Shown piece by piece: positions 1 through 64,000 of a stretch of 64,000 nucleotides of DNA. The notes beneath the pieces were generated by a model. It worked only from the letters and a program-made list of their open reading frames with translations. It had not been told where the DNA came from and searched no databases. How positions within the stretch are numbered: position 1 is the first letter of the stretch; each line of letters begins with the position of its first letter. The stretch comes from Bacteroidota bacterium (GTDB lineage: Bacteria; Bacteroidota; Bacteroidia; Flavobacteriales; Schleiferiaceae): positions 16,989 to 80,988 of the forward strand of contig PZPB01000002.1 of the NCBI GenBank assembly GCA_003045865.1, in the 5' to 3' direction. Position numbers and translations under genes: made by a program.

Positions 1-245
1 GCTAAGTGCCCTAAAAGCCAATCTTGTTGTTCTTCTTTAAAAGCGCGAAGCTTAGTAAAGGAGTTTTCAGAACTTTCGAGGACGGCTTTGCTTCCCCAAC
101 CTAATAACCAGTTAAATTGACTGTATTTATTCTGGTAGCCATTAGAGTCTAAAAATTGGCACTGCTCAGATTTTACGGCTAACTGCAAAAGTTGGTCTTG
201 TTGGAAAACATCTTTCGCAAGAGGAAAAGTATAGCATGTTGTCAT
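1..245 (-). CDS. Aminodeoxychorismate/anthranilate synthase component I N-terminus (PabB-like), truncated by window edge
   Basis: Minus-strand reading from ATG at 245 gives [56 protein letters not shown]...QDWLLGHLA, resembling PabB N-termini (FLDSN..., DWLFGYLSYD). Open to the window edge. Start overlaps the upstream HK stop (TAATG). Confidence 0.6.
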   Translation of the reverse strand, partial: MTTCYTFPLAKDVFQQDQLLQLAVKSEQCQFLDSNGYQNKYSQFNWLLGWGSKAVLESSENSFTKLRAFKEEQQDWLLGHL

Positions 246-3200
246 TAACTCAAGTACTCTTTAAGATACACTTTCTTTAAAAGATTTTGGATAATTTTTA
301 GGTTGATGGGTTTAGTAATATAATCATCCATACCATCTTCCATAAATTTTTCACGGTCACCCTCCATGGCATTGGCCGTCATAGCAATAATTACCGGCCT
401 TTTGTTACCGTACTTTTCTCTAACCGCTTTAGTGGCCTCGCGGCCATCCATTTCGGGCATTTGAATATCCATAAAAATGAGGTCGTAACTTTGGCGCTCT
501 AAAGCGGAGAGAACCTCTAGTCCATTGGCGGCAATGTCGGTATTATAACCCATTTTCTGTAGGGTTAAAGTGGCTAGCTTCTGATTTATAGCATTATCTT
601 CTGCTAGTAAAATTCGCAGGGGATAGTTTTCGCCCAAATCGGAAAGCAATACTTCGCGTTTCTCGTGGAAATCTTCCTGCTTAATTTTCGAATCACTAAA
701 AATTTGATGCATACTGCTCAAAAGTTGCGAATGCTTAATGGGCTTAGGGAAGTAAAAACTAAACAGCTCTTCTCTCTCTTTTTTACTCAGGTCTGGGTAG
801 GCCGAGCTTAGTATTATTATTGGTAGATTAGGTTTGGCTACTTTCAGTTTACGGGATAGTTCCACGCCATCGAGAAGGGGCATTTCAAAGTCTACCACTA
901 CTAATTCAAAATTTTGTTTCAGGGCCGTTTTTAAACCTATTCTGGGATCACTTTCTTGGAAAACGTTAATACCCCAATTTTTAAATTGCCCGGCTAGAAC
1001 CCTTAAGTTGGTGTGGTTGTCGTCAATTATTAAGGCATTACGATTGCGCACAGAGTTAAGCATTTGCGATAACTCTTTGTCTTTTTGATTGCGAGCTCTA
1101 GTGGCACTGATGGTGAAGTGGAAGGTAGAGCCCTGCCCGGGCTTACTCTCTACCCAAATATCTCCCCCCATTAAGCTGGTTAACCTTTGTGAAATGGCCA
1201 ATCCTAAACCCGTTCCGCCGTATTTACGGGTAGTGGAAGAGTCGGCTTGGCTAAAGGCTTTAAAAAGTTTCTTTTGTTGATCTGCACTCATACCAATACC
1301 CGTATCGCGCACTGAAAAATGAATGAGGAGTTCTTCGTTTTCTTGTTCTTCTAGAACGGCTCTTACCTCAATTTCACCGCCTTCGGTAAATTTAATGGCA
1401 TTGGAAATAAGGTTTAGTAATATCTGACGCAAACGCGTAATATCACCTTCAATATAATTTGGAATATTAGCACTGATGGAATAAGTAAGTTCGAGATCTT
1501 TCTCGGTTATTCTGTTGGCTAGTAATTCAATCGCTTCTTCTACGCATTGTTCCAATGAGAAAGGATATACTTCCAAACTCATGTTGCCCGCTTCAATTTT
1601 ACTAAAGTCTAGGATATCGTTAATAATGGATAAAAGCGTATCTCCCGAAAGGCGAATGGTATTTACATAATCGAGTTGCTCTTTGTCTAACTCAGTTTGT
1701 AACAGCAAGGAAGTCATGCCAATTACTCCATTCATAGGAGTGCGAATTTCATGGCTCATGGTCGCTAAGAATTCACTTTTGGCCCTTGCGGCAACTTCGG
1801 CCGAATTTTTCGCTTCAATTAAGGCTTCCCTAGATAGGTTGGCTTCAATTTCCGCTCCTAACCAGCGCGACATTAACCGTAAGAGGTCAAGGTCGTTTTC
1901 GGTAAAGGGGTAGGGCGATTCCTCGGGTCCGTTAAAATTAAGGGTCCCGTAAATCTCATTTCCTACATAAATGGCTGTGCCGATATAGCTTTTAATGACA
2001 AAGCTATTATTATGAATAATATGAATGGGTGCATTTTTTAAATTACTAAAACAGATGGGCTCTCCTTTTTTAATGATCTTTTCTGAAAGAGTGCCAGTTA
2101 GGGGAAGATTTAAAAGTTTAGAAGGAAGCAGGTTTCCTTCCGAATACCTATCGATGGCCTCGTAACGTCCTTCATTGAGGAAGGCCTTGGCCAAAATACC
2201 GTTGGGTAGTTTAAATCGTTGGGTTCCTAATTCGAGGAAAAGCCTTACTTTTTCTTTAAAGCTGAGGCTATTATTAGCCGAAATAGAGTAGAGCTTGCGA
2301 ATCGCCTCCTCGTTTACGCGTAAATTTCGTTCGGCATTGCGTTTTTCTGTAACATCAATTAAAGTCCAAACTACCCCACGGGCAAAATTATGTCCACCGA
2401 ATTCGATAATGCGTTTTTCGCCGTTTTTCCGATAAACAGGAAAAAGGAATCCATTTATTTCTTTCTGGGAGAGAAAGGCTTGATATTGCTCATAAGTTTG
2501 ATTTGAGGTATTGCGGTAAATCTTTTCAAAGAATTTATCGGTGGTATCCAATTCTTCTGGTTGATAGCCTAAAATTTTACTAGTTGCATTGTTGATGCGC
2601 AATTTATCTTCCTGCACCAAAATTGCTCCTACAGGAAGATTATCGATTACACCTAGGAGTTCATTTTCACTTTCTTCTAGGCGCCTGCGTGCCAGTTCAA
2701 GTTCTTTTAAGCGGTGGGTTAACTCATTTTCGTTAGATGCCAAGGCAGTGCGCTGCCGCTGTAGTTCGGTGCTATATTCTTGCTCGTCTTCTAATAATTG
2801 TTTTAATTTTTTACCTGCTTCCCTCTCAGCTTTTAAGCTGCGCATTTTTTCCTCATGCTCTTTACGATGCTGCTGAAAAATAGGAAGGAAAAAGATAAGC
2901 GAAAGTATTACAAAAGTGAGCGATAAGATAATGAAAGCAATGCTGCTTAATTTCTCAGCCCGATCGGACTTATTGCTCTCATCTAAGCGATAGAGAACGA
3001 CAACTTGTTCTAAATATTCGAGAACAAGATCGCTTTCATTTAGGATCTCTACCGCACAATCTTTGGCTTCATTACTATTTATTTCGCCCTTGCAGTAGCT
3101 TAAAATCTTATCAGCCTTGGAGATGTAGTTTTTGCGAAGCTCACTTTTCTTGGCATGCAGTGAATCAACTTTTCCCTTTATATCGTTAGATACTAAATTG

Positions 3201-3487
3201 TAAATCTCAGGCTCTAATAAGGCAAGATGTTGCTGGTTAAAGCTTTCAACGCTACTTTTTAAATCGTTGCAATGATTCTGTAATTGAGCAGCTTGGGTGT
3301 ATTCAGTAATGTTAAGGGCTTCTTTGCTAATTCGCTGCGATAGCATTATTTGTCTACCCGCTAAATCGAGTCGGATAGCATCTTTAGCACGAACTGCATC
3401 GGCCTGCTCTAGAAAAATGTAAAAGATAAAACTGAGAAATATTATCAGTAATATGTAGCTTAAATAAGCCCATTTCAAATTGCGCAT
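245..3487 (-). CDS. Hybrid sensor histidine kinase: N-terminal TM/PilJ-N-like sensor, PAS, GAF, HisKA, HATPase_c, two receiver domains
   Basis: ORF 1080 aa; [14 protein letters not shown] (PilJ-N-like), [19 protein letters not shown] (H-box), [10 protein letters not shown] / [12 protein letters not shown] (N/G boxes), receivers with VVVDFEMP and [13 protein letters not shown]. Confidence 0.92.
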
Positions 3488-3544
3488 GCCTAGAAATATT
3501 CGACCCTAAGCTACAATATTTATAGCTTGTTCTTTAAACTAAGA

Positions 3545-3570
3545 AAGGCGAGACTAGCTAGTCTCGCCTT
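3545..3570 (-). terminator. Perfect 26-bp palindromic terminator-like hairpin downstream of lpdA
   Basis: aaggcgagactagctagtctcgcctt, between HK start and lpdA stop; minus strand continues TTTCTTAG. Confidence 0.7.
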
Positions 3571-3581
3571 TACGATAGATA

Positions 3582-4982
3582 TTACACGTGTAAAGCGCGA
3601 TTATCGGTCGCCGCTAATGCCGCTTCTTTAATCGCTTCGGCAAAAGTAGGATGGGCGTGACTCATGCGAGCGATATCCTCCGCTGAGGCGCGGTATTCCA
3701 TGGCCACTACACCTTCTGCAATTAGATCAGCGGCTCTAGGCCCGATCATATGGAAGCCTAAAATTTCGTCTGTGTTTTTATCAGAAATAATTTTTACTAA
3801 ACCGTCGGTATCGCCACTAGCACGGGCACGACCTAGTGCGCGGAAAGGAAAAGAGCCCACTTTGTAGCTAATGCCAGCCTCCTTAATTTGCTCTTCCGTT
3901 CGCCCTACACTGGCAACTTCTGGCCAAGTGTAAACTACACCTGGAATAAGATTATAGTCGATATGTGGTTTTTGTCCCGCCATGGTTTCCGCTACAAAAA
4001 CACCTTCTTCTTCGGCTTTATGAGCTAACATGGCTCCTTTGATTACATCACCAATAGCGAAAATATGCTCTTTACTGGTTTGTAATTTTTCATTCACTTC
4101 CACCTTACCACGATTGTCGGTTTTAATGCCAACATTTTCTAATCCTAGGCCAGCGGTATATGCGCTTCTGCCTACCGCAACTAAACAATAGTCGCCTTCG
4201 AACTTCACTTCTTGGTCTTTTTTATCGGTAGCGCTCACGCTTACTTTTTTGCCATCGCTGCTAACTTCGGTTACTTTGTGACTAAAATTGAACTTAATAC
4301 CTAGTTTTTTTAAAGACTTGGTAATTTCTTTACTCATCGCGCTGTCATACCCGGGAATCGCTTTGTCGAGATATTCGATTACCGTCACTTCGGAACCAAG
4401 ACGAGCATAAACGCTTCCTAACTCTAAACCAATAACACCTGCGCCAATAACAATCATTTGCTTCGGCACTTCCTTAAGGTTTAAAGCTTCGGTGCTGCTG
4501 ATAATTCGTTCTTTATCGAATTTAGCGAAAGGTAATTCTGTGGGCTTGCTGCCCGTGGCAATAATTACTTTGTCGGCCGATATTTTGGTTTCTTCTGTTT
4601 CCTTTTTGATGGCGATGGTATGATCATCTACAAAAGACCCAAAGCCCTCGAAAACGGTGATCTTATTTTTCTTCATCAAAAACTGGATACCTTCAGTAGT
4701 TTGACTAACCACAGAATTTTTGCGGCTAATCATTTGCGCCAAATTAACTTTGGGAGTATCGATATCGATACCGTGATCAGCAAATGAATGCATGGCATTA
4801 TGAAAATGCTCGCTACTGTCTAAAAGTGCTTTGGATGGAATGCATCCCACATTTAAACAGGTGCCACCAAGGGTGCGGTATTTTTCAATCAAGGCTGTTT
4901 TCATGCCCAGTTGTGCGCATCTAATTGCGGCTACATATCCTCCCGGTCCTGATCCTATGATTGCTACGTCAAATTTATCCAT
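3582..4982 (-). CDS. lpdA: Dihydrolipoyl dehydrogenase
   Basis: 466 aa; GSGPGGYVAAIRCAQLG, GGTCLNVGCIPSKALL redox-active disulfide, HAHPTFAEAIKEA C-terminal motif. Confidence 0.96.
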   Translation of the reverse strand: MDKFDVAIIGSGPGGYVAAIRCAQLGMKTALIEKYRTLGGTCLNVGCIPSKALLDSSEHFHNAMHSFADHGIDIDTPKVNLAQMISRKNSVVSQTTEGIQFLMKKNKITVFEGFGSFVDDHTIAIKKETEETKISADKVIIATGSKPTELPFAKFDKERIISSTEALNLKEVPKQMIVIGAGVIGLELGSVYARLGSEVTVIEYLDKAIPGYDSAMSKEITKSLKKLGIKFNFSHKVTEVSSDGKKVSVSATDKKDQEVKFEGDYCLVAVGRSAYTAGLGLENVGIKTDNRGKVEVNEKLQTSKEHIFAIGDVIKGAMLAHKAEEEGVFVAETMAGQKPHIDYNLIPGVVYTWPEVASVGRTEEQIKEAGISYKVGSFPFRALGRARASGDTDGLVKIISDKNTDEILGFHMIGPRAADLIAEGVVAMEYRASAEDIARMSHAHPTFAEAIKEAALAATDNRALHV

Positions 4983-5168
4983 TATAGAGATTGATGAGTT
5001 TTATTTAATCCCACAAAATTAAGCAATTGTAGAAGAGTAATTGCTTAAAAATGTATTTTCTAATGAAGTGATAACCTCGCTCAAATTGGTCAAAATTTCT
5101 CGATGCTAATCACTAATTATTTGGGATATAAGTTTCAGGCGTAAGCAAGGTATTTCTAAATTCGCAGG

Positions 5169-6275
5169 ATGGTAACTAAGGAGCAAGTACAAGAGCTTTC
5201 GCAAAGAGTAGAGTCGTTAAAGGATTATCTACAAATTGAGCAAAAGGAAATTCAAATCATTAATGAAGAAGAGAAGACCGCGGTAGCTGAATTTTGGGAA
5301 GACCAAAAAACGGCGCAGCAGGTAATGAAGAAGATTCGGGGTTTAAAATTTTGGGTAGAGTCTTTTAATGATTTAAAGGATTCCGTAGATGAGCTTAACT
5401 TAGGATTAGAGTTTTTGGAGCTGGGCGAGATTAGTGAGGAGGAAATGGCCGAGATGCGATCGAAAGCGATTAAAACCTTAGAATCTCTAGAGTTTCGCAA
5501 TATGCTCTCGGGTGAGGAAGATCAACTTAGTGCGGTTCTGCAAATTACAGCGGGCGCCGGTGGTACCGAAAGCTGCGACTGGGCTAGTATGTTAATGCGC
5601 ATGTACCTGCGTTATGCCGAAAGACAGGGTTATAAGGTAAGCGAACTTAATTACCAAGAAGGCGATGTTGCCGGGGTGAAAACGGTGACCCTAGAGATTG
5701 AAGGCGATTATGCTTTCGGCTACCTAAAAGGAGAAAATGGCGTGCATCGCTTGGTGCGGATCTCGCCCTTCGATAGTAATGCAAAGCGCCATACTTCTTT
5801 TGCATCAGTTTATGTTTACCCCTTGGTAGATGATTCCATCGAAATTGATATTAGTCCTGCCGATATAGAATGGGATACTTTCCGTTCGGGTGGAGCTGGA
5901 GGCCAAAACGTAAACAAGGTGGAAACGGGCGTGCGCTTACGTCACGCTCCCTCAGGAATTGTGATCGAAAATACCGAAAGTCGCTCGCAACTTCAAAATA
6001 AAGAAAAGGCTTTGCAATTGTTAAAGTCTCAGCTTTATGAAATTGAGATTGAAGCGAAAAATCAGGCCCGCGCTGAAATTGAAGCAGGTAAAAAGAAAAT
6101 TGAGTGGGGAAGCCAAATTCGTAACTATGTGCTTCATCCTTACAAGTTAATTAAGGACGTGCGCACCGCCCATGAGACTTCAAATGTTGATCAGGTTTTA
6201 GATGGTGATCTTGATGCCTTTATCAAGTCGTATTTAATGAGTAAAGGTCAAAGCCAAGATTTGCAGGATAGCTGA
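5169..6275 (+). CDS. prfB: Peptide chain release factor 2
   Basis: 368 aa; [22 protein letters not shown] (SPF tripeptide), [21 protein letters not shown] (GGQ). Single ORF, no in-frame UGA frameshift site. Confidence 0.95.
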
Positions 6276-6320
6276 TAGGCTCCCTTAACTGCCATAATTT
6301 ATCTTAGCTTAATCGATAGT

Positions 6321-9300
6321 TTGAAATCTCGGCTTACTACCTTACATTCGAGCAATCGATTTAAAATTTTGAGCCTAAAAAAGATTCTTCCTCTTATCTT
6401 GTTCTGCCTAAGCTTTTCTGCCAAAGCTCAGCACATGGCCTTTGTAGAAAACGAAGGACAATGGCAAGGCGATTTCGATTATTTACTGCGCAATGGTAGC
6501 GACTTCCTTTTCTTTAAAGCGGATGAGGTTAGGGTGCAGTTACTCGAAAAGCATAGCGCAGGTGAAGAAATTCATCATCATCAGAATTCTGGGGAAGTAC
6601 TGCAGGGCCACGTATACAGCATGCAATGGCTCGGTGTTAACCAAGAGGCAAAAGTTACGCGTACTATTCTTGAAGGAGCACCCTATTTAAATTATCTCAA
6701 AGGAAAAAATCCCGACCATTGGAAGTCAGGCTTGCGGCAATATCAGGAAATTGTTTACCATAATATTTATCCTAATATCGACCTCCGCTACTATCTCAGC
6801 CCCGCGGGAGTTTATAAATACGATTTCATAGTTCGGCCAGGCGGAAATCCCAATGATATTTCTTGGCAATTTAAAGGAGTAGAGCGCTATGGTTTGGCAG
6901 GTGCAGATTTGGCGCTAATCACTAGCGTTAAAAATGTGGTGTATACCGCTCCGCTAGCGTTTCAGGGAAGCGATAGAATAGCAGCGGCTTTTAAACAGCA
7001 AGGCGATATTTTCACTTACGCTGTGGCGGAATACGATCTCGACCGTGAATTGGTTATCGATCCTACTTTGGTTTTTAGCACCTACAGTGCCAGTACAGAC
7101 GATAACTTTGGTTTTACAGCTACTTTTGGTGAAGATGGCTCGGGCTACAATGCTGGGATTAATTACATCTATGGCAATATCAATCGCGGCTTTCCTACTA
7201 CCTTGGGTGCTTTTCAAGATTCGTCTAATGGTGGTGTCGTAGATGGTGTAGTGGCGAAATATACCGCCGATGGTAGTCAGCAAATTTATGCAACCTTTTT
7301 AGGGGGCTCTCAAAACGATGTGCCTTTTAGTTTGCTGGAAGGCCCCAATAAATCGTTAATAATTTTAGGGGTAACGGGCTCCACTAATTTTCCCGTTACC
7401 GCCAATGCCTACGACACCTCTTTTAGTGCAGGTGTATCCAGCGCATTAAGCATCGGGGGCTCTTTAAACTTCCCTTTATCCAGCGATATTTTCATTAGTA
7501 TTTTAGATAGTACGGGTGGGAGTTTACTAGGTTCTACTTTTTTAGGTGATACTGCTATGGATGGCGTGAACGATCGCCTTGAATTTAATTATGGTGATGC
7601 GGCGCGCGGCGATTTGAGTATCGATTCTTTGGGGAATATTTTAGGGGTCTCCTACACCTTTTCGCCTAATATCCCCATTGGTTCTGCCTTTAGTAGTTCT
7701 TATCAAGGTGAGCAAGACGGAATGGTGTTCTCGTTTAATAGCGATTTAAGCCAACTAAATTGGAACAAAATAATTGGTGGTAACAGTAATGATGCAGTTT
7801 TTTCATTGCGTTTTAGTCCTGCCAATCGCCTTTTTATAACCGGTGCTACGGAGAGCACTAACTTATCCTATCCTAGTACAGGGGTTTATCAGGATAGTGC
7901 CAATGGTAAGGTCGATGGCTTTCTCGCTGAACTTAATCCGGCCAACGGCGAGGTGCTAAATTTCACTTTTACGGGCACCAGCGAGCACGATGTTTCTTAT
8001 TTCTTAGATATCGATCAAAAGGAGAAGATTACTCTGTTCGGGCAAACCCGTGGCGCTTGGCCGCAAGTTGGAGATAGCTTGTGGGGGCAGCCGGGGAGCG
8101 CTCAATTTCTGCAACAATTTAGCCCCGATTTGCAATTAAATTTATCGACCACCTTTGGCGTTGGAACGACCTTGGCGACCAATATTTCTCCTACTGCTTT
8201 GATGGTAAGTGAGTGCGGTGATGTCTTTCTTTCGGGTTGGGGTGCTGGTTATGGTTCGCGTCGTGGCGCGATGGCCATTCCTAGAAACATGCCGCTAACC
8301 CAAGATGCCTGGCGTGACACAACCGATTTCGGCGACTTTTATTTTCTTCGCTTGGATGCTTCTTGGAAACGATTAGAGTACGCAACTTACTTTGGGCAGT
8401 TTGGGAATGGTCCCGATCACGTAGATGGCGGTAGTAGTCGCTTCCGCAAAGATGGGTCTATCTTCCAAGCGGTTTGTTCTTGCGGAACCGATAGCAGTGG
8501 TTTCCCTACTACGGTTAATGCTTATGCTCCCAAAAAGATGAATCGTAATTGCAATATGGCCATCTTTCGTTTCGATATGGAAGCGGATTCTATCGATGCA
8601 AATGTTAAAGTTGCCACTGGTTATGCCGATACGGTTTGCTTTCCTAGCCAAGTGAAATTTGATGATTTTAGTTTTAATGCCGATTGGGTATTAGTGCAAA
8701 GTCCCAATGGAATTCTTGATACCCTTCGCAATCAGTTATTTAACATTGTGGACAGTGGTTTAAATCGCTATACCTTTTATGCCCTCGATACTAATTGCTT
8801 TTTAATGGATAGCAGTTTTATTGACATCTTCTCTTTTGGTAGAGAGGTGCAAGCTGATTTTAGTTTCGATTATGATAGTTGTAATCAAAGTGCTTTGGTT
8901 AATTTTCAAAATCAATCGCAGGGTGCCGCTCAATATCGTTGGTTTTTTGGCGACGGTGATAGCGCTATATCTACTAATCCTAGTCATACTTATAGTCCCG
9001 GCGATTATGATATCCAATTGATTGCCATCGACCCAATCTGCGGAAGCACCGACACGATTCGTAAAAGTATTAGTATCGTACAGTCTAACTTATTTTTAGA
9101 AATGACCAGCGATTTTCGTCCCTGCGATTTAAGTTACCCTTTAAGTTTACGCTTGGCGCAGAATGGTTTCCATCGGTTTGAGTGGTATTTAAATGGACAG
9201 CGGCTCAATGAAAGCGCAGATAGTTTGATCTTGAATTTAAATAGTGGGGGTTTGTACGAAATTCGCCTTGTGGCGACCGACACCATTTGTAATTTGGTTT

Positions 9301-9626
9301 TAGAAAGGGAGGAAAGCGCTTTTATTTTTGATGAAGGTTTTAACCTAGAGCTGCCTAATATATTCAGTCCCAATGGCGATGGCTTAAATGATTTCTACGG
9401 CGCTTTAGCAGATGAGCTGTCACTGGATTTTGTGGAGAATTCAAGCCTTGAAATTCGCGATAGGAACGGAATTCTAGTTTTCTCGGGCGATGGCCTAGAA
9501 AATCTTTGGGATGGGAAGTTTAATAATTTAGAAATGGCAAGTGGTGTTTACTTCTATCTCTTCAATTATCAAGATATTTGCGGCAACATTAAGGATGCTA
9601 AAGGATTTTTACATCTTCAACGATAA
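6321..9626 (+). CDS. Secreted SBBP/PKD-repeat protein with CHU_C (gliding motility-associated) T9SS type B sorting domain
   Basis: 1101 aa, TTG start; signal peptide KKILPLILFCLSFSAKAQ; PKD-like YRWFFGDGDSAISTNPSHTYSPGDYDIQLIA; C-terminus LPNIFSPNGDGLNDFYG...LWDGKFNNLEMASGVYFY. Confidence 0.87.
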   Translation: MKSRLTTLHSSNRFKILSLKKILPLILFCLSFSAKAQHMAFVENEGQWQGDFDYLLRNGSDFLFFKADEVRVQLLEKHSAGEEIHHHQNSGEVLQGHVYSMQWLGVNQEAKVTRTILEGAPYLNYLKGKNPDHWKSGLRQYQEIVYHNIYPNIDLRYYLSPAGVYKYDFIVRPGGNPNDISWQFKGVERYGLAGADLALITSVKNVVYTAPLAFQGSDRIAAAFKQQGDIFTYAVAEYDLDRELVIDPTLVFSTYSASTDDNFGFTATFGEDGSGYNAGINYIYGNINRGFPTTLGAFQDSSNGGVVDGVVAKYTADGSQQIYATFLGGSQNDVPFSLLEGPNKSLIILGVTGSTNFPVTANAYDTSFSAGVSSALSIGGSLNFPLSSDIFISILDSTGGSLLGSTFLGDTAMDGVNDRLEFNYGDAARGDLSIDSLGNILGVSYTFSPNIPIGSAFSSSYQGEQDGMVFSFNSDLSQLNWNKIIGGNSNDAVFSLRFSPANRLFITGATESTNLSYPSTGVYQDSANGKVDGFLAELNPANGEVLNFTFTGTSEHDVSYFLDIDQKEKITLFGQTRGAWPQVGDSLWGQPGSAQFLQQFSPDLQLNLSTTFGVGTTLATNISPTALMVSECGDVFLSGWGAGYGSRRGAMAIPRNMPLTQDAWRDTTDFGDFYFLRLDASWKRLEYATYFGQFGNGPDHVDGGSSRFRKDGSIFQAVCSCGTDSSGFPTTVNAYAPKKMNRNCNMAIFRFDMEADSIDANVKVATGYADTVCFPSQVKFDDFSFNADWVLVQSPNGILDTLRNQLFNIVDSGLNRYTFYALDTNCFLMDSSFIDIFSFGREVQADFSFDYDSCNQSALVNFQNQSQGAAQYRWFFGDGDSAISTNPSHTYSPGDYDIQLIAIDPICGSTDTIRKSISIVQSNLFLEMTSDFRPCDLSYPLSLRLAQNGFHRFEWYLNGQRLNESADSLILNLNSGGLYEIRLVATDTICNLVLEREESAFIFDEGFNLELPNIFSPNGDGLNDFYGALADELSLDFVENSSLEIRDRNGILVFSGDGLENLWDGKFNNLEMASGVYFYLFNYQDICGNIKDAKGFLHLQR

Positions 9627-9634
9627 ATAATATT

Positions 9635-9973
9635 ATGCGCTATTTTCACAATCCACGCTGCCAAAAAAGTAGAGAAGGCCTACAATTATTAGAAGAAAAA
9701 GGTCTTCACCCCGAAGTGGTGCTTTATATGACCGAGCCCCTAAGCCCCATAGAATTGGAAGATATTTTAGTTAAACTCGATATCGATGCGGAAGACTTAA
9801 TTCGCAGCAAAGAGTCGGTTTGGAAAGAGGAGTTTAAGGATAAAGAATTAAGTGAAGATGAACTGGTTCTCGCCATGATTGAGTATCCTCAACTAATGGA
9901 GCGCCCTATTTTAGTGAATGGCGATAAAGCAGCCATCGGTCGTCCCCCCGAAAACTTATTGGAAATCCTTTAG
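9635..9973 (+). CDS. ArsC/Spx-family arsenate reductase-like protein
   Basis: 112 aa; MRYFHNPRCQKSREGLQLL, YPQLMERPILVNGDKAAIGRPPENLLEIL. Confidence 0.85.
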   Translation: MRYFHNPRCQKSREGLQLLEEKGLHPEVVLYMTEPLSPIELEDILVKLDIDAEDLIRSKESVWKEEFKDKELSEDELVLAMIEYPQLMERPILVNGDKAAIGRPPENLLEIL

Positions 9974-11772
9974 TCGAAAGGCTCATTGATGCCGTAAATA
10001 CGATTGTTTCCCTCCATTAACCTGAGGGAAGCTTTGGTAATACGAATTTTTTTTCCTCGCGTTTCCAAAAAGCTACGCGCTTCAATTTGTGTTGCCTCGC
10101 CCCATTCGGTAGGTATCACTTGGGCGTGAAAAACGGTGAAGCTGGTATCAGATTGGAAGTCGGCGAGTGACTGATTGGACCAGTGAATTAATTCATCATT
10201 GGCGAAAAAGGCAATGATAAGTTGCGCCTGAGTTTCTGCTTGTGCTAAGTCAACGTCGAATTGGCTAAGTATAAAATCTTGCTTGCCTCTCAAATCATTT
10301 TTTTCTAGGGCAAGCTTAATTTGGCCACAGTATTCTTTTTCGCTAGTGCAGATGCCAATTCCGAAGAGCGCCGTTTCTTGAAGGCTATTTTCACGAAGTT
10401 CCGATTTTCGCGAAAAGTGTTCTAGACTAAAACCTAAATGATCTTCCTTGCGCATCAGGCGAAAGCCATAACTTTCTATTAAACTTCCTAAAAACAAAGG
10501 AGCGGTATGGTCACTCGCCAGCACTATTTCTTTAGAGGGAACATCTTGCAGGTATTTTATTAGCTCCTGTGGATTTTGATAATGGTAGTTTTCCGCACTT
10601 TCATAAGCGTCAAGTTGGGCGTAAAAGTCCCATTTTTCTTTATCCAATTTTAAGATTAAGGCCGAATCATCCAAACCTTGCTCGCTAAGGTATTCGCGGG
10701 GATATTTAAAGGTGCTTTGATAAGTTAAAGGATAATGTTGCCTATCTGCGTAAAGCGAATAAATACCGCTAGACAAAATTAGCAGAAGGGATAGCCAGTG
10801 CAAACGCATCTGCCGAAGAGCAAAAAGAGAAAGCAATAAAAGAGGCGCCGCGAAAATGAGGGTAGAATATTGGATGACCGGATTTACGGCGCGTGAGTAA
10901 ATGAAACCAATTAAAAAAGTAGCGCCGAACCATATAATGCCTTGCCAATGCAAAGGCTTTTTAATCTTCCAAGGTGGAAGTGCGAGTGCGATGAGAACTG
11001 CGGCTGTAAAGAGGTATGAGAAGTGGAATAGATAAGCGCCGTATTCTAAAATAAAGGTATTACTTGGCTTGCCCAACCAAGAGCCTACGCCGCCTAGAGA
11101 AAGTTGATGGAAGAAAATGCCAAGATGCGGTAGGTAGAGTAAAAAGGTGAGCAAGCCACAGAATACCCACTGCACTAGCGAGCGGCCGCGGGCGATAAAG
11201 AGGGCGTGTGCACCCATTATCGCTACTACTAGTAATGCAAATTGATGGGTATAGGCAGCGCCCGCCGCCGCAAAAGCAAAGCCGATTAAGTATTTAAAAT
11301 GGGCCTCCTGATAAAAGTAACGCATCCAAAACCAAGCACTTAATAAGCAGAAAAACAGGCCCACTTCGTAGGGGCGAATAATTTGACCATAATAAATAAA
11401 GTACTGACTAACCGCCATTATCGCCCCAGTGTAAATACCGGCCTCCACCTGGTTAATTGTTTTTGCAATGGCGAAAACCAGCAGTATAGAAGCGAGGGCG
11501 AGCAGGCTGAAGGGAAGTTTAAGTCCCCACTGGCTGTAGTTTACCAGGGGAGCGTAGTAGTAAAGAAAAGTTTGCACCCCAGCGGGATGACCTTCTATAA
11601 GAACACCTTTTTCAATCAGTTCGCTGAAGTTCGAAAACTCCGTTCTATGCAATGCGCTTAGTTCATCATGCGTAAACTGCAACTGCGGGTATTGCCAAAA
11701 AATAGTGCAAGCCGCCACCACCAGGATAAGAGCTTGCGCGATATTATTTTGAGGGAGACTAAGCTTCTTCAT
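9970..11772 (-). CDS. Multi-pass membrane glycosyltransferase family 39-like protein
   Basis: 600 aa; FTHDELSALHRTEFSN lumenal acidic motif, EGHPAGVQTFLYY, many TM helices. Confidence 0.65.
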   Translation of the reverse strand: MKKLSLPQNNIAQALILVVAACTIFWQYPQLQFTHDELSALHRTEFSNFSELIEKGVLIEGHPAGVQTFLYYYAPLVNYSQWGLKLPFSLLALASILLVFAIAKTINQVEAGIYTGAIMAVSQYFIYYGQIIRPYEVGLFFCLLSAWFWMRYFYQEAHFKYLIGFAFAAAGAAYTHQFALLVVAIMGAHALFIARGRSLVQWVFCGLLTFLLYLPHLGIFFHQLSLGGVGSWLGKPSNTFILEYGAYLFHFSYLFTAAVLIALALPPWKIKKPLHWQGIIWFGATFLIGFIYSRAVNPVIQYSTLIFAAPLLLLSLFALRQMRLHWLSLLLILSSGIYSLYADRQHYPLTYQSTFKYPREYLSEQGLDDSALILKLDKEKWDFYAQLDAYESAENYHYQNPQELIKYLQDVPSKEIVLASDHTAPLFLGSLIESYGFRLMRKEDHLGFSLEHFSRKSELRENSLQETALFGIGICTSEKEYCGQIKLALEKNDLRGKQDFILSQFDVDLAQAETQAQLIIAFFANDELIHWSNQSLADFQSDTSFTVFHAQVIPTEWGEATQIEARSFLETRGKKIRITKASLRLMEGNNRIYGINEPFD

Positions 11773-13828
11773 TTAAGAGATGAATTAAAAAGGCGTATTC
11801 CATTGCGGTTTCGCGCAGTGCTTCAAAACGACCGCTCGCTCCGCCGTGCCCCGTCTCCATATTGGTATAAAGTAAAAGCGGATTAGTGTCTGTTTTGGTT
11901 TCGCGCAATTTCGCGCACCACTTAGCGGGTTCCCAGTATTGTACCTGCGAATCGTGTAAGCCGGTGGTTATTAATAATGCGGGATAGTCTTGGGCCTTTA
12001 CATTATCGTATGGCGAATAGGATTTCATGTATTGATAGTACTCCTCATTATTGGGATTCCCCCATTCGTCGTACTCGCCGGTAGTTAAAGGAATGCTTTC
12101 GTCGAGCATGGTGGTTACCACATCAACAAAAGGCACTGCCGCAATCATGGCGTGGAAAAGTTCAGGTTTGAGATTTATTACCGCACCAATAAGCAGTCCG
12201 CCCGCGCTACCGCCTAATCCGCTAAGCAATTTAGGACTCGTATATTTTTCTTTGATTAGGTGTTCTGCACAAGCGATATAATCGTAAAAAGTATTGCGCT
12301 TTTTAAGCATTTTACCGTCTTCATACCATTTGCGCCCGAGATACTGTCCGCCGCGTACGTGGGCAATTACAAAGATAAATCCTCGGTCTAATAAGCTTAA
12401 TCGTGTGGAAGAGAAGTTGGGTTCAATAGTATGACCATAGGAACCGTAGGCGTAAAGCAAGGTTTTTTGAGGCTGTCCTTTTTTAAAGCAATCTTTACGA
12501 TAAACTAGTGACATAGGGATTTTGGTTCCATCATGTCCATCGGCCCAAATACGTTCTGATTGATAGAGGTTTTCCTCGTAGCCACCCACAACTTCTTGTT
12601 GTTTTAATAGCTGCTTTTCTTGGGTTGCCATATTTATCTCCATCACCGAATTAGGGCTCGTAAGAGATGAGTAGGAATAGCGCAGATTTTCACTGTCAAA
12701 ATCGGGATTAATGCCACAGCCCGCAGTATAAGTTTCACTGCCAAAATCCATGTAATAGTCGAGGCTTCCATCCCAACGTTTCACGCGTATTTTAGTAAGA
12801 CCTTCTTTGCGCTCTTCAATTACGAGGTAATTTCTAAAGAGTTCAATGCCTTCTAAAAATATCTCTTCGCGGTGGGGAATCACTTCTTCCCAGTTTTCGC
12901 AAAGACTTTTGTAAATGGGGCAACGCATTAATTTAAAATTATCAGCCTGCTGGTAATTAGTGCGGATATACCAATACTCCCCAAAATGAGCCACCATGTA
13001 TTCTAGGTCTTGCTTGCGGGGCTGAATAATGCTGAAATCGCTCTCTGGCTGATCCGATTTTATAAAGCGGAATTCGTTCGATAATGTGCTATACGATCCT
13101 ATTAAAATAAAGTCTTCGCTTTTGGATTTATAAACGCTACAAACAAAGGTTGAGTCTTCTTCATGGAAAATTTCAAGATCTTCAAAGGGGCCTTCGGTTT
13201 TACTGCCGAAGTGGTGGCGAAAAACTTTATTGGGTCTTAAAGTTTCATCTTTAGTGGTATAAAAAACGTAAGTGCTATCGGCCGACCAGGTGCAAGAACC
13301 GGTAGTTTCTTTAATTTCTCGTGTTAAAATCTCGCCAGTTTCTAAGTTTTTAAAGTGGATAGTATAAATGCGACGACTCACAGTATCTACTCCATAAGCT
13401 AACCACTGATTATTGGGGCTAATGCTTAAGCCGCCAATTTGATAAAAACTGTGCTTAGCTGCTTCAATATTTGCGTCAATAAGAATTTCTTCTTCGCCTT
13501 TTAAGCTGCCTTTTTTACGACAGTAGAGTGGATGTTCTTGTCCTTTATTGTAACGGATATAGTACCAATAGCCGTGTTTTTGATAAGGTACAGATTGGTC
13601 ATCTTCCTTAATGCGACCTTTAATTTCTTGAAATAAGGTTTCCTGTAAATCCTCTGTAACCTGCATAAAATCTTTATGGTAGGCGTTTTCTTCTTCTAGG
13701 TAGGCAATGGTTTCTGCCTTTTCTTTATCTCTTAACCAATAGTAATTATCCTCGCGTTCATCGCCATGGGTAAGTAGTGGATGAGGTATTTTTTCCGCCT
13801 GAGGAGCTTTGCTTTTTAGTGAAGACAT
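11759..13828 (-). CDS. S9 family peptidase, oligopeptidase B-like
   Basis: 689 aa; HPLLTHGDEREDNYYWLRDKEKAETIAYLEEEN, GLGGSAGGLLIGAVINLKPELFHAMIAAVPFVD (GGSAGG), METGHGGASGRF. Confidence 0.93.
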   Translation of the reverse strand: MSSLKSKAPQAEKIPHPLLTHGDEREDNYYWLRDKEKAETIAYLEEENAYHKDFMQVTEDLQETLFQEIKGRIKEDDQSVPYQKHGYWYYIRYNKGQEHPLYCRKKGSLKGEEEILIDANIEAAKHSFYQIGGLSISPNNQWLAYGVDTVSRRIYTIHFKNLETGEILTREIKETTGSCTWSADSTYVFYTTKDETLRPNKVFRHHFGSKTEGPFEDLEIFHEEDSTFVCSVYKSKSEDFILIGSYSTLSNEFRFIKSDQPESDFSIIQPRKQDLEYMVAHFGEYWYIRTNYQQADNFKLMRCPIYKSLCENWEEVIPHREEIFLEGIELFRNYLVIEERKEGLTKIRVKRWDGSLDYYMDFGSETYTAGCGINPDFDSENLRYSYSSLTSPNSVMEINMATQEKQLLKQQEVVGGYEENLYQSERIWADGHDGTKIPMSLVYRKDCFKKGQPQKTLLYAYGSYGHTIEPNFSSTRLSLLDRGFIFVIAHVRGGQYLGRKWYEDGKMLKKRNTFYDYIACAEHLIKEKYTSPKLLSGLGGSAGGLLIGAVINLKPELFHAMIAAVPFVDVVTTMLDESIPLTTGEYDEWGNPNNEEYYQYMKSYSPYDNVKAQDYPALLITTGLHDSQVQYWEPAKWCAKLRETKTDTNPLLLYTNMETGHGGASGRFEALRETAMEYAFLIHLLNEEA

Positions 13829-13920
13829 CGTTGTATTTAAATTTCGGCAAAACTACAGAGAAGGAAATACTTAAGGCGCATAATTACTTATATTGCGCAG
13901 AAAGATTAAAACAACCGATT

Positions 13921-14796
13921 ATGACATATACGAAAGGAATGCTGCGCGATGATGCTTTAGCAGGTAAGGTGATTGTAATTACTGGCGGCGGCACCGGTTT
14001 AGGTCGCGCCATGGGCGAATATTTTTTAGAGCTTGGAGCCAAATTGGCTATCTGTGGCAGGCGAGAAGCAGTTTTGGCGAAAGCGGCCGAAGAAATGATG
14101 GCAGCCAAAGGTGGTGAAGTATTTTACAAGACTTGTGATGTTCGCAAGTACGAGGAGGTAGAAGCTTTTCGCGATGCGGTTTTGGAAAAATACTCGCAGG
14201 TAGATGTGCTATTGAATAATGCGGCGGGTAATTTTATTAGCCCCACAGAGCGTTTATCGCCGGGAGCTTTCGATGCCGTTATTGATATCGTTTTGAAGGG
14301 AACTAAAAACTGCACCCTTGCTTTTGGAAAAGATTGGATAAGCAAAGAACAAAGAGATAAAGTGGTATTAAATATAACAACTACTTACGCCAATACGGGC
14401 TCTGCCTTTGTAGTGCCCTCCGCTATGGCTAAGGCAGGAGTTTCTGCGATGACTAGATCTTTAGCGGTAGAATGGGCGCGCTATGGAATTCGTTTTAATG
14501 CTATCGCTCCAGGGCCATTTCCAACAGAAGGAGCTTGGAGTCGTTTGATGCCCGGTGATATTCCTGATATGTTAAAAGTGGAAAATCAAATTCCGTTAAA
14601 AAGAGCGGGGAACCTGCAAGAACTAGCTAATTTAGCCGCCTATTTGGTAAGTGATTTTGCCCCTTATATGAACGGTGAAATTGTAACTATTGACGGTGGC
14701 GAGTGGTTGCTTGGCGCTGGCGAGTTAAACTTTTTGCAAGCTGTTCCAGATGAAATGTGGGATTGGATTGGTGAAGCTACTCGCAAAGGAAAATAG
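13921..14796 (+). CDS. SDR family oxidoreductase (2,4-dienoyl-CoA reductase-like)
   Basis: Start placed at ATG 13921 rather than ORF start 13777; GKVIVITGGGTGLGRAMGEYF, LLNNAAGNF, C-terminal NGEIVTIDGGEWL. Confidence 0.88.
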   Translation: MTYTKGMLRDDALAGKVIVITGGGTGLGRAMGEYFLELGAKLAICGRREAVLAKAAEEMMAAKGGEVFYKTCDVRKYEEVEAFRDAVLEKYSQVDVLLNNAAGNFISPTERLSPGAFDAVIDIVLKGTKNCTLAFGKDWISKEQRDKVVLNITTTYANTGSAFVVPSAMAKAGVSAMTRSLAVEWARYGIRFNAIAPGPFPTEGAWSRLMPGDIPDMLKVENQIPLKRAGNLQELANLAAYLVSDFAPYMNGEIVTIDGGEWLLGAGELNFLQAVPDEMWDWIGEATRKGK

Positions 14797-14797
14797 A

Positions 14798-15706
14798 ATG
14801 AAAAGTCTACAAAAAATAGGACCTATGATGCTTTTGCTCGTAGGTCTTTTTTCTTGCCAAAAATACGGTGCCCAAGAAAACTTCGATTGGCAAGGCCATC
14901 GAGGTGCAAGAGGAGAAGCTCCAGAAAATACCATTCCAGCCATGTTGCGAGCCATGCAGGAAGGGGTAAATACTTTAGAAATGGATGTTGTGGTAAGCAG
15001 AGATTCGATTCTTATACTTTCGCATGAGCCTTATTTTAATGAGACCATTTGTCTTTTTAGTGAGCAGGATAGTATGGAAAATAACATCTTTCACTTAAAC
15101 TGGGAGCAGATCAAAAAAATTGACTGCGGTTCTAAACGCAATCCAAATTTCCCAGGGCAAGAAAGTGAATCGGTGGGTAAGCCACGTTTAATTGACGTCC
15201 TCAGTGCGGTTGAAGAAGCGGCTTTAAATTTAAATAGAAACAGTCCCAAATTTAATATTGAGATAAAATCTAGGCCAGAATGGGAAGGCGAGTTTCATCC
15301 AGATCATAAGGTCTACGCTCAGTTACTGCTAGATTTTATTAAAGAATTAGAATTAGAGGAAAGGGTGAGTATCCAAAGTTTTGATCCGCGGGTATTGCAG
15401 TATATTCATCAAAGTGACCCAGAGATAAAGTTGGTTTACCTTACGGAAGATGCCGAAAAAATCCCAAGTGAGCAGATTAAGGAATTGGGTTTTTACCCAG
15501 ATGTGTACAGCTGCTATTACCCGCTATTAAAGGAGCATCATCTTAGGCAACTGCAAAGCCAAGGAATAGATGTGATTCCCTGGACTGTAAATGAAATTGA
15601 AGAAGCCAAGCGTTTAATGGATATGGGGGTAAATGGTATTATTACCGATTATCCCGCTAAACTTATCGGCGCCTTAGGCTCTTTAGATAAGTCTCAAACT
15701 GATTAG
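14798..15706 (+). CDS. Glycerophosphodiester phosphodiesterase family lipoprotein
   Basis: Start placed at ATG 14798; lipobox LLVGLFSC; WQGHRGARGEAPENTIPAMLRAMQEGVNTLEMDVVVSRDSILILSHEP. Confidence 0.92.
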   Translation: MKSLQKIGPMMLLLVGLFSCQKYGAQENFDWQGHRGARGEAPENTIPAMLRAMQEGVNTLEMDVVVSRDSILILSHEPYFNETICLFSEQDSMENNIFHLNWEQIKKIDCGSKRNPNFPGQESESVGKPRLIDVLSAVEEAALNLNRNSPKFNIEIKSRPEWEGEFHPDHKVYAQLLLDFIKELELEERVSIQSFDPRVLQYIHQSDPEIKLVYLTEDAEKIPSEQIKELGFYPDVYSCYYPLLKEHHLRQLQSQGIDVIPWTVNEIEEAKRLMDMGVNGIITDYPAKLIGALGSLDKSQTD

Positions 15707-15977
15707 CCCTATCGATATCGCCCATGCTTTTGCAAACCTTTATGGTTAATTGATAAACGTCTTTAGCTTTTTCTCTATCGAAATGATTGGCAATCCAAAG
15801 TAGAAGTAAAGACTCGGCTGCTTTAAGAACAGTAGCATCTTTGTTTTCAGAGAGCAGATGGGCTTGAGTGATAAGCGCTTTCTCTTGTTCTTCTTTAGGT
15901 ACTAGCTTGTAGTTTTTGTAAAAGTCTAAATGGGTTTCGTCGTTCCAAGCGCTGCGGTTGTACCAGTTTGTGCTCAT
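15663..15977 (-). CDS. Conserved hypothetical protein, 104 aa
   Basis: Start adjacent to downstream TPR gene stop (4-nt overlap); 3' end overlaps the GDPD gene by 44 nt. Confidence 0.6.
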   Translation of the reverse strand: MSTNWYNRSAWNDETHLDFYKNYKLVPKEEQEKALITQAHLLSENKDATVLKAAESLLLLWIANHFDREKAKDVYQLTIKVCKSMGDIDRANQFETYLKSLRRR

Positions 15978-17014
15978 TTTTTCAAACGTGCTAAGCCTTC
16001 CATGGCCGGTTTATACATAGGCAGTTGTTCAAGAGATTTGCGGTAGTCTTTTTCAGCGTTTATAACATCTCCCATCATTTCAAAGCTATAAGCTCTGCCG
16101 TAAAAGGCTTTATAATTGTTTCTAGGCTGAGCCTTTATGGCCTGTGAAAAATAGTTTCGGGCGTCGCCGTATTCTTTTAAATCGATAAATATTACTCCTA
16201 AATTATAATAGCTATCGCTCATATTAGGATCTATTTGCGTGGACTTGGTATAAGCTTCTATTGCTTTATTAATTTCGTTTTGTGACCGATAGTAAACACC
16301 CAATTTATAGTAGATGTCGGGACGGTTTTGATCGATGTCTAAAATGCGCTTATAGTAGTAGGGCGCTAAAGTATCGCCCATCGCTGCGAGGCTAACGCCC
16401 ATCATGTCAAGGGCTTCGAAATAATCCTGTTTTAGCTCAATGGCCTTTTGAAAGTAATTAAGTGCAAGCGCAGTATCTTGTTTGAAATTGCGAATTACGA
16501 TGCCCTTATAAAAATAGGCGGGAGCATTATATTCATCAATCTTTAAAACTTCATCTAGATATCGTAAGGCCTTTTCGTGCTCATTAATACTCGCGTACAT
16601 CTGGCCGAGTTTTAAACGGCAGTCAATGGCTTTAGGATCAACCTTGGCGCAAAGCTCCCAAGAGTTTTTGGCGGCTCTACTCTGATTCTTTAGCATTTGA
16701 ATATCCCCCATCAAAACCAACATCTCTGGGTTTAGCGAGTCAATTTCTTTTAGTCTTTGTAAATCAAAAATGGCTTGGCGCTGATCTCCTTGATTATAAT
16801 TTATTCTTGCGCGCATTAATAGGCCCCGAACATTATTAGGCTCAGCTTTTAAAATAATATTGAGAGAATCTTCGGGGTTCACCTTGCTGATGGCTTTTGT
16901 TTGACTACTGTCGCGGATTTTAGATAGCTTGCTTTCATCTGTGGCTTCAGTGCCCGGATTGCTGCAGGCTAGAGCGAATAATGCAAGAACAAGAAGGCTA
17001 AGCGCTTTTTTCAT
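15974..17014 (-). CDS. Tetratricopeptide-repeat lipoprotein
   Basis: Start chosen at MKKALSLLVLALFALACSN (lipobox ALAC); repeated TPR units. Confidence 0.88.
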   Translation of the reverse strand: MKKALSLLVLALFALACSNPGTEATDESKLSKIRDSSQTKAISKVNPEDSLNIILKAEPNNVRGLLMRARINYNQGDQRQAIFDLQRLKEIDSLNPEMLVLMGDIQMLKNQSRAAKNSWELCAKVDPKAIDCRLKLGQMYASINEHEKALRYLDEVLKIDEYNAPAYFYKGIVIRNFKQDTALALNYFQKAIELKQDYFEALDMMGVSLAAMGDTLAPYYYKRILDIDQNRPDIYYKLGVYYRSQNEINKAIEAYTKSTQIDPNMSDSYYNLGVIFIDLKEYGDARNYFSQAIKAQPRNNYKAFYGRAYSFEMMGDVINAEKDYRKSLEQLPMYKPAMEGLARLKK

Positions 17015-17046
17015 AGATGAAATTATGATCAAATATAGGGGTATAA

Positions 17047-17078
17047 AAAAACCAGAGTGAGGAATCACTCTGGTTTTG
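17047..17078 (-). terminator. Rho-independent terminator downstream of recA
   Basis: aaaccagagtga-ggaa-tcactctggttt; A-run on + (17045-17051) gives U-tract on minus. Confidence 0.85.
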
Positions 17079-17085
17079 CAAAATC

Positions 17086-18081
17086 TTAACTATTTATTGC
17101 AGTAACAATTTTAGCTTCTATTTCGTCGGATAATTCGGGGTTGTCTTCCAGTAATTGTCTTACTGCGTCACGACCCTGACCTAATTTAGTGTCGCCATAA
17201 CTAAACCAGCTACCAGCTTTTTTAATAATTTCTTTCTCTACACCAAGGTCAATAATTTCTCCTACTTTAGAAATACCTCGTCCGTAAACAATATCAAATT
17301 CAGCTTGACGGAAAGGCGGCGCTACTTTGTTTTTTACCACTTTAACACGCGCTCTATTTCCCGTTACGCCATCGGCATCTTTAATTTGAGAAATTCTTCT
17401 AATGTCTAAACGCACGGAGGAGTAAAACTTCAGAGCATTACCACCGGTAGTTGTTTCAGGGTTGCCGAAAACTACACCAATTTTTTCACGTAATTGGTTA
17501 ATAAAGATACAGCAGCAATTTGTTTTGCTAATCGTTCCAGTTAATTTACGCAGTGCTTGTGACATTAATCGTGCTTGCAGCCCCATTTTACTATCACCCA
17601 TCTCTCCTTCAATTTCACTTTTAGGAGTAAGGGCCGCCACTGAATCCACAATAATGAGATCGATGGCGCCAGAACGAATAAGATTGTCGGTAATTTCTAA
17701 AGCTTGCTCACCATTGTCGGGTTGAGAGATGATTAATTCTTCAGTATTAATACCCAAGTTTTCGGCATAGGTTCTATCGAAAGCATGTTCTGCATCGATA
17801 AAGGCGGCGATGCCTCCTTGTTTTTGGACTTCAGCAATAGCATGCAGAGTAAGGGTAGTTTTACCAGAGCTTTCTGGTCCGTAAATTTCAACTACTCTTC
17901 CTTTTGGATAACCACCCACACCCAAGGCTATGTCGAGGCCTAAAGAGCCGGAAGAGATGGTGGCGATTTTTTCAATGGGAGAGTCTCCCATTCGCATTAC
18001 GGCACCTTTTCCGTAGGTTTTATCAAGTTTGTCGAGGGTAAGTTGTAAGGCTTTTAGTTTAGCATCTTTCGGGTCGCTCAT
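17086..18081 (-). CDS. recA: Recombinase RecA
   Basis: 331 aa; [73 protein letters not shown]. Confidence 0.98.
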
Positions 18082-18139
18082 GTGTCGGATCTTAAATTTT
18101 GGAGGACAAATATAACCAACCCGATTCGGCTTTGATTCA

Positions 18140-18175
18140 AAAAAAAAGACTTACTCGTTTAAAAGTAAGTCTTAA
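18140..18175 (-). terminator. Rho-independent terminator downstream of the 18202-18459 ORF
   Basis: aagacttac/gtaagtctt stem with A-run on + side = U-tract on minus. Confidence 0.75.
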
Positions 18176-18201
18176 TCATTTATTGAGGTTTTGAAACTAA
18201 G

Positions 18202-18459
18202 TTAGTCTCTCAACTCTACAGTCTTTCCACTTTTTGCCTCTAGCATTTCGCGAAGTCTTTCTATCTCTGCAGTTGAGCGATTGCTAATTTCCTCTTGGAA
18301 TGAAGTGGTGATGTCTTCTAACTCTTCTCCACTAAAGTGAGAAAAGAAATGAACTGAAAAAGCAGTTTTAAGACCACGATCTCCTCTTACAGAAATCTGC
18401 TCTTTTAAATACTGCGCTACTTGTTTAGGCGTGTACGCCGATTTAGGTACTCTAGACAT
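18202..18459 (-). CDS. Conserved hypothetical protein, 85 aa
   Basis: MSRVPKSAYTPKQVAQYLKEQISVRGDRGLK...; isolated cistron with own terminator. Confidence 0.6.
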   Translation of the reverse strand: MSRVPKSAYTPKQVAQYLKEQISVRGDRGLKTAFSVHFFSHFSGEELEDITTSFQEEISNRSTAEIERLREMLEAKSGKTVELRD

Positions 18460-18605
18460 GTTTAAGTGATATTAAATTAAATATTTAAAGGGCCCTCTCC
18501 ATTTAAATACGGGAGCAAATTTATATAATTTCGATAATAATTCTAAATAAAAAAGCTAAAGTATTTTATTATTTAAATCATGCTTTGTAAATAAACCTTA
18601 ATATT

Positions 18606-20144
18606 ATGCTAATAAAGACCTACAGCAGCGCCGTCTATGGTGTTGATGCTTCGACGATTACAGTAGAAATAAATATTGACCAAGGAGTAAACTTTTATCT
18701 GGTAGGATTACCAGATTCGGCTATAAAAGAAAGTCAACATAGGATAGTTGCCGCCTTGAAAAACAATGACTTTCGCTGGCCGGGGTTCCGAATTACGGTA
18801 AATCTGGCACCAGCCGATATAAGAAAAGAAGGATCGGCGTACGATCTACCCATTGCAATTGGGATTCTTGCAGCATCGGATCAAGTTTTTTTTCCAGATT
18901 TAGATTCTTTCATTATTGTAGGTGAGTTGTCATTAGACGGTGGTTTAATGCCTGTAAATGGCGTTTTAGCAATTGCTTTACAAGCAAAAAAAGATGGCTA
19001 TTCGGCTTTGGTTCTCCCGGAGGTAAATGCGCGGGAAGCTGCGATAGTACAGGGCATAGATGTTTTTGCCGCGAAAGATTTAAAGGAGACGGTGGAGATA
19101 CTCAAGAATAAAGAAGGTTTTTCACCAATTAAAGTAGATTCAAGTAAAGAGTTTCAGTTACATTTAGAAAATCCTTCTATTGATTTTTCTGAGGTTAAAG
19201 GGCAAGAGAATATTAAAAGAGCTTTAGAAATTGCCGCGGCAGGAGGGCATAATGTTCTATTAATTGGGCCCCCAGGTGCTGGTAAAACTATGTTGGCTAA
19301 AAGAATGCCGACTATTTTGCCTCCTTTAAGTTTAAGTGAGGCTTTAGAAACAACCAAGGTGCATTCTGTTGCAGGTAAGCTTGGGAAAAATGGTAGCATT
19401 GTATCCCAAAGACCCTTCCGATCGCCTCATCATTCCATCAGCGATGTCGCCCTCGTTGGCGGTGGTAGCTTTCCGCAGCCAGGCGAAATATCACTAGCAA
19501 ATAATGGTATTTTGTTTCTAGATGAATTACCCGAATTTAAAAGAACGGTTTTAGAAGTAATGCGACAACCGATGGAAGATAGGAAGGTAACCGTTAGTCG
19601 TGCTCGCCTGTCGGTAGACTTCCCCGCCTCCTTTATGCTCGTGGCTTCTATGAATCCTTGTCCTTGCGGTTATTATAATCATCCTAATAAAGAATGCGTT
19701 TGTGGGCCAGGGATGGTACAGAAATATTTGAATAAGATATCGGGACCTTTATTAGATCGTATCGACCTTCATGTTGAGGTGACGCCAGTTGGGATTGAAG
19801 AAATATCTTCTAAGCAATTAGCCGAGAAAAGCATGGTAATTAGAGAAAGGGTGATTAAAGCACGGAATATTCAAAATGAACGCTTTGCTAAGTTGGAAGG
19901 TATTCATGCCAATGCTCAGATGGAGTCTAAACAATTAAGACAAGTATGTGAACTATCTAAAGAAGGAATGGATTTATTGCGGGCAGCCATTGAAAAATTA
20001 AATTTAAGTGGAAGGGCTTACGATCGAATTTTGAAAGTGGCTCGTACTATCGCAGACCTTGATGGTAGCAAGGATATCGAGCCTAACCATCTAGCGGAAG
20101 CGGTGCAATACCGAAGCCTAGATCGAGAGAGTTGGGTCAATTAA
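18606..20144 (+). CDS. comM: YifB/ComM family Mg chelatase-like AAA ATPase
   Basis: 512 aa; GVDASTITVEINIDQGVNFYLVGLPDSAIKES, GPPGAGKTMLAKRMPTILPP, RPFRSPHHSISDVALVGGG. Confidence 0.95.
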   Translation: MLIKTYSSAVYGVDASTITVEINIDQGVNFYLVGLPDSAIKESQHRIVAALKNNDFRWPGFRITVNLAPADIRKEGSAYDLPIAIGILAASDQVFFPDLDSFIIVGELSLDGGLMPVNGVLAIALQAKKDGYSALVLPEVNAREAAIVQGIDVFAAKDLKETVEILKNKEGFSPIKVDSSKEFQLHLENPSIDFSEVKGQENIKRALEIAAAGGHNVLLIGPPGAGKTMLAKRMPTILPPLSLSEALETTKVHSVAGKLGKNGSIVSQRPFRSPHHSISDVALVGGGSFPQPGEISLANNGILFLDELPEFKRTVLEVMRQPMEDRKVTVSRARLSVDFPASFMLVASMNPCPCGYYNHPNKECVCGPGMVQKYLNKISGPLLDRIDLHVEVTPVGIEEISSKQLAEKSMVIRERVIKARNIQNERFAKLEGIHANAQMESKQLRQVCELSKEGMDLLRAAIEKLNLSGRAYDRILKVARTIADLDGSKDIEPNHLAEAVQYRSLDRESWVN

Positions 20145-20209
20145 TGTAATTTTTTTGAGTACTTGTAATTTTCATGTCCTTTATCCTACCAATAGGGTAA
20201 ATTTAACTC

Positions 20210-21088
20210 ATGAAAAAAGTACTTACCCTTCTTGTTCTCTTGTTTACTGCTTTGTTTGCATCTGCGCAAAGCAAAAATGAAAAATCACTATTGTGGGAGA
20301 TTTCAGGCCCCGAAGGAAAAATATCCTATTTATTTGGGACTTACCACTTGCTTGGATCAGATTTTATCAATGAAAATCCAACCTTAAACAAAATTTACAG
20401 CAATGCGAATAACATTGTGGTGGAAACGGTTATCGATTCGGCGCAGCTTCCGCAGATGGCGCAATACTCCATGATGCAGGAGTCGATCAAAGGAATGCTA
20501 GATTCTACTGATTACCTTTTGTTAAGCGAAAAGATTGAGCCTTTAGTGGGTGCTCCCATGGTGTTTTTAGATAATATGAAACCGATGGCTTTAGCCACCA
20601 TGCTAACCTTGCAAATGGCCACTGCTGAAACTCCCGACACTTTCTTGTTTGAAGGTATGCCCATTGATCAGTTTTTTGCTTGGGATGCCAAAAAGAAGAA
20701 TAAAAACATTCTTCCATTGGAAACTATGTTAGAGCAGATGGAACTTCTTTTTAATAGTGAAACGGTTGAAGATCAACTGGAAGCATTGATGTATATGGTT
20801 AAGGAACCGGAAGAGATGCAGGAAATGACGCAGAATACTATTAAATTCTATATCGAGCAGGATTTGGATGCCATGGTAGATATAGCAAATGACCACGAAG
20901 AAGACATGGGAGATATGACCAAATTATTAGACGAGAGAAATAAAAATTGGATTCCTAAATTGAAGCCTTTACTGGCTAAGGGCTCTACCTTTATTGCGGT
21001 TGGAGCTTTGCATTTACCAGGAGAATTAGGCTTATTAGAATTATTGAGAGCGGAAGGCTATACCTTAAAAGCCTTGGAACTTAAATAG
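20210..21088 (+). CDS. TraB/GumN family protein (secreted)
   Basis: Signal peptide; SYLFGTYHLLG, FIAVGALHLPGELGLLELLRAEGYTLKAL. Confidence 0.88.
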   Translation: MKKVLTLLVLLFTALFASAQSKNEKSLLWEISGPEGKISYLFGTYHLLGSDFINENPTLNKIYSNANNIVVETVIDSAQLPQMAQYSMMQESIKGMLDSTDYLLLSEKIEPLVGAPMVFLDNMKPMALATMLTLQMATAETPDTFLFEGMPIDQFFAWDAKKKNKNILPLETMLEQMELLFNSETVEDQLEALMYMVKEPEEMQEMTQNTIKFYIEQDLDAMVDIANDHEEDMGDMTKLLDERNKNWIPKLKPLLAKGSTFIAVGALHLPGELGLLELLRAEGYTLKALELK

Positions 21089-21096
21089 ACTTTCTT

Positions 21097-21585
21097 GTGA
21101 AAGAAGATTTAGAGAAAAAATTTGTCGCTTTACTCGAAGAAAACGCGGGTATTATCTACAAGGTGACCCGTATTTACGCTCGCAATAGTGATGATGCTGA
21201 AGATCTACGTCAGGAAGTAATCTATCAAGCCTGGCGATCTTATCCGCGATTTAAGGGCGAGAGTAAGTTTTCGACATGGCTGTATAAAATTGCGCTGAAC
21301 ACTGCCTTAACCCATAAGGCTAAAGAGGAAAAACGTAAATCTATTCCAGAACAGTCGGTTATTAGCCAGAGCGAGACTTTAAGCGATTCCAAGGAGTTAC
21401 TTATTAAATATATACGTCAGTTTAATGATGCGGAGAAACTAATAATTATGCTTCACCTCGACGGATATAGTAACGATGAAATTGCGCTTATCGCGGGAAT
21501 TAGTAAAAATCATGTAGCAGTAAAACTGCATCGTATCAAAGAAAAATTAGCATTAAACCTTAAAGAGAATACTAATGGAAATTAA
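21097..21585 (+). CDS. ECF-type RNA polymerase sigma factor
   Basis: GTG start; DAEDLRQEVIYQAWRSYPRFKGESKFSTWLYKIALNTAL, LHLDGYSNDEIALIAGISKNHVAVKLHRIKEKL. Confidence 0.93.
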   Translation: MKEDLEKKFVALLEENAGIIYKVTRIYARNSDDAEDLRQEVIYQAWRSYPRFKGESKFSTWLYKIALNTALTHKAKEEKRKSIPEQSVISQSETLSDSKELLIKYIRQFNDAEKLIIMLHLDGYSNDEIALIAGISKNHVAVKLHRIKEKLALNLKENTNGN

Positions 21586-22174
21586 GAGCTCTTGGCAGGA
21601 AATGGACAAGGAAGAGAACCTCTTGCCTAAGGGAGATATTAAAAAGGGAATGCATCTTAAAAAGGAAGATGTGATTCGCAAGCTCAATAAAAGACTAGCT
21701 TGGAAAATTGCTTTTACGGCCATCTTTACTCCCTTCTATTTTTTGGCCATTTTTATAGTTGTATCCCTAATTGGCAAAGCTTTGTTCGCCTTTATCGGTC
21801 TGTTTCATATTTTAGGACTGATCTTCTTTATTAGGCAGTATCGTATTGCCAAAGCATTTGATCCGAGTCAAATGAGTGTAAGGGAAGTTTTGCAAGGTTA
21901 TTTAGAAAATATTCACAAAACAGTGCGCTTAGAAGAAAGAGCTGGTTTATTTTTATACCCCTTTGCTGGTAGTGCAGGCTTTGTATTCAGTTTATCTCAG
22001 GCAGGCAAAATGGACGAGGCCTTGGCAAACCCCAAAATCTGGTTGGTATTACTAGTGACCCTGCTAATAATAACACCGATAGCACATTACTCAGCTAAGT
22101 GGTTGAATAAAAAGACCTTTAAATCGTATACGGATCTTTTAGAAACCAGATTGGCGCAATTGGATGAAAATTAA
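21575..22174 (+). CDS. Membrane protein, candidate partner/anti-sigma of the upstream ECF factor
   Basis: Overlaps the sigma gene by 11 nt; cytosolic N-terminus then four apparent TM segments. Confidence 0.6.
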   Translation: MEIKSSWQEMDKEENLLPKGDIKKGMHLKKEDVIRKLNKRLAWKIAFTAIFTPFYFLAIFIVVSLIGKALFAFIGLFHILGLIFFIRQYRIAKAFDPSQMSVREVLQGYLENIHKTVRLEERAGLFLYPFAGSAGFVFSLSQAGKMDEALANPKIWLVLLVTLLIITPIAHYSAKWLNKKTFKSYTDLLETRLAQLDEN

Positions 22175-22782
22175 AATAAGCCTCTGACTTTCGGGTCAGG
22201 GGCATTTTTTGTCCACTCCAATGGTCCGTCGCAAAGAATTTCGATAAGCATGGTTTCGCGGCGATCGCCAAAATAGGTCATCAAAGTTTTCTTCCAGTAA
22301 TCATAATTGTCCTCATCGTAATATTTGCAGTCGTAAGTACAAACGACAATGCTTTGCTTATTGATGAGAATTACTGTAGGAGTAGCGTATTGAAAGGTTC
22401 TCACCGGACGTGCAGCGCGAATGCTTTTCCCCTCAATAAAGTTTTCTAACCAATTTTTGAGAGCGTACTGGCGATCTAGTTCTGTCTCGTAAAAGTAAAA
22501 GTTGAAATATATTTTCCTTTCGGTTGTATAGCCTAGGGTATTTTTAAATTCCTCCTTACTCTCTAAGCGGAATTTATCACTCCACATAAAGGCCTCATCT
22601 TCTAATCCACCCAATTCTCGGGATGGAATATTTAAATAATCCTTTTCATGACTGTCGGCATGATCACTAACAAATAGGCTGATTTGACTCTTTAAACTAT
22701 CGCTTAATGCTTTGGTATTTTGGGCATATCCATTAAGAGAGGTGAAAATGCTAAGAATGAAAATGCTTATTCGTAAGCGCAT
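22171..22782 (-). CDS. Hypothetical secreted protein
   Basis: Start at MRLRISIFILSIFTSLNGYAQ; no recognised family. Confidence 0.6.
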   Translation of the reverse strand: MRLRISIFILSIFTSLNGYAQNTKALSDSLKSQISLFVSDHADSHEKDYLNIPSRELGGLEDEAFMWSDKFRLESKEEFKNTLGYTTERKIYFNFYFYETELDRQYALKNWLENFIEGKSIRAARPVRTFQYATPTVILINKQSIVVCTYDCKYYDEDNYDYWKKTLMTYFGDRRETMLIEILCDGPLEWTKNAPDPKVRGLF

Positions 22783-22875
22783 ATAGTAGTTTGATTTTAC
22801 AGATTTAAACAAAGGTCATTAATATTTTATTGTTGGAAGCAGAGGTAGCCACAATCTTAAACTTATTTTTGACTT

Positions 22876-23637
22876 ATGATCTTAAAAGTAATACGCTGCA
22901 TCTTACTGCTTTGTTTGTTATCGACCTTGTTACGAGGGCAGATAGTGAATATTGAACGGTTTCGCAGTAGCACCGATACCAGTCGCTGGAGTTTTAGTGA
23001 GCAATTTAATTTCGGTCTCTTGCAAAATACCCAACGCCTCATGAGCTTTAATAATAGCTCTGGTTTACAGTTTCAGCAAACGAAATTCAGATCTATATTT
23101 CTTAGCAACTTCAGTTTTAGCAGTACCGATAATAATGATATCGAACGCAGTGGCTTTTTGCACCTGCGCTTTGAGAATAGTATTAGTAAATATTGGAGTT
23201 TCGAGTATTTTGGTCAAGCCCAGATGGATGTCCCTCTCAAGATAAATCAAAGGTATCTACTGGGAGGAGGCTTACGAGCCTTTCTGCGTAAGCGCAAGAA
23301 ATTAAGTTTTTATACGGGGCATTTACTTATGGTAGAGTACGATGAGGAAATCGAAACGGCGATTGAGCATCAAGATTTGCGATTAAGTTCCTATCTCAAT
23401 CTTAATTGGCATCCATCGCAAGATTTCACCTGCTTATTCATTGCTTATTATCAACCACGCTTGGATAAATTCTCAGATTATCGCATCTCCTTTCAAGGGC
23501 AGCTCTCCTTTAAAATTTGGAAATCTTTGAGTTTCAACTTTAATGCGCAATATGCTTTTGATGCCTTTCCGGTGGCTTTGCCTAATATTCCGCAGCAAAC
23601 CTATAAGCTTAGCAATGGCATCAGTTTGAAACTTTAA
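22876..23637 (+). CDS. Outer-membrane beta-barrel-like protein (DUF481/DUF2490-type)
   Basis: Signal peptide LLCLLSTLLRGQ; alternating amphipathic strands. Confidence 0.5.
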   Translation: MILKVIRCILLLCLLSTLLRGQIVNIERFRSSTDTSRWSFSEQFNFGLLQNTQRLMSFNNSSGLQFQQTKFRSIFLSNFSFSSTDNNDIERSGFLHLRFENSISKYWSFEYFGQAQMDVPLKINQRYLLGGGLRAFLRKRKKLSFYTGHLLMVEYDEEIETAIEHQDLRLSSYLNLNWHPSQDFTCLFIAYYQPRLDKFSDYRISFQGQLSFKIWKSLSFNFNAQYAFDAFPVALPNIPQQTYKLSNGISLKL

Positions 23638-23653
23638 ATAATGAAATTGAATT

Positions 23654-24202
23654 TTAAATAGGTAGCCAATCGCCCTGTTTTATTAGTGCTTTTAGTTCGG
23701 GTGGCCAATCGAGGTTGTTTTCCGTAAAGCGGTCTAACTCATCTCTACTTTTTGCTGAAAGTAGTTCTTGTATTTCATCTAAAATTTCATCACTTATGTA
23801 GATGGGACTTTCTACTAAGTTTTCGCCTTGACAAATGGCAATAACTTGATAGTCATTAGCTTCATTAAGATCCTTTCCACTTAAAGTGCACTGCTGCTGC
23901 TGATATCTTTCGCTAGGGCTGATGCCGCTAAGCGCTAAATCCATCATTTTTTCGCGCATAAATAAATCGATTCTCTGGCGAGATTCTTGGCTAAGTTCGG
24001 CCCGTGCACTTTCCATACAAGGCATGCAAAGGGCAAAGTCAAAAAGTACTTGTGCTTTCTTTTGATTGGGATAATTTTTATAAACTTTTTGTATGCCGTA
24101 GGTGTCAACATCGCGCAGGTTTACCCCACAAATTTTGCAATGCTCATGGGCTTGCTTAGTATCCTCGGCGTAAAGGTTTAAAGGGATTTTGTTTTCATCC
24201 AT
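23654..24202 (-). CDS. Hypothetical cytosolic protein with two CxxC motifs
   Basis: HEHCKICGVNLRDVDTYG and FALCMPCMESARAEL; putative Zn-binding. Confidence 0.6.
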   Translation of the reverse strand: MDENKIPLNLYAEDTKQAHEHCKICGVNLRDVDTYGIQKVYKNYPNQKKAQVLFDFALCMPCMESARAELSQESRQRIDLFMREKMMDLALSGISPSERYQQQQCTLSGKDLNEANDYQVIAICQGENLVESPIYISDEILDEIQELLSAKSRDELDRFTENNLDWPPELKALIKQGDWLPI

Positions 24203-24244
24203 GGTGCGAAGGTATAATTAAGCTGATAAGCACAAAATGGGGGA

Positions 24245-25540
24245 CTATTGATTTTCTTTAGGGAGGATAATTGTAAAACAGCTGCCTTTGTTTAAGGTGC
24301 TTCTTACAATTATTTCGCCTTTCATTTTTTGTATAAACTCTTGACAAAGTAAAAGCCCTAATCCCACCCCTTTTTCATTGGCGGTGCCTATTGTAATTTC
24401 ACGGCCTTTGGTGAAGAGCCGCTCGAGTTGCCGCTTGTCCATGCCTAAGCCATTGTCTTCAATTTCAATATGAATGGAATCTTGAAACTCGTAAGATCGC
24501 AATTTCACCCAGCCATTTTGGGGGCTAAATTTTATAGCATTGCTAATAAGGTTGCGGAGAGTTAGTTCTAAAACTTGCTTATCGGCTAAAACTTTAGGAT
24601 CCTGATTATTAACTAATATATGAATGCTAATTTTCTTTGCTTTTGCAAGACTTTCCATGGTGTCGTTAACCCGATCAGCAATTTCTTTTATGCTAACCCC
24701 TTCGATAGCATAAGCTTTGGCTTCGCGACGCGACCATTCCAATAAATTATCAAGCAGGGTGCGACTGCCGCGGGTAAGTTTTAGTAATTCCTTTTGCAAT
24801 TCTTTCTGAATATTGGGGCTGATCTCATCTTGCTCCAGCACACTCATAAAACCTTCAATGGCATTTAAAGGGTTACGTAAATCGTGACCTATAATAGAAA
24901 ACAGTCGGTCTTTTTGCTCATTTAAAGCGCGCATTTCTTGCAGCTGTTCTTGAATGAGTCGACTGCTATGTTTTAATTCTCCTCCTTCGGCGAAAGCCTT
25001 ATCTGCCATAGAGCGATAGGCGGCCATTAATAAGCTGAGACCAAAGTATAATACTGCCGTAAAAATCAGATAACCAATAAAGTAAATAAAATGAAGTGCG
25101 GTTACTTCTTCACTTTTTAGGAAGATGAAATAAATCCCTAAAAGGGTGAAAAATAGATAATAGATTAATTTCCAACGCTGATTGGGAGCGCAAAGTTGGG
25201 CAATAAAAAATCCTATGATTAGTCCGTAAAAGCCTAGGCTGCTAATTCCTTTAAAGTAGCTAAAGCTAAGGTATGCGGTGAAACTAACAGATAGGACAAA
25301 GACCCACTGACTGTAGAGCGTTTTACCTCTGCTAAAACCTAAATAGTAACTACTGGCAAAAATTAAGGAAGAAGTGAGTAGGCCGAGAGCTAAACTGCTA
25401 TTGCCAAATATGAAAATACTCATGCATACTATAAGCATCGCTAAACTAGAGAGGAGGCTGATGCCGTTTAAGAGACGGCTTTCAATTGGTAGCTCTTTGC
25501 TGCCTCCAATGAGCTTATTAAGCAAGGCTTTGTTTTGCAT
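24245..25540 (-). CDS. Membrane sensor histidine kinase
   Basis: FSIIGHDLRNPLNAIEGFMSVL (H-box), [33 protein letters not shown]. Confidence 0.92.
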   Translation of the reverse strand: MQNKALLNKLIGGSKELPIESRLLNGISLLSSLAMLIVCMSIFIFGNSSLALGLLTSSLIFASSYYLGFSRGKTLYSQWVFVLSVSFTAYLSFSYFKGISSLGFYGLIIGFFIAQLCAPNQRWKLIYYLFFTLLGIYFIFLKSEEVTALHFIYFIGYLIFTAVLYFGLSLLMAAYRSMADKAFAEGGELKHSSRLIQEQLQEMRALNEQKDRLFSIIGHDLRNPLNAIEGFMSVLEQDEISPNIQKELQKELLKLTRGSRTLLDNLLEWSRREAKAYAIEGVSIKEIADRVNDTMESLAKAKKISIHILVNNQDPKVLADKQVLELTLRNLISNAIKFSPQNGWVKLRSYEFQDSIHIEIEDNGLGMDKRQLERLFTKGREITIGTANEKGVGLGLLLCQEFIQKMKGEIIVRSTLNKGSCFTIILPKENQ

Positions 25541-25651
25541 TATTGCATTGCATTGAGGGAATAAAGTTACACCTTAATGCCCTGATCAGCTATCTAGATG
25601 ACGCGAAAATAATTGCGCTCGATTTTAATCGCAAACAGGTTTGGGGTAAAG

Positions 25652-25683
25652 AAAAAAATCCTCGCTTTAGGGCGAGGATTTTA
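25652..25683. terminator. Terminator-like hairpin
   Basis: aaaaaaatcctcgc-tttaggg-gcgaggatttt stem, A/T flanks on both sides; orientation ambiguous. Confidence 0.6.
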
Positions 25684-25877
25684 CTCTGTATAGAGGGGTA
25701 TAGATAGGGACAAGTTGCTTATCTAAAAAGATTTCCCTTTTCGATGCTCAAATGTCCATCAATTTGAGCGTTTTCCCTTTTAAATTCGATAAAGAGCGGA
25801 ATGTGTTCGTTTAAGGGTAAGGATCATTTTTAGGGTTAATAATTGTAATTTCACATCTAGCGAAAGCGCCTAAAACA

Positions 25878-25910
25878 AAGAGCCCAGTGCAATTAAAACA
25901 CTGGGATCTT
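25878..25910 (-). terminator. Terminator-like hairpin downstream of LruC-type pseudogene
   Basis: cccagtg(25883-25889) ... cactggg(25899-25905); minus-strand tail CTCTTTGTTTT. Confidence 0.55.
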
Positions 25911-25933
25911 CAAATCAATTGAAAGAATATTTT

Positions 25934-26480
25934 TTAGTAGATGAATGGACTTTCCTGGTTGCCGGCTTCATCGGTAAACCCGTTGGTATTGAGGCTTCCG
26001 CCTGATACGGCCCAAATAGAGACGTAGCGGTAATTATTATTTGTCGGACTGTATTCTACTGGGTAGGCAAAGCTTTCAGCAATGTTTATAGCCGCGGGTA
26101 AGCCTTTCGCTGTCTTGTGGTACTACTCTTTCCTGGCATTACTGTCGTCGGCCTCTGATCCTAATAGGTTTAGACCAGCTAAATCGGCTAAGTGAATTTC
26201 GCGAATTCTCCTGCCATTCGCAAAAAGGAAGGCCTTGTAGGGTGCTCTAATCGTCCAATCGTCTTCAACGAAAACCAACTTGTTGTTTCCGTCTAATATG
26301 TGGTCAACTTCCCAGTCAATTACCATTATCATCGCTAATATCAGTGTTGCTAGTATTAGCTAAAAAGTTGTCTTGGTCCTTAGCACAATAGAAGGTAAAA
26401 AACTAGCGGCAATAAAGGTGGGAATGCTGTATTTTATCGGATTGATTCTTTCGTTTCGATAGATCAAAAGTCGAATTTGA
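25934..26480 (-). pseudogene. Degraded LruC-domain-like lipoprotein remnant
   Basis: Minus-strand reading ...DWEVDHILDGNNKLVFVEDDWTIRAPYKAFLFANGRRIREIHLADLAGLNLLGSEADDSNARKE*YHKTAKGLPAAINIAESFAYPVEYSPTNNNYRYVSIWAVSGGSLNTNGFTDEAGNQESPFIY*; in-frame TAG at 26123-26125. Upstream fragments (SIPTFIAASFLPSIVL and CAKDQDNFLANTSNTDISDDNGN) lie in other frames. Confidence 0.65.
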
Positions 26481-26578
26481 GTAGTAAGATGAGAGCAATA
26501 TTCGGGGAACGAAAAGATTTCTAAGTTGAATCGCTGAACTGTGTTTTTCCCTCGAATAAGCAAGAGGAGAAGCGTTCT

Positions 26579-26971
26579 TTAAGACTTAGCCTTATTTTGG
26601 CTAGGCCAAATCTCCTTAATAAAACTGCTAAAAAAGACTTTTAAAGTTTCCGCATTTTTTGAAATAACATGGGTGATTCCCATCTGCATAAAGCTGCCAA
26701 TAATTTGCTTGAAAGGATTGTGAGTGGAGCCGATGAATATTTTTTTAGAAAAATAACCAGTTACCATAGCGATAAAGGTATCGAGACCGTCTTCTTTAAG
26801 ATTGGGCTGGTGAATTATATCATCGAGCGCGCTTTTTACTAGGTTAAGCGGCTTAAAGTTTTCGGCCACTATATTGAATTGCACTTTGAGTTGTGCTTCT
26901 TCCTCTTTTTGTATCACTTCTAATAAGGCGATGGCTGCGTGTAGCTTCTCTGTTTCGTTAACTTTTTTCAT
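26579..26971 (-). CDS. Conserved hypothetical protein
   Basis: 130 aa, tightly linked to downstream-start holin-like and YtxH genes. Confidence 0.6.
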   Translation of the reverse strand: MKKVNETEKLHAAIALLEVIQKEEEAQLKVQFNIVAENFKPLNLVKSALDDIIHQPNLKEDGLDTFIAMVTGYFSKKIFIGSTHNPFKQIIGSFMQMGITHVISKNAETLKVFFSSFIKEIWPSQNKAKS

Positions 26972-26977
26972 GATACC

Positions 26978-27319
26978 TTAACTTAAGAGACTTGAAATAA
27001 TAGAATTGCTAATTCGCTTTTTAAGGGAGCGATGAAAGAATAAATAAACGATTCCGCCACAGAGCGCATAAAAGCCAGCCAAGCAAAAAAAGCCGTAATA
27101 GAGTTTGCCAAGCAGATCGCCCAACCATAAAGCAATACCAATATTTAAGAGGCTTATAAATGTGCTTACTAAAATTATGGCCAAAGCACGTGAGGCAAGG
27201 GTAGACGAAATACTCGCTGTTTTGCTCACTGTTTTCAGACGGTATAATTCAAAGTTGGTTTTTGCGTAATTCTCCGCCTTTTCTAGTAATGTTTCTAAAC
27301 CGAGAGCGTTATTTTCCAT
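26978..27319 (-). CDS. Phage-holin-family/DUF1469-like small membrane protein
   Basis: MENNALGLETLLEKAENYAKTNFELYRLKTVSKTASISSTLASRALAI + two TM helices. Confidence 0.6.
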   Translation of the reverse strand: MENNALGLETLLEKAENYAKTNFELYRLKTVSKTASISSTLASRALAIILVSTFISLLNIGIALWLGDLLGKLYYGFFCLAGFYALCGGIVYLFFHRSLKKRISNSIISSLLS

Positions 27320-27394
27320 TTCAAATTTTCTTAAGCAAGGCATATTGTATCAACTTTAGTTGAAAGATAATACGGTATGCCTTGCGTGGGTTGA

Positions 27395-27667
27395 TTAAGC
27401 TACAGGCTCATCGTGCGTTATTTGCTCCATTTTTGAATTCGCTTTGCTATAGGCGCCCTTTATTTCGCCTTTTTCCTCATCAATGGTGTGGGCAATTTCA
27501 TCCATCAAATTGGAGAACTTCAATTTTAGATCATTTACAGTGTTTGTGCTTTTATTGGCAATTTTAGATCTCGTATCCGACCCTTTGTGGGGGGCGAATA
27601 ATACACCTAATACTGCACCCAGACCTAGGCCTGCTGCTATTCCTGCTAATACTTTTGTTGCGCTCAT
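27395..27667 (-). CDS. YtxH domain-containing protein
   Basis: KVLAGIAAGLGLGAVLGVLFAPHKGSDTRSKIANKSTN. Confidence 0.88.
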   Translation of the reverse strand: MSATKVLAGIAAGLGLGAVLGVLFAPHKGSDTRSKIANKSTNTVNDLKLKFSNLMDEIAHTIDEEKGEIKGAYSKANSKMEQITHDEPVA

Positions 27668-28195
27668 GGTTCTTGTTTTTATAAATTTAAAAGGAGTCTT
27701 ACTGTATGGTAAGGCCTAGCTGAAAATCAGCTTTCCTTAACAAAGGTGATGCAGTAGGCAGCCTTTTATGTTATATGCTGAAGGAGGATTGTTGCATATT
27801 TCACAGATTGCAAACACTTGTTAGTGTTAGTGTTTGGGTCTTATAAAGGCATTTGAGACCTTTTGAATCATTTAGTTCTAAGGCTTAATTCTAGGTTGAT
27901 GCAATCTTAAATAAGACTTTTATCGAGAGTGATAGCTTTTGGACTTAAACTTCAGTAGAAGAGGAGTTTAACTCTAGAAATGTTAAAAAGCATCCAATAA
28001 GGTTGGTGGCTTGGAAATTATTTGTACTAATTTTTATTGAGAAAAGTGAAAATCGTCTATTTGCCAGTAGGGACAAGGCTTCTGCTTATTTTCGGTCCGG
28101 CTCTCAAAATTTTTTGTTCAAATTTTTTTCTAAAATCTAAACAAAAGGTCTAAGTTTACGTTTAACAAAAAATTAACTTTTAAACAAAAATTACT

Positions 28196-28936
28196 ATGTT
28201 GTTAGATGTACTTTCAATTCCAAAGGACGATCCCATCGCATTTACCTTTTTCACAGGTTATATGGCAATGTTAGCGGCCTCAGTTTTTTTCTTTTTTGAG
28301 CGTGGTAGTGTAGATGAAAAGTGGAAGCTTTCTTTACTAGTATCTGGATTAATTACCGGTATCGCCGCAGTCCATTATTATTATATGAGGGACTATTACG
28401 TGGCAACAGGTGAGAATCCAACTGCATTACGTTATATTGACTGGACCCTTACGGTTCCATTAATGTGTGTGGAATTTTATTTACTTACCAAAGCCGCAGG
28501 AGCAAAACTGGGTTTATTATGGAAGTTGATTTTTGCTTCAGTGTGGATGCTAGTTACCGGTTACATCGGTGAAGCTTTCAATCCAGAAGGCGGTAGTACA
28601 AGTCACTCCGTGTTGTGGGGTTTCCTTTCAACGCTTGGCTATTTATACATTTTGTATACGGCTTGGTTTGGTGAGGTTGCGAAATTGGCCGCCAATAGTG
28701 GTAACGAATCTGTGAAAACAGGTGTGCGTACTTTAGGCTGGTTCGTTCTAGTAGGTTGGGCCATTTATCCGATTGGGTACATGTGTATGCCTGGTGGCTG
28801 GTTAAATGCTGGTTTAGGCTGGGAGTCTAGTAATGTGGACTTGTTTTACAACATCGCAGATGCGATAAACAAGATTGGTTTTGGTTTAGTGGTTTATTCT
28901 ATTGCCGTTTCTTCTAAGAAGAAGGTAGCAGCTTAA
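28196..28936 (+). CDS. Proteorhodopsin (light-driven proton pump type)
   Basis: 246 aa; RYIDWTLTVPLMCVEFYLL (D-T-E triad), NIADAINKIGFGLVVYS (retinal Lys), seven TM helices. Confidence 0.96.
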   Translation: MLLDVLSIPKDDPIAFTFFTGYMAMLAASVFFFFERGSVDEKWKLSLLVSGLITGIAAVHYYYMRDYYVATGENPTALRYIDWTLTVPLMCVEFYLLTKAAGAKLGLLWKLIFASVWMLVTGYIGEAFNPEGGSTSHSVLWGFLSTLGYLYILYTAWFGEVAKLAANSGNESVKTGVRTLGWFVLVGWAIYPIGYMCMPGGWLNAGLGWESSNVDLFYNIADAINKIGFGLVVYSIAVSSKKKVAA

Positions 28937-28966
28937 GCACATCTTATCATAGTTACAAAACTAATT

Positions 28967-28998
28967 AAGGGTGCTGCTAACTAGTGGCACCCTTTTTA
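28967..28998 (+). terminator. Terminator-like hairpin between proteorhodopsin and blh
   Basis: aagggtgc ... gcacccttttta (gggtgc 28969-28974 / gcaccc 28987-28992, then TTTTT). Confidence 0.75.
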
Positions 28999-29001
28999 TT
29001 T

Positions 29002-29910
29002 ATGCTCAAACCAACTTCCATTTTTGTTTTTTTAAACGTTGTCCTGTGGCTGTTGCAAGTTGCCATTGGGGAAATGCCCTTATGGATGCAAGTGTCTTTG
29101 GCTGGTTTTTTAATTGCGCTGGTCGGTATTCCGCACGGAGCCATTGACCACGTTTTATTTGTAAAGAATACCAAGGCAAGTCCTTTGTTTTTTTATGGAT
29201 TCTACCTTGCATTGATAATCTTGATTGTTGTTATCTGGCTCTTGTTCCCGCAAGTAGGTCTAGTTTTGTTTTTAATTTTATCAGCCTATCATTTTGGACA
29301 ATCTCAACTAAGTTCATATGGTACTGTACCTTCTTTAATGAAAGCCCTTCTTTATATTTTGTGGGGCAGTTCTATCTTGTCGGCACTTGTGGTTTATAAC
29401 CAGAGCGAGATTTTCCAAATTTGTGGTGCGAATCAAGATTTATTGCAGCTGTTAGTGGTTTTTCAGTTGCCTATATTTAAACTAGTTCTCCTTTTCGCTA
29501 CCCTGAGCTTTCTGCTTTTATTTATTCCATTCGCAGGGAGAATCGGTAGGAAGCATGTTGCTTTTGAGCTCTTAATCTTAGGCCTGATTCATTTGTCTTT
29601 TTTTACCCAATCTATATTGATTGGCTTTAGTATATATTTTGCAACGCTCCATTCTATGGAGGTGCTGCAAGAGGAGTTTGATTTTTTAAAGACCAAAATT
29701 ATCAATTTCAATTTTGTTCAATTTATCTGGCTATTGATGCCTTATACTCTTCTCAGTCTTTTTGGTATAGCCTTGCTCTTGATGTTATCTTACTTCACCT
29801 TTCTGCCTATGAGCGGGACATTGATTGTTTTTATTAGTATTTCAGCTCTAACCTTGCCCCATTCGGTGGTGATGGAACAATTTTATAGTGTGCTAAGGAA
29901 AAAGGTCTAA
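29002..29910 (+). CDS. blh: Brp/Blh family beta-carotene 15,15'-dioxygenase
   Basis: Start ATG 29002 preferred to GTG 28984 (inside hairpin); LVGIPHGAIDHVLF, SAYHFGQSQLS, TLPHSVVMEQFY histidine motifs; directly follows proteorhodopsin. Confidence 0.9.
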   Translation: MLKPTSIFVFLNVVLWLLQVAIGEMPLWMQVSLAGFLIALVGIPHGAIDHVLFVKNTKASPLFFYGFYLALIILIVVIWLLFPQVGLVLFLILSAYHFGQSQLSSYGTVPSLMKALLYILWGSSILSALVVYNQSEIFQICGANQDLLQLLVVFQLPIFKLVLLFATLSFLLLFIPFAGRIGRKHVAFELLILGLIHLSFFTQSILIGFSIYFATLHSMEVLQEEFDFLKTKIINFNFVQFIWLLMPYTLLSLFGIALLLMLSYFTFLPMSGTLIVFISISALTLPHSVVMEQFYSVLRKKV

Positions 29911-30036
29911 GGATTTTTCTTCAGATAAGGCGCTTTACTATTTAACGTGAATTCGACAGTAGATTAGAGCCTCAGATTTTCAATGTAAGGAAAAGACTAG
30001 TCTGGATTGTGTAGCTGTAGCGGGCTACAGGAAATG

Positions 30037-30216
30037 AGCTAGATCCGGGATTTTCATTTTTATTAGAAAAATCCGTTTAGGCCCCTTCTAAAAAGCGGCT
30101 TTCCACGCCTCAGTAGCTCACAATTGCCCGCTAAGAAAGTGGAATTTTTTCTTTTTCGTTTAACTCTAATATTTGCTTAATACACAATATTAGCGCATGA
30201 TCCCGGATCCATAGCT
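30037..30216. repeat. ~180-bp intergenic element bounded by imperfect inverted repeats, internally structured
   Basis: gatccgggat (30042-30051) and perfect reverse complement atcccggatc (30200-30209), plus AGCT on both outer sides; internal dyads TTTCCAC/GTGGAA and CTAATATT/AATATTAG. Confidence 0.5.
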
Positions 30217-30242
30217 AATTAGTCGCTTAAAAAAAAGACATA

Positions 30243-30277
30243 AAAAAATCCGGTAGATTTTGATCTCCGGATTTTTT
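30243..30277 (-). terminator. Rho-independent terminator downstream of tRNA-Val
   Basis: aaaaaatccgg ... ccggattttt stem flanking a 13-nt loop. Confidence 0.8.
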
Positions 30278-30280
30278 CTG

Positions 30281-30355
30281 TGGGCGATACTGGGTTCGAA
30301 CCAGTGACCCCCTGCTTGTAAGGCAGGTGCTCTGAACCAGCTGAGCTAATCGCCC
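30281..30355 (-). tRNA. tRNA-Val (anticodon UAC)
   Basis: Minus: GGGCGATTAGCTCAGCTGGTTCAGAGCACCTGCCTTACAAGCAGGGGGTCACTGGTTCGAACCAGTATCGCCCA; anticodon stem CCTGC/GCAGG, loop CTTACAA; T-arm GGTTCGAACC; acceptor GGGCGAT/ATCGCCC. Confidence 0.96.
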
Positions 30356-30455
30356 CGTTGTTTTGGGAGTGCAAATATAAGAGGGTTTTTCGATTTTGCT
30401 ATAGCAGCAACGAAGAAAAATCAAATAAATTTCTAAGGTCTTGTTTTTAAGGGAA

Positions 30456-31442
30456 TTATTTTTCTCCTTCCCCGAAAATATAGCTTTGAACGGCTTCTCC
30501 TTCTTGTTTGAAAGCCCGCAGCATTCCCGCGGTATTAAAGGATATTATGAAATTCCCTTCCTTGTCGATACCAATCACCCCGCCGTCACCGGCTCCGGGT
30601 TTTAAGACTTCATGTAGCACCGTGTCGGCGGCTTCCTGACTGCTTAAGCCTTGAAACTCGTAGCGTGCGCTAATTTGATAGGCTACCGCATGACGGATAA
30701 AATACTCGCCGTGGCCGGTACAGCTAATTCCCAGCGTAGCATTAGAGGCAAAGGTACCTGCACCAATGATAGGGGAATCGCCAATGCGACCATAACGCTT
30801 ATTCATCATGCCGCCGGTAGAGGTACCCGCCGCTATATTGCCTTTACGATCTCTTACCACGCAGCCCACCGTGCCCATTTTAAAATCGCGAATACTATCT
30901 AAGGCGCCTTGATGGCCCTTTATACTTTCGTGGATGCCTTTCATACGCTGGGTAACGAAATAGGAAGGATCTACTTGAGTAAGCCCATTTTGCAGACTGA
31001 AGGTATCTGCGCCAGCGCCACTGAGTAAAACATGAGGTGAGTTGTTTAGCACCGCTAAGGCGGCGGTAATAGGATTTTTGATGCAGCTTAGTCCAGCCAC
31101 GGCTCCGGCATTACCGGTTTTGCCATCCATAATAGAGGCGTCTAAAGAAGCTAGACCTTCATAAGTTAAAACTGCTCCTTTACCGGCATTGAAAAGACTG
31201 TCGTTTTCGAGCTGTTGGATAACTAGGCTTACTACTTCAATCGCCTTGGTGCCCTTTTGCAAGGCACTATCGCCTTTTGCAATGGCTTGGTGTAAAGACT
31301 GATGAAATGCTTCTATTTGTGCTTCGGAATAGTTTTCTGCTTTGAGGCCATTACCGGCCCCACCGTGAATGATAATTTGATAGTTTTTGTTTTGAGCCTG
31401 AAGGTTTAGGCCAAGTAGAAGAACAAAAAAAAGTCGCAACAT
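30456..31442 (-). CDS. Isoaspartyl peptidase/L-asparaginase (Ntn hydrolase), secreted
   Basis: IIIHGGAGNG, MGTVGCVVRDRKGNIAAGTSTGGMMNKRYGRIGDSPIIGAGTFA (autocleavage Thr in GTVG). Confidence 0.94.
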   Translation of the reverse strand: MLRLFFVLLLGLNLQAQNKNYQIIIHGGAGNGLKAENYSEAQIEAFHQSLHQAIAKGDSALQKGTKAIEVVSLVIQQLENDSLFNAGKGAVLTYEGLASLDASIMDGKTGNAGAVAGLSCIKNPITAALAVLNNSPHVLLSGAGADTFSLQNGLTQVDPSYFVTQRMKGIHESIKGHQGALDSIRDFKMGTVGCVVRDRKGNIAAGTSTGGMMNKRYGRIGDSPIIGAGTFASNATLGISCTGHGEYFIRHAVAYQISARYEFQGLSSQEAADTVLHEVLKPGAGDGGVIGIDKEGNFIISFNTAGMLRAFKQEGEAVQSYIFGEGEK

Positions 31443-31523
31443 AGGGGAAGGGAGATAGATTTTATTGAGCGAAGATAGTTTTTTAATAGTTCAGAAAGAT
31501 CTGGTTGTCAAGGTTTAGGACGC

Positions 31524-31850
31524 TTACATAATGGCCAATTCTTCCTGCTCAATATTATCGGGCCATTGTTGATGGCAAAGTGATTTAAAGCGCTCATTCA
31601 TCTCTTTGGAGCAGCCGCTCAGCTCTACGTAAGACCGTTCTTCTTCGGGATAGGTATGTAGGGCTAAATGGCTTTCGCTAAGCAACCAAATGGCGGTATA
31701 ACCTTGCGGTTTAAACTGATGCTCGCTAAAGCCTACAATGCCATAACCCGCTTCGCTCAGAAATTTATGCAAATGCTTTTTCAGTAGACTGGCATCGGTT
31801 TCCAAAAGCCAAAAGCGTAAATTGTATATGCTAGTTTTTACCATTTTCAT
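31524..31850 (-). CDS. speD: S-adenosylmethionine decarboxylase proenzyme
   Basis: YTAIWLLSESHLALHTYPEEERSYVELSGCS (ESH self-processing site); directly abuts spermidine synthase stop codon. Confidence 0.93.
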   Translation of the reverse strand: MKMVKTSIYNLRFWLLETDASLLKKHLHKFLSEAGYGIVGFSEHQFKPQGYTAIWLLSESHLALHTYPEEERSYVELSGCSKEMNERFKSLCHQQWPDNIEQEELAIM

Positions 31851-33395
31851 TTAATATAAATCCCAATTGCCTTTCAGGTAATAACGGTACAAAACAGGGT
31901 TTTGAATTTGGTTTATCGCAATGCTATCGTTCGTGGCTTCGTAAATGTTCTTACCAAAATTACACATCATTAACATCGCATCTTGGTTTAACCAACGGGT
32001 GGGAATCGTAAACTCCATCTGCTGTAAAGCGGCTTTTAAATCTTTTTCTTCGGGCCAAGATTTTACTCCCATAACCCAGCCCCATTCGCCTAGGGTAATT
32101 ACTTGGTTATGCATTTTTTGGGTGGTGAATCCCGCCGCGGCCATGGTTTTATCGATACATAAAAAGGCTTTAGTGGCATAATAGGGACTGCCAGCTTGGG
32201 TTAGTAAAACCCCGTGTTTCTTTAGTTTTAAATGACAAAGCTGATAGAATTGTAAGGTATACAAACGGTTTAACTCCACTGAGCGTGGATCGGGTAAATC
32301 CACGATTATCGCATCGTAATAGTTCTCTCCCTTTTCCATAAAGTTGAAGGCATCGGTATTGATGATTTCTAGTTTAGGATGGTGAAAAGCGTCTTCGTTC
32401 AGTTCGCGTAAAATGGGATTGTATTTCCCCATATTAGTCATTACCGAGTCTAAATCTACTAAGGTGATTTTTTCAACATCGGGGTATTTTAAGATTTCTC
32501 GTACCGCACATCCGTCACCCCCACCCAGTACCAAAATATGCTTACGCTCTTGAATTATATTTAGCGCTGGATGGATTAATGGTTCGTGATATTTGTCTTC
32601 ATCAATGGTGCTAAGTTGTTGGTTGCCATTAATGTAAAGCCAATAACCGTTTTTCCACTGGGTAATTACAATGCGTTGGTATTTGCTCTGCTTCTCAAAA
32701 ACCACTTTGTCTTTATAACGGGCTTGTTCGCCTTGCAGAATAATAGGGCTTGCATAATAAGCGCCGGTACTAATCATTGCGAAGACGATAACGGCAGCCA
32801 AGCTTATCAGGCTTTTAGCCTTAATTTTTAAAGCGTCTTTAACCACTAAAAACAAGAGGATGGCTACCACAAAGTTTACCATTCCTAGTATAAAAGGGGT
32901 ATAGGTTAAACCTAAGATGGGTAAACCGACAAAGGCGAAAAACAATCCGCCCACGAGGGAGCCTAAATAATCCTTCTCCATAACGCTGGCTACATTGATG
33001 CGCAGCGATTCGAATTCTTCGTTGAGGCGGATTACCAAGGGGATTTCGAGGCCGATTAAAATACCAATGAGAATGCTCAGTCCGTAAATAATGAGGCCCA
33101 CGTATTCGGTGTACCCCGCCGCGGTATAGGCGAAGAGGCTGGCGAATGAAACCAGAATACTGAGGCTAAATTCAATGGCGATGAATTTAACTAAAAGGTT
33201 TTCGTTAAAGTATTTGCTAAACCTACTACCCAGTCCCATGGAGAAGAGCATTACCGAAACGATGAGCGACCATTGGGTAGCCGAATCGCCAATAAAATAG
33301 GTGGCAAGGGTAGAAAGGATGTATTCCGCCACAATGCCAGAAAGTCCCGTGGCAAATAGCGCAAGTTTTAAGACTGGTGAGCGTGAAAGTTTCAA
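31851..33395 (-). CDS. speE: Membrane-anchored spermidine synthase (polyamine aminopropyltransferase with N-terminal TM domain)
   Basis: About seven N-terminal TM segments; HILVLGGGDGCAVREILKYPDVEKITLVDLD, DAIIVDLPDPRSVELNRLYTLQFYQLC, LLTQAGSPY. Confidence 0.93.
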   Translation of the reverse strand: MKLSRSPVLKLALFATGLSGIVAEYILSTLATYFIGDSATQWSLIVSVMLFSMGLGSRFSKYFNENLLVKFIAIEFSLSILVSFASLFAYTAAGYTEYVGLIIYGLSILIGILIGLEIPLVIRLNEEFESLRINVASVMEKDYLGSLVGGLFFAFVGLPILGLTYTPFILGMVNFVVAILLFLVVKDALKIKAKSLISLAAVIVFAMISTGAYYASPIILQGEQARYKDKVVFEKQSKYQRIVITQWKNGYWLYINGNQQLSTIDEDKYHEPLIHPALNIIQERKHILVLGGGDGCAVREILKYPDVEKITLVDLDSVMTNMGKYNPILRELNEDAFHHPKLEIINTDAFNFMEKGENYYDAIIVDLPDPRSVELNRLYTLQFYQLCHLKLKKHGVLLTQAGSPYYATKAFLCIDKTMAAAGFTTQKMHNQVITLGEWGWVMGVKSWPEEKDLKAALQQMEFTIPTRWLNQDAMLMMCNFGKNIYEATNDSIAINQIQNPVLYRYYLKGNWDLY

Positions 33396-33396
33396 T

Positions 33397-34278
33397 TTAG
33401 ATACACCAAATTATAAGCATGGATCCACCAATATAGCCTAAGGCTTCTATCAGGGCTGCGCCCGAATTGGGGGTTTCTTGGTTCGCGATTTCATCACTTA
33501 AATTCTGACCTGGCAATAAGATTTTATCTACCAAAGTGCGAATAAGCGGTAAAATAATAATACCAATACCTGCTTCGTAGCCCACTTCCATTAGTGTATC
33601 CACCCAATTGTCGAAATTACCCATTAGGCCGTTTCTAATTAAATTGGCCATGGCGATAATTAGTCCCGCGTAGGCAATGCCCGCGGCCACATTATCTTTT
33701 TCAATTTCCTCGTGAATATCGTAAGGAACTAATTTGTTGTAAAGGGCGGTGCTAATTAAAATTAGAACTTGGCCCAAAACCCAGTATAGTAGGGCGGTGT
33801 AAATTCCGAAAAGCAAGTTGCCACTTTCACCGGTTATGGCGCCGAAAATGATTAATCCCGAACCTAGGTAATTAGCCCCTTCGATAATACCCATCCCGGC
33901 ATTGCGGTCCTCGGTAATTTCCTTCCAAATCGAAAATTTAGAAAGGGTAATTTTATCCATTATGGTAGAGGAGAGGTTTAAAAGAAGAATGGCAAGTAAG
34001 CCAAAAATCCCCATGTCCACCAAGTCAACTAGCAGTCCATTTGACTCGCCGTAAATTGCGCTACCTACCGCTAGTATCAGTCCTGCGAAATAACCCACAT
34101 AGGCAAAGCTGAAAGCGAGGTTGTCTTTTTCAACCAGTTCATTACTAAAGTTAATTTTATTCTTGCGCAGCTTAAATGCCCACTTTCCAATAAAGAGTAA
34201 AATTAGGGAGCTACTGAGGTAAATGAGAAAAAGCAAAAAGGAGTTAAGCCATTCGTTTGCTACAAGTTCGGTTGTCAT
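33397..34278 (-). CDS. DUF350 family membrane protein, internally duplicated
   Basis: Repeated motif LVEKDNLAFSFAYVGYFAGLILA / IEKDNVAAGIAYAGLIIAMANLI with four TM pairs. Confidence 0.85.
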   Translation of the reverse strand: MTTELVANEWLNSFLLFLIYLSSSLILLFIGKWAFKLRKNKINFSNELVEKDNLAFSFAYVGYFAGLILAVGSAIYGESNGLLVDLVDMGIFGLLAILLLNLSSTIMDKITLSKFSIWKEITEDRNAGMGIIEGANYLGSGLIIFGAITGESGNLLFGIYTALLYWVLGQVLILISTALYNKLVPYDIHEEIEKDNVAAGIAYAGLIIAMANLIRNGLMGNFDNWVDTLMEVGYEAGIGIIILPLIRTLVDKILLPGQNLSDEIANQETPNSGAALIEALGYIGGSMLIIWCI

Positions 34279-34297
34279 ATTGCTGTTTTTTGCTTAA

Positions 34298-35065
34298 TTA
34301 TTTTCCGCCACCAAAACCACGTCCGCGACTGCTAGAGCTACTACGATAACGCGAAGAAGAACGCGAGTTTCTACTGCTAGTTCTGCTGCTACTGCGTTGT
34401 ACTTTGCTACGCACATTTTGTTTAAAAGTGGTGGGTTTCCGGTTCCAGGTAGAGGTGCTACTGCGATTGGTATTGTGGCTGCCAGTAGTGCCGAAGCGAG
34501 TGCCCCCATTGGAGCTTGTTCCGTAATAGGTTCTGCCCGAAGGATAATAATTGCGACGATAATCGTTCCAGCCGCCTCGGTAAATAGGTGACATGCCATA
34601 ACCTAATACAGAACGTAGCATGGCGTATTTGCCATAGAATTCCCAGAAGCTATTGCCATCCGAACCTTGGTTCCATTTTCCGTACTTCTCGTTGCCAACA
34701 TAATTATTGTAACCGGGAGGTGCTACTTTCTTCTCCACTTCCCCATCTACCTTAGTGACAAGCGCCATGCCCATATTGTCGATATTGCTATTGAAATAGG
34801 CGTCGCTTACTTGCAGCCAATCGGTGGTTTCTGAAACTAAAGTATCTTGAAAACTATCCTCTTTAAGGATGCGGTACTGATGCAAGTACTTTTCACTACT
34901 CTCATCGTAGTTCATGTCGTAAAGCATAATGCTGTAGTTCGGTACTTCAGTCATTTTTTTTACTAAATCGTCGATGGGGTTTTTCTCGTAAACCGGGGTA
35001 TTAGGTCCGCAAGCACTAATTAAAAATAAGCTTGCTAAAAGACTGAAATAATGATAGATGCGCAT
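34298..35065 (-). CDS. Lipoprotein with Ser/Arg/Gly-rich C-terminal tail
   Basis: Lipobox ASLFLISAC; tail SSSRTSSRNSRSSSRYRSSSSSRGRGFGGGK. Confidence 0.7.
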   Translation of the reverse strand: MRIYHYFSLLASLFLISACGPNTPVYEKNPIDDLVKKMTEVPNYSIMLYDMNYDESSEKYLHQYRILKEDSFQDTLVSETTDWLQVSDAYFNSNIDNMGMALVTKVDGEVEKKVAPPGYNNYVGNEKYGKWNQGSDGNSFWEFYGKYAMLRSVLGYGMSPIYRGGWNDYRRNYYPSGRTYYGTSSNGGTRFGTTGSHNTNRSSTSTWNRKPTTFKQNVRSKVQRSSSRTSSRNSRSSSRYRSSSSSRGRGFGGGK

Positions 35066-35070
35066 GGTTC

Positions 35071-35619
35071 TTATTTTCTTGGAAGAATATCAGAAATTTC
35101 GAATTCGGAGATTACCTTCCCCCAAGATGCCTCGAAGGAACGTTCGCCCCATTGTTCAATGGTCAAATTTAAAGTTTCATCTTCGTTATAGTAGTCCCAA
35201 GCGATGAATTCTTGCCAATCGTCGTTTTTGCCTTTGGTCATATCGTTAAAATAGCCCGGCGATTCTTCATCAAGGAAATAGCTTTGACCCTCGTAAATTA
35301 TGGTTTCGGGTGGGGCGGAGCCCTCGCTTATATTCTTGGCGATTTCCGCTCCAAGCTTGCGCATTGGTACTTTTTGACACCACAGTAATTCTACTTCGTC
35401 GTCCTCATCTACCGCAAGGTAAAAACTGTCTTTACCATCGGAAACTTTATATTCTTTGCTAAACTCTTCATCGCCCCAGTCGTATTCGTATTCGCCGGTA
35501 ACTTCCCAAGTGCGTAAATCATATTCGAAAATATAGCCCATGCTTAGGTCTAAAACGTTGCGGCTGAAGGGTTTTGGTTCTTCTTCTTTTTTGCCAAAAA
35601 GATTTTTAAATAGGCTCAT
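35071..35619 (-). CDS. DUF4178-like protein
   Basis: 182 aa; MSLFKNLFGKKEEEPKPFSRNVLDLSMGYIFEYDLRTWEVTGEYEYDWGDEEFSKEYKV; operon context. Confidence 0.7.
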   Translation of the reverse strand: MSLFKNLFGKKEEEPKPFSRNVLDLSMGYIFEYDLRTWEVTGEYEYDWGDEEFSKEYKVSDGKDSFYLAVDEDDEVELLWCQKVPMRKLGAEIAKNISEGSAPPETIIYEGQSYFLDEESPGYFNDMTKGKNDDWQEFIAWDYYNEDETLNLTIEQWGERSFEASWGKVISEFEISDILPRK

Positions 35620-38600
35620 TGTTCTTGTTTTTCATTTGTTGATAGTGACTGAATATTTGCACCAACTCGTCTAAGCCAGTGCCCATTCGTGCCATTTGAT
35701 CTATAATCGGCGCAATCTGATTTCCGCCGAAACTCTTCATTCTTTGTTGTCGGCTAAAGACGGCCAGAATTTCTTTTTTTCTTTTTTTCTCGTCTTCGCT
35801 CATTAAATCTAAGAGTTCCTTCAGTTTTAGGAAATTGAATTCCGCTGCCGAACTTAAACTTTGTGATTCGTTTTCATAATGCGAAAGAATCAAGGTTTCT
35901 AATTCTTCCTCGTTCATTATCGGGCTCAGTTTCTCTACCATTTTATTCATATCGCGGTAGGAACCTTGTAGTTTAAAAGGAGGCTCGGTTCTATATTCTT
36001 CCGCTTGGCCAGCAGAAAGGATATACTGCTTATTTACTTTCAAGATAACCGCTCTCAGTCTTAGCATTTTCTGCAAAAGCTGAAGGTATTCTTTTATTTC
36101 TTCGCTACTGTGTTTTCCCTCTAAACTTATCTGACTAGTATCGCCACTTTCAATTGCTTGGACTAGTATTTTAAAGTCTTTGCTGTTTTGATCTTTCAGT
36201 TTAGCAATGCTGGGATTACTGCTGAGGCTGTTTTCTAAATAGCTATTTTCAAAGGCTTCGGCTTTCCCGCCAATAATATCTCCAAGATTGTAAATGTCGG
36301 CTCGGTTGGATAGCATATCGGGAATTTGAAACTTATCGCCACTTTCGGTATAGGGGTTTCCTGCCATCACCACCGCCACTTTTCGGCCACGGAAATCGTA
36401 GGTTTTGCTTACACCTTTGTAGATGCCTTCTATTTTACGTTGTGCGTCGCAGAGCGAAATGAACTTTTGCAAAAAGGCGGGATTACAATGCTGAATATCA
36501 TCGATATAGATCATAACATTGTCGCCCATCTCAAATGCAAGATTCAGTTTTTCCAGTTCTTCGCGTGCAGCTGAATTCGGTGCTACCGAAGGGTCAATGG
36601 CGGTAACTTCGTGACCAATGGCAGGGCCGTTTATTTTCATGAAAACCAATCCTAAACGGTTGGCGATATACTCCATTAAGGTAGTCTTACCATATCCTGG
36701 AGGGGAAATAAGTAAAAGCATTCCCATTAGGTCGGTACGTTTATTGGCACCAGCGGCGCCCATTTGCTTGGCAAGGTTATCGCCGACTAAAGGCAGGTAA
36801 ACTTCATCTAATAATTGGTTTCGAACAAAGGAACTCATCACCTTGGGTTTGAATTCTTGTAAGCGTAATTCCTTTTTTTGATCTGCTAGTAAATCCTTTT
36901 TCAACTTTTGAAAGCGCAGAAAATCCTGCACCGTGGTGCTCTCAAATCCATGCAGCTTCTCCATGAAATGCGGATAGTGAAGCGTAGTTTGTCCTTTTTC
37001 AAGAGAGGGGTGATCACCTTCCAGTCCTTCTATCTTTTCGGAGAGAATCACTTTTTGATGCTCATCTAGCGCAAGCGTTTTATCCATTAAAAGGATGCTG
37101 GCCTCGCGCATTACTTCTTCCGAAAAGGGCTTGCTTGTTCCTTGGTTTTGGTAGGCTTTAAGCCAAGATAGGATCGTTTGAAAGCTTTTTCCTTTCTTGT
37201 CTTTTTCGTTTTTCAAAGACAGTTCATAGTCTTTGGTCCATCGGTTCTTTTTCAGGTGTAATTCAAACTGCTCACTTAAATCCCAAGCGGAGAGGGAAAA
37301 GGCTAGCTTTTGCTCCGAACTTAAAAGATAGAATAGGTAATGAGCGGCGTCTTCCCGTACTTTATCATCTACCCAATCTAGCTTTAGCGGAAGGCTTTGA
37401 ATATCATTTTTTAGCTCGGCAATACTGTTTACGAAGCTTTTACTTTGGGGGAATATTTTTAGAATGCTGCGAATAATGCGCATGTTTTCGTCCCACTTTT
37501 CGCGCACTTCACTCGATATTTCGCGCTTCCAAAATAAATAGGCCAGGCAGCGGGCATTGCTGCTATAGCGTAAAAGTCCGATGCTAAAATGAAGTTTCAG
37601 CAGCGCCTTTAAAATGAGCATAGCGTCTTTATCGTGTACGCCTTTTACATAACCTTCATCGTATTTACGGCCCATTTTAAGTTGGACATATTCCTGTAAA
37701 TCGCTGTCATTAAGAAGATGCAATTCTTCCAACGTTTTGGTCTCTTCATCTTTGCCATTTTGGGCTTCCAGAAAAAGGTGATAAGCTAAATACTCGGCGC
37801 GATACACTTGAGCGTTTTCACTTTTTAGGCTTTGGTCCCACACGCTGCGGGTTGCTTCAATGGCCTCCGATTGCAGCGCCTCAAAAAAGTTGGTGCCACT
37901 AATATGGTAGTAAAGATTTTCGTCTTTGTAAACGATGCTGAGGTCGATGCTTTGGGTGTTTACATTAAACTGATGCTTGCCCAGTTGAATGATATTTTCG
38001 CCGTTTACAAAAAGTTCTTGCTTGTCTTTGCTTTGTCGTAGGGCATCTTCATAGCTTGTTTTTAACTGACTAAGAAGGTCATCAGCTTTCACCGAATCGC
38101 CCAAGGACAAAAGTTGTTCGGCGATGCCGCGTACTTTTTCGATCATTAAATCGCTGGCGAAAAAGGTGCGCATTTCGCCCTCGTTCTTAAGCTTGGCTAG
38201 TCTTTTTTGGATGCCGTTAATTATACGACCGCCCGATTTTTGAAGACTAAGCGTTTGTTTGTTTAAGGCTTCATTAAGCTGTACTTTTTTCGAGTCGAAG
38301 GCACCATAAAGCTCTTCCCTTTTTTCGGCAATGATTTCTATAAACTCATCAAAGGCAGCGAATTTCGCTTCTAGTTCCTCTAGTTGTACCATCAACTTAT
38401 TGAGGTATTCATCGCATTTTTCGGCCGAATCAGCCAAGTTGAGGTAATTGGTTAAGCCTTGGTTAATGAGTTTTATTTGTGACTTAAACTCTGCTTCGCC
38501 TTCGAGGCTGAGTAATTCTTTTTTACGGTTTTTAAGCTGGGCGCTGATGCGGTTAAACTGCGCGTAGAGCGTAGAAATGGCATCAATGATTTTAACTGAT

Positions 38601-40537
38601 TGGGTGGCGTCGTCGATTTTTAAGTTGCCCACGATTTCAATCAAGAGGTCGAGCTCAGCTGAAATCTGGATAATGTCTTCCGCTAAGCGATTAAGCTCCG
38701 TTACCTTTTTTGCTTGGTCGAGCTCTTGCTTAAGTTTTTCCGTTTTTAGTTCATAAGGTTCTAGCGCTTCCTTACGGAGAAGGTAATTCAGAGTGGCTTT
38801 CGATAATTGATCGTTAACCTCACTTAACTCATTTTCTAAAGCTTCAATGACAGCAAGGTCGCTGTACCGCAGATCTTTTAAAGCAATTACTTTCCCCTTA
38901 TTCTCTCTCAGTAGGGCGAGGCGATTAACGTATTCGTCAATATTTTTAGCCTGACTATTTTTTATTTTAGAAATGGCTTTATGGGCCTCTGCCATTACGC
39001 TGGCACTTTCGGCTGCCGTGTGCGCTTTTATTTTCAGAACCTTTTCATATTCATCAATGGCTGCCGTGGCTGTGCTTTTTATAGCTTCAATGGGTTGAGA
39101 GATCTGTTCTACTTCGGCATGGTCAATCCAGTGGTAGGCATCGATAATGCCAGTGCTTTGCTTGCTTAAATCTGTGTATAAGTTAGCGTAGCGATCATCC
39201 TTGCCAATGAGTTTAATAAGCTCACTGCATTCGCTCATCAGGCGCACAATTTCTTTATTGCCAATTTTATAAATGTAAGAATCGCTTTCTGCTTCCACCA
39301 CGTGGTTAGGCGAGTAAAAGGGGGTTTGCCAAATTTGGATGAGATGTACTCTTTTTTGCTCCTCTTCGGCCTTAAAGAAAATAAGCTCACCGCTTTCAAA
39401 TAGGGTATAGCCATTGCAAATTATCGGGGTAGCAACTTTCTGATCTATAATGTTATAATTCAGTAAAATATAAACACCACTCTCGCCTTGGTAAAAGATA
39501 TAAAGGTAATCCTCGCCGTTTTGAGAGGCTATTTTCCGCTCAAAAAGCATATTGTTGAGCTGAATATCGAAGAGCTTTACTTCCCCCGTTTGGATATAAT
39601 AACCCTTGGCGAAAATAATTCCCTGATTATCGGGTAGTAGAACACAAGAATCTTCCAAGGCGTCCATGCGAGCACAGGCTTGAATTTTCTCATTGTAAAC
39701 TATGTAGCGAAAATCCTTTTCTTTATAAGGTTTTACCTTAAGAGCGATAAGGTTGCCAATAATGGCAAAGTAAATTTCCGCGTCATCTAGCGTTTGGTCT
39801 TTGTCTTCAACGGGTTCGCTGTAGATGCCTTTACCTGTATCGGTATTGTCTTCAATTTTTAGAGTAAGATCGCCGCCGGTAGTTTCAATAAATACGCGAT
39901 CCTTAATAGAGATGTGAGGGTGTAAACCTTTGCGATGCATGTCGCGACTAATCTTTTCCCACGTGAATTCGTGCTGCCTAGGGTATTTAAATTCATGGTC
40001 GCTACGGTTACCCGCATATTGATATTTACCATCGATAAGCGACCATTTGAAAGTCTTTATATCATTCGCGCTTTTCCCCACTCGAAACACCATAAAGATG
40101 GCATTGCCGCTGCGGGCAAATTTGCTGAAAACCGTTTCGCGGTAATATTGGTATAGATTGGCAAAATCTAGTAAAAACTGCTCATTATCTAGCAGTGTTG
40201 ATTCGCAGGGCTTAAAGTTTTGGCTTTCCTCTTGAAAGTGATAGGTGCTAAAAACATCATTTACATGGGTTTCGCTTTTCAGGCCCATGTGCACATTGTA
40301 GCCGAACCAAAAATAATTGTCGCCTATTGGAATGATATCGCGGGCTAGGCAGTTGTTTTCCGTGCTAATCCTTTCCGTCGCTTTTAGCTTGGTTTCGGTG
40401 GCTCCGAAAACGTTTTTGCGCGCCGCGTTTAAGCGCTGCAAGCGTTCTTGTAAATCGGCAGAATGATTGCGCAAACGGTCACGAATTACCTCGTAACTAC
40501 CTATTTCAATATTTACTTCTTGATTTTCTTGAGCCAT
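35606..40537 (-). CDS. Giant coiled-coil AAA+ 'DNA repair ATPase' family protein (DUF3686-type)
   Basis: 1643 aa; Walker A SPPGYGKTTLMEYIANRLG, Walker B NVMIYIDDIQHCNP, long central coiled coil. Confidence 0.85.
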   Translation of the reverse strand: MAQENQEVNIEIGSYEVIRDRLRNHSADLQERLQRLNAARKNVFGATETKLKATERISTENNCLARDIIPIGDNYFWFGYNVHMGLKSETHVNDVFSTYHFQEESQNFKPCESTLLDNEQFLLDFANLYQYYRETVFSKFARSGNAIFMVFRVGKSANDIKTFKWSLIDGKYQYAGNRSDHEFKYPRQHEFTWEKISRDMHRKGLHPHISIKDRVFIETTGGDLTLKIEDNTDTGKGIYSEPVEDKDQTLDDAEIYFAIIGNLIALKVKPYKEKDFRYIVYNEKIQACARMDALEDSCVLLPDNQGIIFAKGYYIQTGEVKLFDIQLNNMLFERKIASQNGEDYLYIFYQGESGVYILLNYNIIDQKVATPIICNGYTLFESGELIFFKAEEEQKRVHLIQIWQTPFYSPNHVVEAESDSYIYKIGNKEIVRLMSECSELIKLIGKDDRYANLYTDLSKQSTGIIDAYHWIDHAEVEQISQPIEAIKSTATAAIDEYEKVLKIKAHTAAESASVMAEAHKAISKIKNSQAKNIDEYVNRLALLRENKGKVIALKDLRYSDLAVIEALENELSEVNDQLSKATLNYLLRKEALEPYELKTEKLKQELDQAKKVTELNRLAEDIIQISAELDLLIEIVGNLKIDDATQSVKIIDAISTLYAQFNRISAQLKNRKKELLSLEGEAEFKSQIKLINQGLTNYLNLADSAEKCDEYLNKLMVQLEELEAKFAAFDEFIEIIAEKREELYGAFDSKKVQLNEALNKQTLSLQKSGGRIINGIQKRLAKLKNEGEMRTFFASDLMIEKVRGIAEQLLSLGDSVKADDLLSQLKTSYEDALRQSKDKQELFVNGENIIQLGKHQFNVNTQSIDLSIVYKDENLYYHISGTNFFEALQSEAIEATRSVWDQSLKSENAQVYRAEYLAYHLFLEAQNGKDEETKTLEELHLLNDSDLQEYVQLKMGRKYDEGYVKGVHDKDAMLILKALLKLHFSIGLLRYSSNARCLAYLFWKREISSEVREKWDENMRIIRSILKIFPQSKSFVNSIAELKNDIQSLPLKLDWVDDKVREDAAHYLFYLLSSEQKLAFSLSAWDLSEQFELHLKKNRWTKDYELSLKNEKDKKGKSFQTILSWLKAYQNQGTSKPFSEEVMREASILLMDKTLALDEHQKVILSEKIEGLEGDHPSLEKGQTTLHYPHFMEKLHGFESTTVQDFLRFQKLKKDLLADQKKELRLQEFKPKVMSSFVRNQLLDEVYLPLVGDNLAKQMGAAGANKRTDLMGMLLLISPPGYGKTTLMEYIANRLGLVFMKINGPAIGHEVTAIDPSVAPNSAAREELEKLNLAFEMGDNVMIYIDDIQHCNPAFLQKFISLCDAQRKIEGIYKGVSKTYDFRGRKVAVVMAGNPYTESGDKFQIPDMLSNRADIYNLGDIIGGKAEAFENSYLENSLSSNPSIAKLKDQNSKDFKILVQAIESGDTSQISLEGKHSSEEIKEYLQLLQKMLRLRAVILKVNKQYILSAGQAEEYRTEPPFKLQGSYRDMNKMVEKLSPIMNEEELETLILSHYENESQSLSSAAEFNFLKLKELLDLMSEDEKKRKKEILAVFSRQQRMKSFGGNQIAPIIDQMARMGTGLDELVQIFSHYQQMKNKNNEPI

Positions 40538-40573
40538 ACAAAATTAGCTTGAAGCGGTTGATTTTATTTAGAA

Positions 40574-40597
40574 AGAGCGCGCGGTAAAGCGCGCTCT
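40574..40597 (-). other. Intra-operonic GC-rich hairpin
   Basis: agagcgcgc-ggtaaa-gcgcgctct between flotillin stop and AAA+ start codon. Confidence 0.7.
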
Positions 40598-40611
40598 ACT
40601 TGGCTTTTGTT

Positions 40612-42792
40612 TTAGTCTTCGATGATGCCAAAATCGTCGGCGCTGCTATTGCTCAAATTGTTTTGTTTGGCAAAATTTAGCATTTGTTCTAATACGCTGC
40701 GTTTCTTACTGTCGTCCGTACTATTGATTAGTCGGGTAAGGAAGGAAGCTACACTAAGGTTTCTAAGGTCCTCGGTACTAATACCCGATTCTTTTACAAT
40801 ACCGCGTACTTTTTCTAGTAGGCTTGCGCCAGATGGGTCATTAAGAAGCTGATCTTTCACCTGAGTAAATACTACCGAATTATCAATGCGACGGTCCATG
40901 GCTTTTCCAGAAGTAATGGCGCCTACGATCTTATCAAAGAAGACATTTTCACCCCCTACGATATCAATTTTAGCACTGCGTAATGCTTCCGATAAAACTT
41001 GAGCTTGGGCATCGGCAATATCTTTTTGGATATGGATACCCGCTAATTCTACCGATTTGTCTTTATCGAGACGTAGTTTAAACTCTTCGTGGTCTTTACC
41101 AGCATCATTTAAGGTTTTCATAGCTTTGGCCTTGCGGTCAATTCCTTCCGCTTCCGCAGATGCTTTTTCCAGATTCACTAGCGCTTCGGCCAGACCTTTT
41201 TCTTTTTCCGCTTCCGCTTTCTTGCGAATTACTTCCGCTTCGGCGAGACCGGTCGCTTGATTAACTTCCGCGGCCGATTTACCAATTCTCAAATCGGCTT
41301 CCGCTTGGGCTAAACTCTTCGCTTCAATACCACGAGCCTCGGCAATCGCTTGATCTTCAATAACAGAAGCTTCTGCTTCCCCTTGTTTCTCGCGGGCTTG
41401 GGCTTTGGCTTCTAATACACGGGCTTCGGCTAATCCTGCTGCTGCAAAACGAGAGGCTTCGGCTTCCGCTAAAACTTTAATGGCTTCTGCTTTTTGAACT
41501 GAGCTTTGTTGTTCGGCATCGGCATCAATGATTTTCTGCTTGGCACTAAATTCAGCGGCTGATTTAGCGGCTTCTGCCTTTTTGATTTCTTGCACCAATG
41601 AAGATTCTGCTTCTTCTTCGGCCTTAGTAATAGAGACTCTTTTTAGTCTTTCCGCTTCTGCGAAAGCACGGGTGTCTTTGATGCGCTCTTCTTCATCCAC
41701 CACAGTTTTCTCAATGGCAACACGCTCGCGTATAACTTCTTGAATATTTTTCTGTTCGGTTTCAATCGCTTTTTGCTTTTCTATCTGCGTAAGCGTAACA
41801 ATACGTTCGCGTTCGGTCGCTTCTAACTGGCGGTCTTTTTCAACTCTTTCCGTTTCTACTACTTCGGTGCGTTCTTTGTTTTTCGCGGCCACAATTACTT
41901 GACGCTCTTTATTTTGTTCACTTACCTCAATTTCTTCTTCTGTTGCAATTCTTGCTCTTTCCGATTTGAGTTTTTCCTCTTGATTTACTTTTTCAATTTC
42001 CGCTTCTTCGCGCGCTTTCACATTGGCTATTTCGCGTTTCTGTTTTTCTTCGCTCTCGGCTAACTGCCTTTCTAAAACCAAGATAGCTTCGCGCGCTTCA
42101 ACGTCTTGTTGCTTAATTATCTTTTCCTTATCACGCTGAATAAAGTTGGCTTTAACCGCTTCTCTCGCAGTGATTTCGGTGATCTTTTTAATCCCTTCTG
42201 CATCTAAAATATTATTGGGATCTAAAGATTCTAGAGGTGTTTGCTCTAAGAAGTCGATGGCGGCATCGTCGAGGATATAGCCATTGAGGTCGGTGCCAAT
42301 TATGTCTATGATTTCTCTTCTGAATTCATCGCGTTGGTTGTATAAATCAACAAAGTCGAATTTTTTACCCACGGTTTTTAGGGCTTCCGAAAACTTGGCG
42401 TCAAAGAGTAAGCGCAAGGCATCTTTAGAAGAGGCGCGGCTGCAACCTACCGATTGAGCAACGCGTTTTACATCGTCTACCATTTCGTTTACACGCACAT
42501 AAAAAGCCACATTGATGTCGGCGCGCAAATTGTCTTTACACACTAGGCCATCTTTGCCCTTGCGGTCAATGGTAATGGTGTTTAAGGAGATGTCCATAAT
42601 CTCCACTTTGTGAAGAACGGGAATGACCATCATGCCATTGAAAGACACTTTTATACCACCCACACCAGTGCGGACGAGGGCTTGGCCTTGGGAGGTTTTG
42701 TAATAGAAGCGGGAGAACATGGCGATAATCCCGAAAATTAGAACTACCGCTACAATGATCGCCACCATGCCGGTTTGCTGAAAAATTTCCAT
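40612..42792 (-). CDS. Flotillin-family (SPFH/band 7) protein
   Basis: 726 aa; N-terminal TM, QALVRTGVGGIKVSFNGMMVIPVLHKVEIMDISLNTI, then long Ala/Glu-rich coiled coil. Confidence 0.92.
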   Translation of the reverse strand: MEIFQQTGMVAIIVAVVLIFGIIAMFSRFYYKTSQGQALVRTGVGGIKVSFNGMMVIPVLHKVEIMDISLNTITIDRKGKDGLVCKDNLRADINVAFYVRVNEMVDDVKRVAQSVGCSRASSKDALRLLFDAKFSEALKTVGKKFDFVDLYNQRDEFRREIIDIIGTDLNGYILDDAAIDFLEQTPLESLDPNNILDAEGIKKITEITAREAVKANFIQRDKEKIIKQQDVEAREAILVLERQLAESEEKQKREIANVKAREEAEIEKVNQEEKLKSERARIATEEEIEVSEQNKERQVIVAAKNKERTEVVETERVEKDRQLEATERERIVTLTQIEKQKAIETEQKNIQEVIRERVAIEKTVVDEEERIKDTRAFAEAERLKRVSITKAEEEAESSLVQEIKKAEAAKSAAEFSAKQKIIDADAEQQSSVQKAEAIKVLAEAEASRFAAAGLAEARVLEAKAQAREKQGEAEASVIEDQAIAEARGIEAKSLAQAEADLRIGKSAAEVNQATGLAEAEVIRKKAEAEKEKGLAEALVNLEKASAEAEGIDRKAKAMKTLNDAGKDHEEFKLRLDKDKSVELAGIHIQKDIADAQAQVLSEALRSAKIDIVGGENVFFDKIVGAITSGKAMDRRIDNSVVFTQVKDQLLNDPSGASLLEKVRGIVKESGISTEDLRNLSVASFLTRLINSTDDSKKRSVLEQMLNFAKQNNLSNSSADDFGIIED

Positions 42793-42818
42793 AAAGAGAA
42801 TTAAAGAATGATTGGTTT

Positions 42819-43463
42819 TTAGCTAATGCTTAGGTGAGGTTCTACCAGATAAACTCCTGGTTCGTCGAGCTTTTCAATAAAAAGCACTTGTTCACCTTTA
42901 AGTACAGACTGGCTTTTCGGACTGCGGATGTAGAGTCTCAAAAAACTGCCTTGATAGTTGATTTCGGCCATGCCTTTATTGAGGTCGGAAGCAGGGCTGA
43001 TAACTGTGCCTATTTTGCCAATAATTTCCTTCTTTTTACTGTCGTCATTTAATTTTTCGAAAAAGCGGACGAAGGGTGTGGTTAGCACTTTAGAGATTAA
43101 TAGGCTCAGAAAGAGCAGAGGTATAAAACTTAGTAGTCCGAAAACAAAGCTTTCGAGGCCTAAAAAGTTATTGATGTTTATGCTTAGTAGCCATAGCGGA
43201 AGGCTCACGAAGCTCAACCAAATCATAAAAGGGATGCGGCCGAGGTTAAAGAAAACGAGCACATTATTTAACCAAGACACATCGCCGGAGACGTCTCCCT
43301 CAATCTCAAAATCTGCTTCACCATCAATGTCGATATCGAAATCTAAAAACTCGGTATCTAATAAGCCGATAATTACAATTATCCAGTAGAGAAGGATGAA
43401 GAGGAGCAATGCCGTTGGTATAGCATTGGCTCCGTTGAAAATGAGATTAAGGAATTCGTTCAT
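42819..43463 (-). CDS. Membrane protein with C-terminal OB-fold (NfeD/YqiJ-like)
   Basis: N-terminal TMs, C-terminal IIGKIGTVISPASDLNKGMAEINYQGSFLRLYIRSPKSQSVLKGEQVLFIEKL; adjacent to flotillin. Confidence 0.8.
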   Translation of the reverse strand: MNEFLNLIFNGANAIPTALLLFILLYWIIVIIGLLDTEFLDFDIDIDGEADFEIEGDVSGDVSWLNNVLVFFNLGRIPFMIWLSFVSLPLWLLSININNFLGLESFVFGLLSFIPLLFLSLLISKVLTTPFVRFFEKLNDDSKKKEIIGKIGTVISPASDLNKGMAEINYQGSFLRLYIRSPKSQSVLKGEQVLFIEKLDEPGVYLVEPHLSIS

Positions 43464-43473
43464 GATTTATTTT

Positions 43474-44202
43474 TTATTCACTTTTACTATCGTCGGCTTT
43501 GTTCATGCCTAAGCGTGCTTTTAGAGCGGCTAGTTCATCGCTAACTTGACTAGACTTGGCACCGTCAAGGGCTTTGTCGATTTCTTCATCAACCGAGCGG
43601 CTTTCGTTGGCAATATCACCGTAGCTTTCGGCTAGAGCTTCTTCTTGCTCAACTTTTTCTTTCATGCGCTCTAGCATGCTAACGGTACCTGAGCCATCGA
43701 TTTTAGACATTTGTTTATTAATGTTTACGGTAGCGGAGCTCACTTTAACTCTGGCTTTCAAAGTTTTCAGCTCGTTTTCGTACTGGCTAATTTGCTGACG
43801 GAGTTTTTTAATATTCGACTCCATGGTGCTTATGTTGCCGTCGAACTTATTCTTGTCGGCTAAGGATCGTTGAGCTTGCTCTTTGTTTTCGTTTTTCTTA
43901 GTTAAAGCTTCGTTGGCAAGACGTTCTGCCTCTGCCATTTCCATTTCACCTTTTTCGGCGCGTTCCAGCAGCATAATTGCTTTCTTTTCGTAGTCTTTAG
44001 CCTTGCTTTCAAAATTGCTTTGATCATTACGAGCCCGAATGCTAAGCGCTTTGATTTCCGCCAAAGCGTGCAGTGCTTTGTCTAAATCCATTTTTAAGTC
44101 ACGGATACCCTGCTCCGTCATTTTGATAGGGTCCTCTAATTTGTCTAGAGCAGAATTGGTTTCGGCTTTACCGATGCTAAAAAGTCTTCTTAAAATATTC
44201 AT
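43474..44202 (-). CDS. PspA/IM30 family protein
   Basis: Start at MNILRRLFSIGKAETNSALDKLEDPIKMTEQGIRDLKMDLDKALHALAEIKAL. Confidence 0.92.
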   Translation of the reverse strand: MNILRRLFSIGKAETNSALDKLEDPIKMTEQGIRDLKMDLDKALHALAEIKALSIRARNDQSNFESKAKDYEKKAIMLLERAEKGEMEMAEAERLANEALTKKNENKEQAQRSLADKNKFDGNISTMESNIKKLRQQISQYENELKTLKARVKVSSATVNINKQMSKIDGSGTVSMLERMKEKVEQEEALAESYGDIANESRSVDEEIDKALDGAKSSQVSDELAALKARLGMNKADDSKSE

Positions 44203-44215
44203 TGTTGTGTTTTTT

Positions 44216-44611
44216 TTAATGTTTTGAAAATTTGATGAGTTCGTCCGAGTATTCACTTAAGAGCATTCCTAAGCTATTAATGGATCCTTCTAATTCGTTT
44301 GCGTCAAGGTTTTCTATTTGTAAGGTGTCGCGGAAAATAACGCGGTTTCCAGTTTCGTCTAGGGCAAAAGCACCGTGCACGATGTCGCGGTTCTTTATTA
44401 AGAGATTTTTAAGGATCTCTTTGTCGTCGCTTTTTAGTTCGAAGAGAAATTGCTCCATAATTAGAATCGGGTCAGCACAAGCTAAAACCAAATTGCTAAT
44501 ACCAGAAGTCTCGTCTTCAATTACTAAAATTTCTTCCTCTTCATTTTGATAAACGATACTGAGGTCTAGGTCTAGAACAAATGATTTTACCTTGTCGAAA
44601 TAGCTTGTCAT
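44216..44611 (-). CDS. YjfI/DUF2170-like protein
   Basis: 131 aa; GETGNRVIFRDTLQIENLDANELEGSINSLG-type C-terminus, upstream of PspA as in yjfI-yjfJ. Confidence 0.65.
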   Translation of the reverse strand: MTSYFDKVKSFVLDLDLSIVYQNEEEEILVIEDETSGISNLVLACADPILIMEQFLFELKSDDKEILKNLLIKNRDIVHGAFALDETGNRVIFRDTLQIENLDANELEGSINSLGMLLSEYSDELIKFSKH

Positions 44612-44729
44612 TGATTTTAAGTTTTAATATTTAGTATTCTTTTTCCTGCGTTTTACGCTTTCAATATAATGCAAATTTCCGTGGAGGCGGAAGATTTTCA
44701 ACTTCTTTGTAGTAATTCATGATAATATT

Positions 44730-44775
44730 TTTAGTTTTACAAGGCTAAAGTACTAAAAAAATTAGTTTAGCCAAA
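44730..44775. promoter_or_regulatory. Candidate divergent promoter/operator: nested TTAG/CTAA dyads over a Bacteroidota-type promoter for the minus-strand operon
   Basis: GGCTAAA(44743-44749)...TTTAGCC(44766-44772); ACTAA(44752-44756)...TTAGT(44762-44766); minus strand TTTG-N19-TACTTTAG (44775-44745). Confidence 0.5.
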
Positions 44776-44801
44776 AATATTAGCAATAAATTTTTGTAGG
44801 T

Positions 44802-45566
44802 ATGTCAAGCATAGGAAAAAACATAAAGAAGATAAGAGGTGTTAAAAGTCTGAATCAGAGTGATTTTGCTGATTTATTTAATCTGAAACGTGCCAGTATT
44901 GGTGCTTATGAAGAAGGAAGAGCAGAGCCTAAATTATCTACTATAATAGAAATAGCTAATCATTTTGGCATTTCGGTGGACGATTTGCTAAAGAAGGACT
45001 TATCTGTGAATGATCTTTACCACTTTGATATCTTCCGTAAGGATTTGATAAAAGGCGCAAAACATAATTTAAGGCCTAGTAAATTACCACCTAGCCTTAT
45101 TATTATCCCATTAATTACTCAACTTTTAAAGTTAGAGTATCTAGCAGATCGCGAGTCTTTGACACAAATGGGGCAACTAAGTTTACCTCTCTCGAAAGGT
45201 ATAAACTACCGTGCCTTTGAATTAGCCGACAACAGTATGCTAGAGCAGGGTATGGGTTTCGGCGCTGGCGATATTGTAATTGCGTACAAAGGCCCGTCTT
45301 TTAACTTAAGTAAGGCAGAGCAAGGGAAGATTTATCTTTTTGAAACTATTGAAGATTGGAAATTACGTCGTTTAACGAGCGTTAAGAAAGAGCTATTAAC
45401 CATAAGTGCTACGTCACTAGATTATTACCAAGAGGAAATCCAGCCTACTGCGATAGTAGATTTGTGGCAGGTAGAGCAAGTGATAACTAAAAATATTAGC
45501 AGCGCAGGTGCTTTTCAGGAGCAAATCGATCTACTGAAAAGTGAAATCTCGAAGCTTTCGAAATAA
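44802..45566 (+). CDS. XRE-family regulator with S24/LexA-like C-terminal domain
   Basis: HTH: GKNIKKIRGVKSLNQSDFADLFNLKRASIGAYEEGRAEPKLSTIIEIANHFGISVDDLL; C-term YRAFELADNSMLEQGMGFGAGDIVIAYKG. Confidence 0.85.
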   Translation: MSSIGKNIKKIRGVKSLNQSDFADLFNLKRASIGAYEEGRAEPKLSTIIEIANHFGISVDDLLKKDLSVNDLYHFDIFRKDLIKGAKHNLRPSKLPPSLIIIPLITQLLKLEYLADRESLTQMGQLSLPLSKGINYRAFELADNSMLEQGMGFGAGDIVIAYKGPSFNLSKAEQGKIYLFETIEDWKLRRLTSVKKELLTISATSLDYYQEEIQPTAIVDLWQVEQVITKNISSAGAFQEQIDLLKSEISKLSK

Positions 45567-45575
45567 AAATGACTT

Positions 45576-46268
45576 ATGAAAAATGAAATTGCCAAGCTTC
45601 TTGAGGAGATGGAACGCTCAATAGAGGATCAATATTTATCGCGACAAGAAAGAAAGGATTTAAAGGCATTACTAAAAGAATTAAACTTTGACGATGCCAA
45701 CAATTCGTGGTTGCTGAGTAAATTTAGAGATCTAGCTTTAGAAGCGAGCGCTGATACAGAATCGCAGCATCTTTTAAGTTGGTTTTACGAAGGGGCTAAA
45801 TTAGTTTTAGGCTCAAAAGGGGAGAGTAGTGAAACTAAGGGACGGGCTTATTTCAGTCCAGGCGATGCCTGTCGAGATGCAATATTATATCAGCTTGCTA
45901 ATGCTAAGACGTCGGTTGATATTTGCGTTTTCACCATTAGCGATGATATAATTAGTGAAGCCATTTTAGCGGCGCATCAACGGGGATTGCGAGTGCGGAT
46001 TATTACCGATAATGATAAGGCCTTTGATATGGGGTCGGATGTAGATTATCTCCATGAAAAGGGAATCCCACTACGAACCGATCACACGAAAGTGCATATG
46101 CATCACAAATTCGCCTTATTCGATAGTGCCATATTAATAACGGGAAGTTATAATTGGACCCGTTCTGCGGCAAGCAGTAACTACGAAAACATTGTGGTAT
46201 TAGAAGATGCGGGTTTAATTCGCAGTTTTAAAAATGAATTTGGTCGTTTGTGGACTAGCCTCGCTTAG
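45576..46268 (+). CDS. Single-HKD phospholipase D-like protein
   Basis: KTSVDICVFTISDDIISEAILAAHQRGLRVRIITDNDKAFDMGSD...HTKVHMHHKFALFDSAILITGSYNWTRSA (HxKx4D). Confidence 0.88.
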   Translation: MKNEIAKLLEEMERSIEDQYLSRQERKDLKALLKELNFDDANNSWLLSKFRDLALEASADTESQHLLSWFYEGAKLVLGSKGESSETKGRAYFSPGDACRDAILYQLANAKTSVDICVFTISDDIISEAILAAHQRGLRVRIITDNDKAFDMGSDVDYLHEKGIPLRTDHTKVHMHHKFALFDSAILITGSYNWTRSAASSNYENIVVLEDAGLIRSFKNEFGRLWTSLA

Positions 46269-46269
46269 T

Positions 46270-47514
46270 TTAGATCTGGTCGATGGACTTTAAAAAATCG
46301 GCCACCACAAAGGTGCTTCCGCCCACAAAAATGAAATCGTCGGCGTGGGTATTTTTTTGCGCTTCCTGATAAGCTTCCCCTACCGATGCGTAGCTCTTGC
46401 CCGCGAGACCCATTTTTAAGGCTTCTTGTTTTAAAACATCGGCATCTTTTGCACGGGGAATAGAGGCCGCGCAGAAATAGTAAATGGCACTTTTGGGCAG
46501 TAAACTTAAAATGGTCTGACTATCCTTATCGCCCACCATGCCCCAAACCATATGAAGTTGCCGGAAGCTATTGCTTTTAATTTGGTCAATAAGTTCGCGC
46601 ACTCCCGCTTCGTTATGGCCTGTATCACAAACGGTTAAAGGATTTTCTTGAATAATATCCCAGCGACCCCGTAAACCCGTAAGCTGGGTTACGGAGCTTA
46701 ATCCTTCTTGAATATGGTCTTGTAAATTGAAGCCTAATTTTTCAGCCAAACGGATGACCATTAAAACGCCCAGTAAGTTTTTAGCTTGGTATCTGCCAAT
46801 TAAATCGCTGCTATATTTACTTTGCTGATAGGTGATTTCTTGGAGCGCAAAATAAATTGGCGCCGATGCTTCGAGGGCTTTGGCCTTAAATACTTCTTTG
46901 GTTTCCGCTTGAATTTCACTGATTACCACGGGCCTGTTGGCTTTGATAATGCCGGCTTTTTCGCCCGCAATCTTTTCAAGGGTATCACCTAAAAACTCAG
47001 TATGATCGTAGCCAATATTGGTGATTAAACTGATAAGAGGGTCAATAACATTGGTGCTATCCAAGCGGCCACCCATGCCTACTTCAATAATGGCAATGTC
47101 AACTTTTTCTTCGCGGAAATGATGAAAGGCTAGGCCAACGGTCATTTCAAAAAAGCTCAGTCCTAATTGACTAAAACTATCTTTATAGTTATCTACAAAG
47201 TCACAAACTTTTTCTGGGGCAATACATTCGCCATTGATTCGAATGCGTTCTCGGAAATCTACTAAATGTGGTGAAGTATAAAGTCCGGTCTTATATCCGG
47301 CAGCCTGAAAAATGGCGGCCAACATGTGCGAAGAAGAACCTTTGCCATTGGTGCCTGCCACGTGTATGCTTTTAAAGGAATTTTGTGGTTCCTCCAAAAG
47401 TTTCATTAAGGCGATGGTATTGGTTAAATCGGCTTTGTAGGCCACTTTACCAACACGCTGATACATTGGTAATTGCTGAAACAACCAGTCCAGCGTTTCT
47501 TGATAGCGACTCAA
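46270..47514 (-). CDS. folC: Bifunctional folylpolyglutamate synthase/dihydrofolate synthase
   Basis: HVAGTNGKGSSSHMLAAIFQAAGYKTGLYTSPHLVDFRERIRING, EVGMGGRLDSTNVI. Confidence 0.95.
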   Translation of the reverse strand: MSRYQETLDWLFQQLPMYQRVGKVAYKADLTNTIALMKLLEEPQNSFKSIHVAGTNGKGSSSHMLAAIFQAAGYKTGLYTSPHLVDFRERIRINGECIAPEKVCDFVDNYKDSFSQLGLSFFEMTVGLAFHHFREEKVDIAIIEVGMGGRLDSTNVIDPLISLITNIGYDHTEFLGDTLEKIAGEKAGIIKANRPVVISEIQAETKEVFKAKALEASAPIYFALQEITYQQSKYSSDLIGRYQAKNLLGVLMVIRLAEKLGFNLQDHIQEGLSSVTQLTGLRGRWDIIQENPLTVCDTGHNEAGVRELIDQIKSNSFRQLHMVWGMVGDKDSQTILSLLPKSAIYYFCAASIPRAKDADVLKQEALKMGLAGKSYASVGEAYQEAQKNTHADDFIFVGGSTFVVADFLKSIDQI

Positions 47515-48329
47515 GTTCTTTTAAAATTATAAACGATATAGCCAGACTGTTGATCGGGAGCACTGCCATCTGCTTCCCAAGTGGTTTGCATAGCGGCTTT
47601 TTTAGCTTGATCGTACAAACAGCTACTGGTTGTGGTAGAGGCTGCGCCGCCGGGAATTCGTTCGCCCGCAATGGCCCGCACAACTTTGCCAGATTGGTTT
47701 ACATAGATTTTCACTACTACACGACCTTCATCGCTGCAGGGGTAATTGGGTTTGGGTTTGGCTAAAGCGAGACGGTTGCCAAGTAAATAGTCTCCGTCGC
47801 CATTACCTCCACCACCGCCGTCGCCAATGCGATTGCTAGAGCGAGGGTCGCCATTTTCTTTGCCTTGATCTCCGCCACCTTGGGTTACGCCTTCCCCGCC
47901 AGATTGAGAGTTTTTCGTATTATCCAAAATACTTTGAAGGGCATTGGAAGGTTTAGGGTCGGGCTTTTCAACTGGCTTTTCCTCCTGTGTTTCCGTGGGA
48001 GTATCTGTTTTTTCTGGCTTGTCTTCTTCCTCTTTAGTTTGGCTTTCCTCGCTGCTGCTTATGGTGGGCGCATCTTGCCAATCTTGGGTTTTTACACTTT
48101 CTTCTGAATTGGAAGTACTGCTCGTGGTGCTAGGGCTTTCGTTGCTTACAACAGCTTCTTCGCCAAAGCCATCTTCGGCATAACCGAAATTAATAAGCAC
48201 ACCCGCTTCTGGTTTCGGATCGTAATAACTAAGACCTAGGAAAAGAAATAAGATAAAGAGGATGCTATGGAAAATTAAAGTTCCAATTAGTCCATTGCGT
48301 TGATCTTTATCTTTAAAGTAACTCTTCAT
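47511..48329 (-). CDS. TonB-family energy transducer
   Basis: N-terminal TM, Pro/Glu-rich linker, C-term EGRVVVKIYVNQSGKVVRAIAGERIPGG; next to exbD/exbB. Confidence 0.85.
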   Translation of the reverse strand: MKSYFKDKDQRNGLIGTLIFHSILFILFLFLGLSYYDPKPEAGVLINFGYAEDGFGEEAVVSNESPSTTSSTSNSEESVKTQDWQDAPTISSSEESQTKEEEDKPEKTDTPTETQEEKPVEKPDPKPSNALQSILDNTKNSQSGGEGVTQGGGDQGKENGDPRSSNRIGDGGGGGNGDGDYLLGNRLALAKPKPNYPCSDEGRVVVKIYVNQSGKVVRAIAGERIPGGAASTTTSSCLYDQAKKAAMQTTWEADGSAPDQQSGYIVYNFKRT

Positions 48330-48330
48330 C

Positions 48331-48723
48331 TTAACTAGGGTCTGTGGCCGCGATTATTTTCAATTTATTGCGGTAAGCAATATCCATTACATCTACCACC
48401 ATTTCGTAAGGTACGGCTCCATCTGCGCGAAGCAATAACACGGCTTCGTCGATATCTTTGATCTGTCTAAGGATTTCGTTTTGCAATTCATTGGAATTCA
48501 CAATGGTGTTGCCTACCGAAATTTGCTTGTCAGCAGATATATTCACTACTACATCTTTGCGCTTTACCGATTGCGCATCACTTTTAGGTAATACGAGATC
48601 GAGGGCGCTGGTGGTCACTAAGGTAGATGCGATCATAAAGAAGATGAGTAATAGGAACACAATGTCCGTCATACTACTCATACTAAATTCGGCGCTAACC
48701 TTGCTTCGGCGATTCAAGTCCAT
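48331..48723 (-). CDS. exbD: Biopolymer transporter ExbD/TolR
   Basis: SSMTDIVFLLLIFFMIASTLVTTSALDLVLPKS. Confidence 0.94.
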   Translation of the reverse strand: MDLNRRSKVSAEFSMSSMTDIVFLLLIFFMIASTLVTTSALDLVLPKSDAQSVKRKDVVVNISADKQISVGNTIVNSNELQNEILRQIKDIDEAVLLLRADGAVPYEMVVDVMDIAYRNKLKIIAATDPS

Positions 48724-48724
48724 A

Positions 48725-49423
48725 TTAAACGGGTTCGTTTAAAAGATCGAGGAATTCCGTGGCGCGCACTTCCATGTTGTAAATGGATTGATTCACCTTA
48801 CTTACTAAAATATTGTAACCTAAATAAGCAATAATTCCCACCGCTAGACCTGCAACGGTAGTTGTCATGGCGGTGTAAATTCCTTCCGCTAGCATTTCAA
48901 TATCAATTTGTCCACCTGCTGCGGCCATTTCGTGGAAGGCTAAAATCATCCCGATTACAGTTCCTAAGAAACCGATCATGGGAGCAGCTCCCGCGATGGT
49001 GGCTAGGGAGGGAAGGTTTTTTTCGAGAAGTGAAACTTCCAATTTGCCGGTATTTTCGATAGCGGTGCTAATATCCTTTAAGGGTTTGCCGATGCGTGAA
49101 ACGCCTTTAGCAATCATACGTGCCGCGGGAGTGTTTTCAGATTGACATTGCGCTAAGGCTGAGTCGAGGCGGCCATTCATAACATTTTCTTTAATGTTAT
49201 TCATAAAATTGGTGTCCATTTTATTGGCCCGCTTAATCGCTCCCCACCTTTCTATGAAAATGTATACTGCGATAATGGATAGAATAAAAAGCACGGTCAT
49301 AATCAGGATTCCTCCCGGTCCGCCACTGCTTACTAATTCCCAAACGCTTAAGGTTTTTTCAACGGGTTCTTCGCTTAAAGACTCTTCTGCCGGAAGGCTA
49401 ATTTGAAGAAAAGGTACTTTCAT
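48725..49423 (-). CDS. exbB: MotA/TolQ/ExbB proton channel family protein
   Basis: GAAPMIGFLGTVIGMILAFHEMAAAGG, IYTAMTTTVAGLAVGIIAYLGYN. Confidence 0.94.
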   Translation of the reverse strand: MKVPFLQISLPAEESLSEEPVEKTLSVWELVSSGGPGGILIMTVLFILSIIAVYIFIERWGAIKRANKMDTNFMNNIKENVMNGRLDSALAQCQSENTPAARMIAKGVSRIGKPLKDISTAIENTGKLEVSLLEKNLPSLATIAGAAPMIGFLGTVIGMILAFHEMAAAGGQIDIEMLAEGIYTAMTTTVAGLAVGIIAYLGYNILVSKVNQSIYNMEVRATEFLDLLNEPV

Positions 49424-49514
49424 AGATGTGCTTGTTAATGCCGTAAATATAACGGCCTACAAAGCACCTGCGTATGTAGGGCGCAGAGAGAAATTAACAA
49501 ATTAAAGTTTAAAG

Positions 49515-49560
49515 CTTAAAGATCCGCTTAAGCTGCTGAATTGCCCAAGCGGATCTTAGT
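49515..49560 (-). terminator. Terminator-like hairpin downstream of nhaD
   Basis: aaagatccgctt ... aagcggatctt inverted repeat. Confidence 0.65.
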
Positions 49561-49592
49561 ATGTTTTTGTAATACGGCCTTTAATTTTCGCT

Positions 49593-50999
49593 TTATAAGT
49601 GGAAAATACTTTCTTGAATGATGTACACTCCGGCGCCCGCTAAATAACCAATTACGGCGAGAAGGCTGATGCGACGAATATACCAACCAAAGGAGATGTT
49701 TTCTAATCCCATTACGGCAACACCTGCCGCAGAACCAATGATTAAGGCACTACCGCCTGTTCCCGCGCAGTAAGCTAGGAATTCCCAAAAAAGCCCATCT
49801 TGTGAAAACAGACCCCCCATAGCAGCATCAATATTATACATACCCATACTTGCGGCTACTAATGGCACATTATCTACGATGGCGGAAAGAATTCCAATAA
49901 TTAAGCTTACGGAGTAAACTCCCGCTTCAGTATCGGTGCCAATACTATTGTCAAGGGTGTTGGCTAATTCGCCTAGCTGACCGGCTGATTGCAAACTAGC
50001 AACGGCCAATAAAATTCCTAAGAAAAACAATACACTGGCCGTATCTACCTTGCGTAAAACCCCAATTACAGATAGATTGTAGCGTGCTTCACGATTTTTA
50101 GTGTGATGCATTAATTCGGTAATTAACCATAAAACACCTAAGCTCATCATCATTCCCATGAAAGGAGGAAGGTGGGTGTAAGTTTTGAAAATTGGCACGA
50201 AAAGAAGCCCTAATACACCGGCTGTGAAAACAATATTTCTTTCTCTTTCCGTGGTTGGGTTTATGAAATGTTCTTTACTGCTGGCACGCAGAGGACGTTT
50301 TACGTTGCCCTTCATTTTAAAGCTCAGAATGAAAAGGGGAATGAGAATCGCGAAAAGCGAGGGAATAATTAGTTTAATAATTACGGCTGAGGCGGTAATT
50401 TGGCCACCGATCCAAAGCATAGTAGTGGTTACATCTCCAATAGGGGACCAAGCGCCACCAGCATTGGCTGCGATTACTACCATCCCTGCATAAAGCCAAC
50501 GATCTTGTTGATCGTCGATGAGTTTTTTAAGTAAGGATACCATTACAATAGAAGTAGTAAGGTTATCCAATGCAGCAGAGAAGAAGAAGGTAAGAATACA
50601 TACAATCCACATCAGCTTTAGGCGATTAGTGGTCTTGATGCGATTGGTGATTACGCTAAAACCTTCGTGGGCGTCGATAAGCTCTACGATAGTCATAGCG
50701 CCCATTAAGAAGAAAAGAATGGAGGCAATTTCCCCTAGATGTTCTAAAATTTGAAACTCGGTAACATAATGTTGGGTGACTTCTAGCGGTGCGGTTATGC
50801 CTTTTTCTTCGGCAAACATCTCTAAAATGAAATGTGGTATGGCGTTAAAGTCTACAATTCCTTCAGCACCTAATACGTAAATAGCCCAGCACAGTGTGCC
50901 CGTGATTAGGGCAGAAGCAGCTTTGTCAACATGAATATTATGTTCTAGGGCAATTGCTAAATAGCCTAAGACAAAAACTACAATCATTAAAGTGTACAT
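49593..50999 (-). CDS. nhaD: NhaD-type Na+/H+ antiporter
   Basis: FFFSAALDNLTTSIVMVSLLKKLI, VIAANAGGAWSPIGDVTTTMLWIGGQI, LSAIVDNVPLVAASMGMYNI. Confidence 0.93.
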   Translation of the reverse strand: MYTLMIVVFVLGYLAIALEHNIHVDKAASALITGTLCWAIYVLGAEGIVDFNAIPHFILEMFAEEKGITAPLEVTQHYVTEFQILEHLGEIASILFFLMGAMTIVELIDAHEGFSVITNRIKTTNRLKLMWIVCILTFFFSAALDNLTTSIVMVSLLKKLIDDQQDRWLYAGMVVIAANAGGAWSPIGDVTTTMLWIGGQITASAVIIKLIIPSLFAILIPLFILSFKMKGNVKRPLRASSKEHFINPTTERERNIVFTAGVLGLLFVPIFKTYTHLPPFMGMMMSLGVLWLITELMHHTKNREARYNLSVIGVLRKVDTASVLFFLGILLAVASLQSAGQLGELANTLDNSIGTDTEAGVYSVSLIIGILSAIVDNVPLVAASMGMYNIDAAMGGLFSQDGLFWEFLAYCAGTGGSALIIGSAAGVAVMGLENISFGWYIRRISLLAVIGYLAGAGVYIIQESIFHL

Positions 51000-51017
51000 A
51001 CAAGAGTTTTTTTTGGC

Positions 51018-52244
51018 TTAAACTAGTTGCTTTAAGGCAATTTCGTAAGCAGTTTTTGTAATTTCTAGTTTAGAGGATTTCAAGGCATAGGTGTTTTCTA
51101 AAGCCTTCTTAATAACAGTAGAGGTATCGTCAAAAATTGCTTGGTCGTTTAACTCTATTTCATCTTGCATTAGGTAGGCGAAAACGCGCGCCATGCCGCA
51201 ATTGGAAATGAAATCGGGAATACAGTTTACTTGTTGGTCGGCATATTCGGCAATTGGCCCATAAAAAATTTCATTATCGGCAAATGGCACATTTGCGCCG
51301 GAAGAAATTACTTCCAAACCATTGTCAACCATTTCATCTAAATTACTTTTGGAAATCAATCTAGATGCGGCAGCAGGAATAAAAATTTCAGCGCCAATGC
51401 TCCAGATTTTGTGATTGATTTCCTCGAAAGGAATAAGATTATCGCTCACCAAGAAATTTCCTTCGCGGGCATTGTATAGGGCTACAATTTCTTCGAGACT
51501 AAAACCAGCTTCATTAATTAACCCGCCAACGCGGTCAATAATTCCAACAATTTTAGCACCTTCTTTTGCAAGGTAGAAAGCTGCTGCCGAAGCAACATTT
51601 CCCCAACCCTGAATGATAACTCGTTTGTTTTTGAGCTCGCCGCCGTAAATAGTATAAAAGTGACGAACGGATTCTGCTGTACCATAACCCGTAATTAAAT
51701 CGGCTACGGTATATTGGTTGGCTTCGCCTGGCGTAAGTTCGCTAGCTGCTACGGGTAGTAGAACGCCCTTTTGTAACTGGGCAATTTTTTGAGTTTTACT
51801 GCTTTCGTTAGGTTGAAAGTGACCAATTAAGACACCTTCTTGCGGGTGTTCAATGCCTAGTTCGCGGGTAATAGGGATAACCTCATGGATTTCGTCCACG
51901 TTTAAATCACCACCGGTACCATAATAGTTCTTTAATAAGGGTTTTACCGCCTTGTACCAACGTTCTAAAACGCCAGCCTTTCGCGGATCATTAGGATTGA
52001 AGTTTATACCACTTTTGGCGCCGCCAATGGCAGGACCAGCAACGGTAAACTTAATTTCCATGGTTTTAGCGAGACTAAGAACTTCATGTTCATTAAGACC
52101 TTCACGCATACGGGTGCCACCGCCAGCTGCTCCACCGCGCAGAGAGTTGATAACCACCCAACCTTCGGCGGTAGTTAAGCTATCATGCCAGTGAAAAACA
52201 ATTTCTGCCGCTTTGGCCTCGTATAATTTTAGTAAGTCTTTCAT
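51018..52244 (-). CDS. Glu/Leu/Phe/Val dehydrogenase family protein
   Basis: SLRGGAAGGGTRMREGLNEHEVLSLAKTMEIKFTVAGPAIGGAKSGINFNP, VIIQGWGNVASAAAFYLAKEGAKIVGI. Confidence 0.93.
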   Translation of the reverse strand: MKDLLKLYEAKAAEIVFHWHDSLTTAEGWVVINSLRGGAAGGGTRMREGLNEHEVLSLAKTMEIKFTVAGPAIGGAKSGINFNPNDPRKAGVLERWYKAVKPLLKNYYGTGGDLNVDEIHEVIPITRELGIEHPQEGVLIGHFQPNESSKTQKIAQLQKGVLLPVAASELTPGEANQYTVADLITGYGTAESVRHFYTIYGGELKNKRVIIQGWGNVASAAAFYLAKEGAKIVGIIDRVGGLINEAGFSLEEIVALYNAREGNFLVSDNLIPFEEINHKIWSIGAEIFIPAAASRLISKSNLDEMVDNGLEVISSGANVPFADNEIFYGPIAEYADQQVNCIPDFISNCGMARVFAYLMQDEIELNDQAIFDDTSTVIKKALENTYALKSSKLEITKTAYEIALKQLV

Positions 52245-52343
52245 GCTTTATCTTAATTGGGCGCAAAAGTATAAAATCAGGAGGCTTTTATTACGGAATT
52301 GGCAAATAGAATCGCCATTATAATCTGAATTCCGTGATTAAGT

Positions 52344-53432
52344 TTATATCTGGTCGAACCGAGGTTTGAAAATGCGTCCACTGCAGTGATCTTTTCTTGC
52401 GCCAGTTACAGAGCTCAATACATTTACCTTTTCATTTAGAGCTAAGAGGCCGAGGTAGGCAAAAATTAGAGCTTCCTTGAAGTGTAAAACTTCTTCAGAC
52501 GCCACGGTAATTTTTTTATTGCTTAAAAAACGGATACGGTCTATCAAATGTTCATTCAATCCGCCACCACCGCTTATCAGGCAATTTTGGATATTATTGG
52601 TAATAAGGCAGTTACTTATTTGTCTAGCGCTGTGTTCGCTTAAGCTAGATATGATCACTTCTAGGCTTAGAGCCCTTCTCGCAATTAAGGGAAAGATTTC
52701 TTTTTGTACCCATTCTATACCCAAACTTTTAGGAGGCCTTTTTTGGTAGAATTCTAATGCATCTAACTCGGCCACTAAATCTTGATCAAAAGGGAAGGTG
52801 GCGGCGATTACCCCACCGTCATCGTAGGGTAGTCCTAGTTTTTGGCAGTAAAAATTGAGTGCAATATTTAGGGGGCAAATGTCAAAAGCTATTCTTTGCT
52901 CATCTCGGTCGAAGGAAATATTAGCAAAGCCCCCTAAGTTTAAACAGGCTTGATGTTCAGCAAAAAGATCTCTATCGCCAATAGGAACTAAGGGAGCACC
53001 TTGTCCGCCTAGAATAACATCGTTACTGCGGAAATCGGTGATGGTAGTAATGCCAGTAAAGGCGGCTATTTCTGAGCCACCACCAAGCTGATAAGTTATG
53101 CCTTTGTGCGGCTGGTGAAACCAAGTATGCCCGTGGGAAGCGATAAAATCGACTGCCAGTTGATGGTCATCAATAAACTTTTTACTGGCTTGCGCGAGAT
53201 AGGTTCCATAACTATGGTTGAGTTCTAATAGCGCTTCTGCAGATAGGTTTTTATACTGTAATTTTTCCTGCCACTCATCAGAATAGGGGAGGGTAATCGC
53301 TTGATTGATTCTAAAATGCCAAGCTTCATCTTGCCAAAATTCTACAGCACAGATGTCTAGCCCATCTAAGGAAGTGCCAGACATTAAACCTAATGCTTTG
53401 TATAAACGCTTTCTATTAAATTTTTCGCTCAT
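52344..53432 (-). CDS. anmK: Anhydro-N-acetylmuramic acid kinase
   Basis: ALGLMSGTSLDGLDICAVEF, ASHGHTWFHQPHKGITYQLGGGSEIAAFTGI, LNLGGFANIS. Confidence 0.94.
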   Translation of the reverse strand: MSEKFNRKRLYKALGLMSGTSLDGLDICAVEFWQDEAWHFRINQAITLPYSDEWQEKLQYKNLSAEALLELNHSYGTYLAQASKKFIDDHQLAVDFIASHGHTWFHQPHKGITYQLGGGSEIAAFTGITTITDFRSNDVILGGQGAPLVPIGDRDLFAEHQACLNLGGFANISFDRDEQRIAFDICPLNIALNFYCQKLGLPYDDGGVIAATFPFDQDLVAELDALEFYQKRPPKSLGIEWVQKEIFPLIARRALSLEVIISSLSEHSARQISNCLITNNIQNCLISGGGGLNEHLIDRIRFLSNKKITVASEEVLHFKEALIFAYLGLLALNEKVNVLSSVTGARKDHCSGRIFKPRFDQI

Positions 53433-53486
53433 AAAATGTACCTTTGCAGTCCTTTCAATAAGCTACAAGATTAACTAATATTTGTT

Positions 53487-54629
53487 ATGAGATTTGAACT
53501 AACAGAAGAGCATTTGATGATTCAGCAGGCGGCAAGAGATTTTGCCCAAAATGAATTGTTACCAGGAGTGATTGAGCGCGATAGCAAACAAGAATTTCCT
53601 GCTGAGCAGATTAAGAAGATGGGAGAGCTCGGTTTTATGGGTATGATGGTGGATCCTAAGTACAATGGTGCTGGATTAGATACAATTTCATACGTATTAG
53701 CTATGGAGGAAATCTCCAAGGTAGATGCCTCTGCTTCGGTAGTAATGAGTGTAAACAACAGTTTAGTATGCTGGGGTTTAGAAAAATTCGGCACCGAAGA
53801 GCAAAAGGAAAAGTATTTGAAGCCTTTGGCGGCGGGAGAGAAGATTGGTGCTTTTTGCCTTTCTGAGCCAGAAGCGGGTTCTGATGCTACTTCACAAAGA
53901 ACTACTGCAATCGATAAAGGCGATCATTACTTGATAAATGGAAACAAAAACTGGATTACTAATGGAAATTCAGCCTCTGTTTATTTAGTAATGGCCCAAA
54001 CGGATGTAGAAAAAGGTCACCATGGTATCAACTGCCTTATCGTAGAACGCGGAATGGAAGGTTTCGTAGTAGGTAAGAAAGAAGATAAAATGGGTATCCG
54101 TGGATCTGATACGCATTCTTTGATGTTCCAAGACGTGAAGGTTCCCAAGGAAAATAGACTGGGAGACGAAGGCTTTGGTTTTAAATTCGCCATGAAAGTA
54201 TTAAGTGGTGGACGTATTGGTATTGCTGCCCAAGCCTTAGGTATTGCCAGTGGGGCTTATGAATTAGCTCTTAAATACGCTAAAGAACGTGTTACTTTTG
54301 GTAAGCCCATTGGTATGCACCAGGGAGTAGGCTTTAAGTTAGCCGATATGGCAACTGAAATTGAAGCGGCCCGTTTAATGTGTTTAAAAGCGGCTTGGTT
54401 AAAGGATCAAGGAGAGAACTTTGATAAAGAAAGCGCCATGGCTAAACTTTTTGCCTCAGATGTAGCTATGAAAACTACGGTAGAAGCAGTACAAGTTCAC
54501 GGCGGCTACGGTTACGTAAAAGAATACCACGTTGAGCGCCTAATGCGTGATGCTAAGATTACGCAGATCTATGAGGGTACTTCTGAAATTCAGAAGATTG
54601 TTATCTCACGTGCTGTGTTAGCAGACTAG
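53487..54629 (+). CDS. Acyl-CoA dehydrogenase
   Basis: 380 aa; GAFCLSEPEAGSDATSQRTTA, QVHGGYGYVKEYHVERLMRDAKITQIYEGTSEIQKIVISR. Confidence 0.96.
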   Translation: MRFELTEEHLMIQQAARDFAQNELLPGVIERDSKQEFPAEQIKKMGELGFMGMMVDPKYNGAGLDTISYVLAMEEISKVDASASVVMSVNNSLVCWGLEKFGTEEQKEKYLKPLAAGEKIGAFCLSEPEAGSDATSQRTTAIDKGDHYLINGNKNWITNGNSASVYLVMAQTDVEKGHHGINCLIVERGMEGFVVGKKEDKMGIRGSDTHSLMFQDVKVPKENRLGDEGFGFKFAMKVLSGGRIGIAAQALGIASGAYELALKYAKERVTFGKPIGMHQGVGFKLADMATEIEAARLMCLKAAWLKDQGENFDKESAMAKLFASDVAMKTTVEAVQVHGGYGYVKEYHVERLMRDAKITQIYEGTSEIQKIVISRAVLAD

Positions 54630-54652
54630 TTGAGATAGATTCGATAAAACAG

Positions 54653-54692
54653 CAAAGCGGCCTTCATTTTAAAATGAGGCCGCTTTTTTTTC
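54653..54692 (+). terminator. Strong rho-independent terminator after acyl-CoA dehydrogenase
   Basis: aaagcggcc-ttcattttaaaatga-ggccgcttttttttt. Confidence 0.9.
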
Positions 54693-54742
54693 TGAATCTG
54701 AGTTGGATGTGAACTTAGGCCTCAGACCTCTTATAAATCGGT

Positions 54743-56023
54743 TTAAAGCAAATCCGCCGCTTTTTCTAGCTGCATGCCCCGGCTGCCCTTAATCAATATT
54801 ATTTTATCGCTCGGTTCATTCTCTTTAAGGAAACTAAGTAATTCGTTGGTGCTAGCAAATCGAAGGGCTTCTGACTTGGTTTTCATAAAAGCCTCACCTA
54901 CTAAAAGTACCTGCTCAAAGTCGAACTTAGCCGCATGGTCTGCTGCCAATTGATGCTCTGCATTACTATAATCTCCGAGCTCAAACATATCACCCAGAAT
55001 TACCCATTTAGGAGTTTCTTCCGATTTTAGACCAGCAAAATTTTCTATTGAAACCTGCACGCTACTCGGATTGGCATTGTAATAATCTCGCAACAACATA
55101 TTGGCCTTTCCTTGATCTAGCTGCGAGCGGTTATTATTGGGTTTGTATGATTCAATGCCTGCTTTTATTTCCTCGGGGCTTAATCCGAAATAGGAGGCCA
55201 AGCTAATGGCAATGGAAATATTATTAAAGTTGTACTGTCCTGTTAACTGAGAGTGAATTTCTAAGCCAGAAAATTTAGCACTAATAAAATTATTGCCGCT
55301 TGAAGTAGGTTCGATAATAAAATCAGCTTGCTCGACTTTACCAAAGGTAATTTGAGTAAGGCCTTTACTCTTTTCCATTTGTATGGGATCATCTAGGTTT
55401 ACTAAAGCCTTTTTAGCATGCTTTCGCAGATGATCATATAGTTCGCTTTTACCTTTTACAACACCTTCAACGCCGCCAAAACCTTCTAAATGGGCTTTGC
55501 CATAATTGGTTATTAGTCCGATGTCTGGTAGGGCAAGAGAGCTTAAAAATGCGATTTCTTTTTGGGCGTTCGCCCCCATTTCAATAACGGCAATTTCGTC
55601 TTCATTAGTGATGCTGAGGAGACTTAAGGGTACGCCAATGTGATTGTTTAAATTACCCTTGGTATAGGCTACTCGATATTTTTGTTTTAGAGCAGCAACA
55701 ATTAATTCTTTGGTAGTGGTTTTGCCATTACTCCCTGTGAGCGCTATAACAGGAATGCTTAATAACTCACGGTGAAAAACAGCCAAATGCTGAAGGCATG
55801 TTAAGACATCATCAACAAGGATAGTTTGACTTTCTAATTGCGCTTCTGGATCATCTATAACGCAATAACTAGCTCCATTTGCTAATGCCTGTTTACAATA
55901 TTGGTTTCCATCGAAAGAAGGACCTTTTAAAGCAAAGTACATTTGTCCTGCGGTAATGCTGCGAGTATCGGTAGATACTCCCTGAGACTTTAAGAATAAG
56001 TGGTGTAGCTTAGAAATTTCCAT
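54743..56023 (-). CDS. murF: UDP-N-acetylmuramoyl-tripeptide--D-alanyl-D-alanine ligase
   Basis: GVSTDTRSITAGQMYFALKGPSFDGNQY, VIALTGSNGKTTTKELIVAAL, NLNNHIGVPLSLL. Confidence 0.95.
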   Translation of the reverse strand: MEISKLHHLFLKSQGVSTDTRSITAGQMYFALKGPSFDGNQYCKQALANGASYCVIDDPEAQLESQTILVDDVLTCLQHLAVFHRELLSIPVIALTGSNGKTTTKELIVAALKQKYRVAYTKGNLNNHIGVPLSLLSITNEDEIAVIEMGANAQKEIAFLSSLALPDIGLITNYGKAHLEGFGGVEGVVKGKSELYDHLRKHAKKALVNLDDPIQMEKSKGLTQITFGKVEQADFIIEPTSSGNNFISAKFSGLEIHSQLTGQYNFNNISIAISLASYFGLSPEEIKAGIESYKPNNNRSQLDQGKANMLLRDYYNANPSSVQVSIENFAGLKSEETPKWVILGDMFELGDYSNAEHQLAADHAAKFDFEQVLLVGEAFMKTKSEALRFASTNELLSFLKENEPSDKIILIKGSRGMQLEKAADLL

Positions 56024-56053
56024 AAAAAAACCCTGACGTTAATGTCAGGGTCA
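56024..56053 (-). terminator. Rho-independent terminator between gldJ-like gene and murF
   Basis: accctgac-gttaat-gtcagggt; A-run 56024-56030 = U-tract on minus. Confidence 0.85.
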
Positions 56054-56059
56054 AATATC

Positions 56060-57646
56060 TTAATTATAACGATAACGTTTAAACTTATCTTTCTTCGGTT
56101 TGCTACCGCGTTTCTCTCGGTCTTCATCTTGGTTTTGGAATCCAACACGATCCATTGCACAACGGAAGCCGATAAAGTCAGTAGATTGATCTTCTTCTAG
56201 GAAGCGACGAGTACCAGGACTTAACCAGTAAGCATTATCTTTCCAGCTACCACCTTTGTAAACACGAGTAGTATTTCCTACTAAAGTAGTTTGCGAGTAA
56301 TCGTACATTAATGCTTCACCTTCTTCTGTTTCAGTGTCATAATACTGTGAAGATTGCTTATCACCATCGATAAAGTCGCGGTAATCAGATTTCTTATAGT
56401 TACGACGATCTAGGTTTTCCTCTTCAGTAACATCTCTAACAGGAAGTTCACCAGGTAAGCGCACGATGCTAGAATCACTAGCATATTGTGGTTCTTGCAA
56501 TACCTCTAAAGCCCCTAAACCTTGGTAATCTTGATCCCAAGTTTGGAATTCGTTTCCACGGAAAGGATTCAAACCGGTCACATCTTCCAAAGACAAAGGA
56601 CGGTAAACATCTAGAACCCATTCAGCCACGTTACCAGCCATATCATATAAACCATAATCATTAGGAGGGTAGAACTTTACTTGCATGGTAGTAGCAGCTT
56701 GGTCATTTAACCAACCACCAGTTCCCATGAAGTCGCCCTTGCCACGCTTAAAGTTGGCCAACATATCACCCCTGTTTTTCTTATCTGGATTTCTGGAAGA
56801 ACCACCATTCCAAGTGAACTTGTTTGCATCAGTTACGCGGTTGTAAACTCGGCTTCCAGCATTTCCATAAGCGGCATATTCCCACTCAGCTTCTGTTGGT
56901 AAACGATATTTAGGGAGTAAGATACCATCTTCAATACGTACAGGACGGCCTTCGTCACCATAAGCGCTATTAGGATTGTTATCCCTTAAACCTTTTTTGT
57001 TTTGTTGAGCGTATTCACCGCTTTTGTAAAGATATACTTCAGTGTTGAAGTGATCTGCATCCGATTGATCTGGGAATTCATTGAAAATACCTTCTCGAAT
57101 CAGAATGTTTTCATTTACACGATCCGTTCTCCAAGAACAAAACTTCATCGCCTGAATCCAACTTACACCAACAACAGGGTAAAAATTATAAGCTGGGTGA
57201 CGGAAGTAATTTTCCACGTACATTTCGTTGTAGGCCAACTGAGTTCTCCAAACTAAAGTGTCAGGAAGAGCGGTACGTAGGATTTCTGGATAATAGTCAA
57301 TATCGAATACACGACGAATCCAGTAAAGGTACTCGCGATAATCCGTATTGGTAATTTCGTTTTCGTCGATGTAGAAAGATTGTACAGAAACCTTGCGAGG
57401 GATATTGTCCCAATCTTGGTAAACGTCTTGTTCTACACGACCCATTGTGAAGGTTCCCCCTTCTACAAATACGAGCCCTGGTCCCGTTTCTTGGCCATCA
57501 TAGTCTGTGTTTACGCTGAAGCCACCATTGTCGCTATCATTGTAAGACCAGCCTGTTGCATTACTTTTATCGCCACCGCAGGAGCTAAAAAGAAAGAGCC
57601 CCGCCAATGCTGGGCTAATGCTGCGTATAAACTTAAGTTTATTCAT
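56060..57646 (-). CDS. gldJ: GldJ-like SUMF1-domain gliding motility lipoprotein
   Basis: Lipobox ALAGLFLFSSC; VEGGTFTMGRVEQD, YRLPTEAEWEYAAYGNAG, YGLYDMAGNVAEWVLDVYRP, GGSWKDNAYWLSPGTRRFLEEDQSTDFIGFRCAMDRVG; linkage to porU/porV and murF. Confidence 0.85.
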   Translation of the reverse strand: MNKLKFIRSISPALAGLFLFSSCGGDKSNATGWSYNDSDNGGFSVNTDYDGQETGPGLVFVEGGTFTMGRVEQDVYQDWDNIPRKVSVQSFYIDENEITNTDYREYLYWIRRVFDIDYYPEILRTALPDTLVWRTQLAYNEMYVENYFRHPAYNFYPVVGVSWIQAMKFCSWRTDRVNENILIREGIFNEFPDQSDADHFNTEVYLYKSGEYAQQNKKGLRDNNPNSAYGDEGRPVRIEDGILLPKYRLPTEAEWEYAAYGNAGSRVYNRVTDANKFTWNGGSSRNPDKKNRGDMLANFKRGKGDFMGTGGWLNDQAATTMQVKFYPPNDYGLYDMAGNVAEWVLDVYRPLSLEDVTGLNPFRGNEFQTWDQDYQGLGALEVLQEPQYASDSSIVRLPGELPVRDVTEEENLDRRNYKKSDYRDFIDGDKQSSQYYDTETEEGEALMYDYSQTTLVGNTTRVYKGGSWKDNAYWLSPGTRRFLEEDQSTDFIGFRCAMDRVGFQNQDEDREKRGSKPKKDKFKRYRYN

Positions 57647-57675
57647 ATGCCTTTAATACTCTTTAAATATCTAAA

Positions 57676-58659
57676 CTAAAACTTAGGACAATTTATTGCC
57701 TTGGTCTTCTTTCTAACTGTTCTACAAGGTAATCTGTAGTTCAATGAGATTTCATGTGCGCCACCAAGATCATTGTTTAAACCAGAAACGGTAAAGTCGT
57801 AACTATATCCAACACCCCATTGTCCTTCTATTGGAGCGTAACCTAATAATATTACTATAGCATCCGGATTAAAGGAACTTACTCGATAACCTAAACCACC
57901 GCTGATATCTCCTCTTGCGAAAGATATGTTAGAAGTTAGTTGGTTGTAAGGACCTTGATTTTGGTAAACAACATTGGGAAGAAGGTAATTTTGAAGATCC
58001 GTATAAAGACGCTTACGGCCTAAAGGAATGATCAAACCAGCATGTGCTGCAATTTTGGTAGGTAATTTATCCTGAACGAAGAAACCAACATCGGGTGAAG
58101 TTAAATGTGATGCAGCTACACCGAAGTAAAATTTCTCGGTATATCCAATCAAACCAGCGCTTAGATCAACTACACCAGTACTATTATTGCCGGGAGGAAC
58201 TTCGCTTGATTCTCTAACAAAACCAAAGTAGGGATCAATTTGATCGGGGAAGGTAAAGCTGTTCCAGTTTAAGTTAATTTGACGATAACCTGCTTGGAAG
58301 CCCGCTAAAACTGTAAACTTTCTAGAAGCTTTTAGGTGGTAAGAATAGGCAACCGCAACATCTGTAGTTGCGAAAGCTCCGTCACCCGCTTCATCTTGCA
58401 TAAGCATTATTGCCAAACCACCATTTAAGCTTTCTACGTATTGATCGTAAGTAGCACTATAGGTTTGATATATGCTTAGTACTGGGTACTGGTTGCGGTA
58501 ATTTAAACTTACCCGTGGACACTGTGAAGTACCCGCGAAGGCAGGATTCAAGTATATCGGGTTAGCATAAAATTGACTGAAATGCGCATCCTGCGCCTTA
58601 AGCATAGAGCCTAGGCCTAAAACAAAGATCGCCGTAAGGGTTAGTAGTTTCTTATTCAT
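57676..58659 (-). CDS. PorP/SprF family type IX secretion membrane protein
   Basis: Start at MNKKLLTL; QDAHFSQFYANPIYLNPAFAGTSQCPRVSLNYRNQYP. Confidence 0.94.
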   Translation of the reverse strand: MNKKLLTLTAIFVLGLGSMLKAQDAHFSQFYANPIYLNPAFAGTSQCPRVSLNYRNQYPVLSIYQTYSATYDQYVESLNGGLAIMLMQDEAGDGAFATTDVAVAYSYHLKASRKFTVLAGFQAGYRQINLNWNSFTFPDQIDPYFGFVRESSEVPPGNNSTGVVDLSAGLIGYTEKFYFGVAASHLTSPDVGFFVQDKLPTKIAAHAGLIIPLGRKRLYTDLQNYLLPNVVYQNQGPYNQLTSNISFARGDISGGLGYRVSSFNPDAIVILLGYAPIEGQWGVGYSYDFTVSGLNNDLGGAHEISLNYRLPCRTVRKKTKAINCPKF

Positions 58660-58874
58660 ACTCTCTTGAGAGTTTCGGGTACAATGATACAAATATTTGA
58701 GAATACATCACTAATTTTAACATCATCCTCCCAGAAAAAATCAATTTTTTTAAGATCAATATTGATAGAACCAATTTTCGCAGCTAAAAGTATATAATCT
58801 AATTAGGAATGCGCACTTTTTAATATGATCTTTCGTTAATCTTGCAGTTAATAATCTGAATTTTTGTGGATAGG

Positions 58875-61800
58875 ATGCGAGTACTGTACCGATTTACTTT
58901 TGTTTTTCTAGCGATGTTTTCGTTGTATACTCTTAAGAGCCAAGATAATAAGGCTAAGATTTATGCAATTAATTGGCTAGAGCCCTTAGCGGTTGGGCCA
59001 GAGAAGCTCCAAAGGCAAATATACTTTGAGGGGGCAGATTTTGATGTAGAGAACCCGCTTGTGCCAAAATTTTGTAGTCAAGTACCTGCAAATTTTCCGA
59101 AAAGCAGAGGTATTGAACTAGCTAATCTCAAATGGGAAGCTATTCCCTCTAATCAATTAGCAGCACTAAGTCAGTTTAGCTTTGCCGCTCAAATAGAAAT
59201 AGAATTAGGTAGAGGCTTTTCACGAGAGGCAGGTCCTCAATTGAGTTTTTGTTTCTATCCATTCGCTCTGCGCAATGGGGTCAAGAGTAGATTGGTTTCT
59301 TTTTCGGTAGAGTCTTCAGCAGAGGTTTTACCAAGCCTAGAAGAAAGTGTCTCTTACACGAAGAAGTTAAATAATTCATTATTGGATGCGGAAGGATGGC
59401 ATAAGATATCGATTGCTGAAACTGGCATGTATAAGATTACACCTGGCTTTTTAAGCAGTAATAATATAAGCAGCTCAGAGGTAGCAATTAGTGCAATAAG
59501 AGTAGCTGGAAACGGCGGAGGAATGCTTGCTGAAGCTTTTACTGGTAGTCGCCCCGTGGATATTATTGATCAGGCCTTAAAGGTTAACGATGTAAATGGT
59601 GATGGCCTATTTAATGGTAATGATTATATCCTCTTTTATGCCCAAGGGCCACATACTTTTTCATATAATGCAGGTGGTAATCGATATGATTATGGCAATA
59701 ATATTTACCGAGATCTAAATTATTACTTCATTAATCTAAACGGAGGAGGAAAGGTCCCTATTTCACAAGTTAGCCTTAGTAATCCTCAACAGCAGGTAAA
59801 TGCCTTTGACGATTTTGCCGCGGTAGAAGACGATAATGTAAATCTAGTTGGAACCGGCCGACAGTGGTTTGGTGATATTTTTGAATTCACCCTTAGCTAC
59901 AATTACAGTTTTAACTTTCCGAATGTTATTACCAGCGAGCCAGCACAGTTGTTAGTAGATGTTGTAGGTCGATCTAGTTCGAATAATACGCTTATTAATA
60001 CTAGATATGCGAATCAACAAATTCTAAGCAATGCCATACCTGCTTACCAAACTTTTGGCGACTATCCAAATTTTGTTGAACGCTCGCAGCAACGAACAAG
60101 CTTTTTGCCTCAGGGTGCAAATATCACGCTAAATCTGAGCTACGATAATAGCGCTAATCCCAGCGCTGTGGCTTGGTTAGATAAGATTGTTCTCAATGTT
60201 CGTCGGCAATTATCTTTTGCTGGGATTTCAAATTCTTTGCAGTTTAGAGATTCTCGTTCCATCGCTTCAGGCAATCGAATCGAATACCGAATTTCGCAAC
60301 CGCCCGCAAATCTCTTCATTTGGGATGTTACGGATGTCGCGAATATTGCAGAAATATCAGGGACCTATCAAAGCGATGGTTCTTACACCTTTGTGGCAGA
60401 TGCTAGTAGTTTAAAAGAATATGTGGCTTTTACCGGTAGTGATTTTAATACCCCCACTTATATAGAAGCGATTGAAGCTCAGAATCTACACGGAATGCCA
60501 ATTCCCGAAATGATTGTAATCAGTCACTCTAACTTTCTCCCCGCAGCAGAAGATTTAGCAGCTTTTCATACCGATCAAGAAAATGTAGCTTCAGCAGTGG
60601 TAAGTTTAGAGCAGGTTTATAATGAATATGGCAGTGGAGGTGCGGATATTACCGCGATTCGCGATTTTATTAAAGATCTTTATAATCGCTCAACAAATAA
60701 TCGTTTCAAATATGTTCTCCTTTTTGGGGATGCCTCTTACGATTATAAGGATCGCCTCAGTGGCAACACTAATTATATTCCCACTTATCAATCGAGCTTT
60801 TCTTTTTCACTAGGTTCATCCTTTATTACGGACGATTATTTTGCTTACATGAATGTTGGCGAGGCTATCAATTTTAATGGTGCGGTAATGGACTTGGGAT
60901 TGGGCCGTATTCCAGTGGAAACATTAGGTCAAGCTCAATCTTATGTGGACAAGATTAAAAGATACGTGGCGGGGCAAGATCGCTTTGGTGATTGGAGAAA
61001 TCGCATTCTTTTAATGGCTGATGATGTGGATGAGCTTTGGGAGCGTTCTTATTTTGTGCCTAACTCAGAATCGCTGGAAGCGCGTGCTAAAGCAACTTCT
61101 GGTTCTTATAATGTTGAGAAAATTTACTTAGACGCCTATCAACAGCAAACTACTACGGGTAGTCAAAGTTATCCAGAAGCTCGTCGTGATATGTATCGTA
61201 AGGTTCAAAGAGGGTGCTTATTAACGAACTATATCGGGCATGGGGGTGAAATTGGTTTGGCTTCAGAAAGGCTTTTGCAATTAGCGGATGTAACATCTTG
61301 GTCTAATAATGATGCACTTTCTTTATTTCTTACTATCACGTGTGAATTTACTCGTTTCGATGATCCTAAGCGCGTATCTGCCGGCGAGCAATTACTGTTA
61401 AACCCTATCGGTGGTGCAATAGCGCTGCTTTCTACCACTAGAGTGGTGGGAGTGCAAGGTGCAGTAGACCTAAATAGCGCAATTTTTGACACAATTTTGG
61501 TTCGCCCAGATGGCAATCCTCAAACGCTCGGTCAGATTATTAGAGCTGCTAAAAATGATTCTTATGTTATTGGTCGATCTACTAAAACTAAATTTTCATT
61601 AATCGGCGACCCGGCTTTGCGTTTAGCCGTTCCATACTACAAGGTTAACACCAGTACCTTAAACGGAAAGCCTATAAATTCTGCGCTTCAGGATACGGCA
61701 AAAGCACTTTCACTGGTTCAAATTACCGGTGAGCTTGCTGATTTAAATGGTTTGAAACTTTCAGATTTTGACGGAGTTTTAAGTGTAAGTGTCTTCGATA

Positions 61801-62726
61801 AAGTGGCACAACGGCAAACCCTAGTTAATGATGGCGTAGGTGCACCAGTCGGATTTAAAGATCAGAGCTCCTTAATTTATAGAGGTAAAGTGCAGGTCTC
61901 TAAAGGAGATTTCAGCTTCGAATTTAGAGTGCCGTTGGGGATAAATTATCAGTTTGGTAATGGCAGAATTAGCTATTATGCTTTTGATGCCCAAGAGCGT
62001 GATGCTTCAGGATATTACGACAGTATCGTAGTCGGAGGCTACAATGAAAATGCGCCCATCGACAACATCGGACCCGAAATAGAATTGTTTATGAATGATG
62101 CTTCGTTTGTAAGAGGCGGAATTACGGGTGAATCTCCTTTTATATATGCACGCCTGACTGATTCAGCTGGAATCAATACGGTAGGAAATGGAGTGGGGCA
62201 GGATTTACGAGCGGTCTTAAATAATAAAACAGATCAGCCTTACATATTAAATGAGTTTTATGAGGCGGATTTGAATTCCTACCGTTCGGGAGAGGTGAGG
62301 TACCAATTATTTGATTTGGATCCAGGTGATTATACTATCGAGATGCGGGCTTTCGACATTTATAATAATCCCACCGAAGTTAGTACCGATTTTGTTGTAG
62401 CCGAAAGTGCGGATTTAGCCTTGAAGAGGGTACTGAATTATCCTAACCCTTTTACTACCTATACCGAATTTCAATTTGAACACAACCGCGCCAATCAAAA
62501 TCTTGAAGTACAGGTGCAGATTTTCACCGTATCGGGAAAATTAGTCAAAACGATAAATCAAGAAATTAATTCATTAGGTAACCGCGTTACTGGAATTAAA
62601 TGGGACGGACTTGATGATTATGGCGATAAAATTGGGAAAGGCGTATATATTTACCGACTGAAAGTAAGAAGCCAGATCGATAATAGTCAAGCGGATGAAT
62701 ATGAAAAGCTAGTTATTTTGCGTTAA
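58875..62726 (+). CDS. porU: T9SS sortase PorU (C25 gingipain-like peptidase)
   Basis: NYIGHGGEIGLASERLLQLADV and FLTITCEFTRFDDP (His/Cys); NYPNPFTTYTEFQFEHN...GKGVYIYRLKVRS C-terminal domain; ATG 58875 preferred to GTG 58866. Confidence 0.94.
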   Translation: MRVLYRFTFVFLAMFSLYTLKSQDNKAKIYAINWLEPLAVGPEKLQRQIYFEGADFDVENPLVPKFCSQVPANFPKSRGIELANLKWEAIPSNQLAALSQFSFAAQIEIELGRGFSREAGPQLSFCFYPFALRNGVKSRLVSFSVESSAEVLPSLEESVSYTKKLNNSLLDAEGWHKISIAETGMYKITPGFLSSNNISSSEVAISAIRVAGNGGGMLAEAFTGSRPVDIIDQALKVNDVNGDGLFNGNDYILFYAQGPHTFSYNAGGNRYDYGNNIYRDLNYYFINLNGGGKVPISQVSLSNPQQQVNAFDDFAAVEDDNVNLVGTGRQWFGDIFEFTLSYNYSFNFPNVITSEPAQLLVDVVGRSSSNNTLINTRYANQQILSNAIPAYQTFGDYPNFVERSQQRTSFLPQGANITLNLSYDNSANPSAVAWLDKIVLNVRRQLSFAGISNSLQFRDSRSIASGNRIEYRISQPPANLFIWDVTDVANIAEISGTYQSDGSYTFVADASSLKEYVAFTGSDFNTPTYIEAIEAQNLHGMPIPEMIVISHSNFLPAAEDLAAFHTDQENVASAVVSLEQVYNEYGSGGADITAIRDFIKDLYNRSTNNRFKYVLLFGDASYDYKDRLSGNTNYIPTYQSSFSFSLGSSFITDDYFAYMNVGEAINFNGAVMDLGLGRIPVETLGQAQSYVDKIKRYVAGQDRFGDWRNRILLMADDVDELWERSYFVPNSESLEARAKATSGSYNVEKIYLDAYQQQTTTGSQSYPEARRDMYRKVQRGCLLTNYIGHGGEIGLASERLLQLADVTSWSNNDALSLFLTITCEFTRFDDPKRVSAGEQLLLNPIGGAIALLSTTRVVGVQGAVDLNSAIFDTILVRPDGNPQTLGQIIRAAKNDSYVIGRSTKTKFSLIGDPALRLAVPYYKVNTSTLNGKPINSALQDTAKALSLVQITGELADLNGLKLSDFDGVLSVSVFDKVAQRQTLVNDGVGAPVGFKDQSSLIYRGKVQVSKGDFSFEFRVPLGINYQFGNGRISYYAFDAQERDASGYYDSIVVGGYNENAPIDNIGPEIELFMNDASFVRGGITGESPFIYARLTDSAGINTVGNGVGQDLRAVLNNKTDQPYILNEFYEADLNSYRSGEVRYQLFDLDPGDYTIEMRAFDIYNNPTEVSTDFVVAESADLALKRVLNYPNPFTTYTEFQFEHNRANQNLEVQVQIFTVSGKLVKTINQEINSLGNRVTGIKWDGLDDYGDKIGKGVYIYRLKVRSQIDNSQADEYEKLVILR

Positions 62727-62773
62727 GCTCCTTAATTATTAATAATCTATTTTTGCCAACCGATTAAAAACAA

Positions 62774-63961
62774 ATGATGAAACACTTTATTGCGTGTTTG
62801 CTCGCTTTAACGATTACAACAGGAAGCCTTAAGGCTCAATTTGGTGGTCTTGAAGGAGATGGAAGTTATTTTGAATCTTTAAGAACCATATCCACCGCAG
62901 TGCCAATTATTGCCGTTTCTCCTGATGCACGTGCAGGAGGAATGGGCGACGTAGGAGTAGCAACGATTCCCGATGTGAATGCAATCTATTGGAATACGGC
63001 CAAATTAGCCTTTCTGGAAGAAGGTACTCGTTCTTTGTCTTTATCCTATACCCCATGGCTTAATCGCTTGGTTAACGATATTAACCTAGCACACGTGTCC
63101 TATGCTTTTAAGTTCGACGATAAGCAAGGACTTGCTCTCGCGATGCGTTATTTCTCTTTGGGCGAAATAAATTTCCGTGATGAAAACAATAGCCCCCAGG
63201 GAACAGGCCAACCTTATGAGCTTACCCTAAATGCAGGCTACGGACTAAAGCTAAGTGATTACTTTAGTATGGGAGTGGGGCTTAGATTTATTTATAGCGA
63301 TTTAACTAACGGCTTGCAAACGGCCGGAATTGAAACGACTCCTGGCTCATCTATCGCTGCTGACTTAGGATTTTACTACCAAGGAAAGCGCATGAGTATG
63401 GGCGGAGGGCAGTACCAAAGTTTCTCAGCAGGATTAAATGTTAGTAATGTGGGCGGAAAGATATCTTACGGCACCTCACAAGAATCGGCTGATTTTTTAC
63501 CCGCTAACATGCGCTTAGGCGCTGGCTATCATTTAGAGATTGATCGCTATAATAAATTCTCTTTTTACGCGGATTTAAACAAACTTCTTGTGCCAACCCC
63601 GCCGGTAAGGGATGACAATGGGGAGATTACTGCAGGATTGGATGATAATGTTTCTCCATTTGCCGGTATTTTTCAGTCATTTAATGATGCTCCTGGTGGC
63701 TTTTCAGAAGAGCTAGAAGAAATAATTTACAACGCTGGAGTAGAATATTGGTACGATGGTAAATTTGCTTTTCGCGGGGGTTACCAATTTGAAGATTCTC
63801 AAAAAGGAGGAAGACAATACTTTACTATAGGTTTGGGAATTCAATACAATGTATTCGGATTGGACTTTGCCTATTTAATCCCAGCATCGCCTGTGGTGCG
63901 ATCTCCATTAGAAAATACTTTACGTTTCAGCCTGCTCTTCAATTTCGAGCAAGGAGAATAA
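62774..63961 (+). CDS. porV: T9SS outer membrane protein PorV (LptO)
   Basis: VPIIAVSPDARAGGMGDVGVATIPDVNAIYWNTAKLAFLEE; follows porU. Confidence 0.95.
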   Translation: MMKHFIACLLALTITTGSLKAQFGGLEGDGSYFESLRTISTAVPIIAVSPDARAGGMGDVGVATIPDVNAIYWNTAKLAFLEEGTRSLSLSYTPWLNRLVNDINLAHVSYAFKFDDKQGLALAMRYFSLGEINFRDENNSPQGTGQPYELTLNAGYGLKLSDYFSMGVGLRFIYSDLTNGLQTAGIETTPGSSIAADLGFYYQGKRMSMGGGQYQSFSAGLNVSNVGGKISYGTSQESADFLPANMRLGAGYHLEIDRYNKFSFYADLNKLLVPTPPVRDDNGEITAGLDDNVSPFAGIFQSFNDAPGGFSEELEEIIYNAGVEYWYDGKFAFRGGYQFEDSQKGGRQYFTIGLGIQYNVFGLDFAYLIPASPVVRSPLENTLRFSLLFNFEQGE

Positions 63962-64000
63962 TAAGAATGAATAACAAAGGCGATATTAATATCTCTTGCA

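Follow-up and report, generated by a model that had tools for sequence, protein, structure and literature searches.

A PspA-type envelope operon with SpeD and a membrane-fused SpeE that may modify the C-terminal lysine of its own lipoprotein

A large family of membrane-fused SpeE-like proteins carries the name polyamine aminopropyltransferase, and its bacterial members are reported not to make spermidine. What do such proteins do when, as in the Schleiferiaceae (Bacteroidota) DNA studied here, they are encoded alongside a SpeD in an operon with PspA? Our comparison over several phyla suggests, from sequence, that these enzymes modify the invariant last lysine of a membrane-anchored partner; free spermidine is probably not what the polyamine-type enzymes of this operon make.

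The operon lies in a 64,000-nt window (the whole stretch of DNA analysed, from contig PZPB01000002.1), where the ORF listing gives ten minus-strand genes from 44611 down to 31524, in the order CesT-like, PspA, YqiJ-like, flotillin-type, DUF3686/AAA+, DUF4178, lipoprotein, DUF350, TM-SpeE and SpeD. The original prediction of co-directional ORFs with short gaps is borne out, no gap exceeding 74 nt: in operon order, and using the ATG start of pspA, the gaps are 13, 10, 26, 74, -14, 5, 19, 1 and 0 nt. The negative value is the overlap of the AAA+ and DUF4178 genes, and the zero confirms that the TAA of speE is followed directly by the ATG of speD. Pfam matches were found for PspA, DUF3686 with AAA, DUF4178, DUF350, Spermine_synth and AdoMet_dc.

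The first gene (44216..44611) encodes a small CesT/Tir-like (YbjN-like) protein that matches PF22550 CesT_Tir_1 over its full length (E=2.3e-54); it is not a DUF2170 protein. It is followed by PspA/IM30, an ESCRT-III-like membrane remodeller (43474..44202; PF04012, E=1.9e-38), whose ORF was listed as 43474-44256 from a GTG; on inspection of the sequence, the ATG at 44202 fits better. Next come a YqiJ/YuaF-like membrane protein (42819..43463) and a flotillin-type protein with an N-terminal TM helix and a long coiled coil (40612..42792), the latter a conserved family (A1) with 56-80% identity among relatives and the architecture described in PMC11237479. The flotillin-type protein had no match in Pfam or the PDB in single-sequence and profile searches, and the YqiJ name was not reached by Pfam (best match PF21001, sub-threshold at E=0.006) or by PDB sequence searches, so that both names come from TM/coiled-coil architecture, gene order and the survey of Ravi et al. 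(2024). The two genes adjoin in all module-1 loci. The remaining partners are a 1643-aa protein with DUF3686, DUF7902 and a C-terminal AAA+ ATPase domain (35606..40537; PF12458, E=1.3e-184, PF25472 and PF00004), the DUF4178 protein (35071..35619; PF13785, E=1.5e-25), the lipoprotein discussed below, and a tandem DUF350 membrane protein (33397..34278; PF03994, E=1.1e-51, two stretches).

The proposed linkage of SpeD and SpeE to PspA, the flotillin-type protein, DUF350 and the AAA+ protein in one conserved co-directional unit is supported, and it is not unique to this genome: the operon is syntenic in same-genus relatives, and the same chromosomal site is occupied by relatives' loci with or without the YqiJ-flotillin-AAA+ cassette. 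A beta-aspartyl-peptidase/asparaginase gene (30456..31442, minus strand; PF01112, E=1.9e-99) lies 81 nt from speD in the window and abuts it in same-genus relatives, making it a possible eleventh member. On the other side, a divergent XRE-type HTH gene (44802..45566, plus strand; PF01381, E=7e-10), conserved in position in most module-1 loci and also in loci lacking that module, is the likely regulator of the operon. It is followed by a PLD-like gene.

The large AAA+ protein, PspA and the HTH and PLD-like genes together would suit an anti-phage defence operon. However, PADLOC matches were weak, limited to methyltransferase-fold, AAA or coiled-coil regions, with no component set completed and nothing specific, and the locus is syntenic and ordinary within its genus. 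A defence role, one of the options originally raised, thus finds no support here, and we regard it as very improbable indeed.

TM-SpeE (31851..33395) combines seven predicted TM helices and an aminopropyltransferase domain (PF01564, E=5.6e-39) in a single polypeptide. Over residues 6-511 it scores 562 bits against the curated NF002956 model (cut-off 472), and 138 bits against the spermidine synthase SpeE model TIGR00417 (cut-off 250), placing it within the first family and outside the second. It retains the GGGDG motif, the D-x-x-DP catalytic pair and Q400, the DLPDP catalytic motif being invariant, and a Foldseek search with its AF2 model (pLDDT 87.7) returned SpdSyn/APT structures with TM-scores up to 0.8 of target length. 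SpeD (31524..31850; PF02675, E=9.3e-15) is a short, divergent class 1b AdoMet decarboxylase that retains equivalents of the pyruvoyl Ser63, His68 and Cys83 and both conserved prolines nearby. It scores 55.3 bits against Pfam AdoMet_dc (threshold 25) and falls below the TIGR03330 equivalog cut-off (53.7 versus 75.65); we assign it to a divergent subfamily of AdoMet decarboxylases, with predicted activity. Both enzymes look active, given their retained catalytic residues and the SpdSyn fold modelled for TM-SpeE. A pyruvoyl ornithine or arginine decarboxylase (ODC-diagnostic residues are given in PMC10407285) is not favoured for SpeD, which keeps the prolines and is adjacent to TM-SpeE, in a genome with a PLP-type ADC-like gene.

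Would this pair simply be a membrane-tethered synthase of spermidine or another free polyamine? The intact catalytic residues would allow it, NF002956 is named 'polyamine aminopropyltransferase', and the genome's only copies of SpeD and SpeE are those of the operon. Against this, the genome carries deoxyhypusine-synthase-like (DHS-like) and ADC-like genes elsewhere, constituting a homospermidine-type route; the DHS-like gene occurs in 34 of 36 genomes of the family, while SpeD and TM-SpeE occur together in the same nine and are both absent from the other 27. Bacterial membrane-APT fusions have, moreover, been described as uninvolved in spermidine or spermine synthesis (PMC12803844). The homospermidine-type route, the accessory but always joint distribution of the two genes and the reports on homologues make free spermidine an unlikely product, and a free-polyamine synthase in general rather improbable. 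The suggestion that spermidine is made at the membrane is accordingly not upheld; its alternative, an aminopropylated product, may still hold, and our results favour the C-terminal lysine of a protein as the acceptor.

That lysine belongs to the operon's lipoprotein (34298..35065), which has a lipobox Cys19, a beta-rich domain and an Arg/Ser/Gly-rich disordered tail ending RGFGGGK*; Lys255 is the proposed aminopropyl acceptor. The AF2 model has a pLDDT of 75, with the tail below 50, and a PDB search gave no significant match for the fold. R247, G254 and K255 are invariant across 21 sequences (alignment A4), and the profile search found a C-terminal lysine in 30/30 homologues, against a background of 12%. 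Of 299 Bacteroidota genomes, six have type-1 TM-SpeE; the lipoprotein is present in exactly these six and absent from the remaining 293. Judged by its place in the operon, it probably belongs to the family that Ravi et al. call Ctha_1186. The invariant terminal lysine is new here; the word 'lysine' appears nowhere in the main text of PMC11237479.

Distant TM-SpeE loci show the same ending on other proteins. At seven plasmid loci without the lipoprotein, other small anchored proteins end in Lys, and in a held-out set, whose outcome was predicted before the loci were inspected, a Lys-ending small anchored protein was found in 13/13 TM-SpeE loci without a ligase (in one, L173, the terminal Lys stands on the tail of a DUF4178 protein). 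Only this set is near blind, since some small partners had been found by searching for Lys-ending ORFs. Of the small anchored ORFs that lie upstream of TM-speE, 14/39 have K as their last residue, compared with 11/137 at other places in these loci (p=6e-5), and the Lys-ending anchored proteins that adjoin the gene are 48-85 aa long. Four loci (L035, L040, L041 and L042) showed no convincing Lys-tailed partner in the DNA retrieved around TM-SpeE. The exceptions are L176 and L177, where a ligase of the GSP-synthase type (PF03738; for L176, E=4e-81) accompanies an anchored protein whose last residues are YGG*, the same Gly-Gly ending as that of E. coli YjfM/YgiB, whose partners YjfC/YgiC are annotated as peptide--spermidine ligases (Pederick et al., 2023, Biochemistry 62:899, cited in PMC10948618). 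As these two loci hold TM-SpeE too, a terminal Lys is not obligatory.

Other roles for the lysine and for the enzyme have to be weighed. Braun's lipoprotein Lpp uses the epsilon-amine of its C-terminal Lys for L,D-transpeptidase linkage, and the protein here is likewise a lipoprotein with a flexible tail, so that its lysine also fits a peptidoglycan tether unrelated to TM-SpeE chemistry, which counts against its being an aminopropyl acceptor. However, the lipoprotein co-occurs exactly with TM-SpeE, the same residue ends the short anchored proteins beside TM-speE and gives way to Gly-Gly where there is a ligase, and no transpeptidase was recognised among the conserved neighbours; we consider peptidoglycan attachment quite improbable. 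It is also unlikely that TM-SpeE aminopropylates a lipid headgroup or other small molecule of the membrane, with the lipoprotein as sensor or partner. Its seven helices, and the acidic residues E24, E75, E117 and D142, which are invariant and lie within the membrane domain, do suggest a membrane-embedded substrate or a transport path, and the published family has a substrate other than putrescine, but the Lys endings on seemingly unrelated partners and the Gly-Gly switch with a peptide ligase would be left unexplained.

Our best reading, held tentatively, is that SpeD and TM-SpeE aminopropylate the C-terminal lysine of the operon's own lipoprotein. The locus would then be a merged PspA-type envelope operon of two halves, CesT-PspA-YqiJ-flotillin-AAA+ acting as a membrane-remodelling or scaffolding module and DUF4178-lipoprotein-DUF350-TM-SpeE-SpeD as a tail-modification module. 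SpeD would decarboxylate AdoMet, and TM-SpeE, held by its TM helices, would pass the aminopropyl group to an amine, most likely that of the invariant lysine on the flexible basic tail. The result would be a more polycationic tail, still tethered to the membrane, which might attach to anionic membrane surfaces or detect them and might couple to PspA. As for the side of the membrane, positive-inside analysis places the catalytic domain of TM-SpeE outside the inner membrane, and FAD amine oxidases with twin-arginine-type signals adjoin TM-speE in many distant operons; charge pattern and neighbours thus suggest extracytoplasmic chemistry. This placement leaves the supply of the donor unexplained, as we know of no route for decarboxylated AdoMet to that side. 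It is possible, if doubtful, that TM-SpeE decorates its partner's lysine on the outer face of the inner membrane, with its membrane domain or DUF350 supplying decarboxylated AdoMet across it.

The co-encoded lysine provides a concrete candidate substrate for a puzzling enzyme family. If real, the modification would be a counterpart, on bacterial proteins, of peptide-spermidine ligation, and would tie the chemistry of polyamines directly to membrane stress systems of the PspA type. Similar gene sets are known: clusters of AdoMetDC, an MFS-SpdSyn fusion and DUF350, from Li et al. 2019 (Biochem J 476:2579), are reportedly uninvolved in spermidine or spermine synthesis. The window shares with them a SpeD beside a membrane-fused SpdSyn-like protein, plus DUF350; the passages of PMC11237479 (ref 89) and PMC12803844 (ref 32) that cite these clusters name no acceptor.

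The locus is of a published kind, joining two PspA/CesT-Tir operon classes described by Ravi et al. (2024; PMC11237479). Group 1 (example ANH61663.1) comprises CesT/Tir, PspA, flotillin/band-7, YqiJ and an AAA+ protein with N-terminal domains, all present in the window, flotillin and YqiJ by architecture and order only; here the YqiJ, flotillin-type and AAA+ genes form part of a group-2 operon, flanked by pspA on one side and the DUF4178 gene on the other. Group 2 (example AAN56746.1), with CesT/Tir-PspA, DUF4178, the Ctha_1186 lipoprotein, DUF350 and a TM-spermidine-synthase-like fusion, is likewise represented, the lipoprotein being equated by position, and beyond this set the window has a dedicated SpeD, divergent in sequence, as well as the flotillin/AAA+ cassette. 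The Pseudomonas aeruginosa bac operon, which has biofilm and rhamnolipid phenotypes, also joins a DUF2170 CesT-like protein (BacA) to a PspA-like one (BacB), but neither it nor its surroundings contain a spermidine-synthase-like gene (PMC10948618), whereas the window has TM-SpeE.

Finally, E. coli yjfIJKLMC/ygiBC resembles the window in combining CesT-like, PspA and DUF350 proteins with a tailed lipoprotein and a polyamine-transferring enzyme. The window lies outside that system, having neither the GSP_synth ligase (PF03738 is absent from the whole assembly, about 90% complete, as the original prediction had rightly noted for the locus) nor a DUF1190 GG* lipoprotein; hhalign to DUF1190, using plasmid-borne DUF1190 genes, aligned only the signal peptide of ours. 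E. coli has DUF2491 in place of DUF4178, and hhalign gave no clear homology between them. The E. coli enzyme is an ATP-grasp ligase and its DUF1190 lipoprotein ends GG*, whereas the lipoprotein here ends GGGK*. If the outer-face reading holds, a Lys tail with an aminopropyltransferase and a Gly-Gly tail with a peptide-spermidine ligase would be interchangeable ways of C-terminal polyamine attachment in PspA-linked envelope systems.

The minus strand from 44611 to 31524 carries ten genes spaced by -14 to 74 nt, with the speD start immediately after the speE stop. The reading frames, gaps and junction bear out the operon of the original prediction, as do Pfam matches to CesT_Tir_1, PspA, DUF3686+DUF7902+AAA, DUF4178, DUF350 (two stretches), Spermine_synth and AdoMet_dc. 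The flotillin-type (40612-42792, minus strand) and YqiJ-like identities were recognised from architecture and gene order only; the flotillin-type protein matched no Pfam or PDB profile and belongs to a conserved family (56-80% identity in relatives). The source assembly is 3.05 Mb and about 90% complete, with the window on contig 35; a near-identical SpeE (97%) is present in a Schleiferiaceae MAG.

SpeD (31524..31850) keeps the equivalents of the pyruvoyl serine, His68 and Cys83. The C-terminal domain of the membrane-fused SpeE-like protein, TM-SpeE (31851..33395), aligns with solved aminopropyltransferases and retains GGGDG, Q400 and both catalytic aspartates, the latter within a DLPDP motif that is invariant among type-1 members of the family; within the membrane domain, the four acidic residues E24, E75, E117 and D142 are nearly invariant. 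Judged by these residues, both enzymes look active. The original prediction took them to make spermidine or an aminopropylated product. The spermidine reading was not sustained: both genome distribution and the literature argue against ordinary spermidine synthesis. Fusions of a membrane domain to an aminopropyltransferase in bacteria are reported to play no part in making spermidine or spermine (PMC12803844, citing Li et al., 2019). SpeD and SpeE are present in one copy each in the assembly, which also holds a deoxyhypusine synthase (DHS)-like gene and, truncated at the edge of a contig, an arginine-decarboxylase-like gene. Of 36 family genomes, the same nine have SpeD and full-length TM-SpeE, about 250 nt apart, while 34 have DHS-like genes; in order-level genomes that lack a DHS-like gene, SpeD is canonical and high-scoring (123-148 bits versus 51-58 bits in this family). 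DHS homologues (SpeY) are known to produce homospermidine (PMC10407285, PMC9992855).

The operon's lipoprotein (34298..35065) combines a signal/lipobox with a beta-rich domain and has a disordered tail rich in Arg, Ser and Gly. Its last residue is lysine in 21/21 aligned sequences, including a Bacillota counterpart of 23% identity ending GAGK, and in 30/30 homologues from a profile search (some near-duplicates), the lysine-ended homologues spanning Bacteroidota, Desulfobacterota, Gemmatimonadota and Latescibacterota; the background is 12% of long ORFs in the same DNA. Among 299 evenly sampled Bacteroidota, the lipoprotein occurs in exactly six, those with a type-1 TM-SpeE. Distant plasmid-borne TM-SpeE loci have other small anchored proteins instead, likewise lysine-ended: Ensifer (ESGK), Tritonibacter (NRVK), Novosphingobium (PSHK), Ralstonia (GGHK), Burkholderia (GSHK) and Gemmatirosa (RHGK), with a 510-aa lipoprotein ending SSGK in Alteromonas. 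The Alteromonas operon (L124:5944-13181) also includes SpeD, a toxic-anion-resistance gene, DUF4178 and DUF350.

For fifteen uninspected type-2 Bacteroidota loci, a Lys-ended partner was predicted in writing beforehand, and it was found in 13. These partners are mostly 57-76 aa, lie just upstream of DUF350-speE and end in [FY]YHK, YHHK, YQHK or SFGK; L173 has the terminal lysine on a DUF4178 protein, and the Lys-tailed gene of L168 lies further upstream within the cluster. By a conservative count of small anchored ORFs, 14/39 upstream of TM-speE end in K versus 11/137 elsewhere (p=6e-5). Four TM-SpeE loci (L035, L040-L042) have no evident tailed partner, and theirs may be unlinked. About 8 kb of a Cytophagales contig (L057:7273-15420) holds three TM-speE genes; two of them adjoin different Lys-tailed proteins, one ending GGGFGK and the other IHAGK, which would suit a dedicated partner for each enzyme.

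In the other two held-out loci (L176:4032-6125 and L177:4120-6242), SpeD belongs to a divergent cluster together with a glutathionylspermidine-synthase-type ATP-grasp ligase (PF03738, E=3.9e-81 in L176) and an anchored protein ending STRSYGG; these loci are possibly hybrids of both tail-modifying chemistries. The same Gly-Gly end is found in the DUF1190 lipoproteins YjfM and YgiB of E. coli, encoded beside YjfC and YgiC (peptide--spermidine ligase in RefSeq), whereas the window lipoprotein ends in Lys. DUF1190 lipoproteins of V. vulnificus, Sulfitobacter, Rhodobacter, Proteus and Photobacterium also end in Gly-Gly, and that of V. campbellii in GS. The genes for these lipoproteins likewise adjoin such ligases, in Proteus a putative one; the Photobacterium copy gave no confirmed ligase neighbour.

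A ligase needs a C-terminal carboxylate and an aminopropyltransferase needs an amine. Across the sequences compared, the partner's terminal residue tracks the enzyme type (Lys with TM-SpeE, Gly-Gly with the ligase). In the simplest account, which we infer, TM-SpeE would transfer an aminopropyl group to the terminal lysine of the anchored protein encoded with it. SpeD would supply the donor, and the outcome would be a polycationic tail within a PspA-centred envelope system. TM-SpeE might instead aminopropylate a lipid, or the C-terminal lysine might serve as a peptidoglycan tether, but both readings are countered by the co-occurrence data and by the switch between Lys and Gly-Gly. The cross-locus comparison, with the held-out test in support, yields a specific acceptor hypothesis for the TM-SpeE family.

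Topology poses a serious problem for lysine aminopropylation. Loop K+R per TM-SpeE protein (N-terminus 2.0, L1 0.1, L2 3.3, L3 0.1, L4 3.0, L5 0.5, L6 3.6), a trend shared by 22 further sequences, predicts seven helices with the N-terminus inside and the catalytic domain outside. The enzyme and the lipoprotein tail would then share one side of the membrane, but decarboxylated AdoMet would need to cross it. An outside placement is also suggested by the FAD amine oxidases with twin-arginine-type signals found in many type-2 operons, which could possibly oxidise the modified amine outside the cytoplasm; PF01593 was found in the two tested. FAD amine oxidase genes adjoin TM-speE in L163-L165, L167, L170-L175, L123 and L127, and most of the products have twin-arginine-type N-termini plus a lipobox-like Cys.

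The neighbourhood proved conserved, the window's gene order recurring in same-genus relatives. Divergent from the operon, opposite the CesT gene, an XRE-type HTH gene (44802-45566, plus strand) is kept in most relatives whether or not they carry the SpeE module, and is probably the operon's regulator. The PLD-like gene that follows it (45576-46268) is much less conserved; a PLD gene is found in some proteobacterial group-1 operons (Ravi et al., 2024; PMC11237479). A beta-aspartyl-peptidase/asparaginase gene (30456-31442, minus strand) lies 81 nt from speD; several relatives in the same genus have it directly next to speD, at about 0-1 nt, and outside them it is unlinked or separate. A role in phage defence is argued against by the PADLOC search, whose hits were weak and lay within methyltransferase-fold, AAA or coiled-coil regions, and by the ordinary synteny of the locus.

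At the same chromosomal site, beside a folylpolyglutamate-synthase-type gene, genome G005 carries HTH / CesT-PspA-DUF4178-lipoprotein-DUF350-SpeE-SpeD-asparaginase and lacks the YqiJ-flotillin-AAA+ trio. L018, L024 and L026-L029, from other members of the family and order, have only CesT-PspA-YqiJ-flotillin-AAA+. Latescibacterota and Gemmatimonadota have the second module in two parts, lipoprotein-DUF350-SpeE facing DUF4178-PspA-CesT, and the Bacillota order is DUF4178-PspA-lipoprotein-DUF350-SpeE. The window therefore merges two modules, described as separate, overlapping PspA/CesT groups by Ravi et al., 2024 (PMC11237479). Compared with those groups, the window joins both and adds a dedicated SpeD; the operon is a merged form of published PspA/CesT classes and not a new kind.
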